Below are positions 1 through 64,000 of a stretch of 64,000 nt of DNA, one piece after another. This DNA is from Conexibacter sp. SYSU D00693 (GTDB taxonomy: Bacteria; Actinomycetota; Thermoleophilia; Solirubrobacterales; Solirubrobacteraceae). The stretch is from positions 1,860,001 through 1,924,000 of the forward strand of contig NZ_CP070950.1 in assembly GCF_017084525.1 (NCBI RefSeq). Direction: 5' to 3'. The stretch's first letter is position 1. Each line of letters starts with the position of its first letter. The position numbers and the translations under genes were made by a program. The notes beneath the pieces were generated by a model that saw only the letters and a list, made by a program, of their open reading frames with translations, was not told the origin of the DNA and searched no databases.

Positions 1-489
1 GTCCCACACCTCGGCCTGCGCGCCCTCCTCGAGGACGACGAGCGTGCGGTGGTGCAGCGCCGTGCCCTCGCGCTCCAGGACCGTCTCGAGCGCGATCGGC
101 GCCTCGACGTGGACGTTGCGCGGGACGTAGACCAGCGTGCCGTCGGTCCAGCGCGCGGCGTTGCGCGCGGTGAACGTGTCGTGCCGCGTGACGACCTTGC
201 CCAGGTGGGCCTCGACGACGTCGGGCAGCTGCTCGCGCGCCTGGGCCAGCGGCATGACGACCGGGCCCTCGGTGCTGGGCGCGTCGGAGGACACCAGGAC
301 GGCGCCCTCCGGCCGGCCCAGCGGGAAGGCCCCGGCGTCGGCGCTGCCGCCCGGCGCGTCCTCGAAGGCGTCGAGGTCGAGCTTGTCCAGCGGCGTGAAC
401 TCCCAGCCCGGGACGCCCTTGAACTGCGGGAGCTCGAGCTCCTGCCCGGGCTCCACGCCCTTTGCGGTGGGGGTGTCGGTGGTCGCCAC
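1..489 (-). CDS. sufD: SufD, Fe-S cluster assembly scaffold subunit (3' end outside window)
   Basis: SufD partners SufB and SufC in the SufBC2D scaffold that builds Fe-S clusters in the cytoplasm. Only the first 163 codons are visible. The GTG start at 489 overlaps the sufB TAG by one base, so translation is probably coupled. After a disordered start the protein reads VPGWEFTPLDKLDLDAF, then has a segment ending WTDGTLVYVPRNVHVEAPIA, which is typical of the SufD beta-helix entry. The family is usually about 400 residues, so well over half lies beyond the left edge. The identity rests on this N-terminal pattern and on adjacency to sufB. Confidence 0.9.
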   Translation of the reverse strand, partial: MATTDTPTAKGVEPGQELELPQFKGVPGWEFTPLDKLDLDAFEDAPGGSADAGAFPLGRPEGAVLVSSDAPSTEGPVVMPLAQAREQLPDVVEAHLGKVVTRHDTFTARNAARWTDGTLVYVPRNVHVEAPIALETVLEREGTALHHRTLVVLEEGAQAEVWD

Positions 490-1946
490 TAGCCGATCGA
501 CCCCTCCATCTGCAGCTCGATGAGGCGGTTCATCTCGACCGCGTACTCCATCGGCAGCTCCTTGACGATCGGCTCGATGAAGCCGTTGACGATGAGCTTG
601 GCCGCCTCGTCCTCCGGGAGCCCGTGGCTCATGAGGTAGAAGAGCTGCTCGTCGCCGACCTTCGAGACGGTGGCCTCGTGGCCGATGTCGACCTCGTCCT
701 CGCCGATGCGGATCGTCGGGTAGGTGTCGGTCCGCGAGTCCTCGTCGAGCAGCAGCGCGTCGCAGACGACCTTGGACCTCGAGCCCGTGGCGCCCTTGGC
801 GACCTCGAGCAGGCCGCGGTAGGACGAGCGCCCGCCGTCCTTGGAGATCGACTTGGCGAAGATGTTCGACGTCGTGTTCGGCGCGGCGTGGACGATCTTG
901 CCGCCCGCGTCCTGGTGCTGGCCCTTGCCCGCGAAGGCGATCGAGAGGATCTCGCCGTGGGCGCGCTCGCCCGTCAGGTAGACGCTCGGGTACTTCATGG
1001 TGAGCTTCGACCCGAGGTTGCAGTCGACCCACTCGACCGTCGCGTCGGCCTCGGCGACCGCGCGCTTCGTGACGAGGTTGAAGACGTTCTGCGACCAGTT
1101 CTGGACGGTCGTGTAGCGGATGCGCGCACCCGGCTTGGCGATGAGCTCGACGACCGCGGAGTGCAGCGAGTCGCTCGACCACACCGGGGCGGTGCAGCCC
1201 TCGACGTAGTGCACGTAGGAGCCCTCGTCGGCGATGATCAGCGTCCGCTCGAACTGGCCCATGTTCTCCGTGTTGATGCGGAAGTAGGCCTGCAGCGGCA
1301 TCTCGACGTGCACGCCCGGCGGCACGTAGACGAACGACCCGCCCGACCACACGGCGCTGTTGAGCGCGGCCAGCTTGTTGTCGTTGGCCGGGATGATCGT
1401 CGCGAAGTGCTCGCGGACCAGGTCCTCGTGCTCGCGCAGGCCCGAGTCCATGTCCATGAAGACGACGCCCTGCTGCTCGAGGTCCTCGCGCACCTGGTGG
1501 TAGACGACCTCGGACTCGTACTGGGCGCCGACGCCGGCCAGGAACTTGCGCTCGGCCTCGGGGATGCCCAGGCGGTCGAAGGTCTTCTTGACGTCCTCGG
1601 GGACCTCGTCCCACGTGCGCGAGGCCTTCTCGGAGGCGCGCACGAAGTAGTGGATGTCGTCGTAGTCGACCTCCGCGAGCATCGGCGAGCCCCAGGTGGG
1701 CTGCGGCCGGCTCAGGAAGTGGTCGAGCGCCTTGAGGCGGAACTCGCGCATCCACTGCGGCTCGGACTTGAACTCGGAGATCTTCTCGACGATCTCGCGG
1801 TTGATGCCCTTGGGCGCCTTGTACAGGTAGTTCTCGGCGTCGTGGAAGCCGTAGCGCTCTTCGTAGTCGGAGCCCAGGTTGCGCAGCGACGCCTCCTCGG
1901 GCGTCAGCTCCTTCTGGCTCTGGATGGCATCAGGGGTCGTGGCCAT
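489..1946 (-). CDS. sufB: SufB, Fe-S cluster assembly scaffold
   Basis: SufB is the core scaffold of the SUF machinery, receiving persulfide sulfur and building the cluster together with SufC and SufD. The 485-residue product has the normal length. It carries the family pattern throughout: an N-terminal [20 protein letters not shown], a central [40 protein letters not shown] with the conserved Cys region, and a C-terminal EIDIGHEA-like [20 protein letters not shown]. The ATG start follows the Rieske gene by only three bases, so Rieske-sufB-sufD form one transcription unit. Its usual partners sufC, sufS and sufU are about 11.5 kb away on the same strand. Confidence 0.97.
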
Positions 1947-1949
1947 GTC

Positions 1950-2267
1950 TCAGTCCACCTCGACCTTCACGGTCTCGTGCTCCACACGCACCGGGAACAC
2001 GTCCACGGGTGCGTACGCAGGCAGGGTCAGGGGCTTGCCGGTCCGCAGGTCGAACTGCGAGCCGTGGCGCGGGCACTCCAGGGTGCACGCCGCAGCATCG
2101 AGCTCGCCGTCGGCCAGCGGTCCGTCGTCGTGCGAACAGCGGTCTTCGATCGCGAACAGCTCCCCGTCCACGTTCAGGACGGCGATCTCCAGGTCCTCCC
2201 ACTCGACGACCTTCCGGGAGCCGGGCGGGAGCTGGGAGAGGGGGCAGATGTCGATCGTCTCGGGCAC
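1950..2267 (-). CDS. Rieske [2Fe-2S] ferredoxin-like protein of the suf locus
   Basis: A 105-residue stand-alone Rieske domain. It shows both cluster-binding boxes, [11 protein letters not shown] (C-x-H) and [12 protein letters not shown] (C-x2-H), so a redox-active [2Fe-2S] centre is expected. Similar small Rieske proteins often sit inside actinobacterial suf operons, where annotation pipelines call them dioxygenase ferredoxin subunits. Their role in cluster assembly is not settled; electron supply is an inference. The GTG start at 2267 is chosen because it opens just before the conserved [13 protein letters not shown]. Longer in-frame starts would run into the divergent typA gene. It is the first gene of the Rieske-sufB-sufD unit. 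Confidence 0.88.
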
Positions 2268-2313
2268 GCAGTCAAATCCGACGTCGCAAGACGGGATTGT
2301 AGCCTGCAGGCCG

Positions 2314-4178
<1,865 letters not shown>

Positions 4179-4182
<4 letters not shown>

Positions 4183-5156
4183 TCCTGCTCGGGGTCGTGC
4201 GCCTTGCGCGCGGCCTCGAACGCCTCGCGCCGGCTGCGGCTGACCTCGAGCACCCGCGCGTTGGCCTGCGCCGCGACCTGCGACGCGGTCACCGCGCGCC
4301 GGGCGCGGGCCGCCTCGTCGCCGAGGCTGTCGCGCACGCGGCGCAGCTCGTCGAGCAGGGCGTCGTGGCTCACCGCCGGCGCGGGGACGTCCCCGGCGGG
4401 CCGTGCGAAGCGCCCACGCGACGGCATGGTGCGCGGTGCGCGCTCGTCGAGCGCCGGCGGCGTGCGGATCTCCCCGAGCCCCGAGTCCGACCCCGGGCGC
4501 AGCGCGAGGTGCCCGTCGTCGCGACGGACGACGATGCCCTGCTCGGTGAGCCGCCCGAGGGCGAGCGTCACGGTCGAGCGCCGCGCGGCGGTCAGGCGCC
4601 CGAGGGCGTCGTGGGTGAGCGACACCGGGACGGTCGCGCCGTCCGGGGTCATCGTGCCCCAGCGGCCGGCGAGGATCCACAGCAGCGCGACGACGCGCTG
4701 CTCGACGCGCGGGAGGGCCGTGACGGCCGCGACGAGCAGGGCACGGGCGGCCTGGTCGGCCATCCGGTCGTGCATCGCGACGCCGAGGGCCGGCCAGCGG
4801 CGGCAGACCTCGATCCAGCGCTCGTTGAGGACGGCGGCCTGGACGGGGCCGAGCGCGCTCCAGCGGATGTCGCAGGGCAGGTCGTCGGCGATGCCGGCGC
4901 GGCCGTCGACGATGTCCCCGGGACCGAGGAGCTGGGCGGCCGGACGGTCGGCGAGGACGACCTCGCGCGCGACGAAGCCGTCGAGGACGAGCAGCGGCCG
5001 GCCGGCGGCCAGCTCGCCGGGGTCCAGGGCGCCGGTGCGCAGCGTCAGGACCGGCAGTGTCGCCGCCCGCGACGCGACCTCGACCTCCTCCTCGGGCAGC
5101 GCCGAGGCGAAGTCGGGCTCGTGGTCGAGCAGCCGGACCGTGGCGGCGGTCGTCAT
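4179..5156 (-). CDS. Crp/Fnr-family transcriptional regulator
   Basis: 325 residues. The N-terminal two-thirds resemble a cyclic-nucleotide-binding beta-roll (LLGPGDIVD near residue 78), followed by a dimer helix. A winged HTH follows around residues 180-235, with [20 protein letters not shown] as the helix-turn-helix and [20 protein letters not shown] as the wing. The phosphate-binding RxA signature of true cAMP receptors is not evident, so the effector is unknown. A C-terminal extension of about 85 residues, rich in Arg and Ala, is longer than in E. coli Crp. The gene diverges from the STAS gene, and its 3' end overlaps the typA stop. Regulation of its neighbours is possible but not shown. 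Confidence 0.82.
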
Positions 5157-5227
5157 CTGCCCCCGTCATGCCCTGGCGCCGTGCCACCCACGCCTTCCAG
5201 GTTCCCCACATCGGGCGTTGCGTACCA

Positions 5228-5241
5228 ACGACCGGGGTCGT
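5228..5241. promoter_or_regulatory. Inverted repeat in the Crp-like/STAS intergenic region
   Basis: ACGACC-GG-GGTCGT is a perfect 6+2+6 inverted repeat between the divergent Crp-like and STAS starts. It could be an operator for either promoter. No clear -35/-10 pair was recognised around it. Confidence 0.3.
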
Positions 5242-5277
5242 GAGCGGAGTGTGCCGTCCTAGCGTTCGCCGTCCGGC

Positions 5278-5616
5278 ATGAAGCCCGCGCCCTTCCTCCT
5301 CGAGATCCGCGACGACGGTCGCAGCCGCCTCGTCGTCCCTCACGGCGACGTCGACATCGCGACCGCGCCTGAGCTCGCCGGGGCCGTCCTGCGCGCGGCC
5401 GGCGAGGTGCCGGCGGTCGTGCTCGACCTCCGCGACGTGCGCTTCATCGACTCGTCGGGCATCGGCGCGGTCCTGGACTGCCGGCGCCGCCTGGCGGAGC
5501 GCGGCACCGAGCTGACCATGGTCCGCGGCCCGCGGGCGGTCCAGTCGGCCTTCGAGCTCTGCGGGGTGGCCCGGCTGCTCAGCTGGGACGAGGAGCGAGC
5601 GCGAAGCACATCGTGA
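5278..5616 (+). CDS. STAS-domain anti-anti-sigma factor (RsbV/SpoIIAA type)
   Basis: A single 112-residue STAS domain. It contains the phosphorylation-site motif VRFIDSSGIGAVLDCRRRL, with the target Ser expected at the SSG. Such proteins bind an RsbW-like kinase when unphosphorylated and release its sigma factor. The likely kinase is encoded convergently next door (5579-5983), and the two 3' ends overlap by 38 bases. Partner-switch pairs usually run co-directionally; here they converge, so expression of one could interfere with the other. No dedicated SigB-type factor lies alongside. Confidence 0.88.
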   Translation: MKPAPFLLEIRDDGRSRLVVPHGDVDIATAPELAGAVLRAAGEVPAVVLDLRDVRFIDSSGIGAVLDCRRRLAERGTELTMVRGPRAVQSAFELCGVARLLSWDEERARSTS

Positions 5617-5983
5617 CGGCGGTCCCGCCGCCGGCGACGGGCCGGACCTCGACGTCGTCGGCGACCCGGACGATGACGGGGAGGCCGAGCCCGGCCCCGG
5701 GACTGTCGGTGCGCGGCCGCATCCCGCGGCCGTGGTCGCGGACCTCGACGCGCAGCCGGCCGGCCTCCAGGTCGACCAGCAGGTCCACGGTGCCGAGGTC
5801 GTCGTCCTCGGCGTAGGCGTGCAGCACCGCGTTCGTGGCCGCCTCGCTGACGGCGAGCCGGACGCGCCCGACCACGCCCTCGAGCGCTCCCGCCTCGTGG
5901 GCGGCCTGTGCCGCGGCGTCACGCAGTCCGCCGACCGCGACAGGCACGGCGGGCGCGTGGAGGGAGCAGAGCTCGGGTGCCAT
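5579..5983 (-). CDS. RsbW-like anti-sigma/serine kinase (HATPase_c)
   Basis: A 134-residue GHKL ATPase of the anti-sigma kinase type. The N box is RLAVSEAATNAVLHAY near residue 40, the G1 box is VRDHGRGMRP near 83, and a G2-like GAGLGLPVIVRVADDVEV follows. These bind ATP and Mg. The family phosphorylates STAS proteins and sequesters sigma factors, so the convergent STAS gene is the obvious candidate substrate. The pair sits immediately upstream of the orphan cheB-cheR genes. This is consistent with a signalling module, but no physical link is shown. Confidence 0.85.
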   Translation of the reverse strand: MAPELCSLHAPAVPVAVGGLRDAAAQAAHEAGALEGVVGRVRLAVSEAATNAVLHAYAEDDDLGTVDLLVDLEAGRLRVEVRDHGRGMRPRTDSPGAGLGLPVIVRVADDVEVRPVAGGGTAVTMCFALAPRPS

Positions 5984-6076
5984 CCGTCGCCGGGGGTGCC
6001 CGCCCGCGACGAGCGCCGATGCGCCGGGCTGTCCGGCGCGCGACCGGCGGAGCGCCTCGAGCGTCCGCGCATCGCG

Positions 6077-6093
6077 ATGTTGTGAAGCAACAT
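6077..6093. promoter_or_regulatory. Inverted repeat between anti-sigma kinase and cheB
   Basis: ATGTTG-TGAAG-CAACAT is a perfect 6+5+6 inverted repeat and is unusually A/T-rich for this region. It lies in the 151-base gap between the divergent kinase (start 5983) and cheB (start 6135). The position fits an operator or promoter element acting on one or both genes. Confidence 0.4.
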
Positions 6094-6134
6094 GACGCCG
6101 GTGGAGGACCCGCGCACGGGAGAACCTCGCCGGG

Positions 6135-7160
6135 ATGGCCGCCGACGACGCTCCCCGCTTCGAGCCGCGCGACGCCGGCCGCGACGTCGTGGTCGTGGGC
6201 GCCTCCGCCGGTGGCGTCGAGGCCCTCCAGACGCTCCTGCGCGATCTGCCGGCGGACCTGCCGGCGGCGGTGCTCGTCGTCCTCCACCTCTCCGCCGCGG
6301 GCGAGAGCGTGCTCGCCCGGATCCTCGATCGGGTGACCCCCCTGTACTGCGCGCCGGCCGCCGACGGCGAGCTCCTGCGCCACGGCCGCGTCTACGTCGC
6401 GCCGCCTGGAACGCACCTGCTGGTCGAGCCCGACCGCGTGCGCCTGAGCTACGGCCCGCGCGAGAACGGCCACCGGCCGGCGGTCGACCCGCTCTTCCGC
6501 AGCGCGGCCGACGTGTTCGACGGGCGGGTCTGCGGCATCGTCCTCACGGGGACGCGCGACGACGGGACGGCCGGGCTGGCCCACGTGAAGCGCCGGGGCG
6601 GCTACGCGCTCGTGCAGGCCCCTGAGGACGCGGCCTACCCCGGCATGCCGAGCAGCGCCATCGGCGCCGTCGTGGTCGACGAGGTCCTGCCCGTCGCCGA
6701 TCTCGGCGCGGCGCTGGAGACGGCCGTCCGCGGCTCGGCCGCGGCCGGGACGTCGGCGGACGCGCCGGCCGTCGCGCTACCCGACGCCTCGCTCGACGGT
6801 CCGCCCGGTCTGACGGAGCTCGTCTGCCCCGAGTGCGGCGGCGCGATCACCGAACGCCACGACAACGGGATCCGGTCCTTCACCTGCCACGTGGGCCACC
6901 GCTACGGCCCGCACTCGTTCGTCGCCGAGCAGGCCGACCAGGTCGAGGCGGCGCTGTGGAGCGCGGTGCGCAGCCTGGAGGACCGCGGCAAGCTCATGCG
7001 CCGCATGGCGACGGTGGCCGAGGAGGGCGGGCGGCCGCACTCGGCCCTGCAGTTCGTCGAGCGCGCCGAGCAGGCCGACGCCCATGTCAAGATCCTCCGC
7101 GAGACGCTCGAGCACTCGCCCGTCCTCGAGCGCGACTGGCCGCCCGAAGACCCAACGTGA
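6135..7160 (+). CDS. cheB: CheB-type protein-glutamate methylesterase without receiver domain
   Basis: A 341-residue CheB methylesterase that would remove methyl groups from receptor glutamates. The catalytic triad is visible: Ser in VVVGASAGGVEAL near residue 23, His in VLVVLHLSAAG near 53 and Asp in VLTGTRDDGTAGLAH near 139. There is no N-terminal receiver domain, so it cannot be activated by CheA phosphotransfer in the classical way. The C-terminal third holds a Cys/His pair set (LVCPECGG ... FTCHVGHRYG) that resembles a metal-binding ribbon, followed by a helical stretch. The stop overlaps the cheR GTG (GTGA), indicating translational coupling. In many relatives the two enzymes are fused. 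Confidence 0.88.
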   Translation: MAADDAPRFEPRDAGRDVVVVGASAGGVEALQTLLRDLPADLPAAVLVVLHLSAAGESVLARILDRVTPLYCAPAADGELLRHGRVYVAPPGTHLLVEPDRVRLSYGPRENGHRPAVDPLFRSAADVFDGRVCGIVLTGTRDDGTAGLAHVKRRGGYALVQAPEDAAYPGMPSSAIGAVVVDEVLPVADLGAALETAVRGSAAAGTSADAPAVALPDASLDGPPGLTELVCPECGGAITERHDNGIRSFTCHVGHRYGPHSFVAEQADQVEAALWSAVRSLEDRGKLMRRMATVAEEGGRPHSALQFVERAEQADAHVKILRETLEHSPVLERDWPPEDPT

Positions 7161-9049
7161 GCACCTCCGACTCCGCGCCGCTGGACGCCCTGCTGGACTA
7201 CCTCAAGCGCAGCCGCGGGTTCGACTTCAGCGGCTACAAGCGCTCGAGCCTCGAGCGGCGCATCAGCAAGCGGATGGCGGTCCACGGATGCGCGGACTAC
7301 GCCGAGTACCTCGACTTCCTCGAGGTGCACCCGGACGAGTTCTCGCAGCTCTTCAACACGATCCTCATCAACGTCACCGCGTTCTTCCGCGACCCCGCGG
7401 CCTGGGACCAGCTGCGCGAGGACGTCCTCCCGAAGCTCCTGGCCTCGCGGCCGGCGGGGATGCCGATCCGCGTGTGGTGCGCGGGCTGCGCCTCGGGCGA
7501 GGAGGCCTACACGCTGGCCATGGTCCTCGCCGAGGCGCTGGGCGAGCAGGAGTACCGCGACCGCGTGAAGGTCTACGCGACCGACGTCGACGAGGAGGCG
7601 CTGGCCGAGGCGCGGGCGGCGACGTACACCCCCAAGCAGGTCGAGGGCGTCCCGCGCGAGCTGCTGGACCGGTACTTCGAGCGCCTCGACGGGCGCTTCT
7701 GCTTCCGCAAGGACCTGCGCCGCAGCGTGATCTTCGGCCGCAACGACCTCGTGCAGGACGCGCCGATCTCGCGGATCGACCTGCTGCTGTGCCGCAACAC
7801 GCTCATGTACTTCACGGCCGAGACCCAGGCGCGGATCCTCGGCCGCTTCCACTTCGCGCTGCACGACGACGGTGTCCTGTTCCTCGGCAAGTCCGAGATG
7901 CTCATCACGCACACCGAGCTCTTCAAGCCCGTCGACCTCAAGCACCGCATCTTCACGCGCGTCCAGCGGCGCGGCCTGCGCGCCCGTACGGCGTTCCCGC
8001 AGGTCAACGGGTCCTACAACGGCGAGAACGGCATCGCCCTGCGCGAGACGGCGTACGACGCCGGGCCGTCGCCGTCGATCGTCGTGGACGCGGACGGCGT
8101 CCTCTCGGCGGCCAACCAGGAGGCCCAGGTGCTCTTCGCGCTCGGACCGCCCGACCTCGGCCGTCCGCTGCAGGACCTCGAGATCTCCTACCGGCCCGTC
8201 GAGCTGCGCACGCACCTCGAGAAGGCCTACGCCGACCGCCAGGGGCTGCTGCTCCAGGGCGTCCGCCTCATGGGCCGCGACGAGCGCGAGCGGTTCTTCG
8301 ACGTGCAGATCACGCCCCTGTACGCGGGCGAGGTGCTGCTCGGGGCGTCGGTGACGTTCCTCGACGTGTCGGCCCAGCAGCACCTGCGGCGCGAGCTCGA
8401 GCGGGCCAAGGTCGAGCTCGAGAACGCCTACGAGGAGCTGCAGTCGACGGTCGAGGAGCTCGAGACGACCAACGAGGAGCTCCAGTCGACCAACGAGGAG
8501 CTCGAGACGACCAACGAGGAGCTCCAGTCGACCAACGAGGAGCTCGAGACGATGAACGAGGAGCTCTCGTCGACCAACGAGGAGCTCGAGACGATCAACG
8601 ACGAGCTGCGCCAGCGCACGCTCGAGGTCAACGAGACCAACGCGTTCCTCGAGACGATCCTGCGCAGCATGGGCGTCGGCGTCCTGGTGCTCGACGACGA
8701 CCAGCGCGTGCGGATGTGGAACACCCAGGCGGAGGAGCTGTGGGGGCTGCGCAGCGAGGAGGTCGCAGGCCAGCACGTGCAGAACCTCGACATCGGCCTG
8801 CCGGTCGAGCAGCTCGGCGGCGGCATCCGCAGCGTCCTGAGCGGCAAGGAGGCGGCGGTCGAGGTCGTCGTCGACGCGACGAACCGCCGGGGCCGCGACA
8901 TCCGCTGCCGGGTCACGGTGCTGGGCATCGGGCCGGAGGGGCGCGATCCGCACGGCGCGATCGTCCTCATGGCCGAGGTCGACGGTGCGAGGCCGGGCGG
9001 GGGCGCGGTCGACGGCGCCGGCGGTGACGGGGCGAGCGCGTCCGGGTAG
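7157..9049 (+). CDS. cheR: CheR-type methyltransferase with coiled coil and PAS domain
   Basis: 630 residues from the GTG at 7157, which overlaps the cheB stop. An N-terminal CheR helical domain (YKRSSLERRISKRMAVHG) precedes the SAM-binding methyltransferase (RVWCAGCASGEEAYTLAMVL near residue 105, LCRNTLMYF near 215). A PAS-like segment spans about residues 300-410. A long heptad coil built from NEELQST/NEELETT repeats follows (426-485), then a second PAS domain (FLETILRSMGVGVLVLDD onward). Proteins of this CheR-coil-PAS type are sensory methyltransferases that are often not tied to flagellar chemotaxis. No cheA, cheW or cheY is present in the window. The chemoreceptor at 56.9 kb is a possible but distant substrate. 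Confidence 0.9.
   Translation: MSTSDSAPLDALLDYLKRSRGFDFSGYKRSSLERRISKRMAVHGCADYAEYLDFLEVHPDEFSQLFNTILINVTAFFRDPAAWDQLREDVLPKLLASRPAGMPIRVWCAGCASGEEAYTLAMVLAEALGEQEYRDRVKVYATDVDEEALAEARAATYTPKQVEGVPRELLDRYFERLDGRFCFRKDLRRSVIFGRNDLVQDAPISRIDLLLCRNTLMYFTAETQARILGRFHFALHDDGVLFLGKSEMLITHTELFKPVDLKHRIFTRVQRRGLRARTAFPQVNGSYNGENGIALRETAYDAGPSPSIVVDADGVLSAANQEAQVLFALGPPDLGRPLQDLEISYRPVELRTHLEKAYADRQGLLLQGVRLMGRDERERFFDVQITPLYAGEVLLGASVTFLDVSAQQHLRRELERAKVELENAYEELQSTVEELETTNEELQSTNEELETTNEELQSTNEELETMNEELSSTNEELETINDELRQRTLEVNETNAFLETILRSMGVGVLVLDDDQRVRMWNTQAEELWGLRSEEVAGQHVQNLDIGLPVEQLGGGIRSVLSGKEAAVEVVVDATNRRGRDIRCRVTVLGIGPEGRDPHGAIVLMAEVDGARPGGGAVDGAGGDGASASG
8432..8610 (+). repeat. Tandem coding repeat of the CheR coiled coil
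   Basis: Within cheR, about 180 bases consist of near-identical 21- and 42-base units encoding alternating EELQSTN and EELETTN heptads. The codons are almost the same in each copy, so the DNA repeat is as strong as the protein repeat and could expand or contract by slippage. This coil is typical of the protein family. Confidence 0.85.
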
Positions 9050-9059
9050 CCCCCGGAGC

Positions 9060-9401
9060 GTGGACCGCTTCGACCGCATCGAGCAGGAGGCGAGGGCGCG
9101 CCGCGAGGCCGCGGAGGAGCGCATCGAGGACGCCCATGCCCGCGCTGAGGAGGCCGGGCGCCGGGCGCAGGAGCTGCGTGACGGGCCGCGCCCGCACCGT
9201 CCGGAGGAGGCCGAGGAGCGCGTGGCCCAGGCGCGCCGGCACGCCGAGGTCGCCACGGCGCACGCCGCGGAGGCCCACCGGCGCACCGCGCGCACCCACG
9301 AGGAGCGCGCCGAGCAGCTCGAGGCCGAAGGTCGCGGGGACGAGGCGGCGGCGCAGCGCGAGGCGGCGGCCGAGGCGCGCCGCGAGGCCGCGGCCGAGTA
9401 G
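9060..9401 (+). CDS. Small Ala/Arg/Glu-rich coiled-coil protein
   Basis: 113 residues from a GTG at 9060, ten bases after the cheR stop. No known domain was recognised. The sequence is nearly all charged helix with Ala spacing (RIEQEARARREAAEERIEDA, then HAEVATAHAAEAHRRTARTH), so it should form a coiled coil. The purine-rich GGAG before the GTG is only one base away, which is too close to be a good ribosome site, so the start is uncertain. Co-directional placement suggests co-transcription with cheBR. Low-complexity GC-rich sequence can produce spurious frames, which limits confidence. Confidence 0.5.
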   Translation: MDRFDRIEQEARARREAAEERIEDAHARAEEAGRRAQELRDGPRPHRPEEAEERVAQARRHAEVATAHAAEAHRRTARTHEERAEQLEAEGRGDEAAAQREAAAEARREAAAE

Positions 9402-9603
9402 CGCGCCGGCCGGCGCTCAGCTCTGGGACGGTCGGGGTCGCCGCTCGGGACCGGACGGGGGGTGACCGTCCGGCCCCGGGGCGACTGGCATCCGTGCCAC
9501 GGAGGGGTGCTTCCGTGCAGGGAGGGGATCAGTCCGGGGTGTTCCTCGTCACGGGTGGGCGGGTGTCCGCTCCCGCCGCCGCGACCCCCGGTGACCCGCC
9601 GGG
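9402..9603. other. Intergenic gap with no recognised feature
   Basis: About 200 bases separate the convergent coiled-coil and RTX-like genes. No convincing gene, terminator or promoter was recognised in it. Confidence 0.5.
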
Positions 9604-10251
9604 TCAGTCGTCGTTGCCGCGACCGCGATCGCGGTCCTCGGGCGAGTCGTCGCGGCGGCCGCGCTCGCCACGGTCGCCGTCACGGCGGCGGTCCTCGCTG
9701 CGGCCGCGATCGTCACGGTCGCCGTCGTCGCCGCTGGGCTTGGGCTTGGCCGGCTTGGGCTTGGCCGGCTTGGGCTTCGGGAAGGTCGCGCTGCGCCGGA
9801 CGGCGGTCTCGCAGCCGGTCAGCTCGTCGAGGCGGTCGGCCTTCACGACGTCGTTGCCCGCACCGCAGTCCACGGTGTCGCGCTCGCCGTCGCGGACGTC
9901 GATGCGGTCGTTGCCGGCGCCACCGGTGACGGTGTCGCCCTGGCCCGCGGCGCGGGCGCGACGGCTGCCGGTCGCCTTGGCGGAGATGCGGTCGTCGCCG
10001 TCGCCGCCGTCGATCGTGTCGACGCCCTTGCCGGCGTCGATGCGGTCGTTGCCGCCGAGGGCGCTGACGGTGTCGTTGCCGGCCTTGGCGACGATGACGT
10101 CGGCGTTCTCGGTGCCGGTCAGCTGGTCGGCGCCGTTCGTGCCCTTGATCGCGTCGCCGGCGGCGAAGGCCGTGCCGGCCGCGGCGAGGCTCAGGACGGC
10201 CGCGCCGGCCGCGACCCCGCGGCGACGGAGGAGCTGGGACAGGTCACTCAT
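9604..10251 (-). CDS. Secreted RTX-like calcium-binding repeat protein
   Basis: 215 residues. A basic start (MSDLSQLLRRRGVAAGAAVL) and hydrophobic core ending TAFAAG form a signal peptide. Residues about 33-145 carry glycine/aspartate nonapeptide-like repeats (GGNDRIDAGKGVDTIDGGDG, GGAGNDRIDV, CGAGNDVV) of the hemolysin-type calcium-binding class, which fold into a Ca-loaded beta-roll. The end is a Pro/Lys stretch (KPKPAKPKPAKPKP) and a tail of alternating Asp, Arg and Gly. No enzymatic domain is present, so a structural or surface role is inferred. The ATG overlaps the end of the upstream sigma-factor gene by 8 bases, so the two are almost certainly co-translated. Confidence 0.8.
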   Translation of the reverse strand: MSDLSQLLRRRGVAAGAAVLSLAAAGTAFAAGDAIKGTNGADQLTGTENADVIVAKAGNDTVSALGGNDRIDAGKGVDTIDGGDGDDRISAKATGSRRARAAGQGDTVTGGAGNDRIDVRDGERDTVDCGAGNDVVKADRLDELTGCETAVRRSATFPKPKPAKPKPAKPKPSGDDGDRDDRGRSEDRRRDGDRGERGRRDDSPEDRDRGRGNDD

Positions 10252-11818
10252 GCCCCTTCCCACCCGGCTCGGGCGGCAAGGTGGGCGACGTGTCCGACTT
10301 GGCGCGTCCCCGCTCACCCTGCCCCGGCGCCGGACCCTGCTCCTCCCGCCCCTGCGACGGGGTCTGACCCCGAGCATGCGACGGGGTCTGACCCCGAGCG
10401 CCGCCCGCCGCCGGATGCGACGGGGTCTGACCCCGAGCAGGACGGCCCCGCTCCTTGCCCTTCCCCCGCTGCGACGGGGTCTGACCCCGAGCATGCGACG
10501 GGGTCTGACCCCGAGCGCCGGAGCGGCCCGGAGCCTGGCCCCGGGCGGGGCGGGCACGGTCCTTGCCCTGGGCCTGCGACGGGGCCTGACCCCGAGCATG
10601 CGACGGGGTCTGACCCCGAGCGCCGCCCGCCGCCGGATGTGACGGGGTCTGACCCCGAGCGTGCGACGGGGTCTGACCCCGAGCGGCCGGGGGGCTGGGG
10701 GTCGGACGCCGGGCCGGCGGGGTGGTGGCCGTGGCGAGGCCGATGGCGAGCGGGGTCGTGGTGGTGGGCGGGCGGTCCGGGCGTGGTGCGTCGGCGACGC
10801 GCGCCGGGCGGTCGCGTGGTGCAGGGTCGGCGGTGACCTCGTCGAGGACCACGGTGCCGCCGGCCGCGCCGGTGCCGAAGGCCGCGACGACGGCGAGGGT
10901 CTTGGCCGCGCCGAGCGAGCCGAGCACGCCGCTGCCACCCGCCGCTGCGCCCGCACCGGCACCGGCGCCCGTCGCCGCCGCTGCGCCGCCCACGCCGCCC
11001 GCAGCACCCACGCCGCCCACGCCACCCACGCCAAGGGCGGAGAGGACCGCGGCGGGCAGGCCGGCGGAGGCACTGACCGGCAGGACCAGGCCGAGCGCGG
11101 CGTCCTGACGGGCCAGGCCGGCGCGGAAGGCGCGACAGCCGGCGCAGCCGCGCAGGTGGCGGCGCAGGGGGCCGCGGCGCAGGGCCGGGCCCGTGGCCGT
11201 GGCGAGCTCGGCGCGGACCTCCTCGCACGGGCGGGCGAGGGCCTCGCGGTCGGCGAGCAGGCGGGCCTTGGCCTGGTAGACGAGCGTCCTCACCTTCGCC
11301 TCGGGGACGTCGAGGACCTCCGCGATGCCGGCGTGGGAGAGGTCGCCGAGCTCGGCGAGGACCAGGGCCGCGCGCTGGTCCTCCGGCAGGCGCCCGACCG
11401 CGGCGACCAGCTCGCGCAGCTCCTCGCGCTGGTGGACGACGTCGCCGAGGCCGGCGAGGTCGGGAAGCTCCGCGTCGACCGGGCCGGCGTCGCGGCGCTG
11501 GGCCAGCAGCGTCCGGCAGCGGTTGCGCGCGATCGCGTAGAGGTAGGGGCGCAGCTCCTCCGGCGGCGGACCGTCCGCGAGCGCGCGGTGCAGGCGCAGG
11601 AAGGCCTGCTGCACGGCGTCCTCGGCCTCGTCGCGCGAGCCCAGCAGGTAGCGGCAGAAGGACAGCAGCCCCGGCTGGTGGCGGGCGAAGAGGACCTCGA
11701 AGGCCCGGTCGTCCCCGTCGCGGACGCGGGCCACGAGCCGCTCGTCGGACAGCAGCCCGAGGCGCCCCACAGGAGCACGCGGACGATCACGGCGACGGAG
11801 TGCGGGCGCAGGCGTCAT
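10244..11818 (-). CDS. ECF-type sigma-70 factor fused to zinc-finger/membrane segment and repeat tail
   Basis: 524 residues from ATG 11818; a GTG six bases upstream would add two residues. Sigma region 2 occupies about residues 20-95 (VRDGDDRAFEVLFARHQPGL, DEAEDAVQQAFLRLHRA) and region 4 about 130-185 (LPEDQRAALVLAELGDLSHA, then LDVPEAKVRTLVYQAKARLL). A zf-HC2-like RRHLRGCAGCRAF near 225 follows, then Gly/Ala linkers and a hydrophobic stretch near 305 (AAKTLAVVAAFGTGAAGG). So the protein looks like a sigma factor with its own anti-sigma-like, membrane-anchored extension. Residues about 380-487 are ARGQTPSH repeats encoded by palindromic DNA. The RTX-like gene overlaps its 3' end by 8 bases and is the likely target. 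Confidence 0.82.
   Translation of the reverse strand: MTPAPALRRRDRPRAPVGRLGLLSDERLVARVRDGDDRAFEVLFARHQPGLLSFCRYLLGSRDEAEDAVQQAFLRLHRALADGPPPEELRPYLYAIARNRCRTLLAQRRDAGPVDAELPDLAGLGDVVHQREELRELVAAVGRLPEDQRAALVLAELGDLSHAGIAEVLDVPEAKVRTLVYQAKARLLADREALARPCEEVRAELATATGPALRRGPLRRHLRGCAGCRAFRAGLARQDAALGLVLPVSASAGLPAAVLSALGVGGVGGVGAAGGVGGAAAATGAGAGAGAAAGGSGVLGSLGAAKTLAVVAAFGTGAAGGTVVLDEVTADPAPRDRPARVADAPRPDRPPTTTTPLAIGLATATTPPARRPTPSPPAARGQTPSHARGQTPSHPAAGGARGQTPSHARGQAPSQAQGKDRARPARGQAPGRSGARGQTPSHARGQTPSQRGKGKERGRPARGQTPSHPAAGGARGQTPSHARGQTPSQGREEQGPAPGQGERGRAKSDTSPTLPPEPGGKGHE
10359..10680. repeat. Nine 13-base palindromes (GGGGTCTGACCCC) inside the sigma-factor gene
   Basis: Perfect copies begin at 10359, 10383, 10422, 10476, 10500, 10605, 10644 and 10668. 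A one-base variant, GGGGCCTGACCCC, begins at 10581. Each copy is a 6+1+6 palindrome embedded in a longer shared unit, GACGGGGTCTGACCCCGAGC. Start-to-start distances are 24, 39, 54, 24, 81, 24, 39 and 24, all multiples of three, so every copy is read in the same frame as ARGQTPS(H/Q). The 39-base step with the same linker (encoding HPAAGG) occurs twice, which points to duplication of a composite block. Confidence 0.95.
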
Positions 11819-11834
11819 CGACACGGAGGTCCAT

Positions 11835-11868
11835 CCACCTCCTCACCCACGAGGATGCCCGGAGGTGG
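11835..11868. terminator. Inverted repeat between ferritin-like and sigma-factor genes
   Basis: CCACCTCC (11835-11842) and GGAGGTGG (11861-11868) form a perfect 8-base stem with an 18-base loop. It lies just after the ferritin-like stop and just before the sigma-factor start on the minus strand. It could end the ferritin-like transcript or act in the sigma-factor leader. There is no U-run, so this is tentative. Confidence 0.35.
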
Positions 11869-11907
11869 GCGCCGACGCACTCCCGGCGCGTCGGCGCTCC
11901 GTCCGGC

Positions 11908-12564
11908 CTAGGACACGATGAACCCCGTGTCCCGCACCACCTCGAGCGTCGCGGACATCGACCGCGGCGGCTCGACGGGGAACGGGACCGGGTTCTGACC
12001 CGCCACGAAGGTGCGCACCCACGCGGCGTGCCGCGCCTCCACGGAGTGGATCGCCAGCGCCGCCTTGAGCACCGCGGTGGACTGGATGCGCGGGGCCTGG
12101 CCCTTGTAGGCCCGGACGCCGGTGTCCTCGAGGGCGATCGCGGTGGCGAGGAACTTCGTGCCGTCGGTCGTGGTGTCCTTGAAGTCGAACGTCGGCCGGG
12201 CGATCGCGCTCGACCCGAGCACGCCGCGCAGGCTCTTGACGTGCGAGGCCTCGTGGACCGCGACCGTGCGGGCGAACTCCAGGACGGGGCCGGTGAGACC
12301 CGCCCGCTCGAGGGCCTGCGCGTAGAACGCCGCCTCGAGCTCCTCGAGCGTCAGGGCGAAGTTCAGGATGTCGCGGTCGCGGCGCGACTGCGCGCCGGCC
12401 ACGCCCGGGATCGCCATGATGGCCGCGGCGCCGCCGACCATGCCGCCGGTCGCGACGGCGGCCCGGCGCAGCAGGTCGGCGCGGCGGTCACCGCGGACGC
12501 GATCGGCGGTCTCGCGGATGGCGCCGTCGCGGTCGACGGCGTCGAGGGTCTTCTCGTCAGGCAT
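11908..12564 (-). CDS. Ferritin-like domain protein, Tat-type signal, complete di-iron ligands
   Basis: 218 residues. An N-terminal region with RRADLLRRAAVATGG and a hydrophobic run ending GVAGAQS looks like a Tat or lipoprotein-like export signal. The four-helix ferritin-like domain shows all expected di-iron ligands: Glu in LTLEELEAAFYAQAL, E-x2-H in VHEASHVKSL, Glu in ATAIALEDTGV and E-x2-H in HSVEARHAAWVR. Iron binding or oxidation outside the membrane is therefore plausible, but the substrate is unknown. It follows a paralogue by 11 bases on the same strand and ends in the same DTGFIVS/ATGFVRS-like tail, so the pair arose by duplication. Confidence 0.8.
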   Translation of the reverse strand: MPDEKTLDAVDRDGAIRETADRVRGDRRADLLRRAAVATGGMVGGAAAIMAIPGVAGAQSRRDRDILNFALTLEELEAAFYAQALERAGLTGPVLEFARTVAVHEASHVKSLRGVLGSSAIARPTFDFKDTTTDGTKFLATAIALEDTGVRAYKGQAPRIQSTAVLKAALAIHSVEARHAAWVRTFVAGQNPVPFPVEPPRSMSATLEVVRDTGFIVS

Positions 12565-12575
12565 CTCCGGTCCTC

Positions 12576-13241
12576 TCAGGAGCGCACGAAGCCGGTGGCG
12601 CGCACCCTGCGCTGCGCCGCGGCCAGGGACAGGGGCTGGTCGTAGGCCGCGGGCGCCGGGTCCTGCCCGACGATCGTCGACAGCCAGGCGACCTGCCGGG
12701 CCTCGACGGACACGAGCGCGCCCGCCGCCGCCAGCGTGGACTTCGTCACGAGGGGCCCGGCGCCGTTGAGGACCCGGACGCACATCGTCTCGATCATCAG
12801 CGCCGTGTCCTGGAAGGCCTTCTGGCTCTGCACAGCGGCGCCGAAGCGAAACCGCGGGGCCGCGGCCGGACGGCCGCCGAGCTTGCGGATCTGGCGCTGG
12901 ACGGCGGCGACGTGGGTGACCTCGTCGCGCCGGGCGGTCTCCGCGTACGTGCGCGTCGCGCCCTCGAGGCCCGCCTTCTCGAGCGCCTCGCGGTAGAACG
13001 CCGCGCCCAGGCGCTCGGCCACGAGCGCGAACTGCAGGATCTGCACGTCGCGCCGGCGCGTCGCCGCACCAGCCGCCGGCGCGAAGCCGCCGAAGAGCGC
13101 GCCCGCGCCCGCCAGGGCGCCGCCCGCGATGCCGGCCCGCTGCAGCAGCTGGCGGCGGGTGCCGCCTCCCGCTCCCTCGAGGGCCTCGGCGAACGCGCCG
13201 TCGGTGTCCTCGATGGGCAGGACGTCGATGTCGTCGACCAT
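12576..13241 (-). CDS. Ferritin-like domain protein with one altered metal ligand
   Basis: 221 residues, paralogous to the gene immediately downstream. A Tat-like export signal, TRRQLLQRAGIAGGALAGAG, runs to APAAGAA. Ligand positions are Glu in LVAERLGAAFYREAL, E-x2-H in ARRDEVTHVAAV, Glu in ALMIETMCVRV and, at the fourth site, VSVEARQVAWL, where the expected His is Gln. The di-iron site may therefore be incomplete, and the two paralogues may have distinct roles or form a heteromer. Its ATG is 106 bases downstream of the small gene that closes the suf block, and a hairpin in that gap suggests a separate transcript. Confidence 0.78.
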   Translation of the reverse strand: MVDDIDVLPIEDTDGAFAEALEGAGGGTRRQLLQRAGIAGGALAGAGALFGGFAPAAGAATRRRDVQILQFALVAERLGAAFYREALEKAGLEGATRTYAETARRDEVTHVAAVQRQIRKLGGRPAAAPRFRFGAAVQSQKAFQDTALMIETMCVRVLNGAGPLVTKSTLAAAGALVSVEARQVAWLSTIVGQDPAPAAYDQPLSLAAAQRRVRATGFVRS

Positions 13242-13328
13242 CCGTCTCTCCCGTCGTTCGGTGTGCGGCCGCCGGTACCCGCCGCCCGTCCCCGGACGCT
13301 GCGTGCACGCGCCAACCTGGGCGCGTGT

Positions 13329-13348
13329 CGCTCAGAGGACCCTGAGCG
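13329..13348 (-). terminator. Hairpin at the 3' end of the sufC-S-U block
   Basis: CGCTCAG-AGGACC-CTGAGCG is a perfect 7-base stem with a 6-base loop. It begins directly after the stop codon at 13349-13351 on the minus strand. Its position fits a terminator closing the rrf2-suf transcript. A U-run is lacking, as is common at high GC. Confidence 0.5.
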
Positions 13349-13645
13349 CTACAGGCGCCCAGAGCGCCGGCGCTCGGCGACCGCGCGGATCTCCGCGATG
13401 GTCACGGCGCGCAGCAGGTGGCGCGCCGCCCGGCGGTCGACGAGGCTGCGGCGCAGCGCGCGACGGCGGTCCGGGCCCAGGAAGGGACGCGGCCCGACGC
13501 GGCGGTCGAAGCCCGAGCGGCGGTCGGCCTCGTCACGGCGCTCGTCGGCCACGAGCGGGTAGGGCAGCGCGCCAGGGACGTCGACGTCGCCCGTGCGGTC
13601 CCCCAGCCATGGCCACCCCCGTGCCCCCACAGCGCGACGGAGCAT
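13349..13645 (-). CDS. Hypothetical 98-residue basic protein after sufU
   Basis: Unrecognised. It starts at ATG 13645, 77 bases after sufU on the same strand. The middle is rich in Asp-Arg-Arg pairs (DRRSGFDRRVGPRPFLGPDR), and the C-terminal third looks like one amphipathic helix (HLLRAVTIAEIRAVAERRR). A hairpin directly follows the stop, which supports a real transcript end here. A chance frame remains possible in sequence this GC-rich. Confidence 0.42.
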   Translation of the reverse strand: MLRRAVGARGWPWLGDRTGDVDVPGALPYPLVADERRDEADRRSGFDRRVGPRPFLGPDRRRALRRSLVDRRAARHLLRAVTIAEIRAVAERRRSGRL

Positions 13646-13722
13646 CGCCTGCGGGGGGCGGCGTGTCAAGCGCGCCAGGCGGCGCGCCAGCCACGCCGAC
13701 CGGCGGTCGCGCGACCGCCGGG

Positions 13723-14154
13723 CTACAGCCGGCCGGGGTCGCCCGCCGGCCGCGCGGCCTCGGGCGTGTCGTCCTCCCACTCCACCGCGGCACCGAGCCC
13801 GGCGGACTTCAGGACCTTCAGCGACAGCAGCGCGCACTTCATGCGCGTCGCCGAGATGTCGATCCCGAGCAGGTCGAGGACGAAGTCCTTGTCGAGGCGC
13901 AGGAGGTCGTCGACGGGCATGCCCTTGACCTCCTCGGAGGCCATCGACGCGGCCGCCTGCGAGATCGCGCAGCCGTGGCCCTCGAAGCGCACGTCCTCGA
14001 CCCGCCGGTCGTCCCCCACGCGCAGCATGACCTTCAGCTCGTCGCCGCACAGCGGGTTGTTGTCCTCGAACTCGAGGTCGGGCGACTCCATCGGGCCCCA
14101 GTTCCGAGGCCGCTTGTAGTGCTCGAGGATCTCCTGCCGGTACAGGTCGTCCAT
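13723..14154 (-). CDS. sufU: SufU, zinc-dependent sulfurtransferase partner of SufS
   Basis: A 143-residue NifU/IscU-like protein. In Gram-positive SUF systems, SufU accepts persulfide from SufS through a Zn-bound cysteine and passes it to SufBCD. The three expected Cys are present, in [29 protein letters not shown] and [16 protein letters not shown]. The start is well placed by [18 protein letters not shown], the family N-terminus. The ATG overlaps the sufS stop (ATGA), indicating coupling. Length and motif spacing are normal for the SufU class. Confidence 0.95.
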
Positions 14155-15371
14155 CAGGCGAAGATCCTCCGGACCTCGGCGAGGCCCTCGACGAGCGCGT
14201 CGACCTCGGCGCGCGTGGTGTGCACGGCGAACGACGCGCGGCTCGTGGCCGACGTCCCGAGGACCCGCATGAGGACCTGGGCGCAGTGGTGCCCGGCGCG
14301 GATGCAGACCCCGCGGCGACCGAGGACCTCGGCCACGTCGTGCGGGTGGGCGACGTCCATCGACCACGAGACGAGGGCGCCGCGCTGCTCGGCGTCGCGC
14401 GGGCCGTGGATCGTCAGCCCGTCGACCTCGCCCAGGCGCTCGAGCGCGTAGGCGGTGACGTCGAGCTCGTGGGCGCGGATCGCGTCCATGCCCAGGCCGT
14501 CGACCCAGTCGACCGCCACGCCCAGGCCGGCGGCCTCGGCGATCGGCGACGTCCCCGCCTCGAACTTCGCCGGCGTGTCGGCGTAGCGGGAGGTCTCGAA
14601 GTCGACCGACGCGATCATGTGCCCGCCGCCGAGGAACGGCGGCATCTCCTGCAGCAGCTCGTGGCGGCCGTGCAGGACGCCGACCCCGGTCGGGCCGTAG
14701 AGCTTGTGGCCGGTCCACGCGTAGAAGTCGGCGTCGACCTCGTCGAGCGCGACCGGGAGCTGCGGCACCGCCTGCGAGCCGTCGACGACCGTGATGGCAC
14801 CCGCCGCGCGCGCCCGGCGCACGACGTCGGCGACCGGCACGATCGTCCCCGTGACGTTCGAGACGTGGGTCGTCGCGACGACCTTCACGTCGCCGGTCGC
14901 CAGCAGCTCGTCGAGCTCGTCGAGGCGCAGCAGCCCGTCCTCGTCGACACCGACGTAGCGCAGCTGCGCGCCGCGCTCGGCGGCGACCATCTGCCACGGG
15001 ACGATGTTCGAGTGGTGCTCGAGGTGGGTGAGCACGACGACGTCGCCCGCCGAGAGGTTCGCCCGCCCCCACGCCTGCGCGACGAGGTTCAGCGCCTCGG
15101 TCGCGTTCTTCGTGAAGATCGTGTCCCGCGCCGGCCAGCGCAGCCACTGGGCGATGCGCCGGCGCGCCCCCTCGTAGCGGTCGGTCGCCTCGACGGCCAG
15201 CGGGTAGACGCCGCGGTGCACCGACGCGTTGTGGTGCTCCCACAGGTCGCGGACCGCGTCGATGACGACCTGCGGCTTCTGCGCGGTCGCCGCCGAGTCG
15301 AGGTAGACGAGGCCCTCCCGCTGCAGGACCGGGAAGTCGGTCGCGACGTCGAGGAGGGCCCCGGTGGCCAT
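14154..15371 (-). CDS. sufS: SufS, cysteine desulfurase (PLP-dependent)
   Basis: 405 residues. SufS converts cysteine to alanine and holds the sulfur as an enzyme persulfide for SufU. The PLP lysine lies in [19 protein letters not shown]. The catalytic Cys is in [19 protein letters not shown], the class II desulfurase loop. The N-terminus [20 protein letters not shown] is diagnostic. It sits between sufC (3-base gap) and sufU (4-base overlap). No fusion or truncation is seen. Confidence 0.96.
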
Positions 15372-15374
15372 GCG

Positions 15375-16142
15375 CTAGGCCCCCGCTGCCACTTCCGCGC
15401 GGATCGACGCGTAGCCCTCGGCCTCGAGCTGCTCGACGAGCTCCGGGCCGCCCTCCTTGGCGATCCGCCCCTCGAACATGATCGAGACGCGGTCGGGCTT
15501 CACCGCGTGGAGGATGCGCTGGTAGTGGGTGATGATCAGGACGCCCATGTCGGTCTCGCCCTTCACGGTGTTCACCCCCTGGGCGACGACGTTCAGCGCG
15601 TCGATGTCCAGGCCCGAGTCCGTCTCGTCGAGGACCGCGAGCTCCGGGCGCTGGAGCGCGAGCTGCAGCGTCTCGAGGCGCTTCTTCTCGCCGCCCGAGA
15701 AGCCGTCGTTGAGGTAGCGCGACGCGAACTCACGCGGGACGTTGACGAGCTCCATCGCCGCCTCGACGGTCTTGCGGAAGTCCTTGAGCGAGACCTCCTT
15801 CTCGCCGCGCGCCTCGCGGTGGGCGTTCATGACCATGCGCAGGTACTTCGTGATGGTCACGCCCGGGATGGCGACCGGGTACTGGAAGGCCATGAACAGG
15901 CCGGCGCGGGCGCGCTCGTCCGGGTCGGCCTCCGTGATGTCCTCGCCCTTGAAGAGGATCTGGCCGTCGGTGACCTCGAGGCCCGGGTGGCCCATGATCG
16001 CGTTGGCCAGGGTCGACTTGCCCGAGCCGTTGGGGCCCATGAGCGCGTGGACCTCGCCCTTCTCGACCGTGAGGTCGAGCCCCTTGAGGATCTGCTTGTC
16101 CCCGGCGGAGACGTGCAGGTTGTGGATCTCGAGGTCAGGCAA
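15375..16142 (-). CDS. sufC: SufC, SUF ATPase
   Basis: A 255-residue ABC-type ATPase that powers conformational change in the SufBCD scaffold. It is cytoplasmic and not a transporter. Walker A is [18 protein letters not shown], the signature motif is [14 protein letters not shown], and Walker B is [19 protein letters not shown] with the SufC-type DSGLD. The start used here is a TTG at 16142 giving [14 protein letters not shown], which overlaps the end of the Rrf2 gene by 8 bases. Its partners SufB and SufD are encoded at the left edge of the window rather than next door. Confidence 0.95.
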
Positions 16143-16638
16143 GGGACGGCTCCTTCGGAGGGGTGGGGTCAGCGGTTCCGCGCTCGGCGAAGGCGACGAG
16201 CTCGGCGAGCGAGGTCTGCGCGAGCTTGTCCATCACGCCGCCCTGGACGCGGAGCCAGAGCAGCTTGGTGGCACAGCCGTGGCCGGCGTCGTCGTGGTGC
16301 GAGCAGAGCACGCGCGCACGGGGCGTGGGCGTCGTCGCCTCACCCTCGGTGTCGTCGACGAAGCACGTCATCGGGGCGACGGGGCCCTCGAGCGCGACCA
16401 CGACCTCGTCCATGTGGACGTCGGCGGGGTCGCGCGTGAGGCGGTAGCCCCCGTGCGCGCCCCGGGTGCTCTCGACGAGCCCGGCCTTCTTGAGCAGCGC
16501 GACGATGCGCTCGAGGTAGGCGAGCGGCAGGCCTTCGGCCTCGGCGATCGCCTTGAGCGAGCGGGGCCGGCGATCACGCTGACGGCCCAGCTCCACGAGG
16601 AGCCGCACGCCGTACTCGGCCTTCGTCGTGAAGATCAT
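16135..16638 (-). CDS. Rrf2-family regulator of the suf genes
   Basis: 167 residues from ATG 16638; a TTG at 16647 would add three. MIFTTKAEYGVRLLVELG is the classic Rrf2 start, followed by a winged helix (LPLAYLERIVALLKKAGLVE, then GAHGGYRLTRDP). The C-terminal part has three Cys, in PMTCFVDD, RVLCSHHDD and GHGCATKLLW, which could hold an Fe-S cluster as in IscR-type sensors. It leads the sufC-S-U block and is probably the SUF repressor, autoregulated through the inverted repeat at 16650-16666. No good ribosome site precedes the ATG, so the message may be nearly leaderless. Confidence 0.88.
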   Translation of the reverse strand: MIFTTKAEYGVRLLVELGRQRDRRPRSLKAIAEAEGLPLAYLERIVALLKKAGLVESTRGAHGGYRLTRDPADVHMDEVVVALEGPVAPMTCFVDDTEGEATTPTPRARVLCSHHDDAGHGCATKLLWLRVQGGVMDKLAQTSLAELVAFAERGTADPTPPKEPSLA

Positions 16639-16649
16639 CAGGCTCAAAG

Positions 16650-16666
16650 CCTACCAACGAGGTAGG
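16650..16666. promoter_or_regulatory. Candidate Rrf2 operator
   Basis: CCTACC-AACGA-GGTAGG is a perfect 6+5+6 inverted repeat beginning 12 bases upstream of the rrf2 ATG. It overlaps a second one, AGGCT-CAA-AGCCT (16640-16652). Both lie in the 77-base gap with the divergent SDR gene. The position fits autoregulation of the suf block by its own Rrf2 protein. Confidence 0.55.
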
Positions 16667-16715
16667 ACATCGCCGGGCACGTGAGCGCCCGCGCGAGCCG
16701 GGCACCACGCGGCTC

Positions 16716-17486
16716 ATGCCCGTCGCCATCGTGACCGCCTCGGACTCCGGCATCGGCCGGTCGGCCGCCGTCCGCCTGGCCCAGGAGGGCTGGGACGTGG
16801 GCATCACCTGGCACACCGACGAGCAGGGCGCGCGGGCGACCGCCGCGGAGGCCAGCGCCAAGGGCGCCCGCACGGCGCTCCGCCGGCTCGACCTCGTCGC
16901 CGACGCGGCCTCCGGCGCCACCGTCGTCGGCGAGCTCGCCGACGAGCTGGGGGCGGTCGACGCCCTGGTCAACAACGCCGGCGGCGGGGACACGATGCCG
17001 GCGATCGACTTCGACCTCGCCACGCTGCGCGACGTCCTCGAGCTCAACGTCGTCGGCGCACTCGCCTGCGCCCAGGAGGCCGCCCGGCGCATGCGCGACG
17101 CGGGCACGGGCGGGCGGATCGTCAACGTCACCTCGGTCCACGAGCACGTCCCCCTCCCCCAGGCCGCCGCCTACGTCGCGGCCAAGCACGCGCTCGGCGG
17201 GCTGACGAAGGTCCTGGCGCTCGAGTGGGCGGCCCACGGCATCACGGTCAACGCCGTGGCACCGGGTGAGGTCGCGACCGCGATGACCGGCAACGAGGAC
17301 GTCGACCCGCACGACGTCGACCGTCCCGCGATCCCGGCGCGGCGGCCCGGCCACGCCGACGAGGTGGCCGCCGTCATCGCCTTCCTGTGCGCCGCCGACG
17401 CGCAGTACGTCACCGGCGCGTCGGTGGTCGCCGACGGCGGCCTGTCGCTCATGGCGGCGGTGCAGGACGGCCGAGCGCCGTCTTGA
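16716..17486 (+). CDS. Short-chain dehydrogenase/reductase (SDR)
   Basis: A 256-residue classical SDR that would use NAD(P)H to reduce or oxidise an unknown alcohol or carbonyl. The dinucleotide motif appears as TASDSGIGRSAAVRLA (an Asp replaces a usual Gly in TGxxxGIG). NNAG follows at DALVNNAGGGD. The catalytic Ser is in IVNVTSVHEH and the Tyr/Lys pair in AAAYVAAKHALGGL. The C-terminal VTGASVVADGGLSLM is the usual SDR ending. It diverges from rrf2 over 77 bases. No pathway neighbour identifies the substrate. Confidence 0.9.
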   Translation: MPVAIVTASDSGIGRSAAVRLAQEGWDVGITWHTDEQGARATAAEASAKGARTALRRLDLVADAASGATVVGELADELGAVDALVNNAGGGDTMPAIDFDLATLRDVLELNVVGALACAQEAARRMRDAGTGGRIVNVTSVHEHVPLPQAAAYVAAKHALGGLTKVLALEWAAHGITVNAVAPGEVATAMTGNEDVDPHDVDRPAIPARRPGHADEVAAVIAFLCAADAQYVTGASVVADGGLSLMAAVQDGRAPS

Positions 17487-17514
17487 CGGCGCCGCTGCCA
17501 AGCTGCCGCCCCGC

Positions 17515-18330
17515 ATGACGCACCGACGGACCCTCCTCGCGACCGCCACGGCCGGCCTCGCCCTCGCCGCCAGCCAGACCACCGGCGCGCAGGAGCCGCC
17601 CGCCGACCCGCCGCCAGTGGCCGGGAACCCCTGCGTCACCGACGCGACGCTGCTGTGCCCCGACCTCACGATGGCGCCACCGACGAACCTCTCGGTCAGC
17701 GCGACGCCCAACGGCAAGCGCCTCGTCCTGCGCGCCGAGAACCGGATCGTCAACGTCGGCGACGGGCCGATGGAGGTCCGCGCCCGCCGCGACGGCCAGT
17801 ACGGGACCCTCAGCCGCGCCTACCAGGTCATCCGCCGCGAGGGCGGGCGCGAGCCGCTGCTGCTCGCCGGCGCCGGCAACGTCACGTGGAAGTTCGTCGA
17901 CCGCTACCGCGGCAGCTACTGGAAGTACGCCGCGGCCGCCCGCTTCGAGCTGTGGCGCACCGACGCGCAGCACCGCCGCACGACGCTGCGGCGCACCGGG
18001 CCGAAGCTCGCCTACTGCTTCCGCGACCTGCAGCGGGTGCGTCCGAAGGAGGGCTCGCCGCGCCGGCGCTTCTACGGCGCGTGCTCGCAGACGCGCACCC
18101 GCCAGTGGGTCGCGCTGGGCACGTCCGTGGGCTGGGCCGACGTGTACCCCGCGACCTACCCCGAGAACTGGATCGACGTGACCGGGCTGCGCGGCTGCTA
18201 CGCCTTCGTGCACCGCGCCGACCCCAACGGCGACCTCGCCGAGCAGCGCGAGGACAACAACCTCGGGGTGCGCCGGATCAGCCTGCCGCCGCGGCGCGGG
18301 AGCGTCGCGCCCCGCGGCGCCTGCCGCTAG
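17515..18330 (+). CDS. Lysyl-oxidase-like secreted protein lacking the copper-binding histidines
   Basis: 271 residues with a signal peptide (THRRTLLATATAGLALAASQ, cleavage after TTGA-QE or nearby). The fold markers of bacterial lysyl-oxidase-like proteins are present: RLVLRAENRIVNVGDGPMEV, a central YCFRDLQR, VALGTSVGWADVYPATYPEN and the ending RADPNGDLAEQREDNNLGVR. In active members the centre has an HNHWHF-type copper motif. Here the matching stretch is RGSYWKYAAAARFELW, with the histidines gone. A catalytic oxidase is therefore unlikely, and a structural or binding role is inferred. It follows the SDR gene by 28 bases on the same strand. Confidence 0.7.
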   Translation: MTHRRTLLATATAGLALAASQTTGAQEPPADPPPVAGNPCVTDATLLCPDLTMAPPTNLSVSATPNGKRLVLRAENRIVNVGDGPMEVRARRDGQYGTLSRAYQVIRREGGREPLLLAGAGNVTWKFVDRYRGSYWKYAAAARFELWRTDAQHRRTTLRRTGPKLAYCFRDLQRVRPKEGSPRRRFYGACSQTRTRQWVALGTSVGWADVYPATYPENWIDVTGLRGCYAFVHRADPNGDLAEQREDNNLGVRRISLPPRRGSVAPRGACR

Positions 18331-18331
18331 G

Positions 18332-18943
18332 TCAGACCTCTGCGACCGCGACCATCGCGGGGCGCACCAGCGGCGTCGCCTTCGGCATGACCGTCGCGCG
18401 CGTCTCGACCAGGCGCAGCGGCGAGGCCTCGAGCGTCGCCCGCGTGTTGCGGTTGGGGTGGCAGCCGCCCGCGACCCAGCCCCAGGGCCGCTCGAGGCGG
18501 TCCTGCCACTTCGCCAGCCCCGCGTCCTCGCTGCGCACGTGCTCGAGGGCCAGGAGCCGCCCGCCGGGGCGCAGGACGCGGGCGGCCTCGCGCAGCGCCG
18601 CCTCGGGGTCCGGGATCGTGCACAGCACGAGCGTCGCCACGACGGTGTCGACGCTGTCGTCCTCGAGCGGGAGCCGCTCCGCCCCCGCCTCGACGACCTC
18701 GATCGCCGGGTCGCCCCCGACACGCTCGCGCAGGCGCTTGGCCATGTGCGGGTCGGGCTCGGTGAGCACGAGCCGGCCCACGGCCGTGCGGTCGTAGTGC
18801 TCGAGGTTGAGCCCGGTGCCGGCACCGAGCTCGACGACGTCCCCGCGGGCCTGGGCCAGCAGCCCCGCGCGTTCGGCGCGCAGGCCGGCCTCCTCGCTGG
18901 CGGCGAGGACGCGGTCGTAGATGGCGGCGAAGAGTCGGCTCAC
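18332..18943 (-). CDS. Class I SAM-dependent methyltransferase
   Basis: A 203-residue Rossmann methyltransferase. Motif I is DVVELGAGTGLNLEHY near residue 37, the acidic residue that binds SAM ribose is in LVLTEPDPHM, and motif post-I to III runs through ERLPLEDDSVDTVVATLVL. ARVLRPGGRLLALEHV is the common Methyltransf_11 motif. The later WQDRLERPWGWVAGGCHPNR resembles small-molecule or lipid methyltransferases of the UbiE-like group, but the substrate is unknown. It converges with the lysyl-oxidase-like gene, leaving one base between the stops. Confidence 0.85.
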   Translation of the reverse strand: MSRLFAAIYDRVLAASEEAGLRAERAGLLAQARGDVVELGAGTGLNLEHYDRTAVGRLVLTEPDPHMAKRLRERVGGDPAIEVVEAGAERLPLEDDSVDTVVATLVLCTIPDPEAALREAARVLRPGGRLLALEHVRSEDAGLAKWQDRLERPWGWVAGGCHPNRNTRATLEASPLRLVETRATVMPKATPLVRPAMVAVAEV

Positions 18944-18976
18944 GGGCCGACCCTACGCGGCAGGGGCGCGCGGGCG

Positions 18977-19171
18977 CTAGCCCTGCGAGCGCTGGTTCGC
19001 GCGAGCGCCGCCGCGCTCGAAGTACTCCTGGTTCTCGGCGCGCTCGCCGAGGGCCGAGCCGACCGCCAGCCCGATGAGGCCGTGCGCCAGCAGCGGGAAG
19101 AGGACGAAGAACACCGCCACGAGGGCGACGGTCGCCTTGGTGGCGCTGAGGGCGATCAGGGTGGCCAGCAT
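18977..19171 (-). CDS. Small single-span membrane protein
   Basis: 64 residues. A hydrophobic stretch (TVALVAVFFVLFPLLAHGLI, residues about 14-33) should cross the membrane. The rest is a short charged tail (GERAENQEYFERGGARANQR). No family is recognised. It lies 33 bases upstream of the methyltransferase start and 26 bases downstream of the FAD reductase stop, all on the minus strand, so the three may form one operon. Confidence 0.6.
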   Translation of the reverse strand: MLATLIALSATKATVALVAVFFVLFPLLAHGLIGLAVGSALGERAENQEYFERGGARANQRSQG

Positions 19172-19197
19172 CGGGTGGGATCGTACCCGGCGAGGGG

Positions 19198-20397
19198 CTA
19201 GAACGCGTACGCGGCGATGGGCTGGCGCGCCGCGATGACCTCGCGCGCGCGGTCGAGGTCCGCGGCGCCTCCCGCCGACAGGCAGGCGACGGGCCGGCCA
19301 CCCCGCAGGTACCAGACCGCCCCCGTCCCGGAGGCGAGCTCGCCCTTGACGACCTCCTGGTCCCAGGACACCGGCCCGCCCACGTGCTCGAGCGTCAGCC
19401 AGTCGGCCAGGTCGGTCCAGAAGTAGGGGACCGCGTCGTGCGCCGCGCCGGCGCCGAGCATGTTGCGCGCGGCCGTCGCGCCCTGCTTCGCGGCGACGTC
19501 CTCGTGCTCGATGCGCATCGGCGCGTCGTGCAGGACGCTGTGGAACTCGCACATGTCGCCGGCGGCGAACACGCCCTCGACGCCCTCGACCTGCAGCTGC
19601 GCGTCGCAGCGCACGCCGCCGAGCTCGCCGATCGGCAGGCCGGCGCGGCGGGCGAGCATGACGTCGGGCGTGGCGCCCACGCCGCAGACGACGAGCTGGG
19701 CGGGCAGCTCCCGGCCGTCCTTGAGCACGACGGCGCCCACGCGCTCCTCGCCGGTGAAGCGCTCGACCTCGACCCCGCCGAGCACCTCGACGCCGTGCGC
19801 CTCCAGCACGCCGCGCACCGCGCGGCCGGCCTGCACGCCGAAGCCGCGCTCCATCGGCTCGTCCTCCAGCAGGACGACGGTGCAGCGCTTGCCCATCTGG
19901 GTCAGCGACGCGGCCACCTCGCAGCCGATGTACGAGCCGCCGACGAGGACGACCTGCTCGGCGGCCTGCGCGTCGCGCCGGATCGCGTCGGCGTTGCCCA
20001 GCGCGCGCACGTAGTGCAGGCCGTCGAGGTCGTTGCCCTCCACGTCGAGCCGGCGCACCATCGCCCCGGTCGCGACCAGCGCCGTCCCGAAGGTCCACTC
20101 CTCCTTGCCGACCTTCGCCGTCCTGGCCGCCGGGTCGAGCGCCATGACGTTCGTGCGGGTGAGCAGCTCGACGTCGTGGTCGGCCCAGAAGCCCTCCGGG
20201 TGCACGAGCGCGTCGGCCTTCTCCGCCGTCCCGCGCAGGTAGTCCTTGGTGGCGGGCGGGCGGTGGTAGGGCGGGTCGAGCTCCCGGCCCGCGACGACGA
20301 TCGAGCCCGTGGCGCCCTCGGCGCGCAGCGTCGCGGCGCAGGTCGCGGAGGCGATGCCGCCTCCGATGAGCAGGTGGTCGACGTGCCGCTCGGCCAT
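19198..20397 (-). CDS. FAD-dependent ferredoxin reductase-like oxidoreductase
   Basis: A 399-residue pyridine-nucleotide-disulfide-class flavoprotein of the ferredoxin/rubredoxin reductase type. FAD site 1 is HLLIGGGIASATCAATLR, the family loop is YHRPPATKDYLRG, the NAD(P)H site is VVLVGGSYIGCEVAASLTQ near residue 150, and FAD site 2 is GVFAAGDMCEF near 280. It would move electrons from NAD(P)H to a ferredoxin-like partner. No ferredoxin gene is adjacent; the Rieske protein at the suf locus is a remote candidate. The reductase C-terminal domain is present, so the gene looks complete. Confidence 0.88.
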   Translation of the reverse strand: MAERHVDHLLIGGGIASATCAATLRAEGATGSIVVAGRELDPPYHRPPATKDYLRGTAEKADALVHPEGFWADHDVELLTRTNVMALDPAARTAKVGKEEWTFGTALVATGAMVRRLDVEGNDLDGLHYVRALGNADAIRRDAQAAEQVVLVGGSYIGCEVAASLTQMGKRCTVVLLEDEPMERGFGVQAGRAVRGVLEAHGVEVLGGVEVERFTGEERVGAVVLKDGRELPAQLVVCGVGATPDVMLARRAGLPIGELGGVRCDAQLQVEGVEGVFAAGDMCEFHSVLHDAPMRIEHEDVAAKQGATAARNMLGAGAAHDAVPYFWTDLADWLTLEHVGGPVSWDQEVVKGELASGTGAVWYLRGGRPVACLSAGGAADLDRAREVIAARQPIAAYAF

Positions 20398-20451
20398 GCC
20401 GGAGTCCTACCACCGCACCCGCCCCGCGCGCGGTGCGGCCCTGACAGCGTG

Positions 20452-21807
20452 TCAAGCCGGCGGGCCCCAGACCGGGACCGTCACCGTGAAGGTCGAGCCG
20501 CGGCCCACCTCGCTGGTGAGCTCGACCCAGCCGCCCAGCGCGGTCGCGAAGCGGTTGACCAGCGCGAGTCCCAGGCCCGTGCCGGCGCGCCGGCCGCCCT
20601 GGGCCGCGTCGACCTGGCGGAACTCCTCGAAGATCCGCTCCCGGTCGGCGTCCGAGATGCCGATGCCCGTGTCGCACACCGCGAAGGCGACCGCCCCGTC
20701 GACCTCCTCCGTCGTGAGCCGCACCTCGCCCTGGTCGGTGAACTTCAGGGCGTTGGAGAGCAGGTTGCGCAGGATCTGGGCGAGCAGGTGCCGGTCGGTG
20801 TGCAGCGCGGGGACGCCGACCGGCTCCTCGATGACGAGGGTGACGCCGGCCGGCACCGCCAGCGCGCGGAACGTCCCCCGCAGGGAGCGCAGCAGCTCGG
20901 CCACGTCGACCTGCTCGGCGTGGGCGACGACGGTCCCGGAGCCCTGGAGCTTGGCCGCCTCGAGCTCGGTGCCCACGACGCGCAGCGCCTCGGCGATCGC
21001 CGCCCGCGCGTGGCGCAGGTCCTCCGCGCTCTGCTCGGGCAGGCCGGCGACGTCGTCGACGACCAGGCCGAGCAGGCCCTCGGCGGCGGCGAGCGGGTTG
21101 CGGACCTCGTGGGCCAGGGTGCGCAGGTGGCGGGCCTGCTGCTCGAGCGCGCGCTCGAGGCGGCCGGCCTGCGCGGTCACGTCCTCGAACAGCGCCTGGA
21201 CGCCGCGGGTGCGCTCGACGACGCGCAGCTCGAGCTCGGCGAGCGTGCGCAGGCTCTGCAGCGCGACCGCCGCGGAGTCGGCCAGCGCGCCGAGCATCGA
21301 CAGCTCGGCCTCGCTGGGCGACCGGCGCTCGGACCAGAAGACGCCGATCGCACCGATCGGGTCCTCCCCACCGATCGGCACCATGGCGAGGCTCGACACG
21401 AACGTCGCGTCGAAGGCGCCGGGCGGGACCCGCGGGTCGGTGCCGACGTCCGCGACGAGCGCCGGCCGGCGGTGCGTGATCGCCCAGCCGCCGATGCACT
21501 CGTGGATGGGCCGGCGCACGCCGCCGAGCACGGGGCCGGCCGCGTCCTCGGCCACCGGCAGGCACGTGTCGCCCTCGCGCAGCGTGATCGTCGCGCCGTC
21601 GGCCTGGGCCAGGGCACGGGCCGCGGAGGTGACGATGCGGTGCAGGTCCGCCGGGTCGCGCGCGCACGCGAGCTCCTGGATGGCGGCCACCAGGCGGGCC
21701 ATCCGCTCGTCGAGGTCGTGGGGCGCCGCGGCGGCCACCTGCGGTCGAGGGTACCCCTGCGGACGGTCGCTGCCCACGTCCTGGCGCACGGGGAAGTCCC
21801 TGTGCAT
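20452..21807 (-). CDS. GAF-domain sensor histidine kinase
   Basis: 451 residues from ATG 21807, or 416 from ATG 21702. A GAF domain covers about residues 40-190 (ITLREGDTCLPVAEDAAG, CIGGWAITHRRPALVADV). A helical linker leads to the H-box HLRTLAHEVRNPLAAAEGLL with the phospho-His. The kinase core has LLSNALKFTDQGEV (N), AVCDTGIGISDADRERIFEE (G1/F) and GTGLGLALVNRFA (G2). No transmembrane segment is seen, so it is probably a soluble sensor. No response regulator is encoded nearby. The longer start overlaps the divergent 68-residue gene by two bases, which favours the shorter start for one of them. Confidence 0.88.
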   Translation of the reverse strand: MHRDFPVRQDVGSDRPQGYPRPQVAAAAPHDLDERMARLVAAIQELACARDPADLHRIVTSAARALAQADGATITLREGDTCLPVAEDAAGPVLGGVRRPIHECIGGWAITHRRPALVADVGTDPRVPPGAFDATFVSSLAMVPIGGEDPIGAIGVFWSERRSPSEAELSMLGALADSAAVALQSLRTLAELELRVVERTRGVQALFEDVTAQAGRLERALEQQARHLRTLAHEVRNPLAAAEGLLGLVVDDVAGLPEQSAEDLRHARAAIAEALRVVGTELEAAKLQGSGTVVAHAEQVDVAELLRSLRGTFRALAVPAGVTLVIEEPVGVPALHTDRHLLAQILRNLLSNALKFTDQGEVRLTTEEVDGAVAFAVCDTGIGISDADRERIFEEFRQVDAAQGGRRAGTGLGLALVNRFATALGGWVELTSEVGRGSTFTVTVPVWGPPA

Positions 21808-22012
21808 GCCTGACACATCGGACCTCAAGCGGATGGCCGACGACGCCGTCGACAAGGCCAAGGACGCGGCGGACCGCTTCCGCCACGCCGGCGCGCCGGA
21901 CGCCGAGCGCGACGCCGAGGAGGCGCCGCAGAGCGGCGGCCAGCCGCCGGACTTCGAGGACGACCCGGCGCGCAACCCGCCGCCGGAGCTCGACCGCCTG
22001 CGCGGCGGCTGA
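21806..22012 (+). CDS. Hypothetical 68-residue acidic protein
   Basis: Unrecognised. It starts at ATG 21806 inside the palindrome GCATGC that also supplies the kinase ATG on the other strand. The first half is an amphipathic helix (LKRMADDAVDKAKDAADRF) resembling stress-type small proteins. The rest is Pro/Asp/Glu-rich and likely disordered. It ends 4 bases before the convergent glycosyltransferase stop. Confidence 0.5.
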   Translation: MPDTSDLKRMADDAVDKAKDAADRFRHAGAPDAERDAEEAPQSGGQPPDFEDDPARNPPPELDRLRGG

Positions 22013-22016
22013 GCCC

Positions 22017-23222
22017 CTAGCGCTGGGCCGGCTCGGGCGCGAGCAGACCGCCGTACGTGGCGGCGGTCTGGCGCGCCACGTCGGACCAGTCGAAGCGCAG
22101 GACGTGCTCGGAGGCCTGCGCGACCAGGCGGTCGCGCAGCGCCGGCTCGGTCAGCACGCGCTCCATCATCCGCCCCAGCGACCGCGGGTCGCGCGCGGTG
22201 AAGCGCAGGCCGACGCGCCCGTCGGGCACGACCTCCCGCAGGCCGCCCGTGTCGGCGACGATGCACGGGCAGCCGCTGGCCATCGCCTCGAGGGCGACGA
22301 GCCCGAACGGCTCGTAGATCGACGGGACCACCGTCAGGTCGGCGATCCGGTAGAGCGAGTGCAGGACGTCGTCGCCGATCCAGCCCAGGAAGGTGCCGTG
22401 GTCGTCGAGGCCGAGCGCCGTGGCCTGGCGGCGCAGCTCCTCCTCGTGGGTGCCCGACCCGGCGATGAGGAAGCGCACGCCGCCGACGCGCTCGACGATG
22501 CCGTCCGGGCCGCCGAGCGCCTCGAGCGCGTGCTGGAAGCCCTTCTCGTAGACCAGCCGGCCGACGAGGAGGACGAGCTGCTCGTCGGGCGCGGCGAACC
22601 TCGCGCGCAGCGCGGCCAGGTCGTCGACGGGCTGGAGGTCCAGCGGGTCGATCCCGTTGGGGATGACGGTGACGCGCTGCTCGTCGAGGCCGAAGACGTC
22701 GGCCACGTGGCCGCGCATGTAGTGCGAGCACACCACGACCTGGTCGGCCACGTGGCACATCCAGCGCTCGGTGCGGTGGATGTCGGACTGCGGCGGCTCG
22801 TGGACCCAGCCCTGGTGGCGGCCGAACTCGGTCGCGTGGACCGTGGCCACGAGCGGGCAGCCGATCGCGTCCGCGAGGCGCTTGGCGGCGACGGCGACGA
22901 GCCAGTCGTGGCCGTGGACGAGGTCGAAGCGGTGCTCCTCGCAGAGCTCCAGGCCGCGGGCCAGGAGGTCGGCGTTCATCCGGTGCACCCAGGCGACGAA
23001 GCGCGGGAGGTCGCGCGGCTTGGGCGGCTCGGGGAAGCGGTGGACGACGACCCCGTTGCGGTCCTCCTCCTCCGGGACGCCCTCGCCGCCGCGCGTGAGG
23101 ACGTGGACCTCGACGTCCTGCTCGGCGACGAGGGCCTCCGCGAGCTTGCGCACGTGGCGGGCGAGGCCGCCCTCGACGATGGGCGGGTACTCCCAGGAGA
23201 CGACCAGCACGCGCAGCGCCAC
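22017..23222 (-). CDS. GT4 glycosyltransferase, candidate alpha-glucan or maltose-1-phosphate synthase
   Basis: A 401-residue GT-B glycosyltransferase of family GT4. The N-terminal domain begins VLVVSWEYPPIVEGGLARHV, with FDLVHGHDWLVAVAAKRL. The sugar-nucleotide side has VTVIPNGIDPLDLQPV, VGRLVYEKGF and the E-x7-E signature IYEPFGLVALEAMASGCPC. It resembles bacterial GlgA/GlgM-type GT4 enzymes that use ADP- or UDP-glucose. The position 55 bases after treY within the glucan region supports a role in glycogen or maltose-1-phosphate synthesis, but the acceptor is not proven. A hairpin in the gap could limit read-through. The start is GTG. Confidence 0.8.
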   Translation of the reverse strand: MALRVLVVSWEYPPIVEGGLARHVRKLAEALVAEQDVEVHVLTRGGEGVPEEEDRNGVVVHRFPEPPKPRDLPRFVAWVHRMNADLLARGLELCEEHRFDLVHGHDWLVAVAAKRLADAIGCPLVATVHATEFGRHQGWVHEPPQSDIHRTERWMCHVADQVVVCSHYMRGHVADVFGLDEQRVTVIPNGIDPLDLQPVDDLAALRARFAAPDEQLVLLVGRLVYEKGFQHALEALGGPDGIVERVGGVRFLIAGSGTHEEELRRQATALGLDDHGTFLGWIGDDVLHSLYRIADLTVVPSIYEPFGLVALEAMASGCPCIVADTGGLREVVPDGRVGLRFTARDPRSLGRMMERVLTEPALRDRLVAQASEHVLRFDWSDVARQTAATYGGLLAPEPAQR

Positions 23223-23256
23223 GACCGGCCGAAGCCTACTGGCCGACCAGCCAGCG

Positions 23257-23275
23257 GCAGGTGTCCGGCACCTGC
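23257..23275 (-). terminator. Hairpin between treY and the GT4 gene
   Basis: GCAGGTG-TCCGG-CACCTGC forms a 7-base stem, and with one mismatch it extends to 23253-23279, touching the treY stop. Its core GGTGTCCGGCACC (23260-23272) matches the 6+1+6 palindrome pattern seen elsewhere, with one G-T wobble pair. It may attenuate transcription from treY into the GT4 gene. Confidence 0.5.
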
Positions 23276-23277
23276 TG

Positions 23278-25326
23278 CTAGGCGACGCGTTCCAGCAGGG
23301 CGCGGCCGTCGGGCCCCAGCACGCCGGCGAGGGTGACGCCGTCGGGGAGGTCGACCTCGCCGCCGGAGCCCAGGACGTCGCGCCAGCGCCCCGTCGCCTC
23401 GGCCGGCAGCGTCCAGCCGCCGGCGCCGGTGGCCGCGTCGCGCACCCCGACGGCGACGAGGACGTCGGAGCCGCGCAGGTACGCGCAGACGTCGTCGGGC
23501 GCCGGGATGGGCGTGTAGTCGCCGGCGAAGGCCTCGGGCCGCCGGCGCCGGAGGTCCAGCGTGCGCCAGACGACGTGGAGCTTCGCGGTCTCCCGGGTCG
23601 GCTCGGCGCCGCCCTTGAGCGCGTCGAGCGCCGCGCGGCGTGCCTCCCAGTCGACGGGCCGGCGGTTGTCGGGGTCGACGAGCGAGAGCGCCCAGAGCTC
23701 GTCGCCCTGGTAGACGTCGGGCAGCCCCGGGACCGTGAGCCGCAGGAGCGTCGCCGCCAGCGACAGCCGCTCCCCGACCTCGGAGGCCCGCGCGACGTAG
23801 CCGTCGAAGCCGTAGCGGAACGGCCCGTGGTCGCGCAGCGCCCGGGCGAAGGCGATGACCGCCTGCTCGTGGTCCTCGTCGGGCTCGATCCAGCTCGTCG
23901 TCGTCTTGCCCTCGCGCAGCGCCTTGACGAGGTACTCCTCGACGCGCTCGTGCTCGATCGGCCAGGCCCCCAGGAGGGTCTGGTAGACGAGCAGCTCCTC
24001 GGCCGGCGTCGGACCGCCGTCGGCCTTGAGCGGCCCGTTGACCTCGACCCACGAGCGCACCGCCGCGCACCAGTCCTTGGCGAAGCCGCTGAGGGCCAGC
24101 AGCCGCGCGCGCACGTCGGCCGAGCGCTTCGTGTCGTGCGTCGTGGCGACGAGCAGGTTGTGCGGGAAGCGCGTGGCCCGCTCGACGTTGGCCCGGTGGA
24201 ACTCCTCGACGGGCTTGGTCCAGCACGCCGGGTCCCCGCCGACCTCGTTGAGCGCCACGAAGCGCAGGTACCGGTAGAAGGCGGTGTCCTCGACGCCCTT
24301 GGCCATCACCGGCCCGGTCGCCTGCTGGAAGCGCACGACCCACTCGGCCGGCGCCTCGCGCTCGAGCAGCAGCCGCGCCCGCACCTCCTCGGGCAGGCCG
24401 GCCGCCGCCTCGCGGTCCTCGTCGGCGACGGTCCGCGCGTGCGGGTCCACGTAGGTGCGGTAGACCGGCAGCGCCGCGACCGCCTCCTCGTCGCCCTCGA
24501 CCGCGAGCACCCGCCGCAGGCGCTCGAGCTCGGGCTGGAACGTCGTCGCCGCCTGCTCGCGCTTGCCCTGCGCCGCCACGGCGTGGAAGTCGTCGGCGTC
24601 GCCGGTGAGCGACTGCCACAGCTCGGTGATCGGTCCTTCGCCCGCGGGGTCGCACAGCAGCGCGTTGAGGTCGGCGGCGAACTCGTAGCCCACGGTCCCC
24701 TCCACCGGCCAGTCGCGCAGCCGCTCACCGTGGCCCGTCTCGAGGATCTTCTCCACCCAGACGTGCTCGGCGCCGCCGTCGCGCAGGTCGCGCAGGTAGC
24801 CCTCGGGGTCGGCGAGGCCGTCGGGGTGGTCGATGCGCAGGCCGTCGACGACGCCCTCGCGCACGAGCTCGAGCACCTTCGCGTGCGTGGCGGCGAAGAC
24901 CTCCGGGTCCTCCTGGCGGACGCCCGCGAGCTCGTCGACGTCGAAGAAGCGGCGGTGCTTGCCGGTCGCCTCGTCGACGTCGAAGAACGTGCGGCGGCGC
25001 TCCTCGTCGGCCCAGTAGGGGTTGGCGTCGTCGGTCGCCATGTGGTTCGGGACGACGTCGAGCACGAGGCCCATGCCGCGCTCGTGCGCCGCCGCGGCCA
25101 GCGCCCGCAGCCCCTCCTCGCCGCCCAGGGCGTCGGACACCTTCGCCGGGTCGACGACGTCGTAGCCGTGCGTCGAGCCCTCCCGCGCCTGCCAGCAGGG
25201 CGACAGGTACAGGTGCGAGACCCCGAGGTCGTCGAGGTAGGGCAGGAGCTCCGCGGCCTGCGCGAAGTCGAGCACCCCCGCCTGCAGCTGCAGCCGGTAG
25301 GTCGCGCGGAGCGGATGGCGGCTCAC
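23278..25326 (-). CDS. treY: TreY, maltooligosyl trehalose synthase
   Basis: A 682-residue GH13 enzyme that rearranges the reducing-end alpha-1,4 bond of maltodextrin to alpha,alpha-1,1, giving maltooligosyl trehalose. The N-terminal RATYRLQLQAGVLDFAQA and YLDDLGVSHLYLSPCWQARE are diagnostic for TreY. The nucleophile Asp is in VDGLRIDHPDGLADP near residue 163, and the acid/base Glu is in WVEKILETGHGERL. The later MAKGVEDTAFYRY and VATTHDTKRSADVRARL are also typical. The GTG at 25326 overlaps the glgX TGA, so translation is coupled. It works with TreZ, two genes upstream. Confidence 0.96.
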   Translation of the reverse strand: MSRHPLRATYRLQLQAGVLDFAQAAELLPYLDDLGVSHLYLSPCWQAREGSTHGYDVVDPAKVSDALGGEEGLRALAAAAHERGMGLVLDVVPNHMATDDANPYWADEERRRTFFDVDEATGKHRRFFDVDELAGVRQEDPEVFAATHAKVLELVREGVVDGLRIDHPDGLADPEGYLRDLRDGGAEHVWVEKILETGHGERLRDWPVEGTVGYEFAADLNALLCDPAGEGPITELWQSLTGDADDFHAVAAQGKREQAATTFQPELERLRRVLAVEGDEEAVAALPVYRTYVDPHARTVADEDREAAAGLPEEVRARLLLEREAPAEWVVRFQQATGPVMAKGVEDTAFYRYLRFVALNEVGGDPACWTKPVEEFHRANVERATRFPHNLLVATTHDTKRSADVRARLLALSGFAKDWCAAVRSWVEVNGPLKADGGPTPAEELLVYQTLLGAWPIEHERVEEYLVKALREGKTTTSWIEPDEDHEQAVIAFARALRDHGPFRYGFDGYVARASEVGERLSLAATLLRLTVPGLPDVYQGDELWALSLVDPDNRRPVDWEARRAALDALKGGAEPTRETAKLHVVWRTLDLRRRRPEAFAGDYTPIPAPDDVCAYLRGSDVLVAVGVRDAATGAGGWTLPAEATGRWRDVLGSGGEVDLPDGVTLAGVLGPDGRALLERVA

Positions 25327-27458
25327 CGGCGGCGCAGGATCGTGATGGAGCGCGAGGTCACGTTGACCTCCTCGCGGGCGCGGTAGCGGTGCGCTCCGCG
25401 CTCGAGGCCGGCGTCGGTCGTCGTCAGCTCGAGCTCCCAGCGCGAGCCGAAGCGCGCGGCGGGCAGGCGGAACTGGACGTCCTCGTGGCCCGCGTTGAAC
25501 AGCGCCAGGAACGACGCGCCGTGGACCGGCCGGCCCTGGCGGTCGCGCGTGCCCGTGTGGTCGCCGTTGAGGAAGACGCCCAGCGACCGGCGCCCGCCGT
25601 CCTCCCAGTCCCGGCGCGTCATCCGGCGGCCGTCCGCCCGGAACCACCACACGTCGGGCAGTCCGGGGCGGGGCTGCTCGCCGGCGAAGAAGTGCTCGCG
25701 GCGGAAGACGGGCTCGGAGCGGCGCAGGTCGATGAGGCGCTTGCTGAAGGCGTGCAGCGCCTGGCCCTCGTCGCCCAGCTCCCAGTCGTACCAGGAGATC
25801 TCGGTGTCCTGGCACCAGGCGTTGTTGTTGCCGTGCTGGGTGCGGCACAGCTCGTCGCCGCCCAGGAGCATCGGGGTGCCCTGGCTGAGCAGGAGCGTCG
25901 TGAGGAAGTTGCGCTTCTGGCGGGCACGCAGCGCGCGGACCTGCGGGTCGTCGGTCTCGCCCTCGACGCCGCAGTTCCAGGAGCGGTTGTCGTCCGTGCC
26001 GTCCCGGTTGCCCTCCTGGTTGGCCTCGTTGTGCTTCTCGTTGTAGGTGACGAGGTCGTGGAGGGTGAAGCCGTCGTGGGCGGTGACGAAGTTCACCGAC
26101 GCGAAGGGCCGCCGGCCGTCGGACTCGTAGAGGTCGCTCGAGCCGGTGAAGCGGCTGGCGAACTCGCTGATCGGCGCCTCGCCCCGCCAGAAGTCGCGCA
26201 TCACGTCGCGGTACATGCCGTTCCACTCCGACCACAGCACCGGGAAGTTGCCGACCTGGTAGCCGCCGGGCCCGACGTCCCACGGCTCGGCGATGAGCTT
26301 GACCTGGGACAGGACGGGGTCCTGGTGGATCGTGTCGAAGAACGCGTGGAGGCGGTCGACGTCGTAGAGCTGGCGGGCCAGCGCGCTGGCGAGGTCGAAG
26401 CGGAAGCCGTCGACGTGGCACTCGATGACGAAGTAGCGCAGCGAGTCCATGATCAAGCGCAGGACCGCCGGGTGCACGGAGTTGAGCGTGTTGCCCGTCC
26501 CCGTGAAGTCCATGTAGAAGTGCGGGTCGTCGGGGACGAGCCGGTAGTAGCTCGCGTTGTCGACGCCCTTGAACGAGAGCATCGGCCCGAGGTGGTTGCC
26601 CTCGGCGGTGTGGTTGTAGACGACGTCGAGGATCACCTCGATGCCGGCGCGGTGCAGCGCCTTCACCATCCCCTTGAACTCGCGGACCTGCTCGCCGCGC
26701 CGGCCCGTCGCCGCGTAGGCGGCGTGGGGCGCGAGGTAGCCGATCGTCGAGTAGCCCCAGTAGTTCGTGAGGCCGTGGTCGTGGAGGAAGGACTCGTCGG
26801 CGATGTGGTGGACGGGCAGCAGCTCGACCGCCGTCACGCCGAGGTCGCGCAGGTAGCCGACCGCCTCGTCGCTGGCCATCCCGGCGTAGGTGCCCTGCAG
26901 GTGCTCGGGCAGCCCCGGGAAGCGCTTGGTGAAGCCCTTGACGTGGGCCTCGTAGATCACGGTCTGCGACCACGGGGTGCGCGGCGGCCGGTCGCCCTGC
27001 CAGTCGAAGGACTCGTCGACCACGACGCACTTGGGCATCGCGGGCGCGGAGTCCTCGTCGTCGATCTCGAGGTCGGCGTCGTCGTCCGGGGTCTCGCCCT
27101 CGGGGGCGGGGACGTAGGGCAGCGTGTTGGCGGCGTCCCAGTCGACCGGGCCGTCGATCGCCTTGGCGTAGGGGTCGATGAGGAGCTTGGCCGGGTTGAA
27201 GCGGTGGCCCTGCAGCGGGTCGTAGGGGCCGTGCACGCGGTAGGCGTAGCGCTGGCCGGGGCCGACGCCGGGGACGTAGCAGTGCCAGTTGTGGGCGGTG
27301 CGGTCGCGCAGCTCGACGCGCTCCTCGATCCCGCCCGGGTGGAAGAGGCAGAGCTCCACGCGCTCGGCGTGCTCGGAGAAGAGGCTGAAGTTCGTGCCGC
27401 GCCCGTCCCACTCGGGCCCGAGCGGGAAGGGACGGCCGGGGTGCACCTCGCGGGCCAT
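25323..27458 (-). CDS. glgX: GlgX, glycogen debranching enzyme
   Basis: A 711-residue GH13_11 debranching enzyme that cleaves alpha-1,6 branches of glycogen or limit dextrin. An N-terminal CBM48-like domain (GRGTNFSLFSEHAERVELCL) precedes the barrel. The nucleophile Asp is in VDGFRFDLASALARQ near residue 353 and the acid/base Glu in LIAEPWDVGPGGYQVGNFP near 388. AHDGFTLHDLVTYNEKHNEA is the usual fourth conserved region. The gene is coupled on both sides (ATGA with treZ, GTGA with treY). It releases linear chains that TreY can use, which explains its place between treZ and treY. Confidence 0.96.
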   Translation of the reverse strand: MAREVHPGRPFPLGPEWDGRGTNFSLFSEHAERVELCLFHPGGIEERVELRDRTAHNWHCYVPGVGPGQRYAYRVHGPYDPLQGHRFNPAKLLIDPYAKAIDGPVDWDAANTLPYVPAPEGETPDDDADLEIDDEDSAPAMPKCVVVDESFDWQGDRPPRTPWSQTVIYEAHVKGFTKRFPGLPEHLQGTYAGMASDEAVGYLRDLGVTAVELLPVHHIADESFLHDHGLTNYWGYSTIGYLAPHAAYAATGRRGEQVREFKGMVKALHRAGIEVILDVVYNHTAEGNHLGPMLSFKGVDNASYYRLVPDDPHFYMDFTGTGNTLNSVHPAVLRLIMDSLRYFVIECHVDGFRFDLASALARQLYDVDRLHAFFDTIHQDPVLSQVKLIAEPWDVGPGGYQVGNFPVLWSEWNGMYRDVMRDFWRGEAPISEFASRFTGSSDLYESDGRRPFASVNFVTAHDGFTLHDLVTYNEKHNEANQEGNRDGTDDNRSWNCGVEGETDDPQVRALRARQKRNFLTTLLLSQGTPMLLGGDELCRTQHGNNNAWCQDTEISWYDWELGDEGQALHAFSKRLIDLRRSEPVFRREHFFAGEQPRPGLPDVWWFRADGRRMTRRDWEDGGRRSLGVFLNGDHTGTRDRQGRPVHGASFLALFNAGHEDVQFRLPAARFGSRWELELTTTDAGLERGAHRYRAREEVNVTSRSITILRRR

Positions 27459-29215
27459 CAGGCGACCTCCACCAGCGCGCCGCTCAGCGGGCCGAGCACG
27501 ACGGCGTCACCGTCGACGCTGGCCGCGCCGGCGGCCACGTGCAGCCGCGTGCCCGGGGGGACGTCGAGCCGGCGCTCCGTCGCCCCGTCGCCGTCGTGCA
27601 CGAAGCTCGCGAGGACCTCGAACGGGCCGCGGCGGAAGCGCAGCCAGCGCGCGCCCTCGTCGAAGCGCACGTCGTCGACGTGGCCGGAGGGCAGGCGCTT
27701 GCGCGCGGCGAGCAGGTCGCGGAAGAGCTGGGCCATGGCGGGGTCCTCCTTGCGCGAGAGCTTGGAGCGCTCGAAGGTGGCCCGGTCCAGCGGGTCGGGC
27801 ACGTCCTGCGCGCTGAAGCCCTCGAAGGAGCTGAACTCGCGGCGGCGACCGTCGCGGGTGGCGATGGCGATCTCCTCGTCGATGTGGTCGGCGAAGAACT
27901 GGAACGGCGCGTCGTCGCCGTGCTCCTCGCCCATGAAGAGCATGGGGGTGTAGGGGCTCAAGAGGGTGACGAGGGCGGCCAGCGGGCGGGCCTCGCGCGG
28001 CAGCCGGTCGCCGACGGCGCGGTTGCCGACCTGGTCGTGGTTGGCGTCGAAGACGACGAAGCGCGCCGGGTCGACGTCGCGCGCCGGCGCGCCGAAGCGC
28101 CGCTCGCGGAAGTGGCTGAAGCGCCCGTCGTGCAGGTGGGGGTCGCGCAGCGTGTGGGCGAGGTCGGCGACCGTGCCGAACTCCGCGTAGTAGCCCTCGC
28201 GCTCGTCGGTGACCAGCGTGCGCACGCAGTGGTGCAGGTCGTCGGCCCAGGCGGCGTCGCAGCTCCAGCCGCCCCGCTCCGGCCCCGTGACGACCTTCGG
28301 GTCGTTGAGGCCCGACTCGGCGATGACCACCGCGGTCGGGTTGGCGGCCTTGGCGCGGCGGGCGACCTCGGCGACGAGGTGCTCGGGGCGCTGGTCGAAG
28401 ATCGCGTGGATGGCGTCGAGGCGCAGGCCGTCGAGGCCCATGTCGCGCATCCACCACTCGGCGCTCTGGCAGATCCACTCGCGCACCGGGTCCGACCAGG
28501 CGTCGTCGAAGTTGATGGCCTGGCCCCAGAAGGTCGAGTACTTGTCCGTGAAGTACGGGCCGAAGGCGCGCAGGCCCTGCTCGCCCGAGGCGCCGACGTG
28601 GTTGTGCACCACGTCCAGGACCACGGAGAGCCCGTGGGCGTGGGCCGCGTCGGCGAAGCGGGCGAAGGCGTGCGGGCCGCCGTAGGCGTCGTGGGTGGCC
28701 CACGGGTAGACGCCGTCGTAGCCCCAGCCGAACTCGCCGGGGAAGGCGGCGACCGGCATGACCTCGACGGCGGTGACGCCGAGGTCGGCCAGGCGCGGCA
28801 GCTCGCCGATGGCCGCGTCGAACGTCCCCTCGTCGGTGAACGTCCCGACGTGCAGCTCGTAGAGGACGAGGTCGCGCAGCGCCACGCCCCCGCGGTTGCG
28901 GTGCTCGCGCGGGAAGCGCCGCGGGTCGACCACGGCGCTCGGGCCGCGCAGGCCGTCGGGCTGGTGGCGGGTGCACGGATCCGGATGGCGCTCGCCGTCG
29001 ACCACGAAGGCGTAGCGCTCGCCGTCGGTCGCCTCGGTGCTCAGCGCGTACACGCCCTCGCCCTCGTCCTCCATCGCGTGCTCCGCGTCGCGCAGCCACA
29101 GGCGCGGCGGGTGGTGGTGGGACCAGACGCGGAAGGTGAAGGCACCGTCCTCGCCGGGGGTCGGAGACGCGCCAAGCGGGCGCTCCCACGGAAGGGGCTC
29201 GGGCGGGGTCGGCAC
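27458..29215 (-). CDS. treZ: TreZ, malto-oligosyltrehalose trehalohydrolase
   Basis: A 585-residue GH13_10 enzyme that cuts trehalose off the maltooligosyl trehalose made by TreY. A short CBM48-like N-terminus (FRVWSHHHPPRLWLRD) is followed by the barrel. VMPVAAFPGEFGWGYDGVYP is diagnostic for TreZ. The nucleophile Asp is in LDGLRLDAIHAIFDQRPEHL near residue 267, the Glu in VVIAESGLNDPKVV, and the late Asp in VFDANHDQVGNRAVG. The GTG at 29215 is chosen because GGGAGG lies 7 bases upstream. It is the first gene of treZ-glgX-treY. The 130-base gap to the divergent FAD oxidase gene should hold the promoter. Confidence 0.95.
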   Translation of the reverse strand: MPTPPEPLPWERPLGASPTPGEDGAFTFRVWSHHHPPRLWLRDAEHAMEDEGEGVYALSTEATDGERYAFVVDGERHPDPCTRHQPDGLRGPSAVVDPRRFPREHRNRGGVALRDLVLYELHVGTFTDEGTFDAAIGELPRLADLGVTAVEVMPVAAFPGEFGWGYDGVYPWATHDAYGGPHAFARFADAAHAHGLSVVLDVVHNHVGASGEQGLRAFGPYFTDKYSTFWGQAINFDDAWSDPVREWICQSAEWWMRDMGLDGLRLDAIHAIFDQRPEHLVAEVARRAKAANPTAVVIAESGLNDPKVVTGPERGGWSCDAAWADDLHHCVRTLVTDEREGYYAEFGTVADLAHTLRDPHLHDGRFSHFRERRFGAPARDVDPARFVVFDANHDQVGNRAVGDRLPREARPLAALVTLLSPYTPMLFMGEEHGDDAPFQFFADHIDEEIAIATRDGRRREFSSFEGFSAQDVPDPLDRATFERSKLSRKEDPAMAQLFRDLLAARKRLPSGHVDDVRFDEGARWLRFRRGPFEVLASFVHDGDGATERRLDVPPGTRLHVAAGAASVDGDAVVLGPLSGALVEVA

Positions 29216-29345
29216 GTGGGTGCCTCCCTTCCCGGAGTGGGGTCCTCCGAACCTCCGCCGACAGGGGACCCCCGCTGGGAGGCCCCCGCCCCGACCCCCA
29301 GAGTCCACGAGGTCATCGCGTCCAGTTCCTGAGGGGGAAGTCCGC

Positions 29346-30737
29346 ATGCTGCACACCACCACCGCCGTCGGCGAGGCCGAGGCGCTCCGCGCCCGTCTGA
29401 CCGGCCGCGTCGTCACGCCCGCCGACGCCGACTGGGACGTCGCCCGCATGGGGTGGAACCTCGCCGCCGACCAGCGCCCCGCCGCCGTCGCGGTCCCTGC
29501 CACGGTCCAGGACGTCGTCGAGGTCGTCCGCCACGCCGCCGAGGCCGGGATGCGCGTCGCGCCCCAGGGCACCGGCCACAACGCCACCGCCCACGGCGCG
29601 CTCGACGCGACCATCCTCCTGAAGACCCACGAGCTGCGCGGGGTCTCGATCGACCCGGTCCTGCGCCGCGCCCGCGTGCACGCCGGCGACCTCTGGGAGG
29701 ACGTCACCGGGCCTGCGTCGCAGTACGGCCTGGCCCCGATCAGCGGCTCCTCGCCCGACGTCGGCGTCGTCGGCTTCGCGCTGGGCGGCGGCATCGGCTG
29801 GCTCTCGCGCAAGTTCGGCCTGTGCGCCGACAGCGTCCTGTCGATCGAGTGCGTGCTGGCCGACGGCCGCCACGTCCGCTGCGACGCGCACACCAACAGC
29901 GACCTCTTCTGGGCGCTGCGCGGCGGCAGCGGCTCGTTCGCGATCGTGACGGCGCTCGAGCTCGAGCTCTTCGAGGTCGGCGAGATGGTCTCCATGGGCG
30001 CGATGCTCTGGCCGTGGGAGCGCGCCGCCGACGTCATGGAGGCCTGGCGCCAGTGGACGCAGGACGCGCCCGACGAGGTCACGACGTCCATCCGCCTGAT
30101 GCAGCTCCCGCCGCTGCCCGAGCTGCCCGACTTCCTGCGCGGCCGCCAGCTCGTGATCATCGACGGCGCCGTCGTCGGCTCGCCCGAGGACGCCGAGCGG
30201 ATCCTCGCGCCGCTGCGCGCGCTGGACCCGGAGATCGACCTCTGGGGCATGCAGCCGCCGGCCGGCCTCTCGCGCGTGCACATGGACCCCGAGGACCCGA
30301 TGCCCGGCCTCAGCGACCACCTGATGCTCCGCGAGCTCGACGCCCAGGCGATCAAGGACCTCGTCGCGGTCGCCGGCCCCGGCTCGGGCTCGCCGCTGGT
30401 GATGATGGAGATCCGCCAGCTCGGCGGCGCGCTCGGCCGTCGCCGCGACGGGGCCGGCGCGCTGGGCGGGCTCGACGCCCGGTACCTGACGTTCGCCGCC
30501 GGCCTGCCGATCGACGCCGACGTCGTCTGCGCGCTGCGCGGCGGCTTCGGCCGGGTGCGCAACGTCCTGTCCCGCGTCGCGACCGACGGGCACTACCTGA
30601 ACTTCCAGGAGCACGCCCGCGACCCCCGCCACGCCTACGAGGCCGGCACGTACGCCCGCCTGCAGGCGGTCAAGGCGGCCTACGACCCGCAGGACCTCAT
30701 CCGCGCGAACCACGCGGTGGCGCTGCCGGAGGCGTAG
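29346..30737 (+). CDS. FAD-linked oxidase (PCMH/BBE type)
   Basis: 463 residues with an FAD-binding PCMH domain at about 45-215 and a substrate domain ending in a berberine-bridge-type tail. The flavin-attachment region reads RVAPQGTGHNATAHGALD, where the His could link covalently to FAD. The second Cys attachment of bicovalent members is not seen in YGLAPISGSSPDVGVVGFAL. The C-terminal YDPQDLIRANHAVALPEA matches the BBE motif. It would oxidise an unknown alcohol, sugar or amine using O2. A strong GGGGGAAG ribosome site precedes the ATG. It sits between two glucan operons, but no functional link is evident. Confidence 0.87.
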   Translation: MLHTTTAVGEAEALRARLTGRVVTPADADWDVARMGWNLAADQRPAAVAVPATVQDVVEVVRHAAEAGMRVAPQGTGHNATAHGALDATILLKTHELRGVSIDPVLRRARVHAGDLWEDVTGPASQYGLAPISGSSPDVGVVGFALGGGIGWLSRKFGLCADSVLSIECVLADGRHVRCDAHTNSDLFWALRGGSGSFAIVTALELELFEVGEMVSMGAMLWPWERAADVMEAWRQWTQDAPDEVTTSIRLMQLPPLPELPDFLRGRQLVIIDGAVVGSPEDAERILAPLRALDPEIDLWGMQPPAGLSRVHMDPEDPMPGLSDHLMLRELDAQAIKDLVAVAGPGSGSPLVMMEIRQLGGALGRRRDGAGALGGLDARYLTFAAGLPIDADVVCALRGGFGRVRNVLSRVATDGHYLNFQEHARDPRHAYEAGTYARLQAVKAAYDPQDLIRANHAVALPEA

Positions 30738-30772
30738 GGGCGCGCAGGACCCGGTCCCCAGGACCGTGCCTC

Positions 30773-30821
30773 GAGGTTCGTGACGTTCGAGGTGCTGGAG
30801 ACCTCGAACGTCACACACCTC
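30773..30821. terminator. Bidirectional hairpin between convergent genes
   Basis: GTGACGTTCGAGGT (30780-30793) and ACCTCGAACGTCAC (30801-30814) form a perfect 14-base stem with a 7-base loop. Outer GAGGT/ACCTC arms extend it after a 2+2 internal loop. It lies midway between the convergent FAD oxidase and secreted-protein stops and is symmetrical enough to end both transcripts. Confidence 0.75.
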
Positions 30822-30828
30822 TTCGGCG

Positions 30829-31716
30829 CTACGGGTAGATGCGCGGGCTGAGGGCCACGAGGCCCTCGCCCGTCAGCACCGACGCGTGCAGCACCGTCGT
30901 GCTGACCGCGAGCGAGACCGTGCCGGCGGGCAGGGGCCGGCGCGACTCCACGGCCGAGCGGCCGTCGTCGCGGCCCGAGCCGCCGAAGGACGTCGTGATG
31001 AAGCCCTTGCCGCCGTGCAGCCAGGTCGCGTTGTAGCGCGTGAGGTCCAGCGAGCTCGGGACGCCCTGCAGGCGCGTGGCGGGCGTGAGGACGTCGCCCT
31101 CGCCGGACAGCCGCCGGATCGCCACGCCCCCGCCGCGCGACGAGCTGTACGTGTAGGCGACGCGGCTGCCGTTGGTCACCGTCTCGCGCGCGAGCGTCGA
31201 GGTGATGCGGCGCGTCGGGCGGCCCTGGCGGTAGGACCACACGCCCTTGCGCTCCGCACGCACGCCGCCGCGGCGCACGAAGGTCCAGATGCCGGACTGG
31301 ACCGACGGCGCGGTCTCCGAGTACGTCCTCGAGGCGAGCGCGCCGACCGGCCGCTCCTGGTCGGTGCGGAGGTCGAGCGCGAAGACGTCGCACCCGCTGA
31401 TCGTCGACGCGCCCGCGCAGCGCGAGTACACCGCGAGCAGCGCGCGCGGGAAGCCGAAGCGGTCCGAGCCGATCGACGCGTTGACCGGGGCGCCGAACGG
31501 CGCGACGGGACGGCGCTGCGTGCCGTCGGGCGCGCGGACGACGAGGTCGAAGCGGCCGTCGGGGCGCGGCGCGGACCAGACGGCGTAGCCGCCGCCCACG
31601 TCCAGGTCCTGCGCACCCGGCGCGGCCGCGAGCAGCTGGTCGGCCTGCGCGGCGGGCGCGGCGGCGGCGAGCGCGCCGAGCGCCAGCGCAGCCGCCGCCA
31701 GGCGTGAGGACGTCAT
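30829..31716 (-). CDS. Secreted protein of unknown function
   Basis: 295 residues. It opens with a signal peptide (MTSSRLAAAALALGALAAAA, cleavage near AQA-DQ). The mature part has repeated short beta-rich segments of the kind ARPDGRFDLVVRAPDGTQ and RTDQERPVGALASRTYSE, which would suit a beta-propeller or WD40-like TolB fold, though no firm repeat count can be given. Two Cys (RCAGASTISGCDVF) may form a disulfide. No catalytic motif is seen. It lies 68 bases downstream of glgB on the same strand, so it may be read from the glgE operon. Confidence 0.65.
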   Translation of the reverse strand: MTSSRLAAAALALGALAAAAPAAQADQLLAAAPGAQDLDVGGGYAVWSAPRPDGRFDLVVRAPDGTQRRPVAPFGAPVNASIGSDRFGFPRALLAVYSRCAGASTISGCDVFALDLRTDQERPVGALASRTYSETAPSVQSGIWTFVRRGGVRAERKGVWSYRQGRPTRRITSTLARETVTNGSRVAYTYSSSRGGGVAIRRLSGEGDVLTPATRLQGVPSSLDLTRYNATWLHGGKGFITTSFGGSGRDDGRSAVESRRPLPAGTVSLAVSTTVLHASVLTGEGLVALSPRIYP

Positions 31717-31784
31717 GCGGGGGGTCACGGTCGCTGGAACGCCGCGGAGGTGTCGCGGGTCCCGGTCCTGCGTCTGGCGGCGGA

Positions 31785-33959
31785 CTAGCGCTCGGGGACC
31801 AGGAAGACCGCGCCGAGCGGCGGCACCGTCACGGCGGCCGACGTGGGCTGGTGGTGCCAGGGCAGGTCCTCGGCCTCGACGCCGCCGAAGTTGCCCACGC
31901 CCGAGCCGCCGTAGCACTCGGCGTCGGTGTTGAGGACCTCGCGCCAGCGCCCGCCGTGGGGCAGGCCCACGCGGTAGCCCTCGCGCGGCAGCGGGGTGAG
32001 GTTCATGACGACGACGACCTCGCGGCCGGGCTCCTGCGCACGGCGCCCGAACGCGAGCACCGACGTCTCGGCGTCGTTGGGCTCGATCCAGAAGAAGCCG
32101 TCGGGATCGCCGTCGCGCTGCCACATCGCCGGCTGCTCGCGGTAGACCGCGTTGAGGTCGCGCACGAGCGACTGCACGCCGCGGTGGCCCGGGTCCTCGA
32201 GCAGGTGCCAGTCCAGCGAGCGCTCGTGCGACCACTCGCGCTCCTGGGCGAACTCGCCGCCCATGAACAGCAGCTGCTTGCCGGGATGCGCCCACTGGTA
32301 GGCGTAGAGCGTGCGCAGGTTGGCCAGCTGCTGCCAGCGGTCGCCCGGCATCTTCTGCAGCAGCGAGCCCTTGCCGTGCACGCACTCGTCGTGGGACAGC
32401 GGGAGGATGAACTCCTCGCTGAACGCGTAGTGCAGCGAGAAGGTCAGCTCGCCGTGGTGGAAGCGGCGGTGGATCGGGTCACGCTCGAAGTAGGCGAGCG
32501 TGTCGTGCATCCAGCCCATGTTCCACTTGAAGCCGAAGCCCAGGCCGCCGGTCCACGTCGGCCGCGAGACGCCCGGCCACGCCGTCGACTCCTCGGCCGC
32601 CGAGATGACGCCCGGCTCGCGCGCGTGCAGCACCTCGTTGAGCTCGCGCAGGAACGAGATCGAGTCGAGGTCCTCGCGCCCGCCGTGGACGTTGGGGATC
32701 CACTCGCCCGCCTGGCGCGAGTAGTCCAGGTAGAGCATCGACGCGACCGCGTCGACGCGCAGGCCGTCGGCGTGGAACTCGCGCGGCCAGAACAGGCCCG
32801 AGGCGAGCAGGAAGTTGCGCACCTCGTTGCGAGCGAGGTTGTAGATCAGCGTGCCCCAGTCGGGGTGCTCGCCGCGGCGCGGGTCGTCGTGCTCGTAGAG
32901 CTTGGTCCCGTCGAAGCGCGCCAGCGCCCAGTCGTCCTTGGGGAAGTGCGCCGGGACCCAGTCGAGCAGGACGCCGATGTCGGAGCGGTGCATCCGGTCG
33001 ACGAAGCGCTTGAAGCCATCGGGGTCGCCGTGGCGTGCGTCGGGCGCGAACTGCCCGGTCACCTGGTAGCCCCACGACCCGCTGAACGGGTGGACCATCA
33101 CCGGCAGCAGCTCGACGTGGGTGAAGCCCAGGTCGGTCGCGTAGTCGGCGAGCTGCTCGGCGAGGTCGTCGTAGGAGAGCGGGTCCTCGGGGTTGGCCGG
33201 GTCGCGCCGCCAGGAGCCGAGGTGCACCTCGAGCACCGACAGCGGCTCGGCGTGGGGCCGGCGCTCCTTGCGCGCCTCCATCCACGAGTCGTCGGTCCAC
33301 TCGTGCTTGGAGCGGTGGACGATCGAGGCGTTCTGCGGCGGGCGCTCCGCGCGGCGCGCCCATGGGTCGGCCTTGAGCCGCAGCTCGCCGCCCTGGGTGC
33401 GGATCTCGAAGCGGTACAGCGCACCGTCGTCGACGCCCGGGACGAAGAGCTCCCAGATGCCCGACGAGCCCAGCGAGCGCATCGGGTGCAGCCGGCCGTC
33501 CCACGAGTTGAAGTCGCCGACGACGCTCACCGAGCGGGCGTTGGGCGCCCACACCGCGAACGCCGTGCCCACCACGCCGTCGACCTCGCGCACGTGCGCG
33601 CCCAGCCGGCAGTAGAGCTCCTCGTGGCGCCCCTCCCCCGCCAGGTGCAGGTCGAGCTCGCCGACCGTCGGCGGGAACGCGTAGGGGTCGCGCATCGTGA
33701 AGGTGCCGCCGTCGGGGTAGGCGACCTCGAGCTCGTAGCGCAGCGGCGGCCTGGTCTTCGGGACCTTGGCCTCGAAGAGCCCGTCCGGGTGGACGAGCTC
33801 GGCCTCGGCGTCCTCCCCGCCCTCCACGTGGACGGTCACGCTCTCGGCCGCCGGGCGCCAGGCGCGGACCACCGCGCCGCCGTTGCCGTCGGGATGGGCG
33901 CCCAGCAGGGCGTGCGGGTCGGCCAGCTCCCCGCGGGTCAGCAGGTCGGTGTCGGTCAT
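31785..33959 (-). CDS. glgB: GlgB, 1,4-alpha-glucan branching enzyme
   Basis: 724 residues with two N-terminal beta domains (the second CBM48, FAVWAPNARSVSVVGDFNSW) before the GH13 barrel. It introduces alpha-1,6 branches into the alpha-1,4 chains made by GlgE or the GT4 enzyme. The nucleophile Asp is in ADGLRVDAVASMLYLDYSR near residue 401, the Glu in GVISAAEESTAWPGVSRP near 452, and the third acid in LPLSHDECVHGKGSLLQKMP. ELLPVMVHPFSGSWGYQVTG is diagnostic. Its ATG overlaps the pep2 stop by 4 bases, making it the fourth gene of glgE-treS-pep2-glgB. Confidence 0.97.
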   Translation of the reverse strand: MTDTDLLTRGELADPHALLGAHPDGNGGAVVRAWRPAAESVTVHVEGGEDAEAELVHPDGLFEAKVPKTRPPLRYELEVAYPDGGTFTMRDPYAFPPTVGELDLHLAGEGRHEELYCRLGAHVREVDGVVGTAFAVWAPNARSVSVVGDFNSWDGRLHPMRSLGSSGIWELFVPGVDDGALYRFEIRTQGGELRLKADPWARRAERPPQNASIVHRSKHEWTDDSWMEARKERRPHAEPLSVLEVHLGSWRRDPANPEDPLSYDDLAEQLADYATDLGFTHVELLPVMVHPFSGSWGYQVTGQFAPDARHGDPDGFKRFVDRMHRSDIGVLLDWVPAHFPKDDWALARFDGTKLYEHDDPRRGEHPDWGTLIYNLARNEVRNFLLASGLFWPREFHADGLRVDAVASMLYLDYSRQAGEWIPNVHGGREDLDSISFLRELNEVLHAREPGVISAAEESTAWPGVSRPTWTGGLGFGFKWNMGWMHDTLAYFERDPIHRRFHHGELTFSLHYAFSEEFILPLSHDECVHGKGSLLQKMPGDRWQQLANLRTLYAYQWAHPGKQLLFMGGEFAQEREWSHERSLDWHLLEDPGHRGVQSLVRDLNAVYREQPAMWQRDGDPDGFFWIEPNDAETSVLAFGRRAQEPGREVVVVMNLTPLPREGYRVGLPHGGRWREVLNTDAECYGGSGVGNFGGVEAEDLPWHHQPTSAAVTVPPLGAVFLVPER

Positions 33960-35248
33960 CGCAGGGTCGCTCCCTCGTCGTCGAGCTCGAGCAGCCGCGC
34001 GATGCCGGCCACCGGGATCTTGACCCAGTCGGGCCGGTTGTCGAGCTCGTAGCGCAGCTCGTAGACGGCCTTCTCCAGCTCGAACACGGCGAGCAGCCGC
34101 TCGACCGCCTGGCGGCCCGGCGGCAGCAGCGTCGGGTCGACGGCCTCCAGGTAGCCGTCGAGGTACGCCGTGCGCACCTCCTCCTCCCAGCCCTCGGGGG
34201 CGGGCGTGCCGTGGTCGAGCTCCGAGGCGGTCGCCGCGTAGGCGAAGGACCGCAGCATCCCGGCGACGTCGCGCAGCGGCGACTGCTTGCGCCGGCGCTC
34301 GACCAGCGTGCGCGCGGGCTCGCCCTCGAAGTCCAGGACGACCCAGCGGTCCTGGGCGAGCAGGACCTGGCCCAGGTGGAAGTCGCCGTGGTGGCGGATG
34401 ACGCGCCCGGCCGAGCCGACCTGGGTCAGCTGGCTGAGCAGCTCGCGCACCTCCTGGCCGCGACCGCGCAGCGGCGCGACGGCCTCGCCGTCCTCCGGCA
34501 GGTCGAGGAAGACCTGCTCGATCTCCTCGTCGACGGTCGCGGTCAGCAGGCCCAGCGCCTCGGCCGACGTGTCCTCGGGCGAGAACGCCGGGTCGGCGTT
34601 GTCGGAGGCCAGCACCGCGTGCATGCGGCCCGTGATCTCGCCGAGCTCGCGGGCGCGGGCGACGAAGCGGCCCGGGTCCTCCCGCAGGTCCTGCAGCGCG
34701 AGGTCCCAGCCGTCGGTCGCCCCGGGCAGGAAGTCCTGCGCGATGCCGAGCGTCGCGTCGATGAGCCGCCCCGTGTGCGCGTACCACCCGCGTAGCGTCG
34801 CGATGTGCTCGAAGCCCCGCTCGGTGAGGAAGCGCAGGAGCTCGAGCTCGGGGTTCGGCCCCGCGCCGAGGCGGCGGTAGACCTTGAGCACGAGGCGCTC
34901 GTCGAGCACCAGCGAGGTGTTGGACTGCTCGGCGCCCATCGGGCGCACCTCGCGCACGGGCTGCACGTCGCCCAGGGCGCGGAAGACCGCGCACCCCTTG
35001 GGCGTCTCGACCTCGGTCTCCTGCGCCATGAGCTGCATGAGACCGCGCACGAAGTCCGGGTCGTCGGCGGCGTCCTGCTCGCCGCGCAGGACGAGCTGGT
35101 AGAGGTCGTGCGTCCCCTCGCCGAAGCCGACCTCGAGGATCGCGAGCTCGACGTCCGTGCCGTCCAGCGGGATGCGCTCGAGGACCTCCTGGGAGACCAC
35201 GTCGCGCGACTTGGCGCCGAACCAGCGCTGCTCGGTGACGTCGATCAC
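33956..35248 (-). CDS. pep2: Maltokinase (Pep2/Mak)
   Basis: A 430-residue aminoglycoside-phosphotransferase-like kinase that makes maltose-1-phosphate from maltose and ATP. The N-terminal cap starts [14 protein letters not shown]. Kinase signatures are [20 protein letters not shown], the catalytic loop [17 protein letters not shown] and the metal-binding Asp in [14 protein letters not shown]. It has normal maltokinase length and is not fused to TreS as in some bacteria. The GTG start overlaps the treS stop. It takes maltose from TreS and hands the phosphate to GlgE, and the gene order mirrors that sequence. Confidence 0.93.
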
Positions 35249-37038
35249 GCCTTCGTCTCCTCGTCCTCGGTGAGCAGGAACCAGAAGAACCCGCGCGGGG
35301 CCAGCGTCAGCAGGTAGGGCAGCTCACCGATGCGCGGGAAGCGCGTGCGGCCGAACATCTCGACCGGGTGGCGGCCCTCGAAGGCGCTGAGGTCGAGCTC
35401 GACCGCCTGGGCGGAGCGGGCCATGTTGTGGACGCAGAGCACGACGTCGTCGGCGTAGCGGCGCACGTGGGCGAAGATCCGCGGGTTCTCCGGGCGCAGC
35501 GGCTCGTAGGTCCCCAGGCCGAAGACCGGGTGGGCCTTGCGCAGCGCGATGAAGCGGTGCAGCCAGCGCAGCAGCGAGGTCGGCGTGCGCAGCTGCGCCT
35601 CGACGTTGACCGCCTGGAAGCCGTAGACGGGGTCCATCAGCGGCGGGGCGTAGAGCTGCGCGAAGTCCGCCCGCGAGAAGCCGCCGTTGCGGTCGCCCGT
35701 CCACTGCATCGGGGTGCGCACGCCGTCGCGGTCGCCGAGGTAGACGTTGTCGCCCATGGCGATCTCGTCGCCGTAGTAGAGGACCGGCGAGCCCGGCAGC
35801 GAGAAGAGGATCGCCGTCATGAGCTCCATCTCGTCGCGCCCGTTCTCCAGCAGCGGCGCGAGCCGCCGGCGGATGCCGAGGTTGAGCTTCATGCGCGGGT
35901 CCTTGGCGTACTCCGCGTACATGTAGTCCCGCTCCTCGTCGGTGACCATCTCGAGCGTCAGCTCGTCGTGGTTGCGCAGGAACAGGCCCCACTGGCAGCC
36001 CCTCGGGATGTCGGGCGTGCGGTCGAGGATCTCGTACATCGGCGTGGCGTCCTCGCGGCGCACGGACATGAACATCCGCGGCATCACGGGGAAGTGGAAC
36101 GCCATCTGGCACTCGTCGTCGTCGCCGAAGTACTCGACGACGTCCTCGGGCCACTGGTTGGCCTCGGCGAGCAGCACGCGGTCGGGGTACTCGCGGTCGA
36201 CGGTCTCGCGGACCTTCTTGAGGATCGCGTGGGTCTCCTCGAGGTTCTCGCAGTTCGTGCCGTCGCGCTCGATGAGGTACGGCACGGCGTCGAGGCGGAA
36301 GCCGTCGAGGCCGAGGTCCAGCCAGAAGCGCAGCACGTCGAGCATCGCCTCGACGACCTCGGGGTTGTCGTAGTTGAGGTCGGGCTGGTGGCTGAAGAAG
36401 CGGTGCCAGTAGTAGGCGCCGGCCTCCTCGTCCCACGTCCAGTTCGACGGCTCGGTGTCGATGAAGATGATCCGCGCGTCCTCGTACTTGTGGACGGTGT
36501 CGGACCAGACGTACCAGTCGCGCTTGGGCGAGTCGGGCGACGAGCGCGCCTCCTGGAACCACGGGTGGTCCGAGGAGGTGTGGTTCATGACCAGGTCGGC
36601 GATGACGCGCATGCCGCGCTGGTGGGCGGCCTGGATGAAGGCCGCGAAGTCCTCGAGGGTCCCGTAGTCGGGGTGGATCCCGAAGAAGTCCGCGATGTCG
36701 TAGCCGCCGTCGCGCAGGGGCGAGGGGTAGAACGGCAGCAGCCAGATGCAGTCGACGCCGAGCCACTGCAGGTAGTCGAGCTTCTCGGTGAGGCCGAGGA
36801 AGTCGCCCGAGCCGTCGTCGTTGCCGTCGAAGAACCCGCGCAGGTGGATCTCGTAGAAGACCGCGCGCTTGTACCAGAGCGGGTCGCGCTCGAACCACTG
36901 CTCGGGGGACGCGGCCGCCGCGGTCTCCTGCAGCCGGGTGGACTGGTCGTGGCGGCCGAGCGAGTCGGTCTCGCCGGCGGCGGCGGCCTGCTCTCGCGCG
37001 CGCATCGCGCGCACGCCGGGGTCGTCGAGCGACGTCAC
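35245..37038 (-). CDS. treS: TreS, trehalose synthase (maltose alpha-D-glucosyltransferase)
   Basis: A 597-residue GH13_16 enzyme interconverting trehalose and maltose. The barrel starts [20 protein letters not shown]. The nucleophile Asp is in [20 protein letters not shown] near residue 249, the Glu in [20 protein letters not shown] near 290, and the third Asp in [20 protein letters not shown]. These strings are characteristic of TreS. About 45 N-terminal residues before the barrel are poorly conserved. The GTG at 37038 overlaps the glgE stop. In the GlgE pathway TreS feeds maltose to Pep2. Confidence 0.96.
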
Positions 37039-38978
37039 GGGGTCACCACCCGGAGGACGTGGGCCTGCCGGTCGGGCGGCCCGAGACGGACGTAGTTGCC
37101 CCCGAGGCCCCAGTCGTAGCGGCTGCCGTCGAGGAGGTCCTGGACCTGGAAGCGCTCGGGCAGGTCCAGGTGCCAGGGCACCCACACCTCGCCCTCCTGG
37201 ACGTGGTGGGCGTCGAGGCAGCAGACCACGATGACCGTGTTGCCCTCGTGGCGCTTGACGTACGCGATGAGGCCGTCGGTGCGCGTGTCGAGGAACTCGA
37301 CGTTGGAGAGGTGCTGGAGCGCGGGGTTGGCGCGGCGCGCGTCGTTGAGCAGCCGCACGAGCCCCAGCAGCGGCGCGCCGTCGAGCGTGCGCTCCTTGAC
37401 CTCGTACTTCTCGGAGTCCAGGTACTCCTCGCTGCCCTCGCGCACCGGCACGTTCTCGAAGCGCTCGAAGCCCGAGTAGATGCCGTAGGAGGGGCTGAGC
37501 GTCGCGGCGAGGACCAGCCGAGTCGCGAACATCGGCGGGCCGCCGTGCTGCAGCGACTCGTGGAGGATGTCCGGGGTGTTGGTGAAGAAGTTCGGGCGGA
37601 CCTCGTCGGCCCAGTCGTAGGCGTGCTCGAGCACGAACTGCTCGAGCTCCCAGCGCGAGGTCTTCCACGTGAAGTACGTGTAGGACTGGCCGAAGCCCGC
37701 CTTGCCCAGCGTGCGCATCATCGCCGCGCGGGTGAACGCCTCGCTGAGGAAGATGACCTCGGGGTGCTCGGCGCGCACGGCGCCGATGAGCCACTCCCAG
37801 AAGGCGACCGGCTTCGTGTGCGGGTTGTCGACGCGGAAGACCTTCACGCCGCGGTCGACCCAGCCCTGCACCACCTCGAGCAGGGCGTCCCACAGCCCCT
37901 TCCAGTCCTCGCACTGGAAGTTGACGTTGTAGATGTCCTGGTACTTCTTGGGCGGGTTCTCCGCGTACTTCAGGGTCCCGTCGGGACGGCGGTGGAACCA
38001 CTCGGGGTGCTCCTCGAGCCACGGGTGGTCGGGGGAGCACTGGATCGCGAGGTCGAGCGCGAGGTCCATCCCGTGCTCCTCGCAGGTCTTGACGAGGTGG
38101 TCGAAGTCCTCCCAGGTGCCCAGGTCGGGGTGCAGCGCCTCGTGGCCGCCATGCTCGCGGTCGCCGATCGCGTAGACCGAGCCGGGGTCGTCGGGGCCGG
38201 CGGTCAGCGTGTTGTTGGGGCCCTTGCGGTTCGTGACGCCGATCGGGTGGATCGGCGGGAGGTAGAGGACGTCGAAGCCGAGCTGGGCGATCTGCGGGAC
38301 GACCTCCGCCGTGCCCCGCAGGCCGCCCCAGGAACGCGGGAAGAGCTCGTACCAGGAGCCGAAGCGCGCGCGGACGCGGTCGACGTCGACCTCGAGCGGC
38401 GCGGCGAGCTTCGCCGCGGCGCCGCGGGCCGGATGGCGGTCGCAGGCCTCGGCGAGCTCGTGGCCCAGGGCGGCGTCGCAGCGCAGCGCCTGGGGCTGGG
38501 AGTCGTCGGTGATGAGCTCGAGCGCGGCGCGGATGAGCTTGGCGTCCTCGCCCTTGGCGCGGACCGCGGCGGCCTCGAGCAGCAGGGCGCCCTCGCTGAG
38601 CTCGGAGCTGAGGTCGGGCTCGCCGGCGGCGACCTTGCGGTCGAGCTCGTGGCGCCACGAGGCGAGGTCGTCGATCCACGCCTCGAGGCTCCAGCTCCAG
38701 CGCCCGCAGGCGTCGACGGGGAACTCGCCCTCCCAGCGGTCGCCGCCCTGCGCGCGGTCCATCAGCGTCAGGGGCGCCTCGGCCCACTTCTTGGCGCCGG
38801 GCGCCCGCCACTTGACCACGGCCCGGAGGACGTCGTGGCCGTCGGCGACGATGGTGCAGCCGACGCGGACCGTGTCTCCGACGCAGCGCTTGGGGGCGTA
38901 GCGGCCGCAGTCCAGACGCGGCGTCGGCTCGAGCAGGAGGATCCGCGAAGGTGCTTGGGCGCGGCGGGCGGCGGGCAC
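37035..38978 (-). CDS. glgE: GlgE, alpha-1,4-glucan:maltose-1-phosphate maltosyltransferase
   Basis: A 647-residue GH13_3 enzyme that transfers maltosyl units from maltose-1-phosphate to growing alpha-1,4-glucan. The N-terminal and insert domains precede [20 protein letters not shown], a GlgE hallmark. [16 protein letters not shown] follows. The nucleophile Asp is in [20 protein letters not shown] and the acid/base Glu in [14 protein letters not shown]. The start is a GTG at 38978, in a 47-base gap with divergent malQ. It leads glgE-treS-pep2-glgB, in which each junction is a 4-base overlap, so a single message with coupled translation is expected. Confidence 0.97.
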
Positions 38979-39025
38979 TTCTGGGCACTCTTCCCGCCAC
39001 GCCTCTCCTTGAACGTGCCTGACTC

Positions 39026-40240
39026 GTGAAGCTCACTCGAACCGCTGGGACCCAGCTGCACCTCACCTCGCTGCCCGACGGGCGCCTTGGCCCGTCGGCC
39101 TACGCGTTCGTCGACTGGCTGCAGGAGGCGGGGCAGTCCTACTGGCAGATGCTGCCGCTCGGGCCGCCCGACCGGCACGGCTCGCCGTACAAGGCGGCCT
39201 CGGCCTTCGCGGCGTGGAAGGGGCTGCTCGCCGAGCCCGACGCTCCCGTGGACCCCGAGGAGCGCGACGCCTTCCTCGAGCGCCACGCCTACTGGGCGTC
39301 GTCGCTGTCGCGGGCGATGCTCGACGACCAGGTGCGCTTCGACCGCGAGTGGGCGGCGCTGCGCGCGTACGCGAAGGAGCGCGGCGTGCGGCTCATCGGC
39401 GACGTGCCGATCTACGTCGCCCCGGGGTCGATCGACCAGAAGGCCTGGCCCGAGCTCTTCCGCGACGGGCTCGTCGCCGGCGCGCCGCCCGACGCCTACA
39501 GCGACAAGGGCCAGCACTGGGGCAACCCGATCTACGACTGGCCGGCGCTCCAGCGCCGCGGCTACCGGTGGTGGACCGAGCGCTTCCGCCGGACCTTCGA
39601 GCTCTTCGACGTCGCGCGGGTCGACCACTTCCGCGGGTTCGTCGCCTACTGGGGCATCCCCGCCGACGCCAAGGACGCGCGGTCGGGCACGTGGAAGCGC
39701 GGCCCGGGGGCGGCGCCGTTCCGCGCGGCGGCCCGCGAGCTCGGCGAGCTGGCGCTCATCGCGGAGGACCTCGGCGAGATCACCGAGCCCGTCGTCCGGC
39801 TGCGGCGCGAGCTCGGGCTCCCGGGGATGGTCGTCCTGCAGTTCGGCTTCGACCCCGACGACCCGCACGGGCCGCACCGGCCCGAGAACCACCGCGAGGA
39901 CGTCGTCGCCTACACCGGCACGCACGACAGCGACACCCTGATGGGCTGGTGGTCGTCGCTGGAGGAGCCCCGCCGCGAGGAGGCGCGGGCGGCGATGCGC
40001 GAGGCCGGCACGGAGGACGACGAGCTGCCGTGGGGCCTCGTGCGGATGTGGTTCGGCTCGGTGTGCCCGCTGGTGATGACGCAGGTGCAGGACGTCCTCG
40101 GGCTCGGGTCGGAGGCGCGGATGAACCTCCCGGGGACCACGGGGAGGTCGTGGAGGTGGCGCCTGGAGCCGGGGCAGCTGACGGCGCAGACGGCGCAGCG
40201 GCTGCGGGCGGTGACCGAGGAGGCGGGCCGCCTGCCGTGA
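39026..40240 (+). CDS. malQ: MalQ, 4-alpha-glucanotransferase (compact)
   Basis: A 404-residue GH77 disproportionating enzyme that transfers maltodextrin segments and so adjusts chain lengths for TreY and GlgX. Diagnostic strings are [20 protein letters not shown] and [20 protein letters not shown]. The nucleophile Asp is in [15 protein letters not shown] near residue 197, the Glu in [18 protein letters not shown] near 246, and the third acid in [14 protein letters not shown] near 300. Typical bacterial MalQ proteins are about 480-520 residues or longer, so this one is trimmed in loop regions while keeping all catalytic parts. It diverges from glgE. Confidence 0.93.
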
Positions 40241-40917
40241 CGGTCCTCGGGCTCGGGGACTCGATCACCGAGGGGCCGGGGGACAGCACGCTGGGCGTGC
40301 TGCCGCGGCCGTGGTCGCACTGGCTGGCGCTGGCGCTCGACGCGCCGTTCCACGGGCTGGCGCGGCCGGGCGCGACCGCGCCGGAGGTCGTCCGCGACCT
40401 GCTGCCGCGAGCGGCCCGCCGGCGCTACGGGGTGGCCTGCATCGGCGTGGGGACCAACGACGTGCGGGCGGCCGACTTCTCGCTGTCGCGGTGCGCGGCG
40501 GCGATCGCGGCGCTGCTCGACGGCGTCGACGCCGAGCGGGTCTGCGTGGCGACGATCCCGGTCGACCTCGGCCGGCCCCGGGCGGGCGGGAAGGTCGCGC
40601 TGCTCAACGCGGAGGTCCGGCGGCTGGCGGCCGAGCGGGGCGCCGCCGTCGTGGCGCTCGACGACCTGCGCGGGTGGCGGCTCGTGATGCCCGACGCGGT
40701 CCACCCCACGGCGCTGGGCCAGGTCGAGGTGGCCGACCGGGCGGCCGCGGCGCTCGGGCTCGACGTGCGGCCGTCGTCGCTGGTGGACCCGCATCGCTCG
40801 GGGCGCGCGGCGCTGCGCTACGCGGTCACCCGCCATGCGCCGATGCTCGGGCGCGAGCTGCGCCGGCGGGCGGTCGAGTCCCGGACCTGGCGCGCGCCCG
40901 GCCGGGACCGGACCTGA
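40237..40917 (+). CDS. SGNH/GDSL-family hydrolase
   Basis: A 226-residue SGNH esterase-like protein. Block I is VLGLGDSITEGPGDST with the catalytic Ser, block III is IGVGTNDVRAAD, and block V is VMPDAVHPTALGQVEVADRA with the Asp and His. No signal peptide is seen, so the enzyme is probably cytoplasmic. It could remove acyl groups from a sugar or lipid, but the substrate is unknown. The GTG start overlaps the malQ stop (GTGA), so it is co-translated with malQ, possibly acting on an acylated carbohydrate. Confidence 0.87.
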   Translation: MTVLGLGDSITEGPGDSTLGVLPRPWSHWLALALDAPFHGLARPGATAPEVVRDLLPRAARRRYGVACIGVGTNDVRAADFSLSRCAAAIAALLDGVDAERVCVATIPVDLGRPRAGGKVALLNAEVRRLAAERGAAVVALDDLRGWRLVMPDAVHPTALGQVEVADRAAAALGLDVRPSSLVDPHRSGRAALRYAVTRHAPMLGRELRRRAVESRTWRAPGRDRT

Positions 40918-41024
40918 GCCTGGGCCGGGGTGGCCGCGGGTCGCCGCCCCGTCGTGCGCGGCGCGGGCTGCCGGCGCTGGTCCGGGCGGACGCCCGGGCT
41001 GCGGATCCGGTACGCCTTGTGGGG

Positions 41025-41567
41025 ATGCCCACGCTGCGCGACGCCGCGCGAGCGGCCGCGGAGGACCCCGCGGCCGCGGTCGCCCCGCCCGCCGACCTGC
41101 CCCGCCGCCCCGGGCTCGCCGACCGCCTGCGCCTGCTGCGCGTCCGCCGGCGGGTGGTCGCCGGGCGGGGCGTCGCGGTCGGGCGCGGCGTGCGCTTCGA
41201 GGTCGACCCGGGCGCGCGCGTCGTCCTGGGCGACGGCGTCGTCCTCGGCGACGGCTGTCGCCTGCACGTGCGCGGCGGCGAGGTCGTGGTCGGCGAGGGC
41301 ACCGTCCTCGGCGCCCGCTGCGCGATCGCCTGCCACGCCGGCGTCGTCGTCGGCGCCCGCTGCGTCCTGGCCGACGAGGTCGTCCTCGTCGACGCCGGCC
41401 CGACCTTCGCCGACGCCGAGCGCCCGGTCCGCCTCCAGCCCCTCGAGACCCTCCCGGTCCGCGTCGGCGACGGTGCCCGCATCGGGCCCGGCGCTGTCCT
41501 GGGCCCCGGCACCACGGTGCCACCCGCCGGCCTCGTCGGCGCCCGCGCGACCCTGCCGACGGGATGA
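41025..41567 (+). CDS. Left-handed beta-helix (hexapeptide) protein, acyltransferase-like
   Basis: 180 residues. From about residue 50 onward the sequence cycles through hexapeptide-like turns (GVAVGRGVRFEVDPGARVVL, GDGVVLGDGC, GEGTVLGARCAIACHAGVVV, GDGARIGPGAVLGPGTTVPP), the pattern of left-handed beta-helix acyl- or nucleotidyl-transferases. A His in ACHAGVV could be catalytic, as in O-acetyltransferases. The N-terminal 45 residues are an Ala/Pro/Arg-rich leader. It follows the SGNH gene by 107 bases. A hydrolase/acyltransferase pair on one strand suggests reversible acylation of a glycan, which is an inference. Confidence 0.75.
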   Translation: MPTLRDAARAAAEDPAAAVAPPADLPRRPGLADRLRLLRVRRRVVAGRGVAVGRGVRFEVDPGARVVLGDGVVLGDGCRLHVRGGEVVVGEGTVLGARCAIACHAGVVVGARCVLADEVVLVDAGPTFADAERPVRLQPLETLPVRVGDGARIGPGAVLGPGTTVPPAGLVGARATLPTG

Positions 41568-41708
41568 AAGGTGCCAGGCACCTTCCACCCTCCCCGGTGG
41601 AAAGTGCCAGGCACCTTTCACCGCTGCTCCAGGGCTTCGGGATGGAAAGTGCCAGGCACCTTTCACCGCTGCTCCAGGGCTTCGGGATGGAAAGTGCCAG
41701 GCACCTTT
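41568..41708. repeat. Four GGTGCCAGGCACC-type hairpins, three in 45-base tandem units
   Basis: A perfect palindrome lies at 41568-41584. Three copies of AAAGTGCCAGGCACCTTT lie at 41601, 41646 and 41691, exactly 45 bases apart. Each 45-base unit also contains CACCGCTGCTCCAGGGC, a copy of the last bases and stop codon of the coiled-coil gene that ends at 41708. The array lies between convergent stops, so the hairpins, followed by short T-runs on either strand, could end transcription both ways. Confidence 0.92.
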
Positions 41709-42571
41709 CACCGCTGCTCCAGGGCGTCGCGGCGCTTGCGGGCGTCCTTGGCGGCGGCGCGGGCGGCGCGCAGGTCGTCCTTGGCGCGGCGGAGGGTGGC
41801 CTGGGCGTCCTCGACGGCCTGCTCGGCCTCCTCGACCGCCGACGCCGCGGCCGCCTCGACCTCCTTGGCCTCGCGCAGCTCCTGACGACGGCGCTCCTCG
41901 CGCTCCCGGCGCTCGCGCTCCTCGGCCTCCCTGCGGGCGCGCTCCTCGGCCTCCTGGCGCTCGCGCTCGCGGGCCTCGGCCTCGCGGCGCCTGCGCTCCG
42001 CGGCGGCGTCGCCGCCCTTCGCGCCCTTCTTCGCGGCGCCCTTCTTCGGCGCGCGGGGCTTGGCGCCGGGTGACGGGCGCGCGGGCTTGGCGGGCGCGCT
42101 GACCTCGCCGCCGAAGCCGATCGCCGTGACCTCGCGCTCGAGGCGGCCGGCGGCGACGCGCTCGCGCAGGTCGTCGTCGCCCGCCGCGGCGTGGAGCGTC
42201 GCGCGGACCCGCTCGACCGTCGTCTGGCTCTCCCCCGCCGCCACCGACTGGACGAGACCCTCGACCGCGGCCCGCAGCGCACGCTGCGCGCCGCGCAGGG
42301 CGTCGCCGCCCCCGCCGCCGATCGCCGCCTCCTGCGCCGCGGCGAGCTCCCGGCCCGCGGCGAGCACCGCCTCGAGGTCGTCGCCGCGCTCGCGGGCGAG
42401 GCGGTTGACGAGCCACGCCGCCTGCGAGGGGCGGCGCAGGGCCTTGACCTCGTCCGCGGCGGCGCGGTCACCGGCCTGGCGCAGCTCCCTGGCCAGCGCG
42501 TCGCGGCGCGCGGTGAACTCCGCGGGGTCTGCGGCGTAGAGGTCGTCGAGGGCGTCGGCGTCGGTGCCCAC
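41708..42571 (-). CDS. Hypothetical protein with long C-terminal coiled coil
   Basis: 287 residues from GTG 42571. The N-terminal 145 residues form a compact helical region (LDDLYAADPAEFTARRDALA, LRRPSQAAWLVNRLARERGD) that appears specific to actinobacteria by impression, but no function is known. A Lys/Pro/Ala linker (KPRAPKKGAAKKGAKGG) then leads to a highly charged coil of Arg/Glu heptads ending KDARKRRDALEQR. The start lies 4 bases after the upstream HATPase stop, so they are co-transcribed. The 3' 17 bases, stop included, are duplicated downstream in the tandem repeat array. Confidence 0.75.
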   Translation of the reverse strand: MGTDADALDDLYAADPAEFTARRDALARELRQAGDRAAADEVKALRRPSQAAWLVNRLARERGDDLEAVLAAGRELAAAQEAAIGGGGGDALRGAQRALRAAVEGLVQSVAAGESQTTVERVRATLHAAAGDDDLRERVAAGRLEREVTAIGFGGEVSAPAKPARPSPGAKPRAPKKGAAKKGAKGGDAAAERRRREAEARERERQEAEERARREAEERERREREERRRQELREAKEVEAAAASAVEEAEQAVEDAQATLRRAKDDLRAARAAAKDARKRRDALEQR

Positions 42572-42575
42572 GGCG

Positions 42576-42914
42576 TCAGACCGCCAGGACGAACCAGACC
42601 TCGCCGGGCGCCGCGCCCCAGTCGTCCGCGAGGGCCTCGACCAGGTGCAGGCCGAAGCCGCCGTCGGACCCCGGCCGGCGCTGCGCCGGCAGCCCGCCAC
42701 CGCCGTCGAGGACGCGGATGCGCAGGCGGTGGTCCTCGCTGGTCAGCTCGACGGTGACGTGGTCCTCGTCGCGGGCGCCGCCGTGGCGCACGGCGTTCGT
42801 GACGACCTCGCTCACCAGCAGCGCGACGTCGTCGGCGCGGTCGCCGCAGACCCCGAGCCGCGCCACCTCCCGGCGCGCGCAGGAGGGTGCGCGCGGACCG
42901 CCCGAGAGCGTCAA
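42576..42914 (-). CDS. Anti-sigma regulatory kinase-like HATPase
   Basis: A 112-residue GHKL ATPase of the RsbW class. The N box is DVALLVSEVVTNAVRHGG, G1 is IRVLDGGGGLPAQRR and the G2 region is GGFGLHLVEALADDWG. It should bind ATP and phosphorylate a STAS partner or hold a sigma factor; neither is encoded next to it. The start used is TTG 42914. Upstream in frame the sequence still looks family-like (VPGSRWRLTLSGG) without a standard start codon, so the true N-terminus may lie further upstream. It overlaps no other gene and leads the coiled-coil gene. Confidence 0.78.
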   Translation of the reverse strand: MTLSGGPRAPSCARREVARLGVCGDRADDVALLVSEVVTNAVRHGGARDEDHVTVELTSEDHRLRIRVLDGGGGLPAQRRPGSDGGFGLHLVEALADDWGAAPGEVWFVLAV

Positions 42915-43052
42915 CCGCCAGCGGCTCCCGGGGACGGGAGCCGGAGCATCACGGCGGTCGGCCGCGAGGGTCAGGGGCGCCGCCCTCCACGGAGCATGTG
43001 CAAGTCCTACCCCACGACGGCGACCGTCAGCGCAACGGCGCTGTCGCGGCGC

Positions 43053-46000
43053 TCAGCCGACGTGCGCCATCGGCAGCGCGAACGGCGCCGGGGACGGCGT
43101 TCCGGCGAGCTCCTCCTCCAGGTGCGCCGCCTCGGCGCGGAAGCGCTCCACGCTCGCGAGCTTCACGTCCTCGTAGCCCCGGACGAGGTCGGGCAGCTCG
43201 GCCACCCGGGCGACGAGCGGCTGGGTGTCGGGCGTGAGGCGCTCGAGCGCCCGCTGGACCAGCGCCCGGTACTCGTCGGGCAGCGCGCGCTCCACCCGGC
43301 GCACCTTCGCGAGGCCGAAGACGTCCAGCGGCGTGCCGCGCAGCCGCCGCATCGCCACCAGCGTGCGCATCAGGGGCATCGCCCAGCGGCCGAGGCGCAG
43401 CTTGCGCTTGAGCCCCATGGCGCGCAGCAGCGGCGGGTGCAGCAGGAGCTTGACCTTCGCGCCCTCGCCGAACTCGCGCCGGACGCGCTCGCGCTCGCTG
43501 GGCAGCAGGTGCAGCCGCGCGACCTCGTACTCGTCCTTGACCGCCAGGAGCTTGAAGAGCTGGCGGGCGTAGGCCTCGGCCACCGCCGTCCGGCCCGGCG
43601 CGCCGTCACGCGCCTCGACCGCGGCGACGGCCATCACGTCGTCGACGTACCGGCGCGCGAGCCGCGGGCCCTGGTAGGCCAGCAGCTCCGACGCGCGCAC
43701 CTCCAGCAGCCGCCGCAGCTCCCCGGAGGCGGGGGTCCCGGCCACGAGCTCGAGCGCCCGGGCGTCGGGAGCCGGGACGACGTCGACCTGCGGGTGCAGC
43801 GCCGCCGCGACGGCGGCGGGGTCGACGACCACCGCCCGCCCCCAGGCGAAGGCCGCGAGGTTGCGCTCGACCGCCGTGCCGTTGAGCCGGATCGCCCGCT
43901 CGACGGCGCTCGCGCTCACGGGCAGGCAACCGTGCTGGAAGGCCGCGCCCAGGAGGATCGTGTTCGCCGGCAGGTGGTCGCCGAACAGGTCCTGGGAGAG
44001 CGCCTGCGCGTCGAGGAAGAGGCCCTCGTCGGCCCGCGTGTGGCGCCGGATGGCCTCGAGGTTGCGCCCCGCGGCCGGGAAGCGCACCGACGTGTCGGTG
44101 ACCATAGCCGCGGTCGGCACCTCGGCGGTGCTGACGACCGCGACGGTCCGCGCCGGCGACGCCACGGCCAGCGTCCTGGGGTTGGCGGCGCCGAGCACGT
44201 CGAAGCCGAGGACGAGGTCGGCCGTCCCGGCACGGGCCTTGTTCGTCCCGTCGAGCCGGTGGTCGGCGATCCGCACGTCGCTGACCACCGGGCCGCCCTT
44301 CTGGGCCAGGCCGGTCTGGTCGAGGCCGGCGCTGTGGCGGCCGTCGAGCATCGCGGCCATCTGCAGGACCTGGGACATCGTCACGACGCCCGTGCCGCCC
44401 ACGCCCGGCATCCGCACGGTGAAGTCGTCGCTGCGCACGCGCAGCACCGGGTCGGGCAGCACGACCGGCAGCGGCGGCGGCATCGTCTTGGCCTTCTCGC
44501 CGGGCACGACCTCGACGAAGGACGGGCAGTCGCCCTGCACGCAGGAGAAGTCCTTGTTGCACGACGCCTGGTGGATCTGCGTCTTGCGCCCGAACTCCGT
44601 CTCGACCGGGACGACCGACAGGCACGCGGACTTCTGCCCGCAGTCGCCACAGCCCTCGCACACCCGCTCGTTGATGAGCACGCGCTGCGGCGGGTCGTCG
44701 AGCTGGCCGCGGCGGCGCAGCCGGCGCTTCTCCGCCGCGCACGCCTGGTCGTGCACGAGCACCGTCACGCCCTTGACGGCGGCCAGCTCGCGCTGGACGT
44801 CCTCGAGGCGCTCGCGCCCGACGACGTCCACCCCGCGCGGCAGCTCGACGCCGCGGTAGCGGGCCACGTCGTCGGTGGTGACGACGACCCGGGCGACGCC
44901 CTCCAGCAGCAGCTCCTGGCACAGCGCGGCGACGCTCATGCCGCCGACGACGTCCTGGCCGCCGGTCATGGCGACGAAGCCGTTGTAGAGGACCTTGTAG
45001 GTGACGTCGAGCCCGGCGGCGACGGCGAAGCGGATCGCCAGCGACGCCGAGTGGAAGAGCGTGCCGTCCCCGACGTTCTGGACGAAGTGCTCGTCGTCGG
45101 TGAACGGCGCCATGCCGACGAACTGCGCGCCCTCGCCGCCCATGTGGGTGATGCCGGTGAGGGTGCCCTTGCCCTCGCCGGCGAGCAGGACCATCGTGTG
45201 GCAGCCGATGCCGCCGCCGACGAGCGTGCCGTCGGGGTTGGCCGTCGAGGAGTTGTGCGGACAGCCCGAGCAGAACCACGGGGTGCGGGCCAGCGGCGCC
45301 GCCGCCCGGGCCAGCGCCGCGCGACGCTCGCGCACCTCGCGGGCGCGCGCCGTCACGCCCGGCACGTCGAGCCGGTGCCCGAGCACCCGGTCGAGGACCA
45401 GGACGAGCTCGTCGGCATCGAGCTCGGCGGCCGCCGGGACGAGGTCGCGCCCCCGCTCGTCGCGCTTGCCGAGCACCCGCGGGTGGTCCGGGCCGGCGTA
45501 GAGCGCGTCGCGCAGCACCGGCTCGAGGAACGGGTGCTTCTCCTCGAGCACCAGCACCTCCTCGAGCCCGCGCGCGAAGCCGCGCAGCGCCGCGGGGTCG
45601 TGCGGGAAGAGCGCCCCGACCTTCAGCAGCCGGATGCCGATGCGGTCGAGCTCGCGCTCGCCGAGGCCCGCGTCCTGCAGCGCCTGCAGCAGCTCGTGGT
45701 GGACCTTGCCGGCCGCGACGATGCCCAGCCACGCGTCGCGCGCGCCGAGCACGGGGTTGAGGCGGTTGAGGTCGACGTAGCGGCGCGCGAGCTCGAGCCG
45801 GACGCCGTAGAGCGTGCGCTCCATCTCGATCGACGCGGGCGCCAGCAGCGAGCCCGACGGGACGTGGCGGTAGGGCCGGCCGTCCCACTCGGCCTCGGGC
45901 AGGACGGGGAAGACGCGGTCGGGCCAGACCTGCGCCGTCGCGGCGCCGTCGGCGACGTTCGTGACGAGCTTCAGCGCGCTCCACAGCCCGGACGCCCGCG

Positions 46001-46682
46001 AGCAGGCGACCGCGTGCAGGCCGAGGTCGAGGACCTCCTGGACGGTGCCGGGGTAGAAGGTCGGCATGTGCAGCGCGGCGAGCGTCGACTCGGCCGCGCT
46101 GGGCAGCGTCGAGCTCTTGGCCGACGGGTCGTCGCCCACGAGGGCCAGCGCGCCGCCCTCCGGGTGCGTGCCGGCGAGGTTCGCGTGGCGCAGCGCGTCC
46201 ATCGCTCGGTCGAGGCCCGGGTTCTTGCCGTACCAGACGCCCGTGACCCCGGCCCGGTTCGCGCCGGGCAGCGCCGGTGCTAGCTGGCTGCCCTGGACGG
46301 CGGTCGCGGCGAGCTCCTCGTTGAGGCCGGGCTGGAAGTGGATGCGGTGCGCCTCGCCCAGCGGCCCGAGGTGCGCGACCTCCTTGTCGAAGCCGCCGAG
46401 CGGCGAGCCCTGGTAGCCCGAGCAGAAGATCGCGGTGTCGCGCCCGCGGCGCGCGTCGGCGCGGCGCTGGTCGAGCATGACGCGCACGAGCGCCTGGACG
46501 CCCGTGAGGAAGACCGTCCCCTGCTCGAGGACGTACTTGTCCTCCAGCGTCACGTCCGTGCGCGGCGCACGGGCCGTCGGTCCCCCCGAACGGGCCGGCG
46601 CGGTGGTGCTCCCCCCGGCGATCACCAGCTCCCCTCTTGACTCCAGCGCTCCCACCGCAGCCTCTCCTCTCGGGTTGGTCAA
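43053..46682 (-). CDS. Indolepyruvate ferredoxin oxidoreductase, fused alpha/beta subunits
   Basis: A 1,209-residue fused 2-oxoacid:ferredoxin oxidoreductase that decarboxylates aryl- or other 2-oxoacids to acyl-CoA and reduces ferredoxin. The N-terminal pyrimidine-binding half has FCSGYQGSPLGGFDKEVAHL and VWYGKNPGLDRAMDALRHAN. The TPP half has WFCSGCPHNSSTANPDGTLV and GGGIGCHTMVLLAGEG. A Cys-rich Fe-S part (RVCEGCGDCGQKSACLSV, NKDFSCVQGDCPSF) follows, then the gamma-type domain (MPGVGGTGVVTMSQVLQMAA). The start is a TTG at 46682. It sits downstream of a GntR/FadR gene, and an operator-like sequence lies just upstream. Substrate preference is not readable. Confidence 0.92.
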   Translation of the reverse strand: MTNPRGEAAVGALESRGELVIAGGSTTAPARSGGPTARAPRTDVTLEDKYVLEQGTVFLTGVQALVRVMLDQRRADARRGRDTAIFCSGYQGSPLGGFDKEVAHLGPLGEAHRIHFQPGLNEELAATAVQGSQLAPALPGANRAGVTGVWYGKNPGLDRAMDALRHANLAGTHPEGGALALVGDDPSAKSSTLPSAAESTLAALHMPTFYPGTVQEVLDLGLHAVACSRASGLWSALKLVTNVADGAATAQVWPDRVFPVLPEAEWDGRPYRHVPSGSLLAPASIEMERTLYGVRLELARRYVDLNRLNPVLGARDAWLGIVAAGKVHHELLQALQDAGLGERELDRIGIRLLKVGALFPHDPAALRGFARGLEEVLVLEEKHPFLEPVLRDALYAGPDHPRVLGKRDERGRDLVPAAAELDADELVLVLDRVLGHRLDVPGVTARAREVRERRAALARAAAPLARTPWFCSGCPHNSSTANPDGTLVGGGIGCHTMVLLAGEGKGTLTGITHMGGEGAQFVGMAPFTDDEHFVQNVGDGTLFHSASLAIRFAVAAGLDVTYKVLYNGFVAMTGGQDVVGGMSVAALCQELLLEGVARVVVTTDDVARYRGVELPRGVDVVGRERLEDVQRELAAVKGVTVLVHDQACAAEKRRLRRRGQLDDPPQRVLINERVCEGCGDCGQKSACLSVVPVETEFGRKTQIHQASCNKDFSCVQGDCPSFVEVVPGEKAKTMPPPLPVVLPDPVLRVRSDDFTVRMPGVGGTGVVTMSQVLQMAAMLDGRHSAGLDQTGLAQKGGPVVSDVRIADHRLDGTNKARAGTADLVLGFDVLGAANPRTLAVASPARTVAVVSTAEVPTAAMVTDTSVRFPAAGRNLEAIRRHTRADEGLFLDAQALSQDLFGDHLPANTILLGAAFQHGCLPVSASAVERAIRLNGTAVERNLAAFAWGRAVVVDPAAVAAALHPQVDVVPAPDARALELVAGTPASGELRRLLEVRASELLAYQGPRLARRYVDDVMAVAAVEARDGAPGRTAVAEAYARQLFKLLAVKDEYEVARLHLLPSERERVRREFGEGAKVKLLLHPPLLRAMGLKRKLRLGRWAMPLMRTLVAMRRLRGTPLDVFGLAKVRRVERALPDEYRALVQRALERLTPDTQPLVARVAELPDLVRGYEDVKLASVERFRAEAAHLEEELAGTPSPAPFALPMAHVG

Positions 46683-46696
46683 GCGACCTTACCAGG

Positions 46697-46715
46697 TGGT
46701 CAGGTCCCTTTACCA
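46697..46715. promoter_or_regulatory. Operator-like site upstream of the oxidoreductase gene
   Basis: TGGTC-N9-TACCA starts 15 bases upstream of the oxidoreductase TTG. The surrounding TACCAGGTGGTCAGGTCCC closely matches the sequence upstream of the GntR gene at 47611. FadR-type regulators commonly bind TGGT/ACCA half-sites, so this is a candidate GntR site. Confidence 0.6.
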
Positions 46716-46763
46716 GGGGCTGGACGGCAGGACGACGGTGACAGCCGCCCCAGGCGCCCGCCA

Positions 46764-46792
46764 CCCCCCGATCGGGGGGTGACACGGTGTCA
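46764..46792. terminator. Two adjacent palindromes after the GntR gene
   Basis: CCCCCCGATCGGGGGG (46764-46779) is a perfect 16-base palindrome. TGACAC-G-GTGTCA (46780-46792) follows at once. They lie between the GntR stop and the oxidoreductase operator. The first fits a GC-only terminator for the GntR transcript; the second could be a protein-binding site. Confidence 0.5.
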
Positions 46793-46812
46793 AGCGCCCG
46801 GACGGCGGAGCG

Positions 46813-47592
46813 TCAGGAGGCGGCCGGTGCCTGCCGCGCGGTGAGCGGCAGGAGGAAGTCCGGCAGGGGCCGCACGAGCGCGCGGTTGGACTCCTCCTCG
46901 TAGGCCCGCTCGAGCTGGCCGAGGTGCTCGTCCATCACGTGCTCGACCTCGGCCACGTCGCCGCGCCGGACGGCCTCCATCGTGCGCCGGTGGATCTCGA
47001 TCGTCCACTCGGGCACGAGCGGGTGGTGCATCGCCATGTCCCGGGCGATCTCGAGCTCACGGATGAGCATCCGCATCAGCGTCTCCACCGTCTGGTTGCC
47101 GGCGGCGCGGGCCAGCGCGAGGTGGAACATCACGTCGATCTGCAGGAAGCGGTCCTCGTCCTCGGGCGTGTAGCCCTCGGCGACGAGCTCGCGCATGAGG
47201 TCGATCGACCGCTGCATGGCGGCGAAGTCGTCGTCGGTGGCGCGCACCGCGGCGAGCTGCGCGACGCGCGGCTCCACCAGCCGACGCGCCTCGAGCACCT
47301 GCGCGACCTCGCCCAGGCGCAGGCTCGAGCGCTGGCGCACGAGCTCGACCGGCACGACGTTCGTCGCGACGAACATGCCGCCGCCCGGACCGCGGCGCAC
47401 CTCGAGGACCCCGGCCTCGACCAGGACCTTCACCGCCTCGCGCAGCGTCGGGCGGCTGATCTCCATCTGCGCCGCGAGCGACCGCTCGCCGGGCAGGCGG
47501 TCGCCGGTGCGCAGCTGTCCCGTGCGCACCTTGTCGGCGATCTGCTCGGCCGCCTCCTCGAACGTCCGGCGGGTCTGCACCGGCGAGAACAC
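46813..47592 (-). CDS. GntR/FadR-family transcriptional regulator
   Basis: 259 residues. The N-terminal winged HTH is typical (RTGQLRTGDRLPGERSLAAQ, then ISRPTLREAVKVLVEAGVLE). The FCD ligand-binding domain covers about residues 95-235, with metal-ligand-type Asp/His positions in FLQIDVMFHLALARAAGNQT and HRRTMEAVRRGDVAEVEHVM. Such proteins sense organic acids or acyl-CoAs. It lies directly upstream of the oxidoreductase gene, and similar TGGTC-N9-ACCA sequences precede both. It probably represses both until a 2-oxoacid-type ligand appears. The start is GTG 47592. Confidence 0.9.
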   Translation of the reverse strand: MFSPVQTRRTFEEAAEQIADKVRTGQLRTGDRLPGERSLAAQMEISRPTLREAVKVLVEAGVLEVRRGPGGGMFVATNVVPVELVRQRSSLRLGEVAQVLEARRLVEPRVAQLAAVRATDDDFAAMQRSIDLMRELVAEGYTPEDEDRFLQIDVMFHLALARAAGNQTVETLMRMLIRELEIARDMAMHHPLVPEWTIEIHRRTMEAVRRGDVAEVEHVMDEHLGQLERAYEEESNRALVRPLPDFLLPLTARQAPAAS

Positions 47593-47610
47593 GGCTGAGA
47601 ACCGTACCGG

Positions 47611-47629
47611 TGGTCAGGCCCCCGGACCA
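47611..47629. promoter_or_regulatory. Operator-like site upstream of the GntR gene
   Basis: TGGTC-N9-GACCA is a 5-base inverted repeat 19 bases upstream of the GntR GTG. The context TACCGGTGGTCAGGCCCC aligns with TACCAGGTGGTCAGGTCCC at the oxidoreductase promoter with one gap and one mismatch. This supports autoregulation. Confidence 0.6.
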
Positions 47630-47667
47630 GGGATGGGCCGGGGACCTACGACGGCCGGTCCGGTCGG

Positions 47668-47862
47668 CTACTCCTCCGGCGCGTCGAGGGCCTCCCAGTC
47701 GGCCTGCTTGACGAACTTCGTCAGGTTCGTCCCGTTGTGCGAGGCGCGCAGCGCGTAGCGCACCGTGCTCGAGCCTTCCTTGGTGTACGTCGTCTTGCGG
47801 ATCTCCGACTCGGGGATCTGCACCTTCTCGCGGGACTTGACGTCGTAGAACTCGATCGGCAT
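47668..47862 (-). CDS. Small conserved-looking hypothetical protein (64 residues)
   Basis: The sequence is balanced and not low-complexity, unlike spurious GC-rich frames: MPIEFYDVKSREKVQIPESE, then TTYTKEGSSTVRYALRASHN. It looks like a small beta-sheet protein of the kind widely found in actinobacteria, with no assigned function that I recognise. It contains no Cys or signal peptide, so it is probably cytoplasmic. It stands alone, upstream gaps of about 70 bases on each side. Confidence 0.7.
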   Translation of the reverse strand: MPIEFYDVKSREKVQIPESEIRKTTYTKEGSSTVRYALRASHNGTNLTKFVKQADWEALDAPEE

Positions 47863-47928
47863 GGACAGCGACCGTAACGGGGTCCCCGGACGGTGTCATC
47901 CCCGATGGCCACGGGGAATCCATGCGCT

Positions 47929-48126
47929 CTAGGGCGCGTTGGGCGCCGGGTCCTCGTTGCCGCGCTCCTCGGGCACCGGCTGGCCCTCGCCCTGGAACTC
48001 GACGTCCGTGTCGAGGTCGGGCTGGCCCTCGAGCATCTCGGGGTCGTCGGGCGGGTTGTGCGACTGGGCCTCGCCGAGGCTCGCCTCGCCGTGGCCGACG
48101 CGGTCCGCACCATGCTGGTCGCTCAT
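47929..48126 (-). CDS. Hypothetical 65-residue acidic, disordered protein
   Basis: Unrecognised. The ATG at 48126 gives a hydrophilic acidic sequence rich in Pro, Glu, Asp and Gly (HNPPDDPEMLEGQPDLDTDV) with no hydrophobic core, so it should be disordered. It lies between the 64-residue gene and msrA on the same strand. An upstream in-frame ATG at 48162 would add 12 residues. Confidence 0.5.
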   Translation of the reverse strand: MSDQHGADRVGHGEASLGEAQSHNPPDDPEMLEGQPDLDTDVEFQGEGQPVPEERGNEDPAPNAP

Positions 48127-48184
48127 GGATGCGGTGCTGCCCGAGCCCGCGGCGCGCGACACGCGCCGCGGCGCGGAGCAGGCC

Positions 48185-48838
48185 CTACGGGGTGGCGAGG
48201 CCCACCGGGCAGGCGACGCCCGTGCCGCCCAGGCCGCAGTAGCCGTTGGGGTTCTTGGCCAGGTACTGCTGGTGGTAGGTCTCGGCGTAGAAGAAGGGGC
48301 CGGCGGGCGCGATCTCCGTCGTCACCTCGCCGTGGCCGGCCGCCTGCAGACGCTCGCCGAACATGACCGCGCTCGCCTTCGCCACGCGCTCCTGCTCGGG
48401 CGAGGAGGTGTAGATCGCCGAGCGGTACTGCGTGCCGACGTCGTTGCCCTGACGCATGCCCTGCGTCGGGTCGTGGCCCTCCCAGAACGCCTTGAGGACC
48501 TGCTCGTAGGAGATCGTCTCGGGGCGGAACACGACGAGCACCGCCTCGGTGTGGCCGGTCCGCCCGGAGCAGACCTCCTCGTAGGTCGGGTTGGGCGTGA
48601 AGCCGCCCGCGTAGCCGACCGCCGTGGTGTGGACGCCGTCGAGCTGCCAGAAGACGCGCTCGGCGCCCCAGAAGCAGCCGAGGCCGAGCACGGCCTGCTC
48701 GGTGCCCTCGGGGAACGGCGGCCCGATCGGCGTGCCGAGGACGACGTGGTCGCCGGGCACCATGATCGGCGCGTCACGCCCCGGCAGCGCCTCCTCCGGG
48801 GAGACCATCTGCTGCTTGGCGCGCGAGAAGAAGAGCAT
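48185..48838 (-). CDS. msrA: MsrA, peptide methionine-S-sulfoxide reductase
   Basis: A 217-residue MsrA that reduces methionine-S-sulfoxide in oxidised proteins. The catalytic motif is [20 protein letters not shown] near residue 53. [40 protein letters not shown] and [20 protein letters not shown] are the usual conserved blocks. Resolving cysteines lie at the C-terminus ([17 protein letters not shown]), as in the thioredoxin-recycled class. About 45 extra N-terminal residues precede the core, as in many actinobacterial MsrAs. There is no signal peptide. Confidence 0.96.
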
Positions 48839-48881
48839 GGGGCGAGGGTAGCCCCCCGCCCCACGCTCCTGGCGCCGGGTC

Positions 48882-51800
48882 CTACGGCCTGAGCGAGACC
48901 GTGCGGCGCTTGACGACGACCTCGCCGGTCGCGAGGTCCGAGACGGCGACCTCGAGGACCATCGAGCCCGAGCGGCGCGCCCCGAGCTTGCGCCGCAGCG
49001 CGCTGGAGAACGTCGTCCTGACGGTGCCGGCCTTGCCGGCCCGCAACGTCGCCGACCGCGTGGTGAGCACGCGCGACCTGAGCCCCATCGCCTTGCGCAG
49101 CGCGTCGCTCACCGTGATGCGCACCTGCACCTCGCAGGCGCGGTCGCACGTCGTCCGGACCGAGGCGCCCTTCGCGAGCAGCGTGCGCGCCTTGCCGGTC
49201 GGCAGCGTGATCGACGCCTTCAGCGCCTGGAGCGCCGGCGTGCCCGAGCCGCCGACCGGCGCCGCCCCGCCGAGGCCGGCGGCCGGCGTCACGGGCGTGC
49301 CCGTCGTCGGGGTCGCGACCGGGTTCGAGCCCGGCGGCAGGAGCTCGCCGGCGTCGCGGTCGTCGTCCTGGACCGTCACGGTCGCCGACCCGTCCAGGAT
49401 CGCCGCGCCGCTGGCCGCCGAGAGGGTGACCGTGAGCTGCTCGTCGCCCTCCACGTCGGCGTCGGGCGTGATCTGGATCGGCACGAGCCGCAGGTCCTGC
49501 GCGCTCGTGAACGTCACGACCTCGTCGATCGCGCCGAAGTCGCCCTGCGCCGCGGTGCCGGGCGCCGAGGTGATCCGGACGCTCACGGGCGTGCCGGGGG
49601 TCGCCGTGGGCGACAGGGTGATCGGGACGACCGCGGCGCGGCGGTCCGCGCCGGTGCCCTCGACGATCCGCGTGTCGCCGACCGACAGGCACGGGCAGGC
49701 GACGTCGTCGTCGTCGACGATCGTCGCCAGGCCCTCGCCGTCGGCCAGGTCGGCGCCCTCGGGCTGCGAGAGCACGAGCGCGAAGCGCTCGTCGGGCTCG
49801 TCGCCGTCGTCGCCCTGCACCCGCGCGGTGACGGTCACGAGCGTCGTGCCCGCGGGGAACGTCACCGTGCCGTCGATCGCGGCGTAGTCGCCGGGCGCGG
49901 CGGCCTCGCGGTCCTGCGTGGCGTAGCGCACCCGCACCGGGCCGCTGACGGCGCGCGAGAGGCGCAGGGCGAACGTCGCGTTGGCGGTCTGCGGCGCGTC
50001 GCCCTCGGCGACGGTCAGGTCGTCCACGGAGATGCGCGGCGGGCCGGGCTGGGTCGTGGGCTCGTCGTCGTCGACGATCGTCCCGACGCCGAGCCCGTCG
50101 CCGACCGCGACCGCCGTCACGGCGCTGAGGGCGACGGTGAACGTCTCCTCGGGCTCGTCGATCGTGTCCTGCTTGACCGGGACGGCCACCGTCCGCGTCG
50201 TCGTGCCGGCGGGGAACGTCACCGCGCCGTTGACCAGGCCGTAGTCGCCCGGCTGGTGCGCGCTGCCGTCGCTCGTCGCGAACGCGACCGTCGCGGGCGT
50301 CGCCGGCGCCTTGGAGAGCGTCAGGGTGAACGTCGCCGTGCCGGCGCCCTCGTCGACGCGGACGTCGTCGATGGAGACGACGGGCGGCGCGGGGGCCGGG
50401 TCGTCGTCGTCGCGGATCGTGCCGAGGACCGACGGCGTCGTGATCGTGCCCTGGCTGGGCGCGCTGAGCGACAGGCGCACCGTCTCGTCGGACTCGTCGA
50501 GCGTGTCGCCCTTGACGGTCACCGGCAGCGTGGCCGTCGTGATGCCCGGCTCGATCGTGAGCGTGCCGCTCTGGCTCACGAAGTCCTCCGGGGTCGAGGC
50601 CGTCCCCGGCGTCACCGCGTAGGTGAGCGTCAGCGGCGCCGCCGCGGCGCGCGAGAGGCTGACGACGAACGGCAGCGGGACGGTGCCCGTGTCGCCCTCG
50701 GTCACCCCTGGGCTCGACGCGCTGATGGTCAGCGGCTGGGCGGGTGCGTCGTCGTCGGTGATGACGACGTCCGCGCTGGCCTGCGCGACGGTGAGGCCGG
50801 TGGACGGCTGGTCCAGGACGGCCTTGAACGCCTCCTGCTGCTCGGCGACGTCGTCGCCGGCGATGGCGATCGCGACGGTCTTCTCGACCTCGTCGCCCGA
50901 GAAGGTCACGACCTCCTCCCCGGCCGCGTAGTCCGCGGGCGCGGTCGCCGTGGCGTCCTGCGTGCGCAGCCGCACGGACACGCTCGTCGGGCTCTTGCGG
51001 TTGAGCTTGACCTTGACGTTCGCCACGACGCCCGGCGCGTCGGTCTCCGTGACGGACGCGCCCTCGACCGACACCGTGAGGGGTGCGGTCGGGACGACCG
51101 GCGCGCTGGTCGCCGGCGCGGAGTCGCCCGCGGCGTTCTTCGCGACGACGCGGCAGCGCAGCTCGTGGCCCACGTCGGCCTGGGTGATCTTGTACGTCTT
51201 GGCGGTCGCCCCGGTGATCGGCTGGCCGTCGCGCAGCCAGACGTACGTGTAGGACGCCGGCGCGTTGGTCCACTGCCCGTCGGCGCAGGTGACCGTCGCG
51301 TCGAGCACCGCCTGGCCGCCCACGGCCGGCAGCTCGGTGTTCACCGGGACGCCGTCGATGACCGTGGCGCTGGTGCTCAGCGCGGAGTCCGAGCCGAAGG
51401 CGTTGCTGCCGGTGACCTCGCAGGTCAGCGGCTTGCCGACGTCGGCCTGCACGGCGACGTAGGTCGAGCCGGACTGCCCGGCGAGGTAGTCCTCACCGCG
51501 CTTCCAGGCGAAGCGGAACTGCGTCGGGCCGCCCGACCAGGTGCCCTGCGAGCAGGTGAACGTCGTCCCGACGCCACCCGCGGCGGGCGACAGGGTCGGC
51601 GCCCCGGTGTTGATCGGCGCGGACTGGGCGATCACGGGGGCACTCACGGCCGCGGTGCCCGTCCCGGCGGCGTTGGCGCCGGAGACGCGGCAGCGCAGCT
51701 CCTGGCCCAGGTCGGCCGCCGTGATCGTGTAGTTCGCCGTGGTCGCCCCGACGATGGCGGTGCCGTTGCGCAGCCACGCGTACACGAAGGAGCCGGCCGA

Positions 51801-53960
51801 CACGCCGTTGCGCCAGGTGCCCGGGCTGCAGGTGACGCCCTGGCCGGGCAGCGCCGGCTTCTCGACGACCGGCGGCACGGTGTTCTCCGGCACCGCCGGG
51901 CCCGCCTGCGGGTCGAACGCGATCAGGCTCGGGCGCGACGGCAGGCCCGCGACCGCGCGCGCCTGCCCGCCGACCACGAGGCGCTGCTGCGGTGCGACGG
52001 CGAGGGCGCCGTAGCCCGCGCCCGCGTCGGGGGCGAAGGAGGTCGGCGAACCGGTCGCCGTCGACCAGCCGCGCAGGCCGCTCGCCGGGTCGGACGAGAC
52101 CGTCGTGCCGTTCACGGCGATCGCCGCCGCCGGTCCGCTGGCCGTCGGCGGGGCGAAGCTCGTGCGCAGGACGCCCGTCGCGCCGTCGACGATCGCGACG
52201 TTCTGGCGCGCCTGGCCGTTGACCTGGCCGAACAGGCCGCCGATGACGAGCTCCGCGCCGGCCTGCTCGAGGGACACCGGCGTCCCCGTCAGCGTGACCG
52301 CGGTGAAGCCGCCCAGCGGCGCCAGGCTCTCGGCGGCGTAGGCCTGGACCGCCCCGGCGCGCCCGACGTACAGCCGGTCGCCGATGACCCGCACGACCTG
52401 GACGTCCGTGGGCAGGGTCACCGCGGCGAGCTGCGCGCCGGTCGCCGGGTCGCGCAGCGACACCGTGCGCAGCTGCGCGACGACGAGCTTGCCGTCGGCG
52501 GTCCGGTCGACGTCCTGGACGTCGCTCAGGGTGCCAGCGAAGGCTGTGTCCTTGGCGCCGGTGGTCGCGTCGAAGGCGGTCACCCCGCCCTCGGCGTCCA
52601 CGTAGACCCGGTTGCCGATGCGCGTGGCGTGCGTGATGAAGCGCGGGGCGCCCGTCGGCGTCCAGCCGGCGACGAGGCCGCTGCCCGCGGCGACGCGGGC
52701 CAGGCCGGGCCGGCGCACGCCGCCGTAGCTCTGGACCTCGCCGCCGAGGACGATGCGGTCGCCCGCCGGCGCCATGGCGCGGACGGAGTTCGTCTCGCCG
52801 AAGTCGCCGGGGACCGGGTCGTAGGGCTGCAGCGCGCCCGTGGCCGGGTCGACCGCCGCGACCCCGGTGCGCGGCTGGCCGCCGACCGTGTCGAACTCGC
52901 CCGCGAGGTAGAGGCGCCCGCCGCTGACCAGCAGCTCGAGGACCGGGCCGGCCACCGCCGGGCCGAAGCCGCCCACCGCGGCGCCGTCGGTGGTGAAGGC
53001 CTGCAGGCCGCCGCCGCTCGTGCCGCCGACATAGACGCGCGTGGCCGTTGCCGCGACCGCCTGCGGGCTGACCGTGGGCGTCGGCGCGAAGGACGTCAGC
53101 CCGGGCGAGGCCTGCGCCAGGTCGAGGGCCGCCAGCCGGTCGCGGGCGGTGGCGCCGAGGGCGGTGAAGCCGCCAGCGAGGTACAACCGGTCGCCGGCGG
53201 CGTCGAGCGCGCGGACCTCGCCGACCGGCTCGGGACCGCTCGGGCCCAGGGCGCCGGTCTGCGGGTCGAGGGCCGCGAGCCGCGCGCGCGGCGTGGAGTT
53301 GACCGCGGTGAAGCTGCCCGAGACCCAGACGCGGGTGCCTCCGACGGTCGAGACCTCGAGGTCGGTGACGCCCGAGGACGACGTCAGCGACGGCGCCCAG
53401 GAGGTCAGCGCACCGCTCGTCGCGTCGACCGCGTAGAGGTGCCCGCGCGGGATGCCGTTGACGTGGTTGACGCTGGCGCCGGCGACGTAGACGCGGTCGC
53501 CGAGGCGCTCGACCTCGGTGAGCTCGCCGAGGGTGTTGTCGGCCTTGAAGTCGGCGTCGACCTGCAGCGCGCCGCCCGTGCCGACCTCGACGTGGGCGAT
53601 GTCGTTGTGGGGCTGGCCGCCCACCGAGCTGAACTGGCCGACGAGGTACCAGCCGCCGGCCCCGTCGGGCTCGACGTCGGCGACGGTGCCCTCGACCTTG
53701 GGGAAGCTCGCGGCGAGCGCGCCGGTCGCCGGGCCGGTGGGGACGCTCGAGCCCGTCGACGGGCCGAGCTGGCCGAACGACCCGGCCACGAGCAGGTCGC
53801 TGCCGTCCACGACGACGTCCGTGACGGTCCCGTCGGCCACGGGGAAGCTCCCCACCGGCGTGTTCGACGGCACGGCATGCGCCGCCGCGGGCGCGAGCCC
53901 CGCCGCGAGCATGGTCGCCACGATCGCCGCCCGCAGGCGGCTCCCCCTTGTGTCCTTCAT
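48882..53960 (-). CDS. Giant secreted protein: beta-propeller repeats, three Ig-like and five Calx-beta domains
   Basis: 1,692 residues. A signal peptide ([20 protein letters not shown]) ends near residue 29. Residues about 30-700 are propeller-type repeats of the form [16 protein letters not shown] and [20 protein letters not shown]. Three Ig-like modules follow at about 700-960, each with a CxxGxW...Y.WxRxG pattern ([51 protein letters not shown]). Five Calx-beta domains with the DDD-ending motif follow at about 960-1540 ([29 protein letters not shown]). The last 120 residues form a beta-rich module with one Cys pair. No membrane anchor or sortase signal is seen. An adhesive or cell-surface calcium-binding role is inferred. 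Confidence 0.88.
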
Positions 53961-54074
53961 GCGGTGTCGCGCCCCCCAGCGCTCGATGACCGGTCGTCCT
54001 GCCGGTCATCTTCGTGACGGCCGCGACGCCTCGTGGTGCGGTCTGCACGACACCCGCCGCCGTCCGTCGCGGCT

Positions 54075-54401
54075 CTACCGCCGGTCGCCGCGTCGCAGGC
54101 ACGTCACGGCGAGCCAGCGCCCTGGATCGGGGGTCCGGGCGAGCGGGAAGGCGAGGGCGCCGCTGACCGCCCACAGCTCGGCGGGCCGGTCGCTGACCGC
54201 CCAGGCGGGCGGCCACGCGGAGACGTCGGCGTCCTCGAGCGCGCGGCGCAGGCCCTCGACCACCTGGTCGGCGCCCGGCTCGCGGATCGGCATGCGCTGG
54301 CGGAAGCGCTGGATGCAGTGCGCGCTGGCGACGAGCTCGCGCGCCTCGGGGTGCTCGGTCTGCGCCACCACGCGCACGGCCCGGAGTATGGTCGCGCGCA
54401 T
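54075..54401 (-). CDS. Hypothetical 108-residue protein
   Basis: Unrecognised. Past the first 20 residues the sequence looks protein-like rather than low-complexity (ASAHCIQRFRQRMPIREPGA, DVSAWPPAWAVSDRPAELWA, DPGRWLAVTCLRRG). The ATG at 54401 shares the CATG at 54399-54402 with the divergent DUF5995-like gene. GTG starts at 54368-54377 would avoid the overlap. It ends 114 bases before the giant secreted gene on the same strand. Confidence 0.5.
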   Translation of the reverse strand: MRATILRAVRVVAQTEHPEARELVASAHCIQRFRQRMPIREPGADQVVEGLRRALEDADVSAWPPAWAVSDRPAELWAVSGALAFPLARTPDPGRWLAVTCLRRGDRR

Positions 54402-55395
54402 GCGGAGGGGACTGGCCGCGGCGCTCGGCGCGCTGGCGGTGGCGTTGCTCATGGCGGTCGCGCCCGCGCGCGCGGAGGACCCGCCGTTCGTCGGCTGGCC
54501 CAGCGCGCTGCCGCCGACGGTGAAGGGCTTCACGCCGTCGAGGTTCACCGCGTGCGCCGACGGGTCGCCCACCTGCGTCGACGCCACCCTGGCCGAGATG
54601 CGCCGGCTGCTGGCCGAGCTCGACGCCACGTGCGACCACCGCGCGCTCTTCCTGCGCAACTACCTCACCGTCACCGAGCACTACGTCGCGCTGCCCGACG
54701 GCTTCTTCGAGGACGACCGCTGGCTGGCCCACGAGGACGCCGTCTTCGCGGAGCTCTACTTCCAGGCCTTCGACGACCACGCCGCGGGCCGGCGCTCCAA
54801 GGTGCCCGAGGCGTGGCGCATCGCGTTCGACGCCGCGCGCGACAAGCGCGTGGAGGGGGCGGGCGACCTGCTGCTCGGCATCAACGCCCACGTCCAGCGC
54901 GACATGCCCTTCATGCTCGCCGGCCTCGGCCTCGTCGCGCCCGGCGGGCGGTCGCGCAAGCCCGACCACGACGCGATGAACGCCGTGCTCAACGCCTCCT
55001 ACGACGACGTCTACCGGCGCGCCACGGTCATGGACGACCCCGCCCTGGCGCTCTACGACCCGCCCGGGTGGGGCGAGGGGCTGCTGGCCTTCCAGCTCGT
55101 GGCGGGCTGGCGCGAGGTCGTGTGGCGCAACGCGCAGCGCCTCGTGAAGGCCAGGACGCCGGCGGCCAAGGCGCGCGTCGCCCGCTCGATCGAGGACCAG
55201 GCCGCGGGGACGGCGAAGCTCATCCGCACCGCCTTCACCTACAAGCCGCCGCTCACCACGCCGGCCGCGCGCCAGGCGAACTGCCGCGCGAGGCCGCAGG
55301 ACCCCGGACCGGGCACGCCGCCCGCGAACCTCAGCGCGAAGGACCTCGTGCGCCTCGACCTCGGGTCGCTCAGCCTCCGCGTGCCGCTCCCCTAG
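54400..55395 (+). CDS. DUF5995-like secreted protein
   Basis: 331 residues from ATG 54400; ATG 54388 would add four. A signal peptide (RRGLAAALGALAVALLMAVA) ends near ARA-ED. The mature protein is helical, with YLTVTEHYVALPDGFFEDDR, EDAVFAELYFQAFDDHAAGR, LLLGINAHVQRDMPFMLAGL and KPDHDAMNAVLNASYDDVYR. This Glu/His-rich pattern fits my recollection of the DUF5995 family, which has no known function. Clustered Asp, Glu and His suggest a metal site. The start overlaps a divergent small gene. Confidence 0.65.
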   Translation: MRRGLAAALGALAVALLMAVAPARAEDPPFVGWPSALPPTVKGFTPSRFTACADGSPTCVDATLAEMRRLLAELDATCDHRALFLRNYLTVTEHYVALPDGFFEDDRWLAHEDAVFAELYFQAFDDHAAGRRSKVPEAWRIAFDAARDKRVEGAGDLLLGINAHVQRDMPFMLAGLGLVAPGGRSRKPDHDAMNAVLNASYDDVYRRATVMDDPALALYDPPGWGEGLLAFQLVAGWREVVWRNAQRLVKARTPAAKARVARSIEDQAAGTAKLIRTAFTYKPPLTTPAARQANCRARPQDPGPGTPPANLSAKDLVRLDLGSLSLRVPLP

Positions 55396-55453
55396 CGGGT
55401 CCGCGCGCCGACGCGCGAGCGCGACCGGGCCGGGGGCCGCGCATTGGGGGACT

Positions 55454-56497
55454 GTGACCCGAACCCCGTTCACCCTGGCCGCCGGCGCCCTCGCCGCCGC
55501 CGCCGTCGCCCTGCCCGCGGCGCCGGCCGACGCGTCGCGCTCCACCGTGCGGCTCGGCATCGCCGACAACGACCCCGCGACCTTCACGAGCGCCGACTGG
55601 AAGCGCGTCGGCGCCAAGCGCACCCGCTACATCGTCAAGTGGAACGCGATCGACGACCCCGGGGCGCTCGCCCAGGCCGACGCGTTCATGGCCGCCGCGA
55701 AGGCCAACGACGTCGACGTCCTCCTGCACTTCTCCACCGACGACTACACCCCGCGCGCCGCGCGCCTGCCCGGCGCGAGCGAGTTCCGCCGCAAGGTGGG
55801 TGCGCTCGTCGACCGCTGGTGGGACGACGGCGTGCGGGAGTTCGGCGTGTGGAACGAGGCCAACGACCGCACGCAGCCGACCTACCGCTCCCCCGCGCGC
55901 GCCGCGACGTTCTTCCAGGAGCTGTGGCGGATGCTCGACGACCGCGACCGGTGCGGCTCGAGCGTCACGGCGAAGTGCCGCGTCGTCGCCCTCGACGTGC
56001 TCGACGGGCGCACGCGGTCCCAGCAGGGCAACGCCCGCAGCTACATCCGCCGCTTCTACGGCGCGCTCGGGCGCACCTACCGGTCGCGGGCGCGCTTCGT
56101 CGGCATCCACAACTACTCCGACACCAACCGCAACGGCACGAGCGGCACGAAGAACGCCATCACCGAGACGCGCCGGCACAACCGCCGCGCGATCTTCTGG
56201 CTCACCGAGACCGGCGGCGTGGTGAAGCTCGGCGACACCGGCAGCTTCCGCTGCGACCCCGACTCGCCGGCCAGCGTCCGCGCCGCCGAGGCGCGCGCCG
56301 ACCGCGCGACGACGTGGATGTTCCGGCTGACGAAGCGCTACCGCTCGTCCGTCGACCGCCTCTACGTCTACCAGTGGACCGGCGCCAACTGCCGCCAGCG
56401 CTTCGACGCGGGGCTCGTGCGCTCGGACGGCTCGCGGCGCCCCGCGTTCTACGAGGTCCTGCGCCAGATGCGCGACAGCTCGATCCTCAAGCCGTAG
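55454..56497 (+). CDS. Secreted glycoside hydrolase-like protein (clan A TIM barrel)
   Basis: 347 residues from GTG 55454. A signal peptide (FTLAAGALAAAAVALPAAPA) is followed by a barrel-like domain. The acid/base Glu is expected in REFGVWNEANDRTQPTYRSP (the W-N-E motif) and the nucleophile Glu in IFWLTETGGVVKLG, the arrangement of clan GH-A families such as GH5 and GH39. VGIHNYSDTNRNGTSG and LYVYQWTGANCRQRF resemble substrate-loop positions. Substrate is unknown. It follows the DUF5995-like gene by 58 bases on the same strand. Confidence 0.68.
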   Translation: MTRTPFTLAAGALAAAAVALPAAPADASRSTVRLGIADNDPATFTSADWKRVGAKRTRYIVKWNAIDDPGALAQADAFMAAAKANDVDVLLHFSTDDYTPRAARLPGASEFRRKVGALVDRWWDDGVREFGVWNEANDRTQPTYRSPARAATFFQELWRMLDDRDRCGSSVTAKCRVVALDVLDGRTRSQQGNARSYIRRFYGALGRTYRSRARFVGIHNYSDTNRNGTSGTKNAITETRRHNRRAIFWLTETGGVVKLGDTGSFRCDPDSPASVRAAEARADRATTWMFRLTKRYRSSVDRLYVYQWTGANCRQRFDAGLVRSDGSRRPAFYEVLRQMRDSSILKP

Positions 56498-56597
56498 GCC
56501 GTTCGTCGTAGGCGCGCAGACGATCGGCGTGTGGTCGGCGCGCCGTGCCGGTAGCGTCGTAGGCGGACGCCGCAAGCGACCAGAGAGGACGGACCGC

Positions 56598-56774
56598 ATG
56601 ATCGATCCGACCACCACCATGCAGGAGCAGGAGCTCCTGGCCGCCGACCTCGCGCACGAGCACGGGGTCGTGCTGGACCACCAGGGCAGGGCCGAGCCGG
56701 CCGCGCGCGAGGAGGGCGACGACGACACCGTCGTCTACCCCTACGCCTACGCGCTCGAGTCGCTCGTCACGTAG
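56598..56774 (+). CDS. Hypothetical 58-residue acidic protein
   Basis: Unrecognised. It starts at ATG 56598 with an AGAGGA-type ribosome site about 10 bases upstream. The sequence is MIDPTTTMQEQELLAADLAH, an acidic middle and an aromatic end (TVVYPYAYALESLVT). No signal peptide or motif was seen. A perfect palindrome follows the stop, so it appears to be a separate short transcript. Confidence 0.5.
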   Translation: MIDPTTTMQEQELLAADLAHEHGVVLDHQGRAEPAAREEGDDDTVVYPYAYALESLVT

Positions 56775-56790
56775 CGCCGGACGCCGCTGA

Positions 56791-56816
56791 CCCGGCCGCG
56801 CGATCGCGCGGCCGGG
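56791..56816. terminator. Perfect 26-base palindrome between convergent genes
   Basis: CCCGGCCGCGCG-AT-CGCGCGGCCGGG lies between the 58-residue gene stop (56774) and the chemoreceptor stop (56851). The arms can form a stem of about 11 base pairs around a GATC loop on either strand, fitting a bidirectional terminator. Confidence 0.7.
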
Positions 56817-56850
56817 CCCCTGCGGCGTGGGCGTGCCTCTCCAGACGGCC

Positions 56851-58683
56851 CTACGCGGCGACCCGGAACCGGGCCACGATCTTCTCGAGCTCCGTCGCGC
56901 TGGCGGCGAGCTCCTGGGCGGACGCGGCGATCTCCTGGGCAGAGGCCGACGTCTGCTCGGTCGAGGCCGACACCTGCTCGGTCGAGGCCGACGACTGCTC
57001 GGCGACCGCGGCGACGTCGCCCATCTCGTCGCGCATCCGCGTCGAGGCCTGGGCGATGGTGCGCACCGCGTTCGAGATCTCCTCGACCGAGGAGGTCATG
57101 CCCTCGACGGCCTCCGTGATCCGGCCGAAGGACGTGCGGGCCTCCTCGAAGGTCGTGGCGCTCGAGGCGGTGCGCTCGGCGCCCTCCTCGACGACGGTGA
57201 CGGCGCGGCGCGTCTCGTCCTGGATCTCGACGACGAGCGCAGCGATCGAGCCGGCGGCCTGCTGGCTCTCCTCGGCCAGCTTGCGCACCTCGTCGGCGAC
57301 GACCGCGAAGCCGCGGCCCTGGTCGCCGGCCCGCGCCGCCTCGATGGCGGCGTTCAGCGCGAGGAGGTTCGTCTGCTCGGCGATCGACGTGATCGTGTCG
57401 ACGATGCCGCCGATCTCGTCGTTCTTCGTGCCCAGCGCGCGGATCGTCTCGGTGGCGCGGTCGGACGAGGCGCGGACGGCGACCATCGCCTCGGAGGCCT
57501 GGGCGACCGCGTCGGCTCCGGCGGCGGCGACCTGCCGCGTCTCCGCCGCGCCGGCCGAGGTGCGCTCGACCTGGCGCGTGGACTCCTCGGTGGCCTCGAG
57601 CACCTGCTCGGCGCGCTGGCGCGCCTCGCCGACGGCCCTCACCTGGCGCTCGGCACCGTGGGCGACGTCGCTGACGGCGTTGGCGATCTCGCCGACGGCG
57701 CGACCGGTCTCCTCCGAGGAGGAGGCCATCTGCTGCGAGGCCGCCGAGAGGCTCCCGGCGGTGGCGGAGACCTGGCCGACGAGGCCGCGCAGGCCGTCGA
57801 CCATGCTGTGCAGCGAGCGGCCGAGGACGTCGCGGTCGGACTTCGCGGTCGGCTGCGTGGTCAGGTCGCCCTCGGCGACCTTCGCGGCGTGGCCGGCGGC
57901 CTCGCGCAGGTAGGCGACCATCTCCTCGAACGCGCGGGCCATCGCGCCGAGCTCGTCCTTGGACGACGTCGAGACGTCCTGGTCGAGGTCGCCCTGGGCG
58001 ATGCCCTCGGCGGCGCGCAGGACCTTCGTGACCTGGGCGACGAGGCGGCGGGCGATGAGGAGGCTCACGCCGCCACCGAGCGCGATGGCGAGGAGGAGGA
58101 GCAGGATCGTCGTGGTGCGGGCGCTGCCGGCCGTCGCGGCGATGTCCTTGTTCTCCTGGGCGGCGAGCCGGACCTTCGAGTCGAAGAGGAAGTCGAAGTC
58201 CTTGGCCAGCGTCGTGAAGGCCGGGACGGCGTGGCGCTTGTTGTAGGCGTAGGCGTCGCCCGGCTGGAAGGCGTTCGAGCGCTGGATGACCTGGTCGCGG
58301 TGGCTGCGGTAGGCGTCGAGGTGGCGCTGGAGGAGCGCGAAGCGCTGCTTGGCCTCGGGGCTGACCAGCGTCCTGGCGAAGCGGCCGAGTGCGGCGTCGA
58401 CCACCTTGCGGTTGGCCGCCAACTTCGCGGCCACGTCTCGCTTGCCGGCCGCCTCGGGCTCGAGGACGTGGTTGCTGGCCAGGGCGCGAGCCTCGTTGAG
58501 CTTGGCGCGGGCGATCCCGATGTCGGCAAGGGCCTCGGTCGACTTGTGGAAGGTGTGCTGGGCCTTCTCGTCGACCGACGCGACGTTGCGGATGCCGGTG
58601 ATGCCGAGGACGGCCATGAGCGCCACGAGCAGCAGCGCGCTGCCCAGCAGCTTGGCCTGGACGGAGTGCAGACGGGCGGACAT
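56851..58683 (-). CDS. Methyl-accepting chemotaxis protein
   Basis: A 610-residue chemoreceptor. TM1 lies at about residues 12-30 ([20 protein letters not shown]). A four-helix-bundle sensor domain spans about 35-185, and TM2 lies near 190-210 ([20 protein letters not shown]). HAMP follows ([20 protein letters not shown]), and the signalling hairpin tip is [20 protein letters not shown], then [17 protein letters not shown]. The C-terminus ends RFRVAA without a CheR-tether pentapeptide. Adaptation could involve the orphan CheB/CheR at 6-9 kb, but no CheA or CheW is present. The external ligand is unknown. Confidence 0.94.
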
Positions 58684-58703
58684 GTCCAGCCTGATCGGCT
58701 GTT

Positions 58704-58721
58704 GCAGTGCCTAACCACTGC
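58704..58721. promoter_or_regulatory. Inverted repeat upstream of the chemoreceptor
   Basis: GCAGTG-CCTAAC-CACTGC is a perfect 6+6+6 inverted repeat, flanked by a wider CTGTTG/CAACAG pair (58699-58704 and 58728-58733). It lies 21 bases upstream of the chemoreceptor ATG on the minus strand, in an A/T-richer gap. On that strand GCCGATCA follows and resembles the -10 element of flagellar-type (sigma-28) promoters. Confidence 0.4.
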
Positions 58722-58771
58722 ATTGACCAACAGTCAGTGTCGAGCGGCGATGCGCCAGCGCCGACCGGCGC

Positions 58772-60016
58772 TCAGCGCGGCGTGCCGAGCCAGTCCTCGA
58801 GGAGCTCGAGGACGGCCGGGTGGTTGAGCAGCGCGAAGTGCGTGAGGCCGCCGACGTGGCGGAGGTCGTCGACCTCGAACGGGATCGTCCGCCGCGCGCT
58901 CTTGCCGTGCGCGCTGGCCGACTGCACGAGCAGGTCGCCGAGCAGCCGCGACACCGGGTGGTCGGGGTCGCGGTGCAGCGTCGCGGCGACGACGTGGTGG
59001 CGCACGCCCTCGGGGAGCGGGACCTCGCCGCAGGCGTCGTCGAGCAGCGCGTCGAGGTCGTCGCCCGCCCAGTCGGTGGCGACGAGCGCGCCGTGGCGCA
59101 GGTCCTTGATCCCGACGCTGCGCGACCGCAGGACCGCGGCGACCGGCCGGCCCTCGGGCAGCCGGTGCAGGAGGCTCGCGCCGCGCGCGGCCAGCCGCTC
59201 GAGCGGCGCGCCGGTGTGCGGGGTGCCGAGCGTCACCACGTGCTTGACCTGCCGTGGCCACGCGCGGCCCTCCTCGGCGGCCTGGTGGCACGCGCTGCGC
59301 AGGACGAGACCGCCCATCGAGTGGCCGACGAGCGCGAGGCGCTGCACCCCGGCCGGCCAGGCGGCGACGAGGTCCTCGAGCAGCGCGGCCAGCCGCCGGC
59401 CGTTCTCGTGGACGTGCAGGCCGGTGTTCGCGCGCAGCAGGACCGGCGACCAGCCGTGGCGGGCGAGCGCCTCGCCGTAGGTCGGGCGGTCGGCGGCGCC
59501 GAGGCGCCACGCCTCCTCGCTCTCCATGAGCCCGTGGAGGAAGACGACCACGTGCGGGGTCGCGTCGGGGAACGCCGCCGCGAGCGCGTCGGGCGTGCAC
59601 GGCACGTCCTCGCCCTCGTGGCGCACGGCGAGCGGCACGGCCAGCGTGCTGCCCTGTGCCTCGAGGCGGTCGCCGAGCCAGCCGTTGACCGCGCCGAGGA
59701 CGAAGCGCCCGCGCGGGTCGTGGCTGAAGGGCTTGGCGGCCCGCCCCCGCGGATGGTGGTCGGCGACCGTCCCCAGGACGCCGGCCGCCGCGCGCACCCC
59801 GCCGCGCACGCCGGTGTAGACGGCGCGCGCGATGCCGTCGTGCACGGCGCGCGCCGGCGTCGACGCGCCGCCGGTCGGCCCGAACGAGCGCCCGGCGATC
59901 GCCTCGTGCAGCTCGCGCACGCGGTCGACGAGCGCCGCGCCCGTGTCCCCCGCCAGGCGGGCGGCGTCAGGGAGCTCGCCGCGGGTCGCGCGGACGGGGA
60001 GCTGGTCGCCCTGCAT
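58772..60016 (-). CDS. Alpha/beta hydrolase, lipase/PGAP1-like
   Basis: A 414-residue hydrolase. After about 130 helical residues the core starts HVVVFLHGLMESEEAWRLG with the oxyanion HG. The nucleophile elbow is LALVGHSMGGLVLRSACHQA near residue 240, VVTLGTPHTGAPLERLAARG is the lipase/PGAP1 loop, and the catalytic His is probably in GGLTHFALLNHPAVLELLED at the end. The substrate may be a lipid or ester. No signal peptide is obvious, so location is unclear. It diverges from the SNF2 helicase gene. Confidence 0.82.
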   Translation of the reverse strand: MQGDQLPVRATRGELPDAARLAGDTGAALVDRVRELHEAIAGRSFGPTGGASTPARAVHDGIARAVYTGVRGGVRAAAGVLGTVADHHPRGRAAKPFSHDPRGRFVLGAVNGWLGDRLEAQGSTLAVPLAVRHEGEDVPCTPDALAAAFPDATPHVVVFLHGLMESEEAWRLGAADRPTYGEALARHGWSPVLLRANTGLHVHENGRRLAALLEDLVAAWPAGVQRLALVGHSMGGLVLRSACHQAAEEGRAWPRQVKHVVTLGTPHTGAPLERLAARGASLLHRLPEGRPVAAVLRSRSVGIKDLRHGALVATDWAGDDLDALLDDACGEVPLPEGVRHHVVAATLHRDPDHPVSRLLGDLLVQSASAHGKSARRTIPFEVDDLRHVGGLTHFALLNHPAVLELLEDWLGTPR

Positions 60017-60065
60017 CCCTGCACCGTCGCATGCGCCACCGATCGATGTCAAGGACTGCGAAGAA

Positions 60066-60078
60066 GGGGACAGTCCCC
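60066..60078. repeat. Single 13-base palindrome GGGGACAGTCCCC
   Basis: A perfect 6+1+6 palindrome in the 99-base gap between the divergent hydrolase (start 60016) and SNF2 gene (start 60116). It has the same architecture as the palindromes at 10.4 kb and 41.6 kb and may belong to the same mobile repeat class, or may simply be an operator. Confidence 0.6.
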
Positions 60079-60115
60079 TGAGTCGCACCGGCCCACCTCG
60101 TACCGTGCAGGGGCG

Positions 60116-62278
60116 ATGGAGCTCGCCCCCCACCGGCCGAACGTGGAGCTGCGCTCGGACCCGGAGCGCGGGACGCTGGTCGTGCTGGCCTTCCCCTACG
60201 ACCCCGACGTCGTGGCGGCGGTGCGCGCCATCCCCCAGCGGCGCTTCGACTGGGACACGCGCGAGTGGTGGGCGCCCGCCGACGAGTGGGCGGGCGTGCA
60301 CGTCGCCGACGTCCTCGCCCGCTTCCCGGAGCTCACGGCGACGCCCGAGGTCGAGGCGTGGCTGCGCGAGCTGCGCCACCGCTGGGCCGGGCGCGTCACG
60401 ACGCGCCGCTGGGACGGCCGGGGCTGGTTCGTCCTGCGCACGCGCGCGGGGGAGGTGCCCGAGCTGCTGCGCGAGGGCGCGGCCGACCCGGGCGACGGGA
60501 CGCTGCTGACGCCGCTGACCAAGGCGGCCGCCGAGGCGCTGATGGACAACCGCGGCGCGCGCCTGGACGATGCCGCCGCCCGCTGCGCCGCGGAGCTCGG
60601 GCTCGACCGCACCCCGCCGCCCGCGCGGCTCATCGTCGCCCGGACCGTCGAGGGCGAGCACCTCGAGCTCGAGGTGCTGTGGGACCCCGACGTCGCCGGC
60701 GCCTTCGACCGCCTGCCCGGCGCCGAGGGCGGCGGGCGCCTGCCGGTCGACCCGTGGGTCGTCGAGCCGCTCGAGGCGTTCCTGGCCGAGTTCGGCGTCG
60801 CCGTGGACCCGCTCGCCGTCCCGACGCTCGACGACCTGCGCGACGAGTTCGACGAGGCCCAGGACCAGGTCCGCCGCTCGCGCGCCCAGGCGGCCGACCC
60901 GATCCCCGAGGTGGCCGCCGTCCTGCAGGGCGAGCTGCAGCCGTTCCAGTGGGCGGGCGTGCGCTACCTGCTCGAGGCGCGCAACGCCTTCCTCGCCGAC
61001 GAGCAGGGCCTGGGCAAGACGGTCCAGGCGCTCGCGACGCTCGAGGCCGACGGCGCCTACCCCGCGGTCGTCGTCTGCCCCGCCTCGCTCAAGCTCGTCT
61101 GGGAGCGCGAGGCCGCCCGGTGGATGCCCCACCGCACGGTCGCGGTCGTCCAGGGCCGCGGCGCCGTGCCGCGCGCCGCCGACATCACCGTCCTGAACTA
61201 CGAGCTCGTGGAGCAGCACCGCGGCACGCTGGCCCGCCGCGAGCCCCAGGCGATCGTCATCGACGAGTCCCACCTCGTGAAGAACCCGCGCGCCAAGCGC
61301 ACCCAGGCGGTGCGGCGCCTGGCGGCGGCGGTCCCCTACGGCGGCCTGCGCCTCGCCCTGACCGGCACGCCGGTGCTCAACCACGCCGACGAGCTCGTCT
61401 CGCAGCTGCGCGTCATCGGCCGCCTCGACGACTTCGGCTCGGGCGCGCGCTTCGCCAAGCGCTTCGGCGGCGCGCTGAGCGAGGAGCGCCTGCACTGGCA
61501 CCTGTGCCGCTCGTGCTTCGTGCGCCGGCGCAAGGACGAGGTGCTCACGCAGCTGCCGCCCAAGCGCCGCGTCGTCGTGCCGGTGGCGCTGGCCAACACG
61601 CGCGAGTACCGCCTGGCCGAGCAGGACGTCATCGCGTGGCTGCGCACCCTGCCGCTGGACCTCTCCGAGCTCGACGCGCGGATCGCCGCGACGCTGCGGG
61701 CCAAGCGCCTGGCCCAGCTGACCGCGCTGCAGCGGCTGGCGGCCAAGGGCAAGCTCGCCGCGGCGCTGGGCTGGATCGAGGACTTCCTCGCCTCGGGCGA
61801 GCCGCTCGTGGTCTTCGCCCGCCACCGCGAGGTCCAGGCCGCCGTCCTCCAGCACTTCCCGGGCGCGGCCCACCTGCTGGGCAGCGACCCGCTCCCCGCG
61901 CGCGAGGCGACGGTCCGCGCCTTCCAGGAGCCCGACGGCCCGCAGCTGCTCGTCGCGGCCACGCGCGTCGCCGGACAGGGCCTGACGCTGACGCGCGCCT
62001 CCAACGTCTGCTTCCTCGAGCTCGAGTGGACCCCGGCGCTGCACGACCAGGCCGAGGACCGCTGCCACCGCATCGGCCAGCGCGACGCCGTGACCGCGTG
62101 GTACCTGCTGGCCGCCGAGTCGGTCGACGAGCGGATGGCGCGGCTGCTGGAGGCCAAGCGCGACGTGATCGGCGTCGTGACCGACGGCCGGCGCGTCGGC
62201 GGCACGCCGCTGGTCGAGGAGCTCGCGCGCGAGCTGCGCGACGCGGGCGAGCGCAAGCACCTGCGCGCCACGGGCTAG
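60116..62278 (+). CDS. SNF2-family DNA helicase/translocase, SMARCAL1-like
   Basis: 720 residues. The N-terminal region contains IPQRRFDWDTREWWAPADEW, resembling HARP-like DNA-annealing modules. The SNF2 core starts LQPFQWAGVRYLLEA, with motif I LADEQGLGKTVQALATLEAD near residue 300, motif II IVIDESHLVKNPRAKRTQAV, motif III LALTGTPVLNHADELVS, and motif VI DQAEDRCHRIGQRDAVTAWY near 645. These bind ATP and drive movement on duplex DNA, suggesting fork remodelling or repair. The ATG has AGGGG six bases upstream. No methylase, nuclease or phage-defence partner sits next to it, so it is not evidently part of a defence island. Confidence 0.9.
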   Translation: MELAPHRPNVELRSDPERGTLVVLAFPYDPDVVAAVRAIPQRRFDWDTREWWAPADEWAGVHVADVLARFPELTATPEVEAWLRELRHRWAGRVTTRRWDGRGWFVLRTRAGEVPELLREGAADPGDGTLLTPLTKAAAEALMDNRGARLDDAAARCAAELGLDRTPPPARLIVARTVEGEHLELEVLWDPDVAGAFDRLPGAEGGGRLPVDPWVVEPLEAFLAEFGVAVDPLAVPTLDDLRDEFDEAQDQVRRSRAQAADPIPEVAAVLQGELQPFQWAGVRYLLEARNAFLADEQGLGKTVQALATLEADGAYPAVVVCPASLKLVWEREAARWMPHRTVAVVQGRGAVPRAADITVLNYELVEQHRGTLARREPQAIVIDESHLVKNPRAKRTQAVRRLAAAVPYGGLRLALTGTPVLNHADELVSQLRVIGRLDDFGSGARFAKRFGGALSEERLHWHLCRSCFVRRRKDEVLTQLPPKRRVVVPVALANTREYRLAEQDVIAWLRTLPLDLSELDARIAATLRAKRLAQLTALQRLAAKGKLAAALGWIEDFLASGEPLVVFARHREVQAAVLQHFPGAAHLLGSDPLPAREATVRAFQEPDGPQLLVAATRVAGQGLTLTRASNVCFLELEWTPALHDQAEDRCHRIGQRDAVTAWYLLAAESVDERMARLLEAKRDVIGVVTDGRRVGGTPLVEELARELRDAGERKHLRATG

Positions 62279-62342
62279 GCGTTCACGCGCCGTTCACCGG
62301 CCGGTGACGCGGCGGGCCGCACGCTGCGCCACGATCCGGTGC

Positions 62343-63719
62343 GTGCGGGGACAGGGGACCACGCGGCGCGACGCGCTGCGGGCAGCCGGCGCGGGGGCGC
62401 TGGCGGTGGGGGCGTGGCCGGCGACGACGGCGAGCGCCGGGAACGTGCTCGCGGGCGGGCTGCGCCCGGAGCTCGTGTCCGTCACGCCGGAGGGCTTCTC
62501 GGCGTGGTGGACGAGCAGCGCGCAGGCCGACACGGTGGTGCGCGTCGCGCGCGCCGACGGCCGGGGCGGCGTGCGCGAGCTCCAGCTCGCCGCCGGCCAG
62601 ACGGTGCACGCGGCGACGGTCGAGGGGCTCGCGCCCGACACGCGCTACCGCTACGCGCTGTACGCCGGGCGCCGGCGCATGCCGACGACGCTCGCCAACC
62701 CGGGGACGTTCCGCACGCTGCGCCGCCCACGCGGCGCGCTGCTGGCGCGCATCGCGGTGGTCAACGACCTCCACGTGGGCGAGGGCTGCTCGGGGACGAT
62801 CACCGAGCTCGGGGGCCAGTCGGTACCGCCCTGCTACCGCGCGCCCGACTACGCCCACCGGATGACCGCGGCCGCGCTCGAGGAGGTGCGCGCCGCGGGC
62901 CCGGACCTCCTGGTCGTCAACGGCGACCTCACCGACCGCGGCCGGCCCGATGAGGTGCGCCGCGCGCTCGAGCTCGTCCGCGGGACGGGCCTGCCCCACG
63001 CCATCACGCGCGGCAACCACGACCGCCGGCTGCACGAGCCCGGCACGCCGCCCGACGGCGACGTCCTGCGCGCGCTGGCCTTCCCGGACAAGGCGCCGGG
63101 CGACCACCTCCTGACGTCCGTGGCGCGGGTGGGCCCGCGCGTCGGGGTGATCGGCCTCGACTCCTGCGACCCGGAGAGCGGCAGCGGCCGGCTCGACCTC
63201 GGCGGCCAGCTCGGCTGGCTCGACGCGCGCCTGCAGGAGCTGCGGGCCGAGGGCCGCACGGCGCTCGTCTTCCTGCACCACCACGTCGCGCTGCAGGCCA
63301 ACGCGACGCACCCGCCGCCGCTGACCTTCGGCGTCGGGACCGACCGGGCCGCGATCGCGTTCCTGAAGCTCCTGGGCCGCCAGCGCCACGTGCCGCTGGT
63401 CATGAGCGGCCACACGCACCGCAACTACGTCGCGCGCGACGCGCTCGCGCCGCGGACGGTCTTCCTCGAGAACGGCGCGACGAAGGAGTACCCCGCGGTG
63501 TGGGCGCTGCTCGAGGTGCACGAGGACGGCATCGTGCGCACCGTGCACCGGGCGGTGACGCCGTTCACCCGGGCGTGGGTGCAGACGTCGGCCCAGCAGG
63601 TCTTCGGCCGTCAGCCGGAGTACACGCGGGGCACGCTCGCGAGCCGGGCGTTCACGCTGCGCACGGACCGCCTGTCGCTGGGCGGTTCGCCGCGCCCGTC
63701 GCTGCTCGGCCCGCTGTGA
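62343..63719 (+). CDS. Tat-exported metallophosphatase (purple acid phosphatase-like)
   Basis: 458 residues from GTG 62343. A Tat signal (TTRRDALRAAGAGALAVGAW) ends near TASA-GN. A fibronectin/PAP-N-like domain covers about 40-130 (TPEGFSAWWTSSAQADTVVR, then LAPDTRYRYALYAG). The metallophosphatase core has VVNDLHVG, NGDLTDRGRPDEVRR, ITRGNHDRRL, LVFLHHHVAL and MSGHTHRNYV, which give the Asp, Asn and His ligands of a bimetal site. It probably cleaves phosphoesters outside the cell. It follows the SNF2 gene by 64 bases; the two need not be related. Upstream GTG 62304 would lengthen the signal by 13 residues. Confidence 0.88.
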   Translation: MRGQGTTRRDALRAAGAGALAVGAWPATTASAGNVLAGGLRPELVSVTPEGFSAWWTSSAQADTVVRVARADGRGGVRELQLAAGQTVHAATVEGLAPDTRYRYALYAGRRRMPTTLANPGTFRTLRRPRGALLARIAVVNDLHVGEGCSGTITELGGQSVPPCYRAPDYAHRMTAAALEEVRAAGPDLLVVNGDLTDRGRPDEVRRALELVRGTGLPHAITRGNHDRRLHEPGTPPDGDVLRALAFPDKAPGDHLLTSVARVGPRVGVIGLDSCDPESGSGRLDLGGQLGWLDARLQELRAEGRTALVFLHHHVALQANATHPPPLTFGVGTDRAAIAFLKLLGRQRHVPLVMSGHTHRNYVARDALAPRTVFLENGATKEYPAVWALLEVHEDGIVRTVHRAVTPFTRAWVQTSAQQVFGRQPEYTRGTLASRAFTLRTDRLSLGGSPRPSLLGPL

Positions 63720-63741
63720 CCGCTCCCGCCCGCGGCCCCGC

Positions 63742-64000
63742 CTACGGCGTCGCGGGCACCGCGTCGTCGAGCAGCGGCTTGGCGAGCGCCAGCAGCAGCG
63801 CGTCGTTGGCGCCCTCGCCGATCTGCGTCTGCGGCGCGTCGCGACGCAGGCGCGCCAGCTCGTCGTCGGCGCGGTAGGAGCGCGAGGCCGCCAGGCGCGC
63901 GGCCCGGTCCACCGCCCAGACCGCGGTGTCGGAGGCGACGACCTTCGCGGCGGTGGAGAGGCGGCGGGCGTCGGGGCGGCGGGCATCGACCGCCAGCGCG
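63742..64000 (-). CDS. Acyl-CoA dehydrogenase family protein (3' end only)
   Basis: The last 85 residues of a gene that enters from beyond the right edge. The pattern LSTAAKVVASDTAVWAVDRA, then LRRDAPQTQIGEGANDALLL, matches the C-terminal helical domain of acyl-CoA dehydrogenases, where the YEGT-like region contacts FAD and the substrate; here it reads IGEGAND. The active-site Glu lies elsewhere and cannot be checked. The stop at 63742 is 22 bases after the convergent metallophosphatase stop. Confidence 0.65.
   Translation of the reverse strand, partial: ALAVDARRPDARRLSTAAKVVASDTAVWAVDRAARLAASRSYRADDELARLRRDAPQTQIGEGANDALLLALAKPLLDDAVPATP

Follow-up and report, generated by a model that had tools for sequence, protein, structure and literature searches.

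Several described repeat systems come close to the locus reported here. In Pseudomonas fluorescens SBW25, REPINs form ordered clusters, and three REP groups have been distinguished, each with a cluster beside its own RAYT; tandem REPIN clusters that include flanking DNA are also in print in the sections of that report drawn on here (Bertels and Rainey 2011, PMC3116915). Tagged REPs and TIRYT-associated repeats are presented in the parts of a second report used here as palindromes that separate convergent or unidirectional genes and are located at their 3' ends, and roles of REPs in termination and in stabilising mRNA are hypothesised there (Di Nocera et al. 2013, PMC3733652). In E. coli, BIME-2 elements consist of several tandem REP units, and some BIMEs took up the 3' end of a rayt, according to the passages cited (Nunvar et al. 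2010, PMC2817692). Earlier work, as summarised in the RepRanger paper, reported that an E. coli REP within 15 nt of a stop codon stalls ribosomes (PMC12306157). Neither clusters of tandem REPs that include flanking DNA nor stop codons supplied by REP ends are new: the relevant sections of these reports describe both (PMC3116915, PMC3733652).

In this work, we analysed a window of 64,000 nt (the whole stretch of DNA under study), to whose positions all locus coordinates refer. The locus of interest lies between two convergent genes. We propose, with a probability of roughly 0.78, that a RAYT-linked REPIN was placed between these genes and that its right half was later duplicated twice together with 15–22 bp of coding DNA. 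The features are as follows.

41025–41567, + strand: rightward gene, hexapeptide-repeat acyltransferase-like, 180 aa, with the start codon picked from the codon score only (Pfam Hexapep PF00132, 40.4 bits against a cut-off of 27).
41565–41587: REP a, TGAAAGGTGCCAGGCACCTTCCA, whose outer-arm TGA is the stop of the rightward gene.
41565–41620: REPIN-like pair with a core-to-core distance of 33 bp, presumably the original element, folding as one continuous hairpin.
41568–41707: space between both stops, 140 bp, with REP copies, the pair spacer and copied coding end.
41598–41642: tandem unit 1, with a REP at 41598–41620, the copied coding end to 41635 and the joint TTCGGGA.
41643–41687: tandem unit 2, identical to unit 1.
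41688–41732: tandem unit 3, of which 38 bases (41688–41725) are identical, with a REP at 41688–41710 and the native coding end to 41725.
41708–42571, − strand: leftward coiled-coil gene, 287 aa with an assumed GTG start, whose stop TGA at 41708–41710 is the right end of the last REP.

Three near-identical units follow one another at a spacing of 45 bp across 41598–41725, each composed of a 23-bp palindrome and the last codons of the leftward gene. A preliminary description of this DNA had claimed three hairpin copies exactly 45 bases apart, and the boundaries of the three units, as well as the period of 45 found by TRF (2.9 copies, 98% match, score 257, array length 132 bp), agree with it. Units 1 and 2 are identical at 45 of 45 positions, and unit 3 matches them at 42 of 45, with no difference in bases 1–38; a chance origin of such an exact 45-bp tandem copy is excluded. 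In each unit, the 15 bp adjoining the REP correspond to the last five codons of the coiled-coil gene and are followed by seven further bases. The sequence CACCGCTGCTCCAGGGC is found within the window only at 41619–41635, 41664–41680 and 41709–41725, the third copy being the native 3' end of the leftward gene; the coding end was indeed duplicated together with the palindrome, as had been proposed. The row of hairpins also lies, as described, between two convergent stops (41565–41567 on the + strand and 41708–41710 on the − strand). The tally of three hairpins holds for the 45-bp units, whose palindromes lie at 41598–41620, 41643–41665 and 41688–41710, but a fourth is present at 41565–41587, with its core 33 bp ahead of that of unit 1. 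Similarly, each unit does contain the reverse complement of the last codons, but its TGA belongs to the palindrome arm (TGAAAG) and is no separate feature of the gene; the stop of the rightward gene is likewise a palindrome end. Since 45 is a multiple of three, readthrough at any one of them would extend the frame by 15 codons, up to another in-frame TGA. What the preliminary description overlooked is that a dispersed, RAYT-associated REP carries the stops of both neighbours, and that the duplicated part is half of a REPIN-like pair plus 15–22 bp of coding DNA. As for the leftward gene product, its N-terminal 153 residues have matches in 20 of 60 other genomes of the family (E ≤ 1e-5), and it has no Pfam match.

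Compared with the SBW25 clusters as described in the cited sections (PMC3116915), the repeated unit in the window consists of one REPIN half together with the terminal codons of a gene. The likeness to the tagged REPs, as far as the cited parts of that report describe them, is closer: both lie at 3' ends of convergent genes, both occur as tandem repeats that take in flanking DNA (whose length varies in the tagged REPs), both can form alternative complementary stems, and RAYT-like genes flanked by other inverted repeats, some of them with GGGGWSAS, are found there as with the RAYTs of the present host (PMC3733652). However, tagged REPs carry an unpaired GTAG or CGTC tag, which the window family does not, and the stop codon at their termini is often TAG, whereas at the window locus it is TGA, supplied by both ends of a single palindrome or pair (PMC3733652). 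Like the BIMEs in the passages cited, the array combines tandem REP units with a gene 3' end that was drawn in; unlike them, the gene is no rayt, and the units are direct copies of one REP and not alternating REPs (PMC2817692). Among open-licence papers containing the letters GTGCCTGGCAC or GTGCCAGGCAC, none is, by its title, about bacterial repeats; and in the open-licence literature, mostly as judged from listings, we recognised no description of this palindrome or of TGA at both ends of one REP. The window locus is a clear case in which a small hairpin repeat gives two genes their stops and then pulls coding sequence into a tandem array.

The palindrome core GTGCCAGGCAC occurs in 98 copies, grouped in 73 clusters, in the 4.43-Mb genome, against 4 copies of the reversed-letter control. 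These 98 are exact core matches taken from 70 stretches, with copies of changed core uncounted; since copies were selected by exact core match, the invariance of the core is no argument for or against any reading. The family is nearly absent from six congeners, in which the core counts are 0, 2, 1, 0, 0 and 1 (reversed-letter controls 3, 1, 2, 1, 0 and 3; three of these genomes are 65–81% complete), and the count is at most 10 in every other genome among the 61 examined, host included. A local origin of the palindrome, which we had considered, is ruled out by the 98 genome-wide copies. The element measures about 23–25 bp, with a consensus of about TGRAAG-GTGCCAGGCAC-CTTYCA. Arm positions 1–4 are Watson–Crick paired in 84, 88, 84 and 60 of the 98 copies, exceeding the independent-column expectations of 62.6, 59.4, 63.1 and 42.7, and position 5 has no excess (92 against 92.2); the 98 copies that entered this count are related to one another, with tandem duplicates among them, and the count is uncorrected for relatedness. 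Neither the unpaired GTAG nor the unpaired CGTC tag of the classic REP superfamilies is present, and conservation fades about equally on both sides after 7–8 bases. Gene calls made by our own codon-score script, independently of any annotation, place 26 of the 73 clusters in convergent intervals (two 3' ends), 28 in intervals bounded by one 3' and one 5' end and 6 in divergent intervals (two 5' ends); 11 are intragenic, and 2 adjoin a called gene on just one side. Altogether 54 clusters are intergenic with at least one gene 3' end facing them. Most clusters have a single exact core. Where cores are paired, a spacing of 33 bp is the commonest and is seen at 10 places in the genome; the window pair is the only one that was folded.

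The genome encodes three Y1-transposase genes, each flanked on both sides by its own distinct palindrome. For the RAYT gene of the GTGCCAGGCAC family, a copy lies upstream, and a variant core, GTACCTGGCAC, lies downstream within the 3' end of the gene. The second gene is flanked by GGGGTCTGACCCC (88 genome copies, control 0) and the third by GGGGACAGTCCCC (38 genome copies, control 0). The NCBIfam model of the REP-associated tyrosine transposase (NF047646) is the best match of all three, at 82.2, 66 and 75 bits, and only the first, that of GTGCCAGGCAC, passes its cut-off of 80 bits. Beyond the host genome, 3 of 9 loci with RAYT homologues (L187, L188 and L190) have one palindrome on both sides, of the GGGGTCAGACCCC type in two of them and ACGTCCAGGACGT in one, and the other 6 are without. 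The window palindrome is a RAYT-associated REP, a kind of element held to be mobile. With three coexisting RAYT/palindrome pairs, one of them expanded here but not in six congeners, the genome would be well suited to a test of RAYT specificity.

The arms of the family often coincide with stop codons. Of 196 arms, 62 start with TGA, and in 37 of these 62 the triplet coincides exactly with the in-frame stop of the called gene next to it. Both stops are supplied by REP ends at 12 of the 26 convergent sites, the window locus included, with one of the 24 genes involved scoring weakly. We compared REP-stopped proteins with their congener counterparts for 10 genes in 26 comparisons, of which 12 were longer, 1 equal and 13 shorter in the host (differences from −9 to +7 residues). 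That the REP truncates genes, another candidate, is rejected in view of the lack of net shortening in these 10 comparable genes. The mean absolute end difference per gene was larger for REP-stopped genes (1.0–6.0) than for genes with the stop outside the REP (0–6.0), but not significantly so (Mann–Whitney p = 0.13). This comparison drew on 45 loci (30 + 15) out of more than 150 matches, with 10 of 15 REP-stopped genes (all 15 joined in one query) and 8 of 8 controls usable; matches below 42% identity were dropped, and orthology was assigned by best match, without a tree. We regard it as doubtful that the palindrome inserts preferentially at TGA stops, its arms thereby forming a two-way stop-plus-hairpin module, and that RAYT-linked processing also makes copies of a REP plus a coding end. 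Such a preference is favoured by the 12 of 26 sites that use both REP ends and by the absence of net shortening, but is weakened because random insertion followed by selection for in-frame stops would look nearly alike. If shown, insertion at TGA stops would help to explain why the repeats build up exactly at gene ends.

These data enable us to propose a putative course of events for the window locus. We take 41565–41620 as the original element, because 33 bp is the commonest pair spacing and the pair folds as one hairpin. Initially, a RAYT-linked REP, in the form of an inverted pair of 56 bp, would have landed precisely where the 3' ends of the acyltransferase-like and coiled-coil genes converge, and the outer TGA triplets of the pair would have become the stop codons of both neighbours; transposition driven by the RAYT is likely here. 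Later, a 45-bp stretch consisting of the right REP and the end of the coiled-coil gene would have been tandemly duplicated twice, probably via hairpin-assisted replication slippage at a short microhomology. Slippage or recombination had been suggested before, and slippage is plausible: CCGG just ahead of unit 1 and GCGG at the end of unit 3 share a 3-bp CGG at the presumed breakpoints, such that slippage there would yield a unit of exactly 45 bp. The 7-bp joint speaks against the simplest form of the process. TTCGGGA matches the native GTCGCGG at 4 positions and differs at 3, identically in both extra units, so simple slippage does not predict it; we favour slippage as the mechanism only somewhat. 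The window is not the only place where a gene end was copied. Gene 3' ends are reiterated beside the REP at three loci, namely the window locus (L031, score 19), L026 (score 13, stretch of 41 bp) and L059 (scores 13 and 10, stretch of 44 bp), the window copy being the least diverged; scores of at least 10 were reached by 4 of 76 gene ends and by 3 of 903 swapped-gene controls. Coding-end copying therefore occurred more than once in the GTGCCAGGCAC REP family.

An alternative order of events starts from a single REP as the ancestor of all four palindromes. The 45-bp duplications would then have taken both gene tails, and unit 1 would later have lost 12 bp, yielding the 33-bp spacing. In its favour, the joint TTCGGGATG bears a resemblance to the rightward gene's own end ACGGGATG, and by eye it fits somewhat better than under our main reading; moreover, the unit counted by hand from that CGGGA to the leftward gene's CCAGGGCGT is likewise 45 bp. 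However, the resemblance is short and at chance level (145 of 903 controls attain its score of 5), the loss of 12 bp would have had to arrive by chance at the commonest pair spacing in the genome, and in the first two palindromes the outer as well as the inner arms show the pairing of a REPIN. We therefore consider this order of events unlikely.

It is also conceivable that the hairpin is a local terminator of convergent genes, duplicated for stronger bidirectional termination, and that the dispersed repeats are immobile terminators kept for their function. The 26 of 73 clusters between two 3' ends, the covarying arms, by which the hairpin itself appears to be kept, and the strong fold of the pair are all in line with this. 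Yet functionally kept terminators would not be expected to drop to control level in six congeners, the palindrome flanks a RAYT gene, no U tract was found, and 6 clusters sit in divergent intergenic regions, with 11 more inside called genes; we judge a terminator origin quite improbable. Short tandem units that hardly differ are well known to be miscounted, which might suggest an assembly artefact with a different true unit number. Such an error looks unlikely, because the genome is a single 4.43-Mb contig and a diverged arrangement is seen at two other loci (L026 and L059); the array is, besides, only 132 bp long, and the chance that the unit number is wrong appears very small. A RAYT-linked REPIN with a twice-duplicated right half remains our preferred reading.

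At the RNA level, the pair at 41565–41620 has a predicted fold of −41 kcal/mol (z −8.8), matched by none of 200 shuffles. On its own, the 23-nt hairpin has little predicted stability (−6.4 kcal/mol, z −0.97), and the advantage of the three-unit array over its shuffles is only moderate (z −2.4 and −3.1). A search of 41000–42300 for intrinsic terminators (a GC-rich hairpin followed by a U run) found 0, shuffles giving 0.3, and the identification of the element as an intrinsic terminator was rejected for want of a U-tract hairpin in this range. Over the same range, 8 Rfam matches had E values of up to 1, and none attained the gathering score of its family; 6 of these sub-threshold matches are microRNA models fitting the hairpins (best E 0.0084). 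If active, the row of hairpins would most likely act as an mRNA 3'-end structure that blocks exonucleases, lowers readthrough towards the opposing gene or delays ribosomes at the stop codon. Judged from the DNA, such an effect would be the likeliest function, and we put it forward tentatively; the array may also have no function at all. Like the E. coli REPs in the cited account, the window REP lies within 15 nt of a stop, a range reported to lower translation, but here the stop is inside the REP (PMC12306157).

The two genes are also neighbours in two congeners. In G001 they are convergent with a 90-bp gap that contains no core. In G002 they are again convergent without a core, the acyltransferase match, split over two frames, ending 70 bp from the coiled-coil stop. 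The locus lies on a short contig in G003, and the second gene was not found in the examined stretch of G006. The coiled-coil homologues of four congeners are 46–54% identical, and at this divergence an empty site cannot be read at the DNA level. From these comparisons, the element most likely arrived in the host lineage.

Some minor observations concern related palindromes. The 23-bp palindrome TGRAAGGTGCCAGGCACCTTYCA (L163–L183) is found as well in Mesobacillus persicus, M. maritimus, Bacillus massilionigeriensis and Rossellomorea aquimaris, the genome collection yielding 22 matches spread over 21 stretches; its arms in these species are TGG, except for one TGA without an open frame ahead. 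Some copies of GGGGTCAGACCCC (L085, L088, L090 and L091) have longer arms that end in TGA/TCA at apparent gene ends, as in the GTGCCAGGCAC family. Among the RAYT-like genes, the coding ends of L050 (the first) and L075 continue through the downstream palindrome, and the L074 gene stops inside its own. The RAYT gene of the GGGGTCTGACCCC family lies at G000:286115–286894. Within the window, eight GGGGTCTGACCCC copies form direct arrays at 10353–10680, with spacings of 24 bp and longer. Arrays of the same palindrome at L077, L079, L083, L086 and L092 apparently run in frame through genes, the coding score being positive on both sides, and 50 of 59 spacings in this family (site 4330390 left out) are multiples of three, the spacings within one array being not independent. 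Finally, one copy of GGGGACAGTCCCC lies in the window at 60066–60078, a position derived from its genome coordinate.
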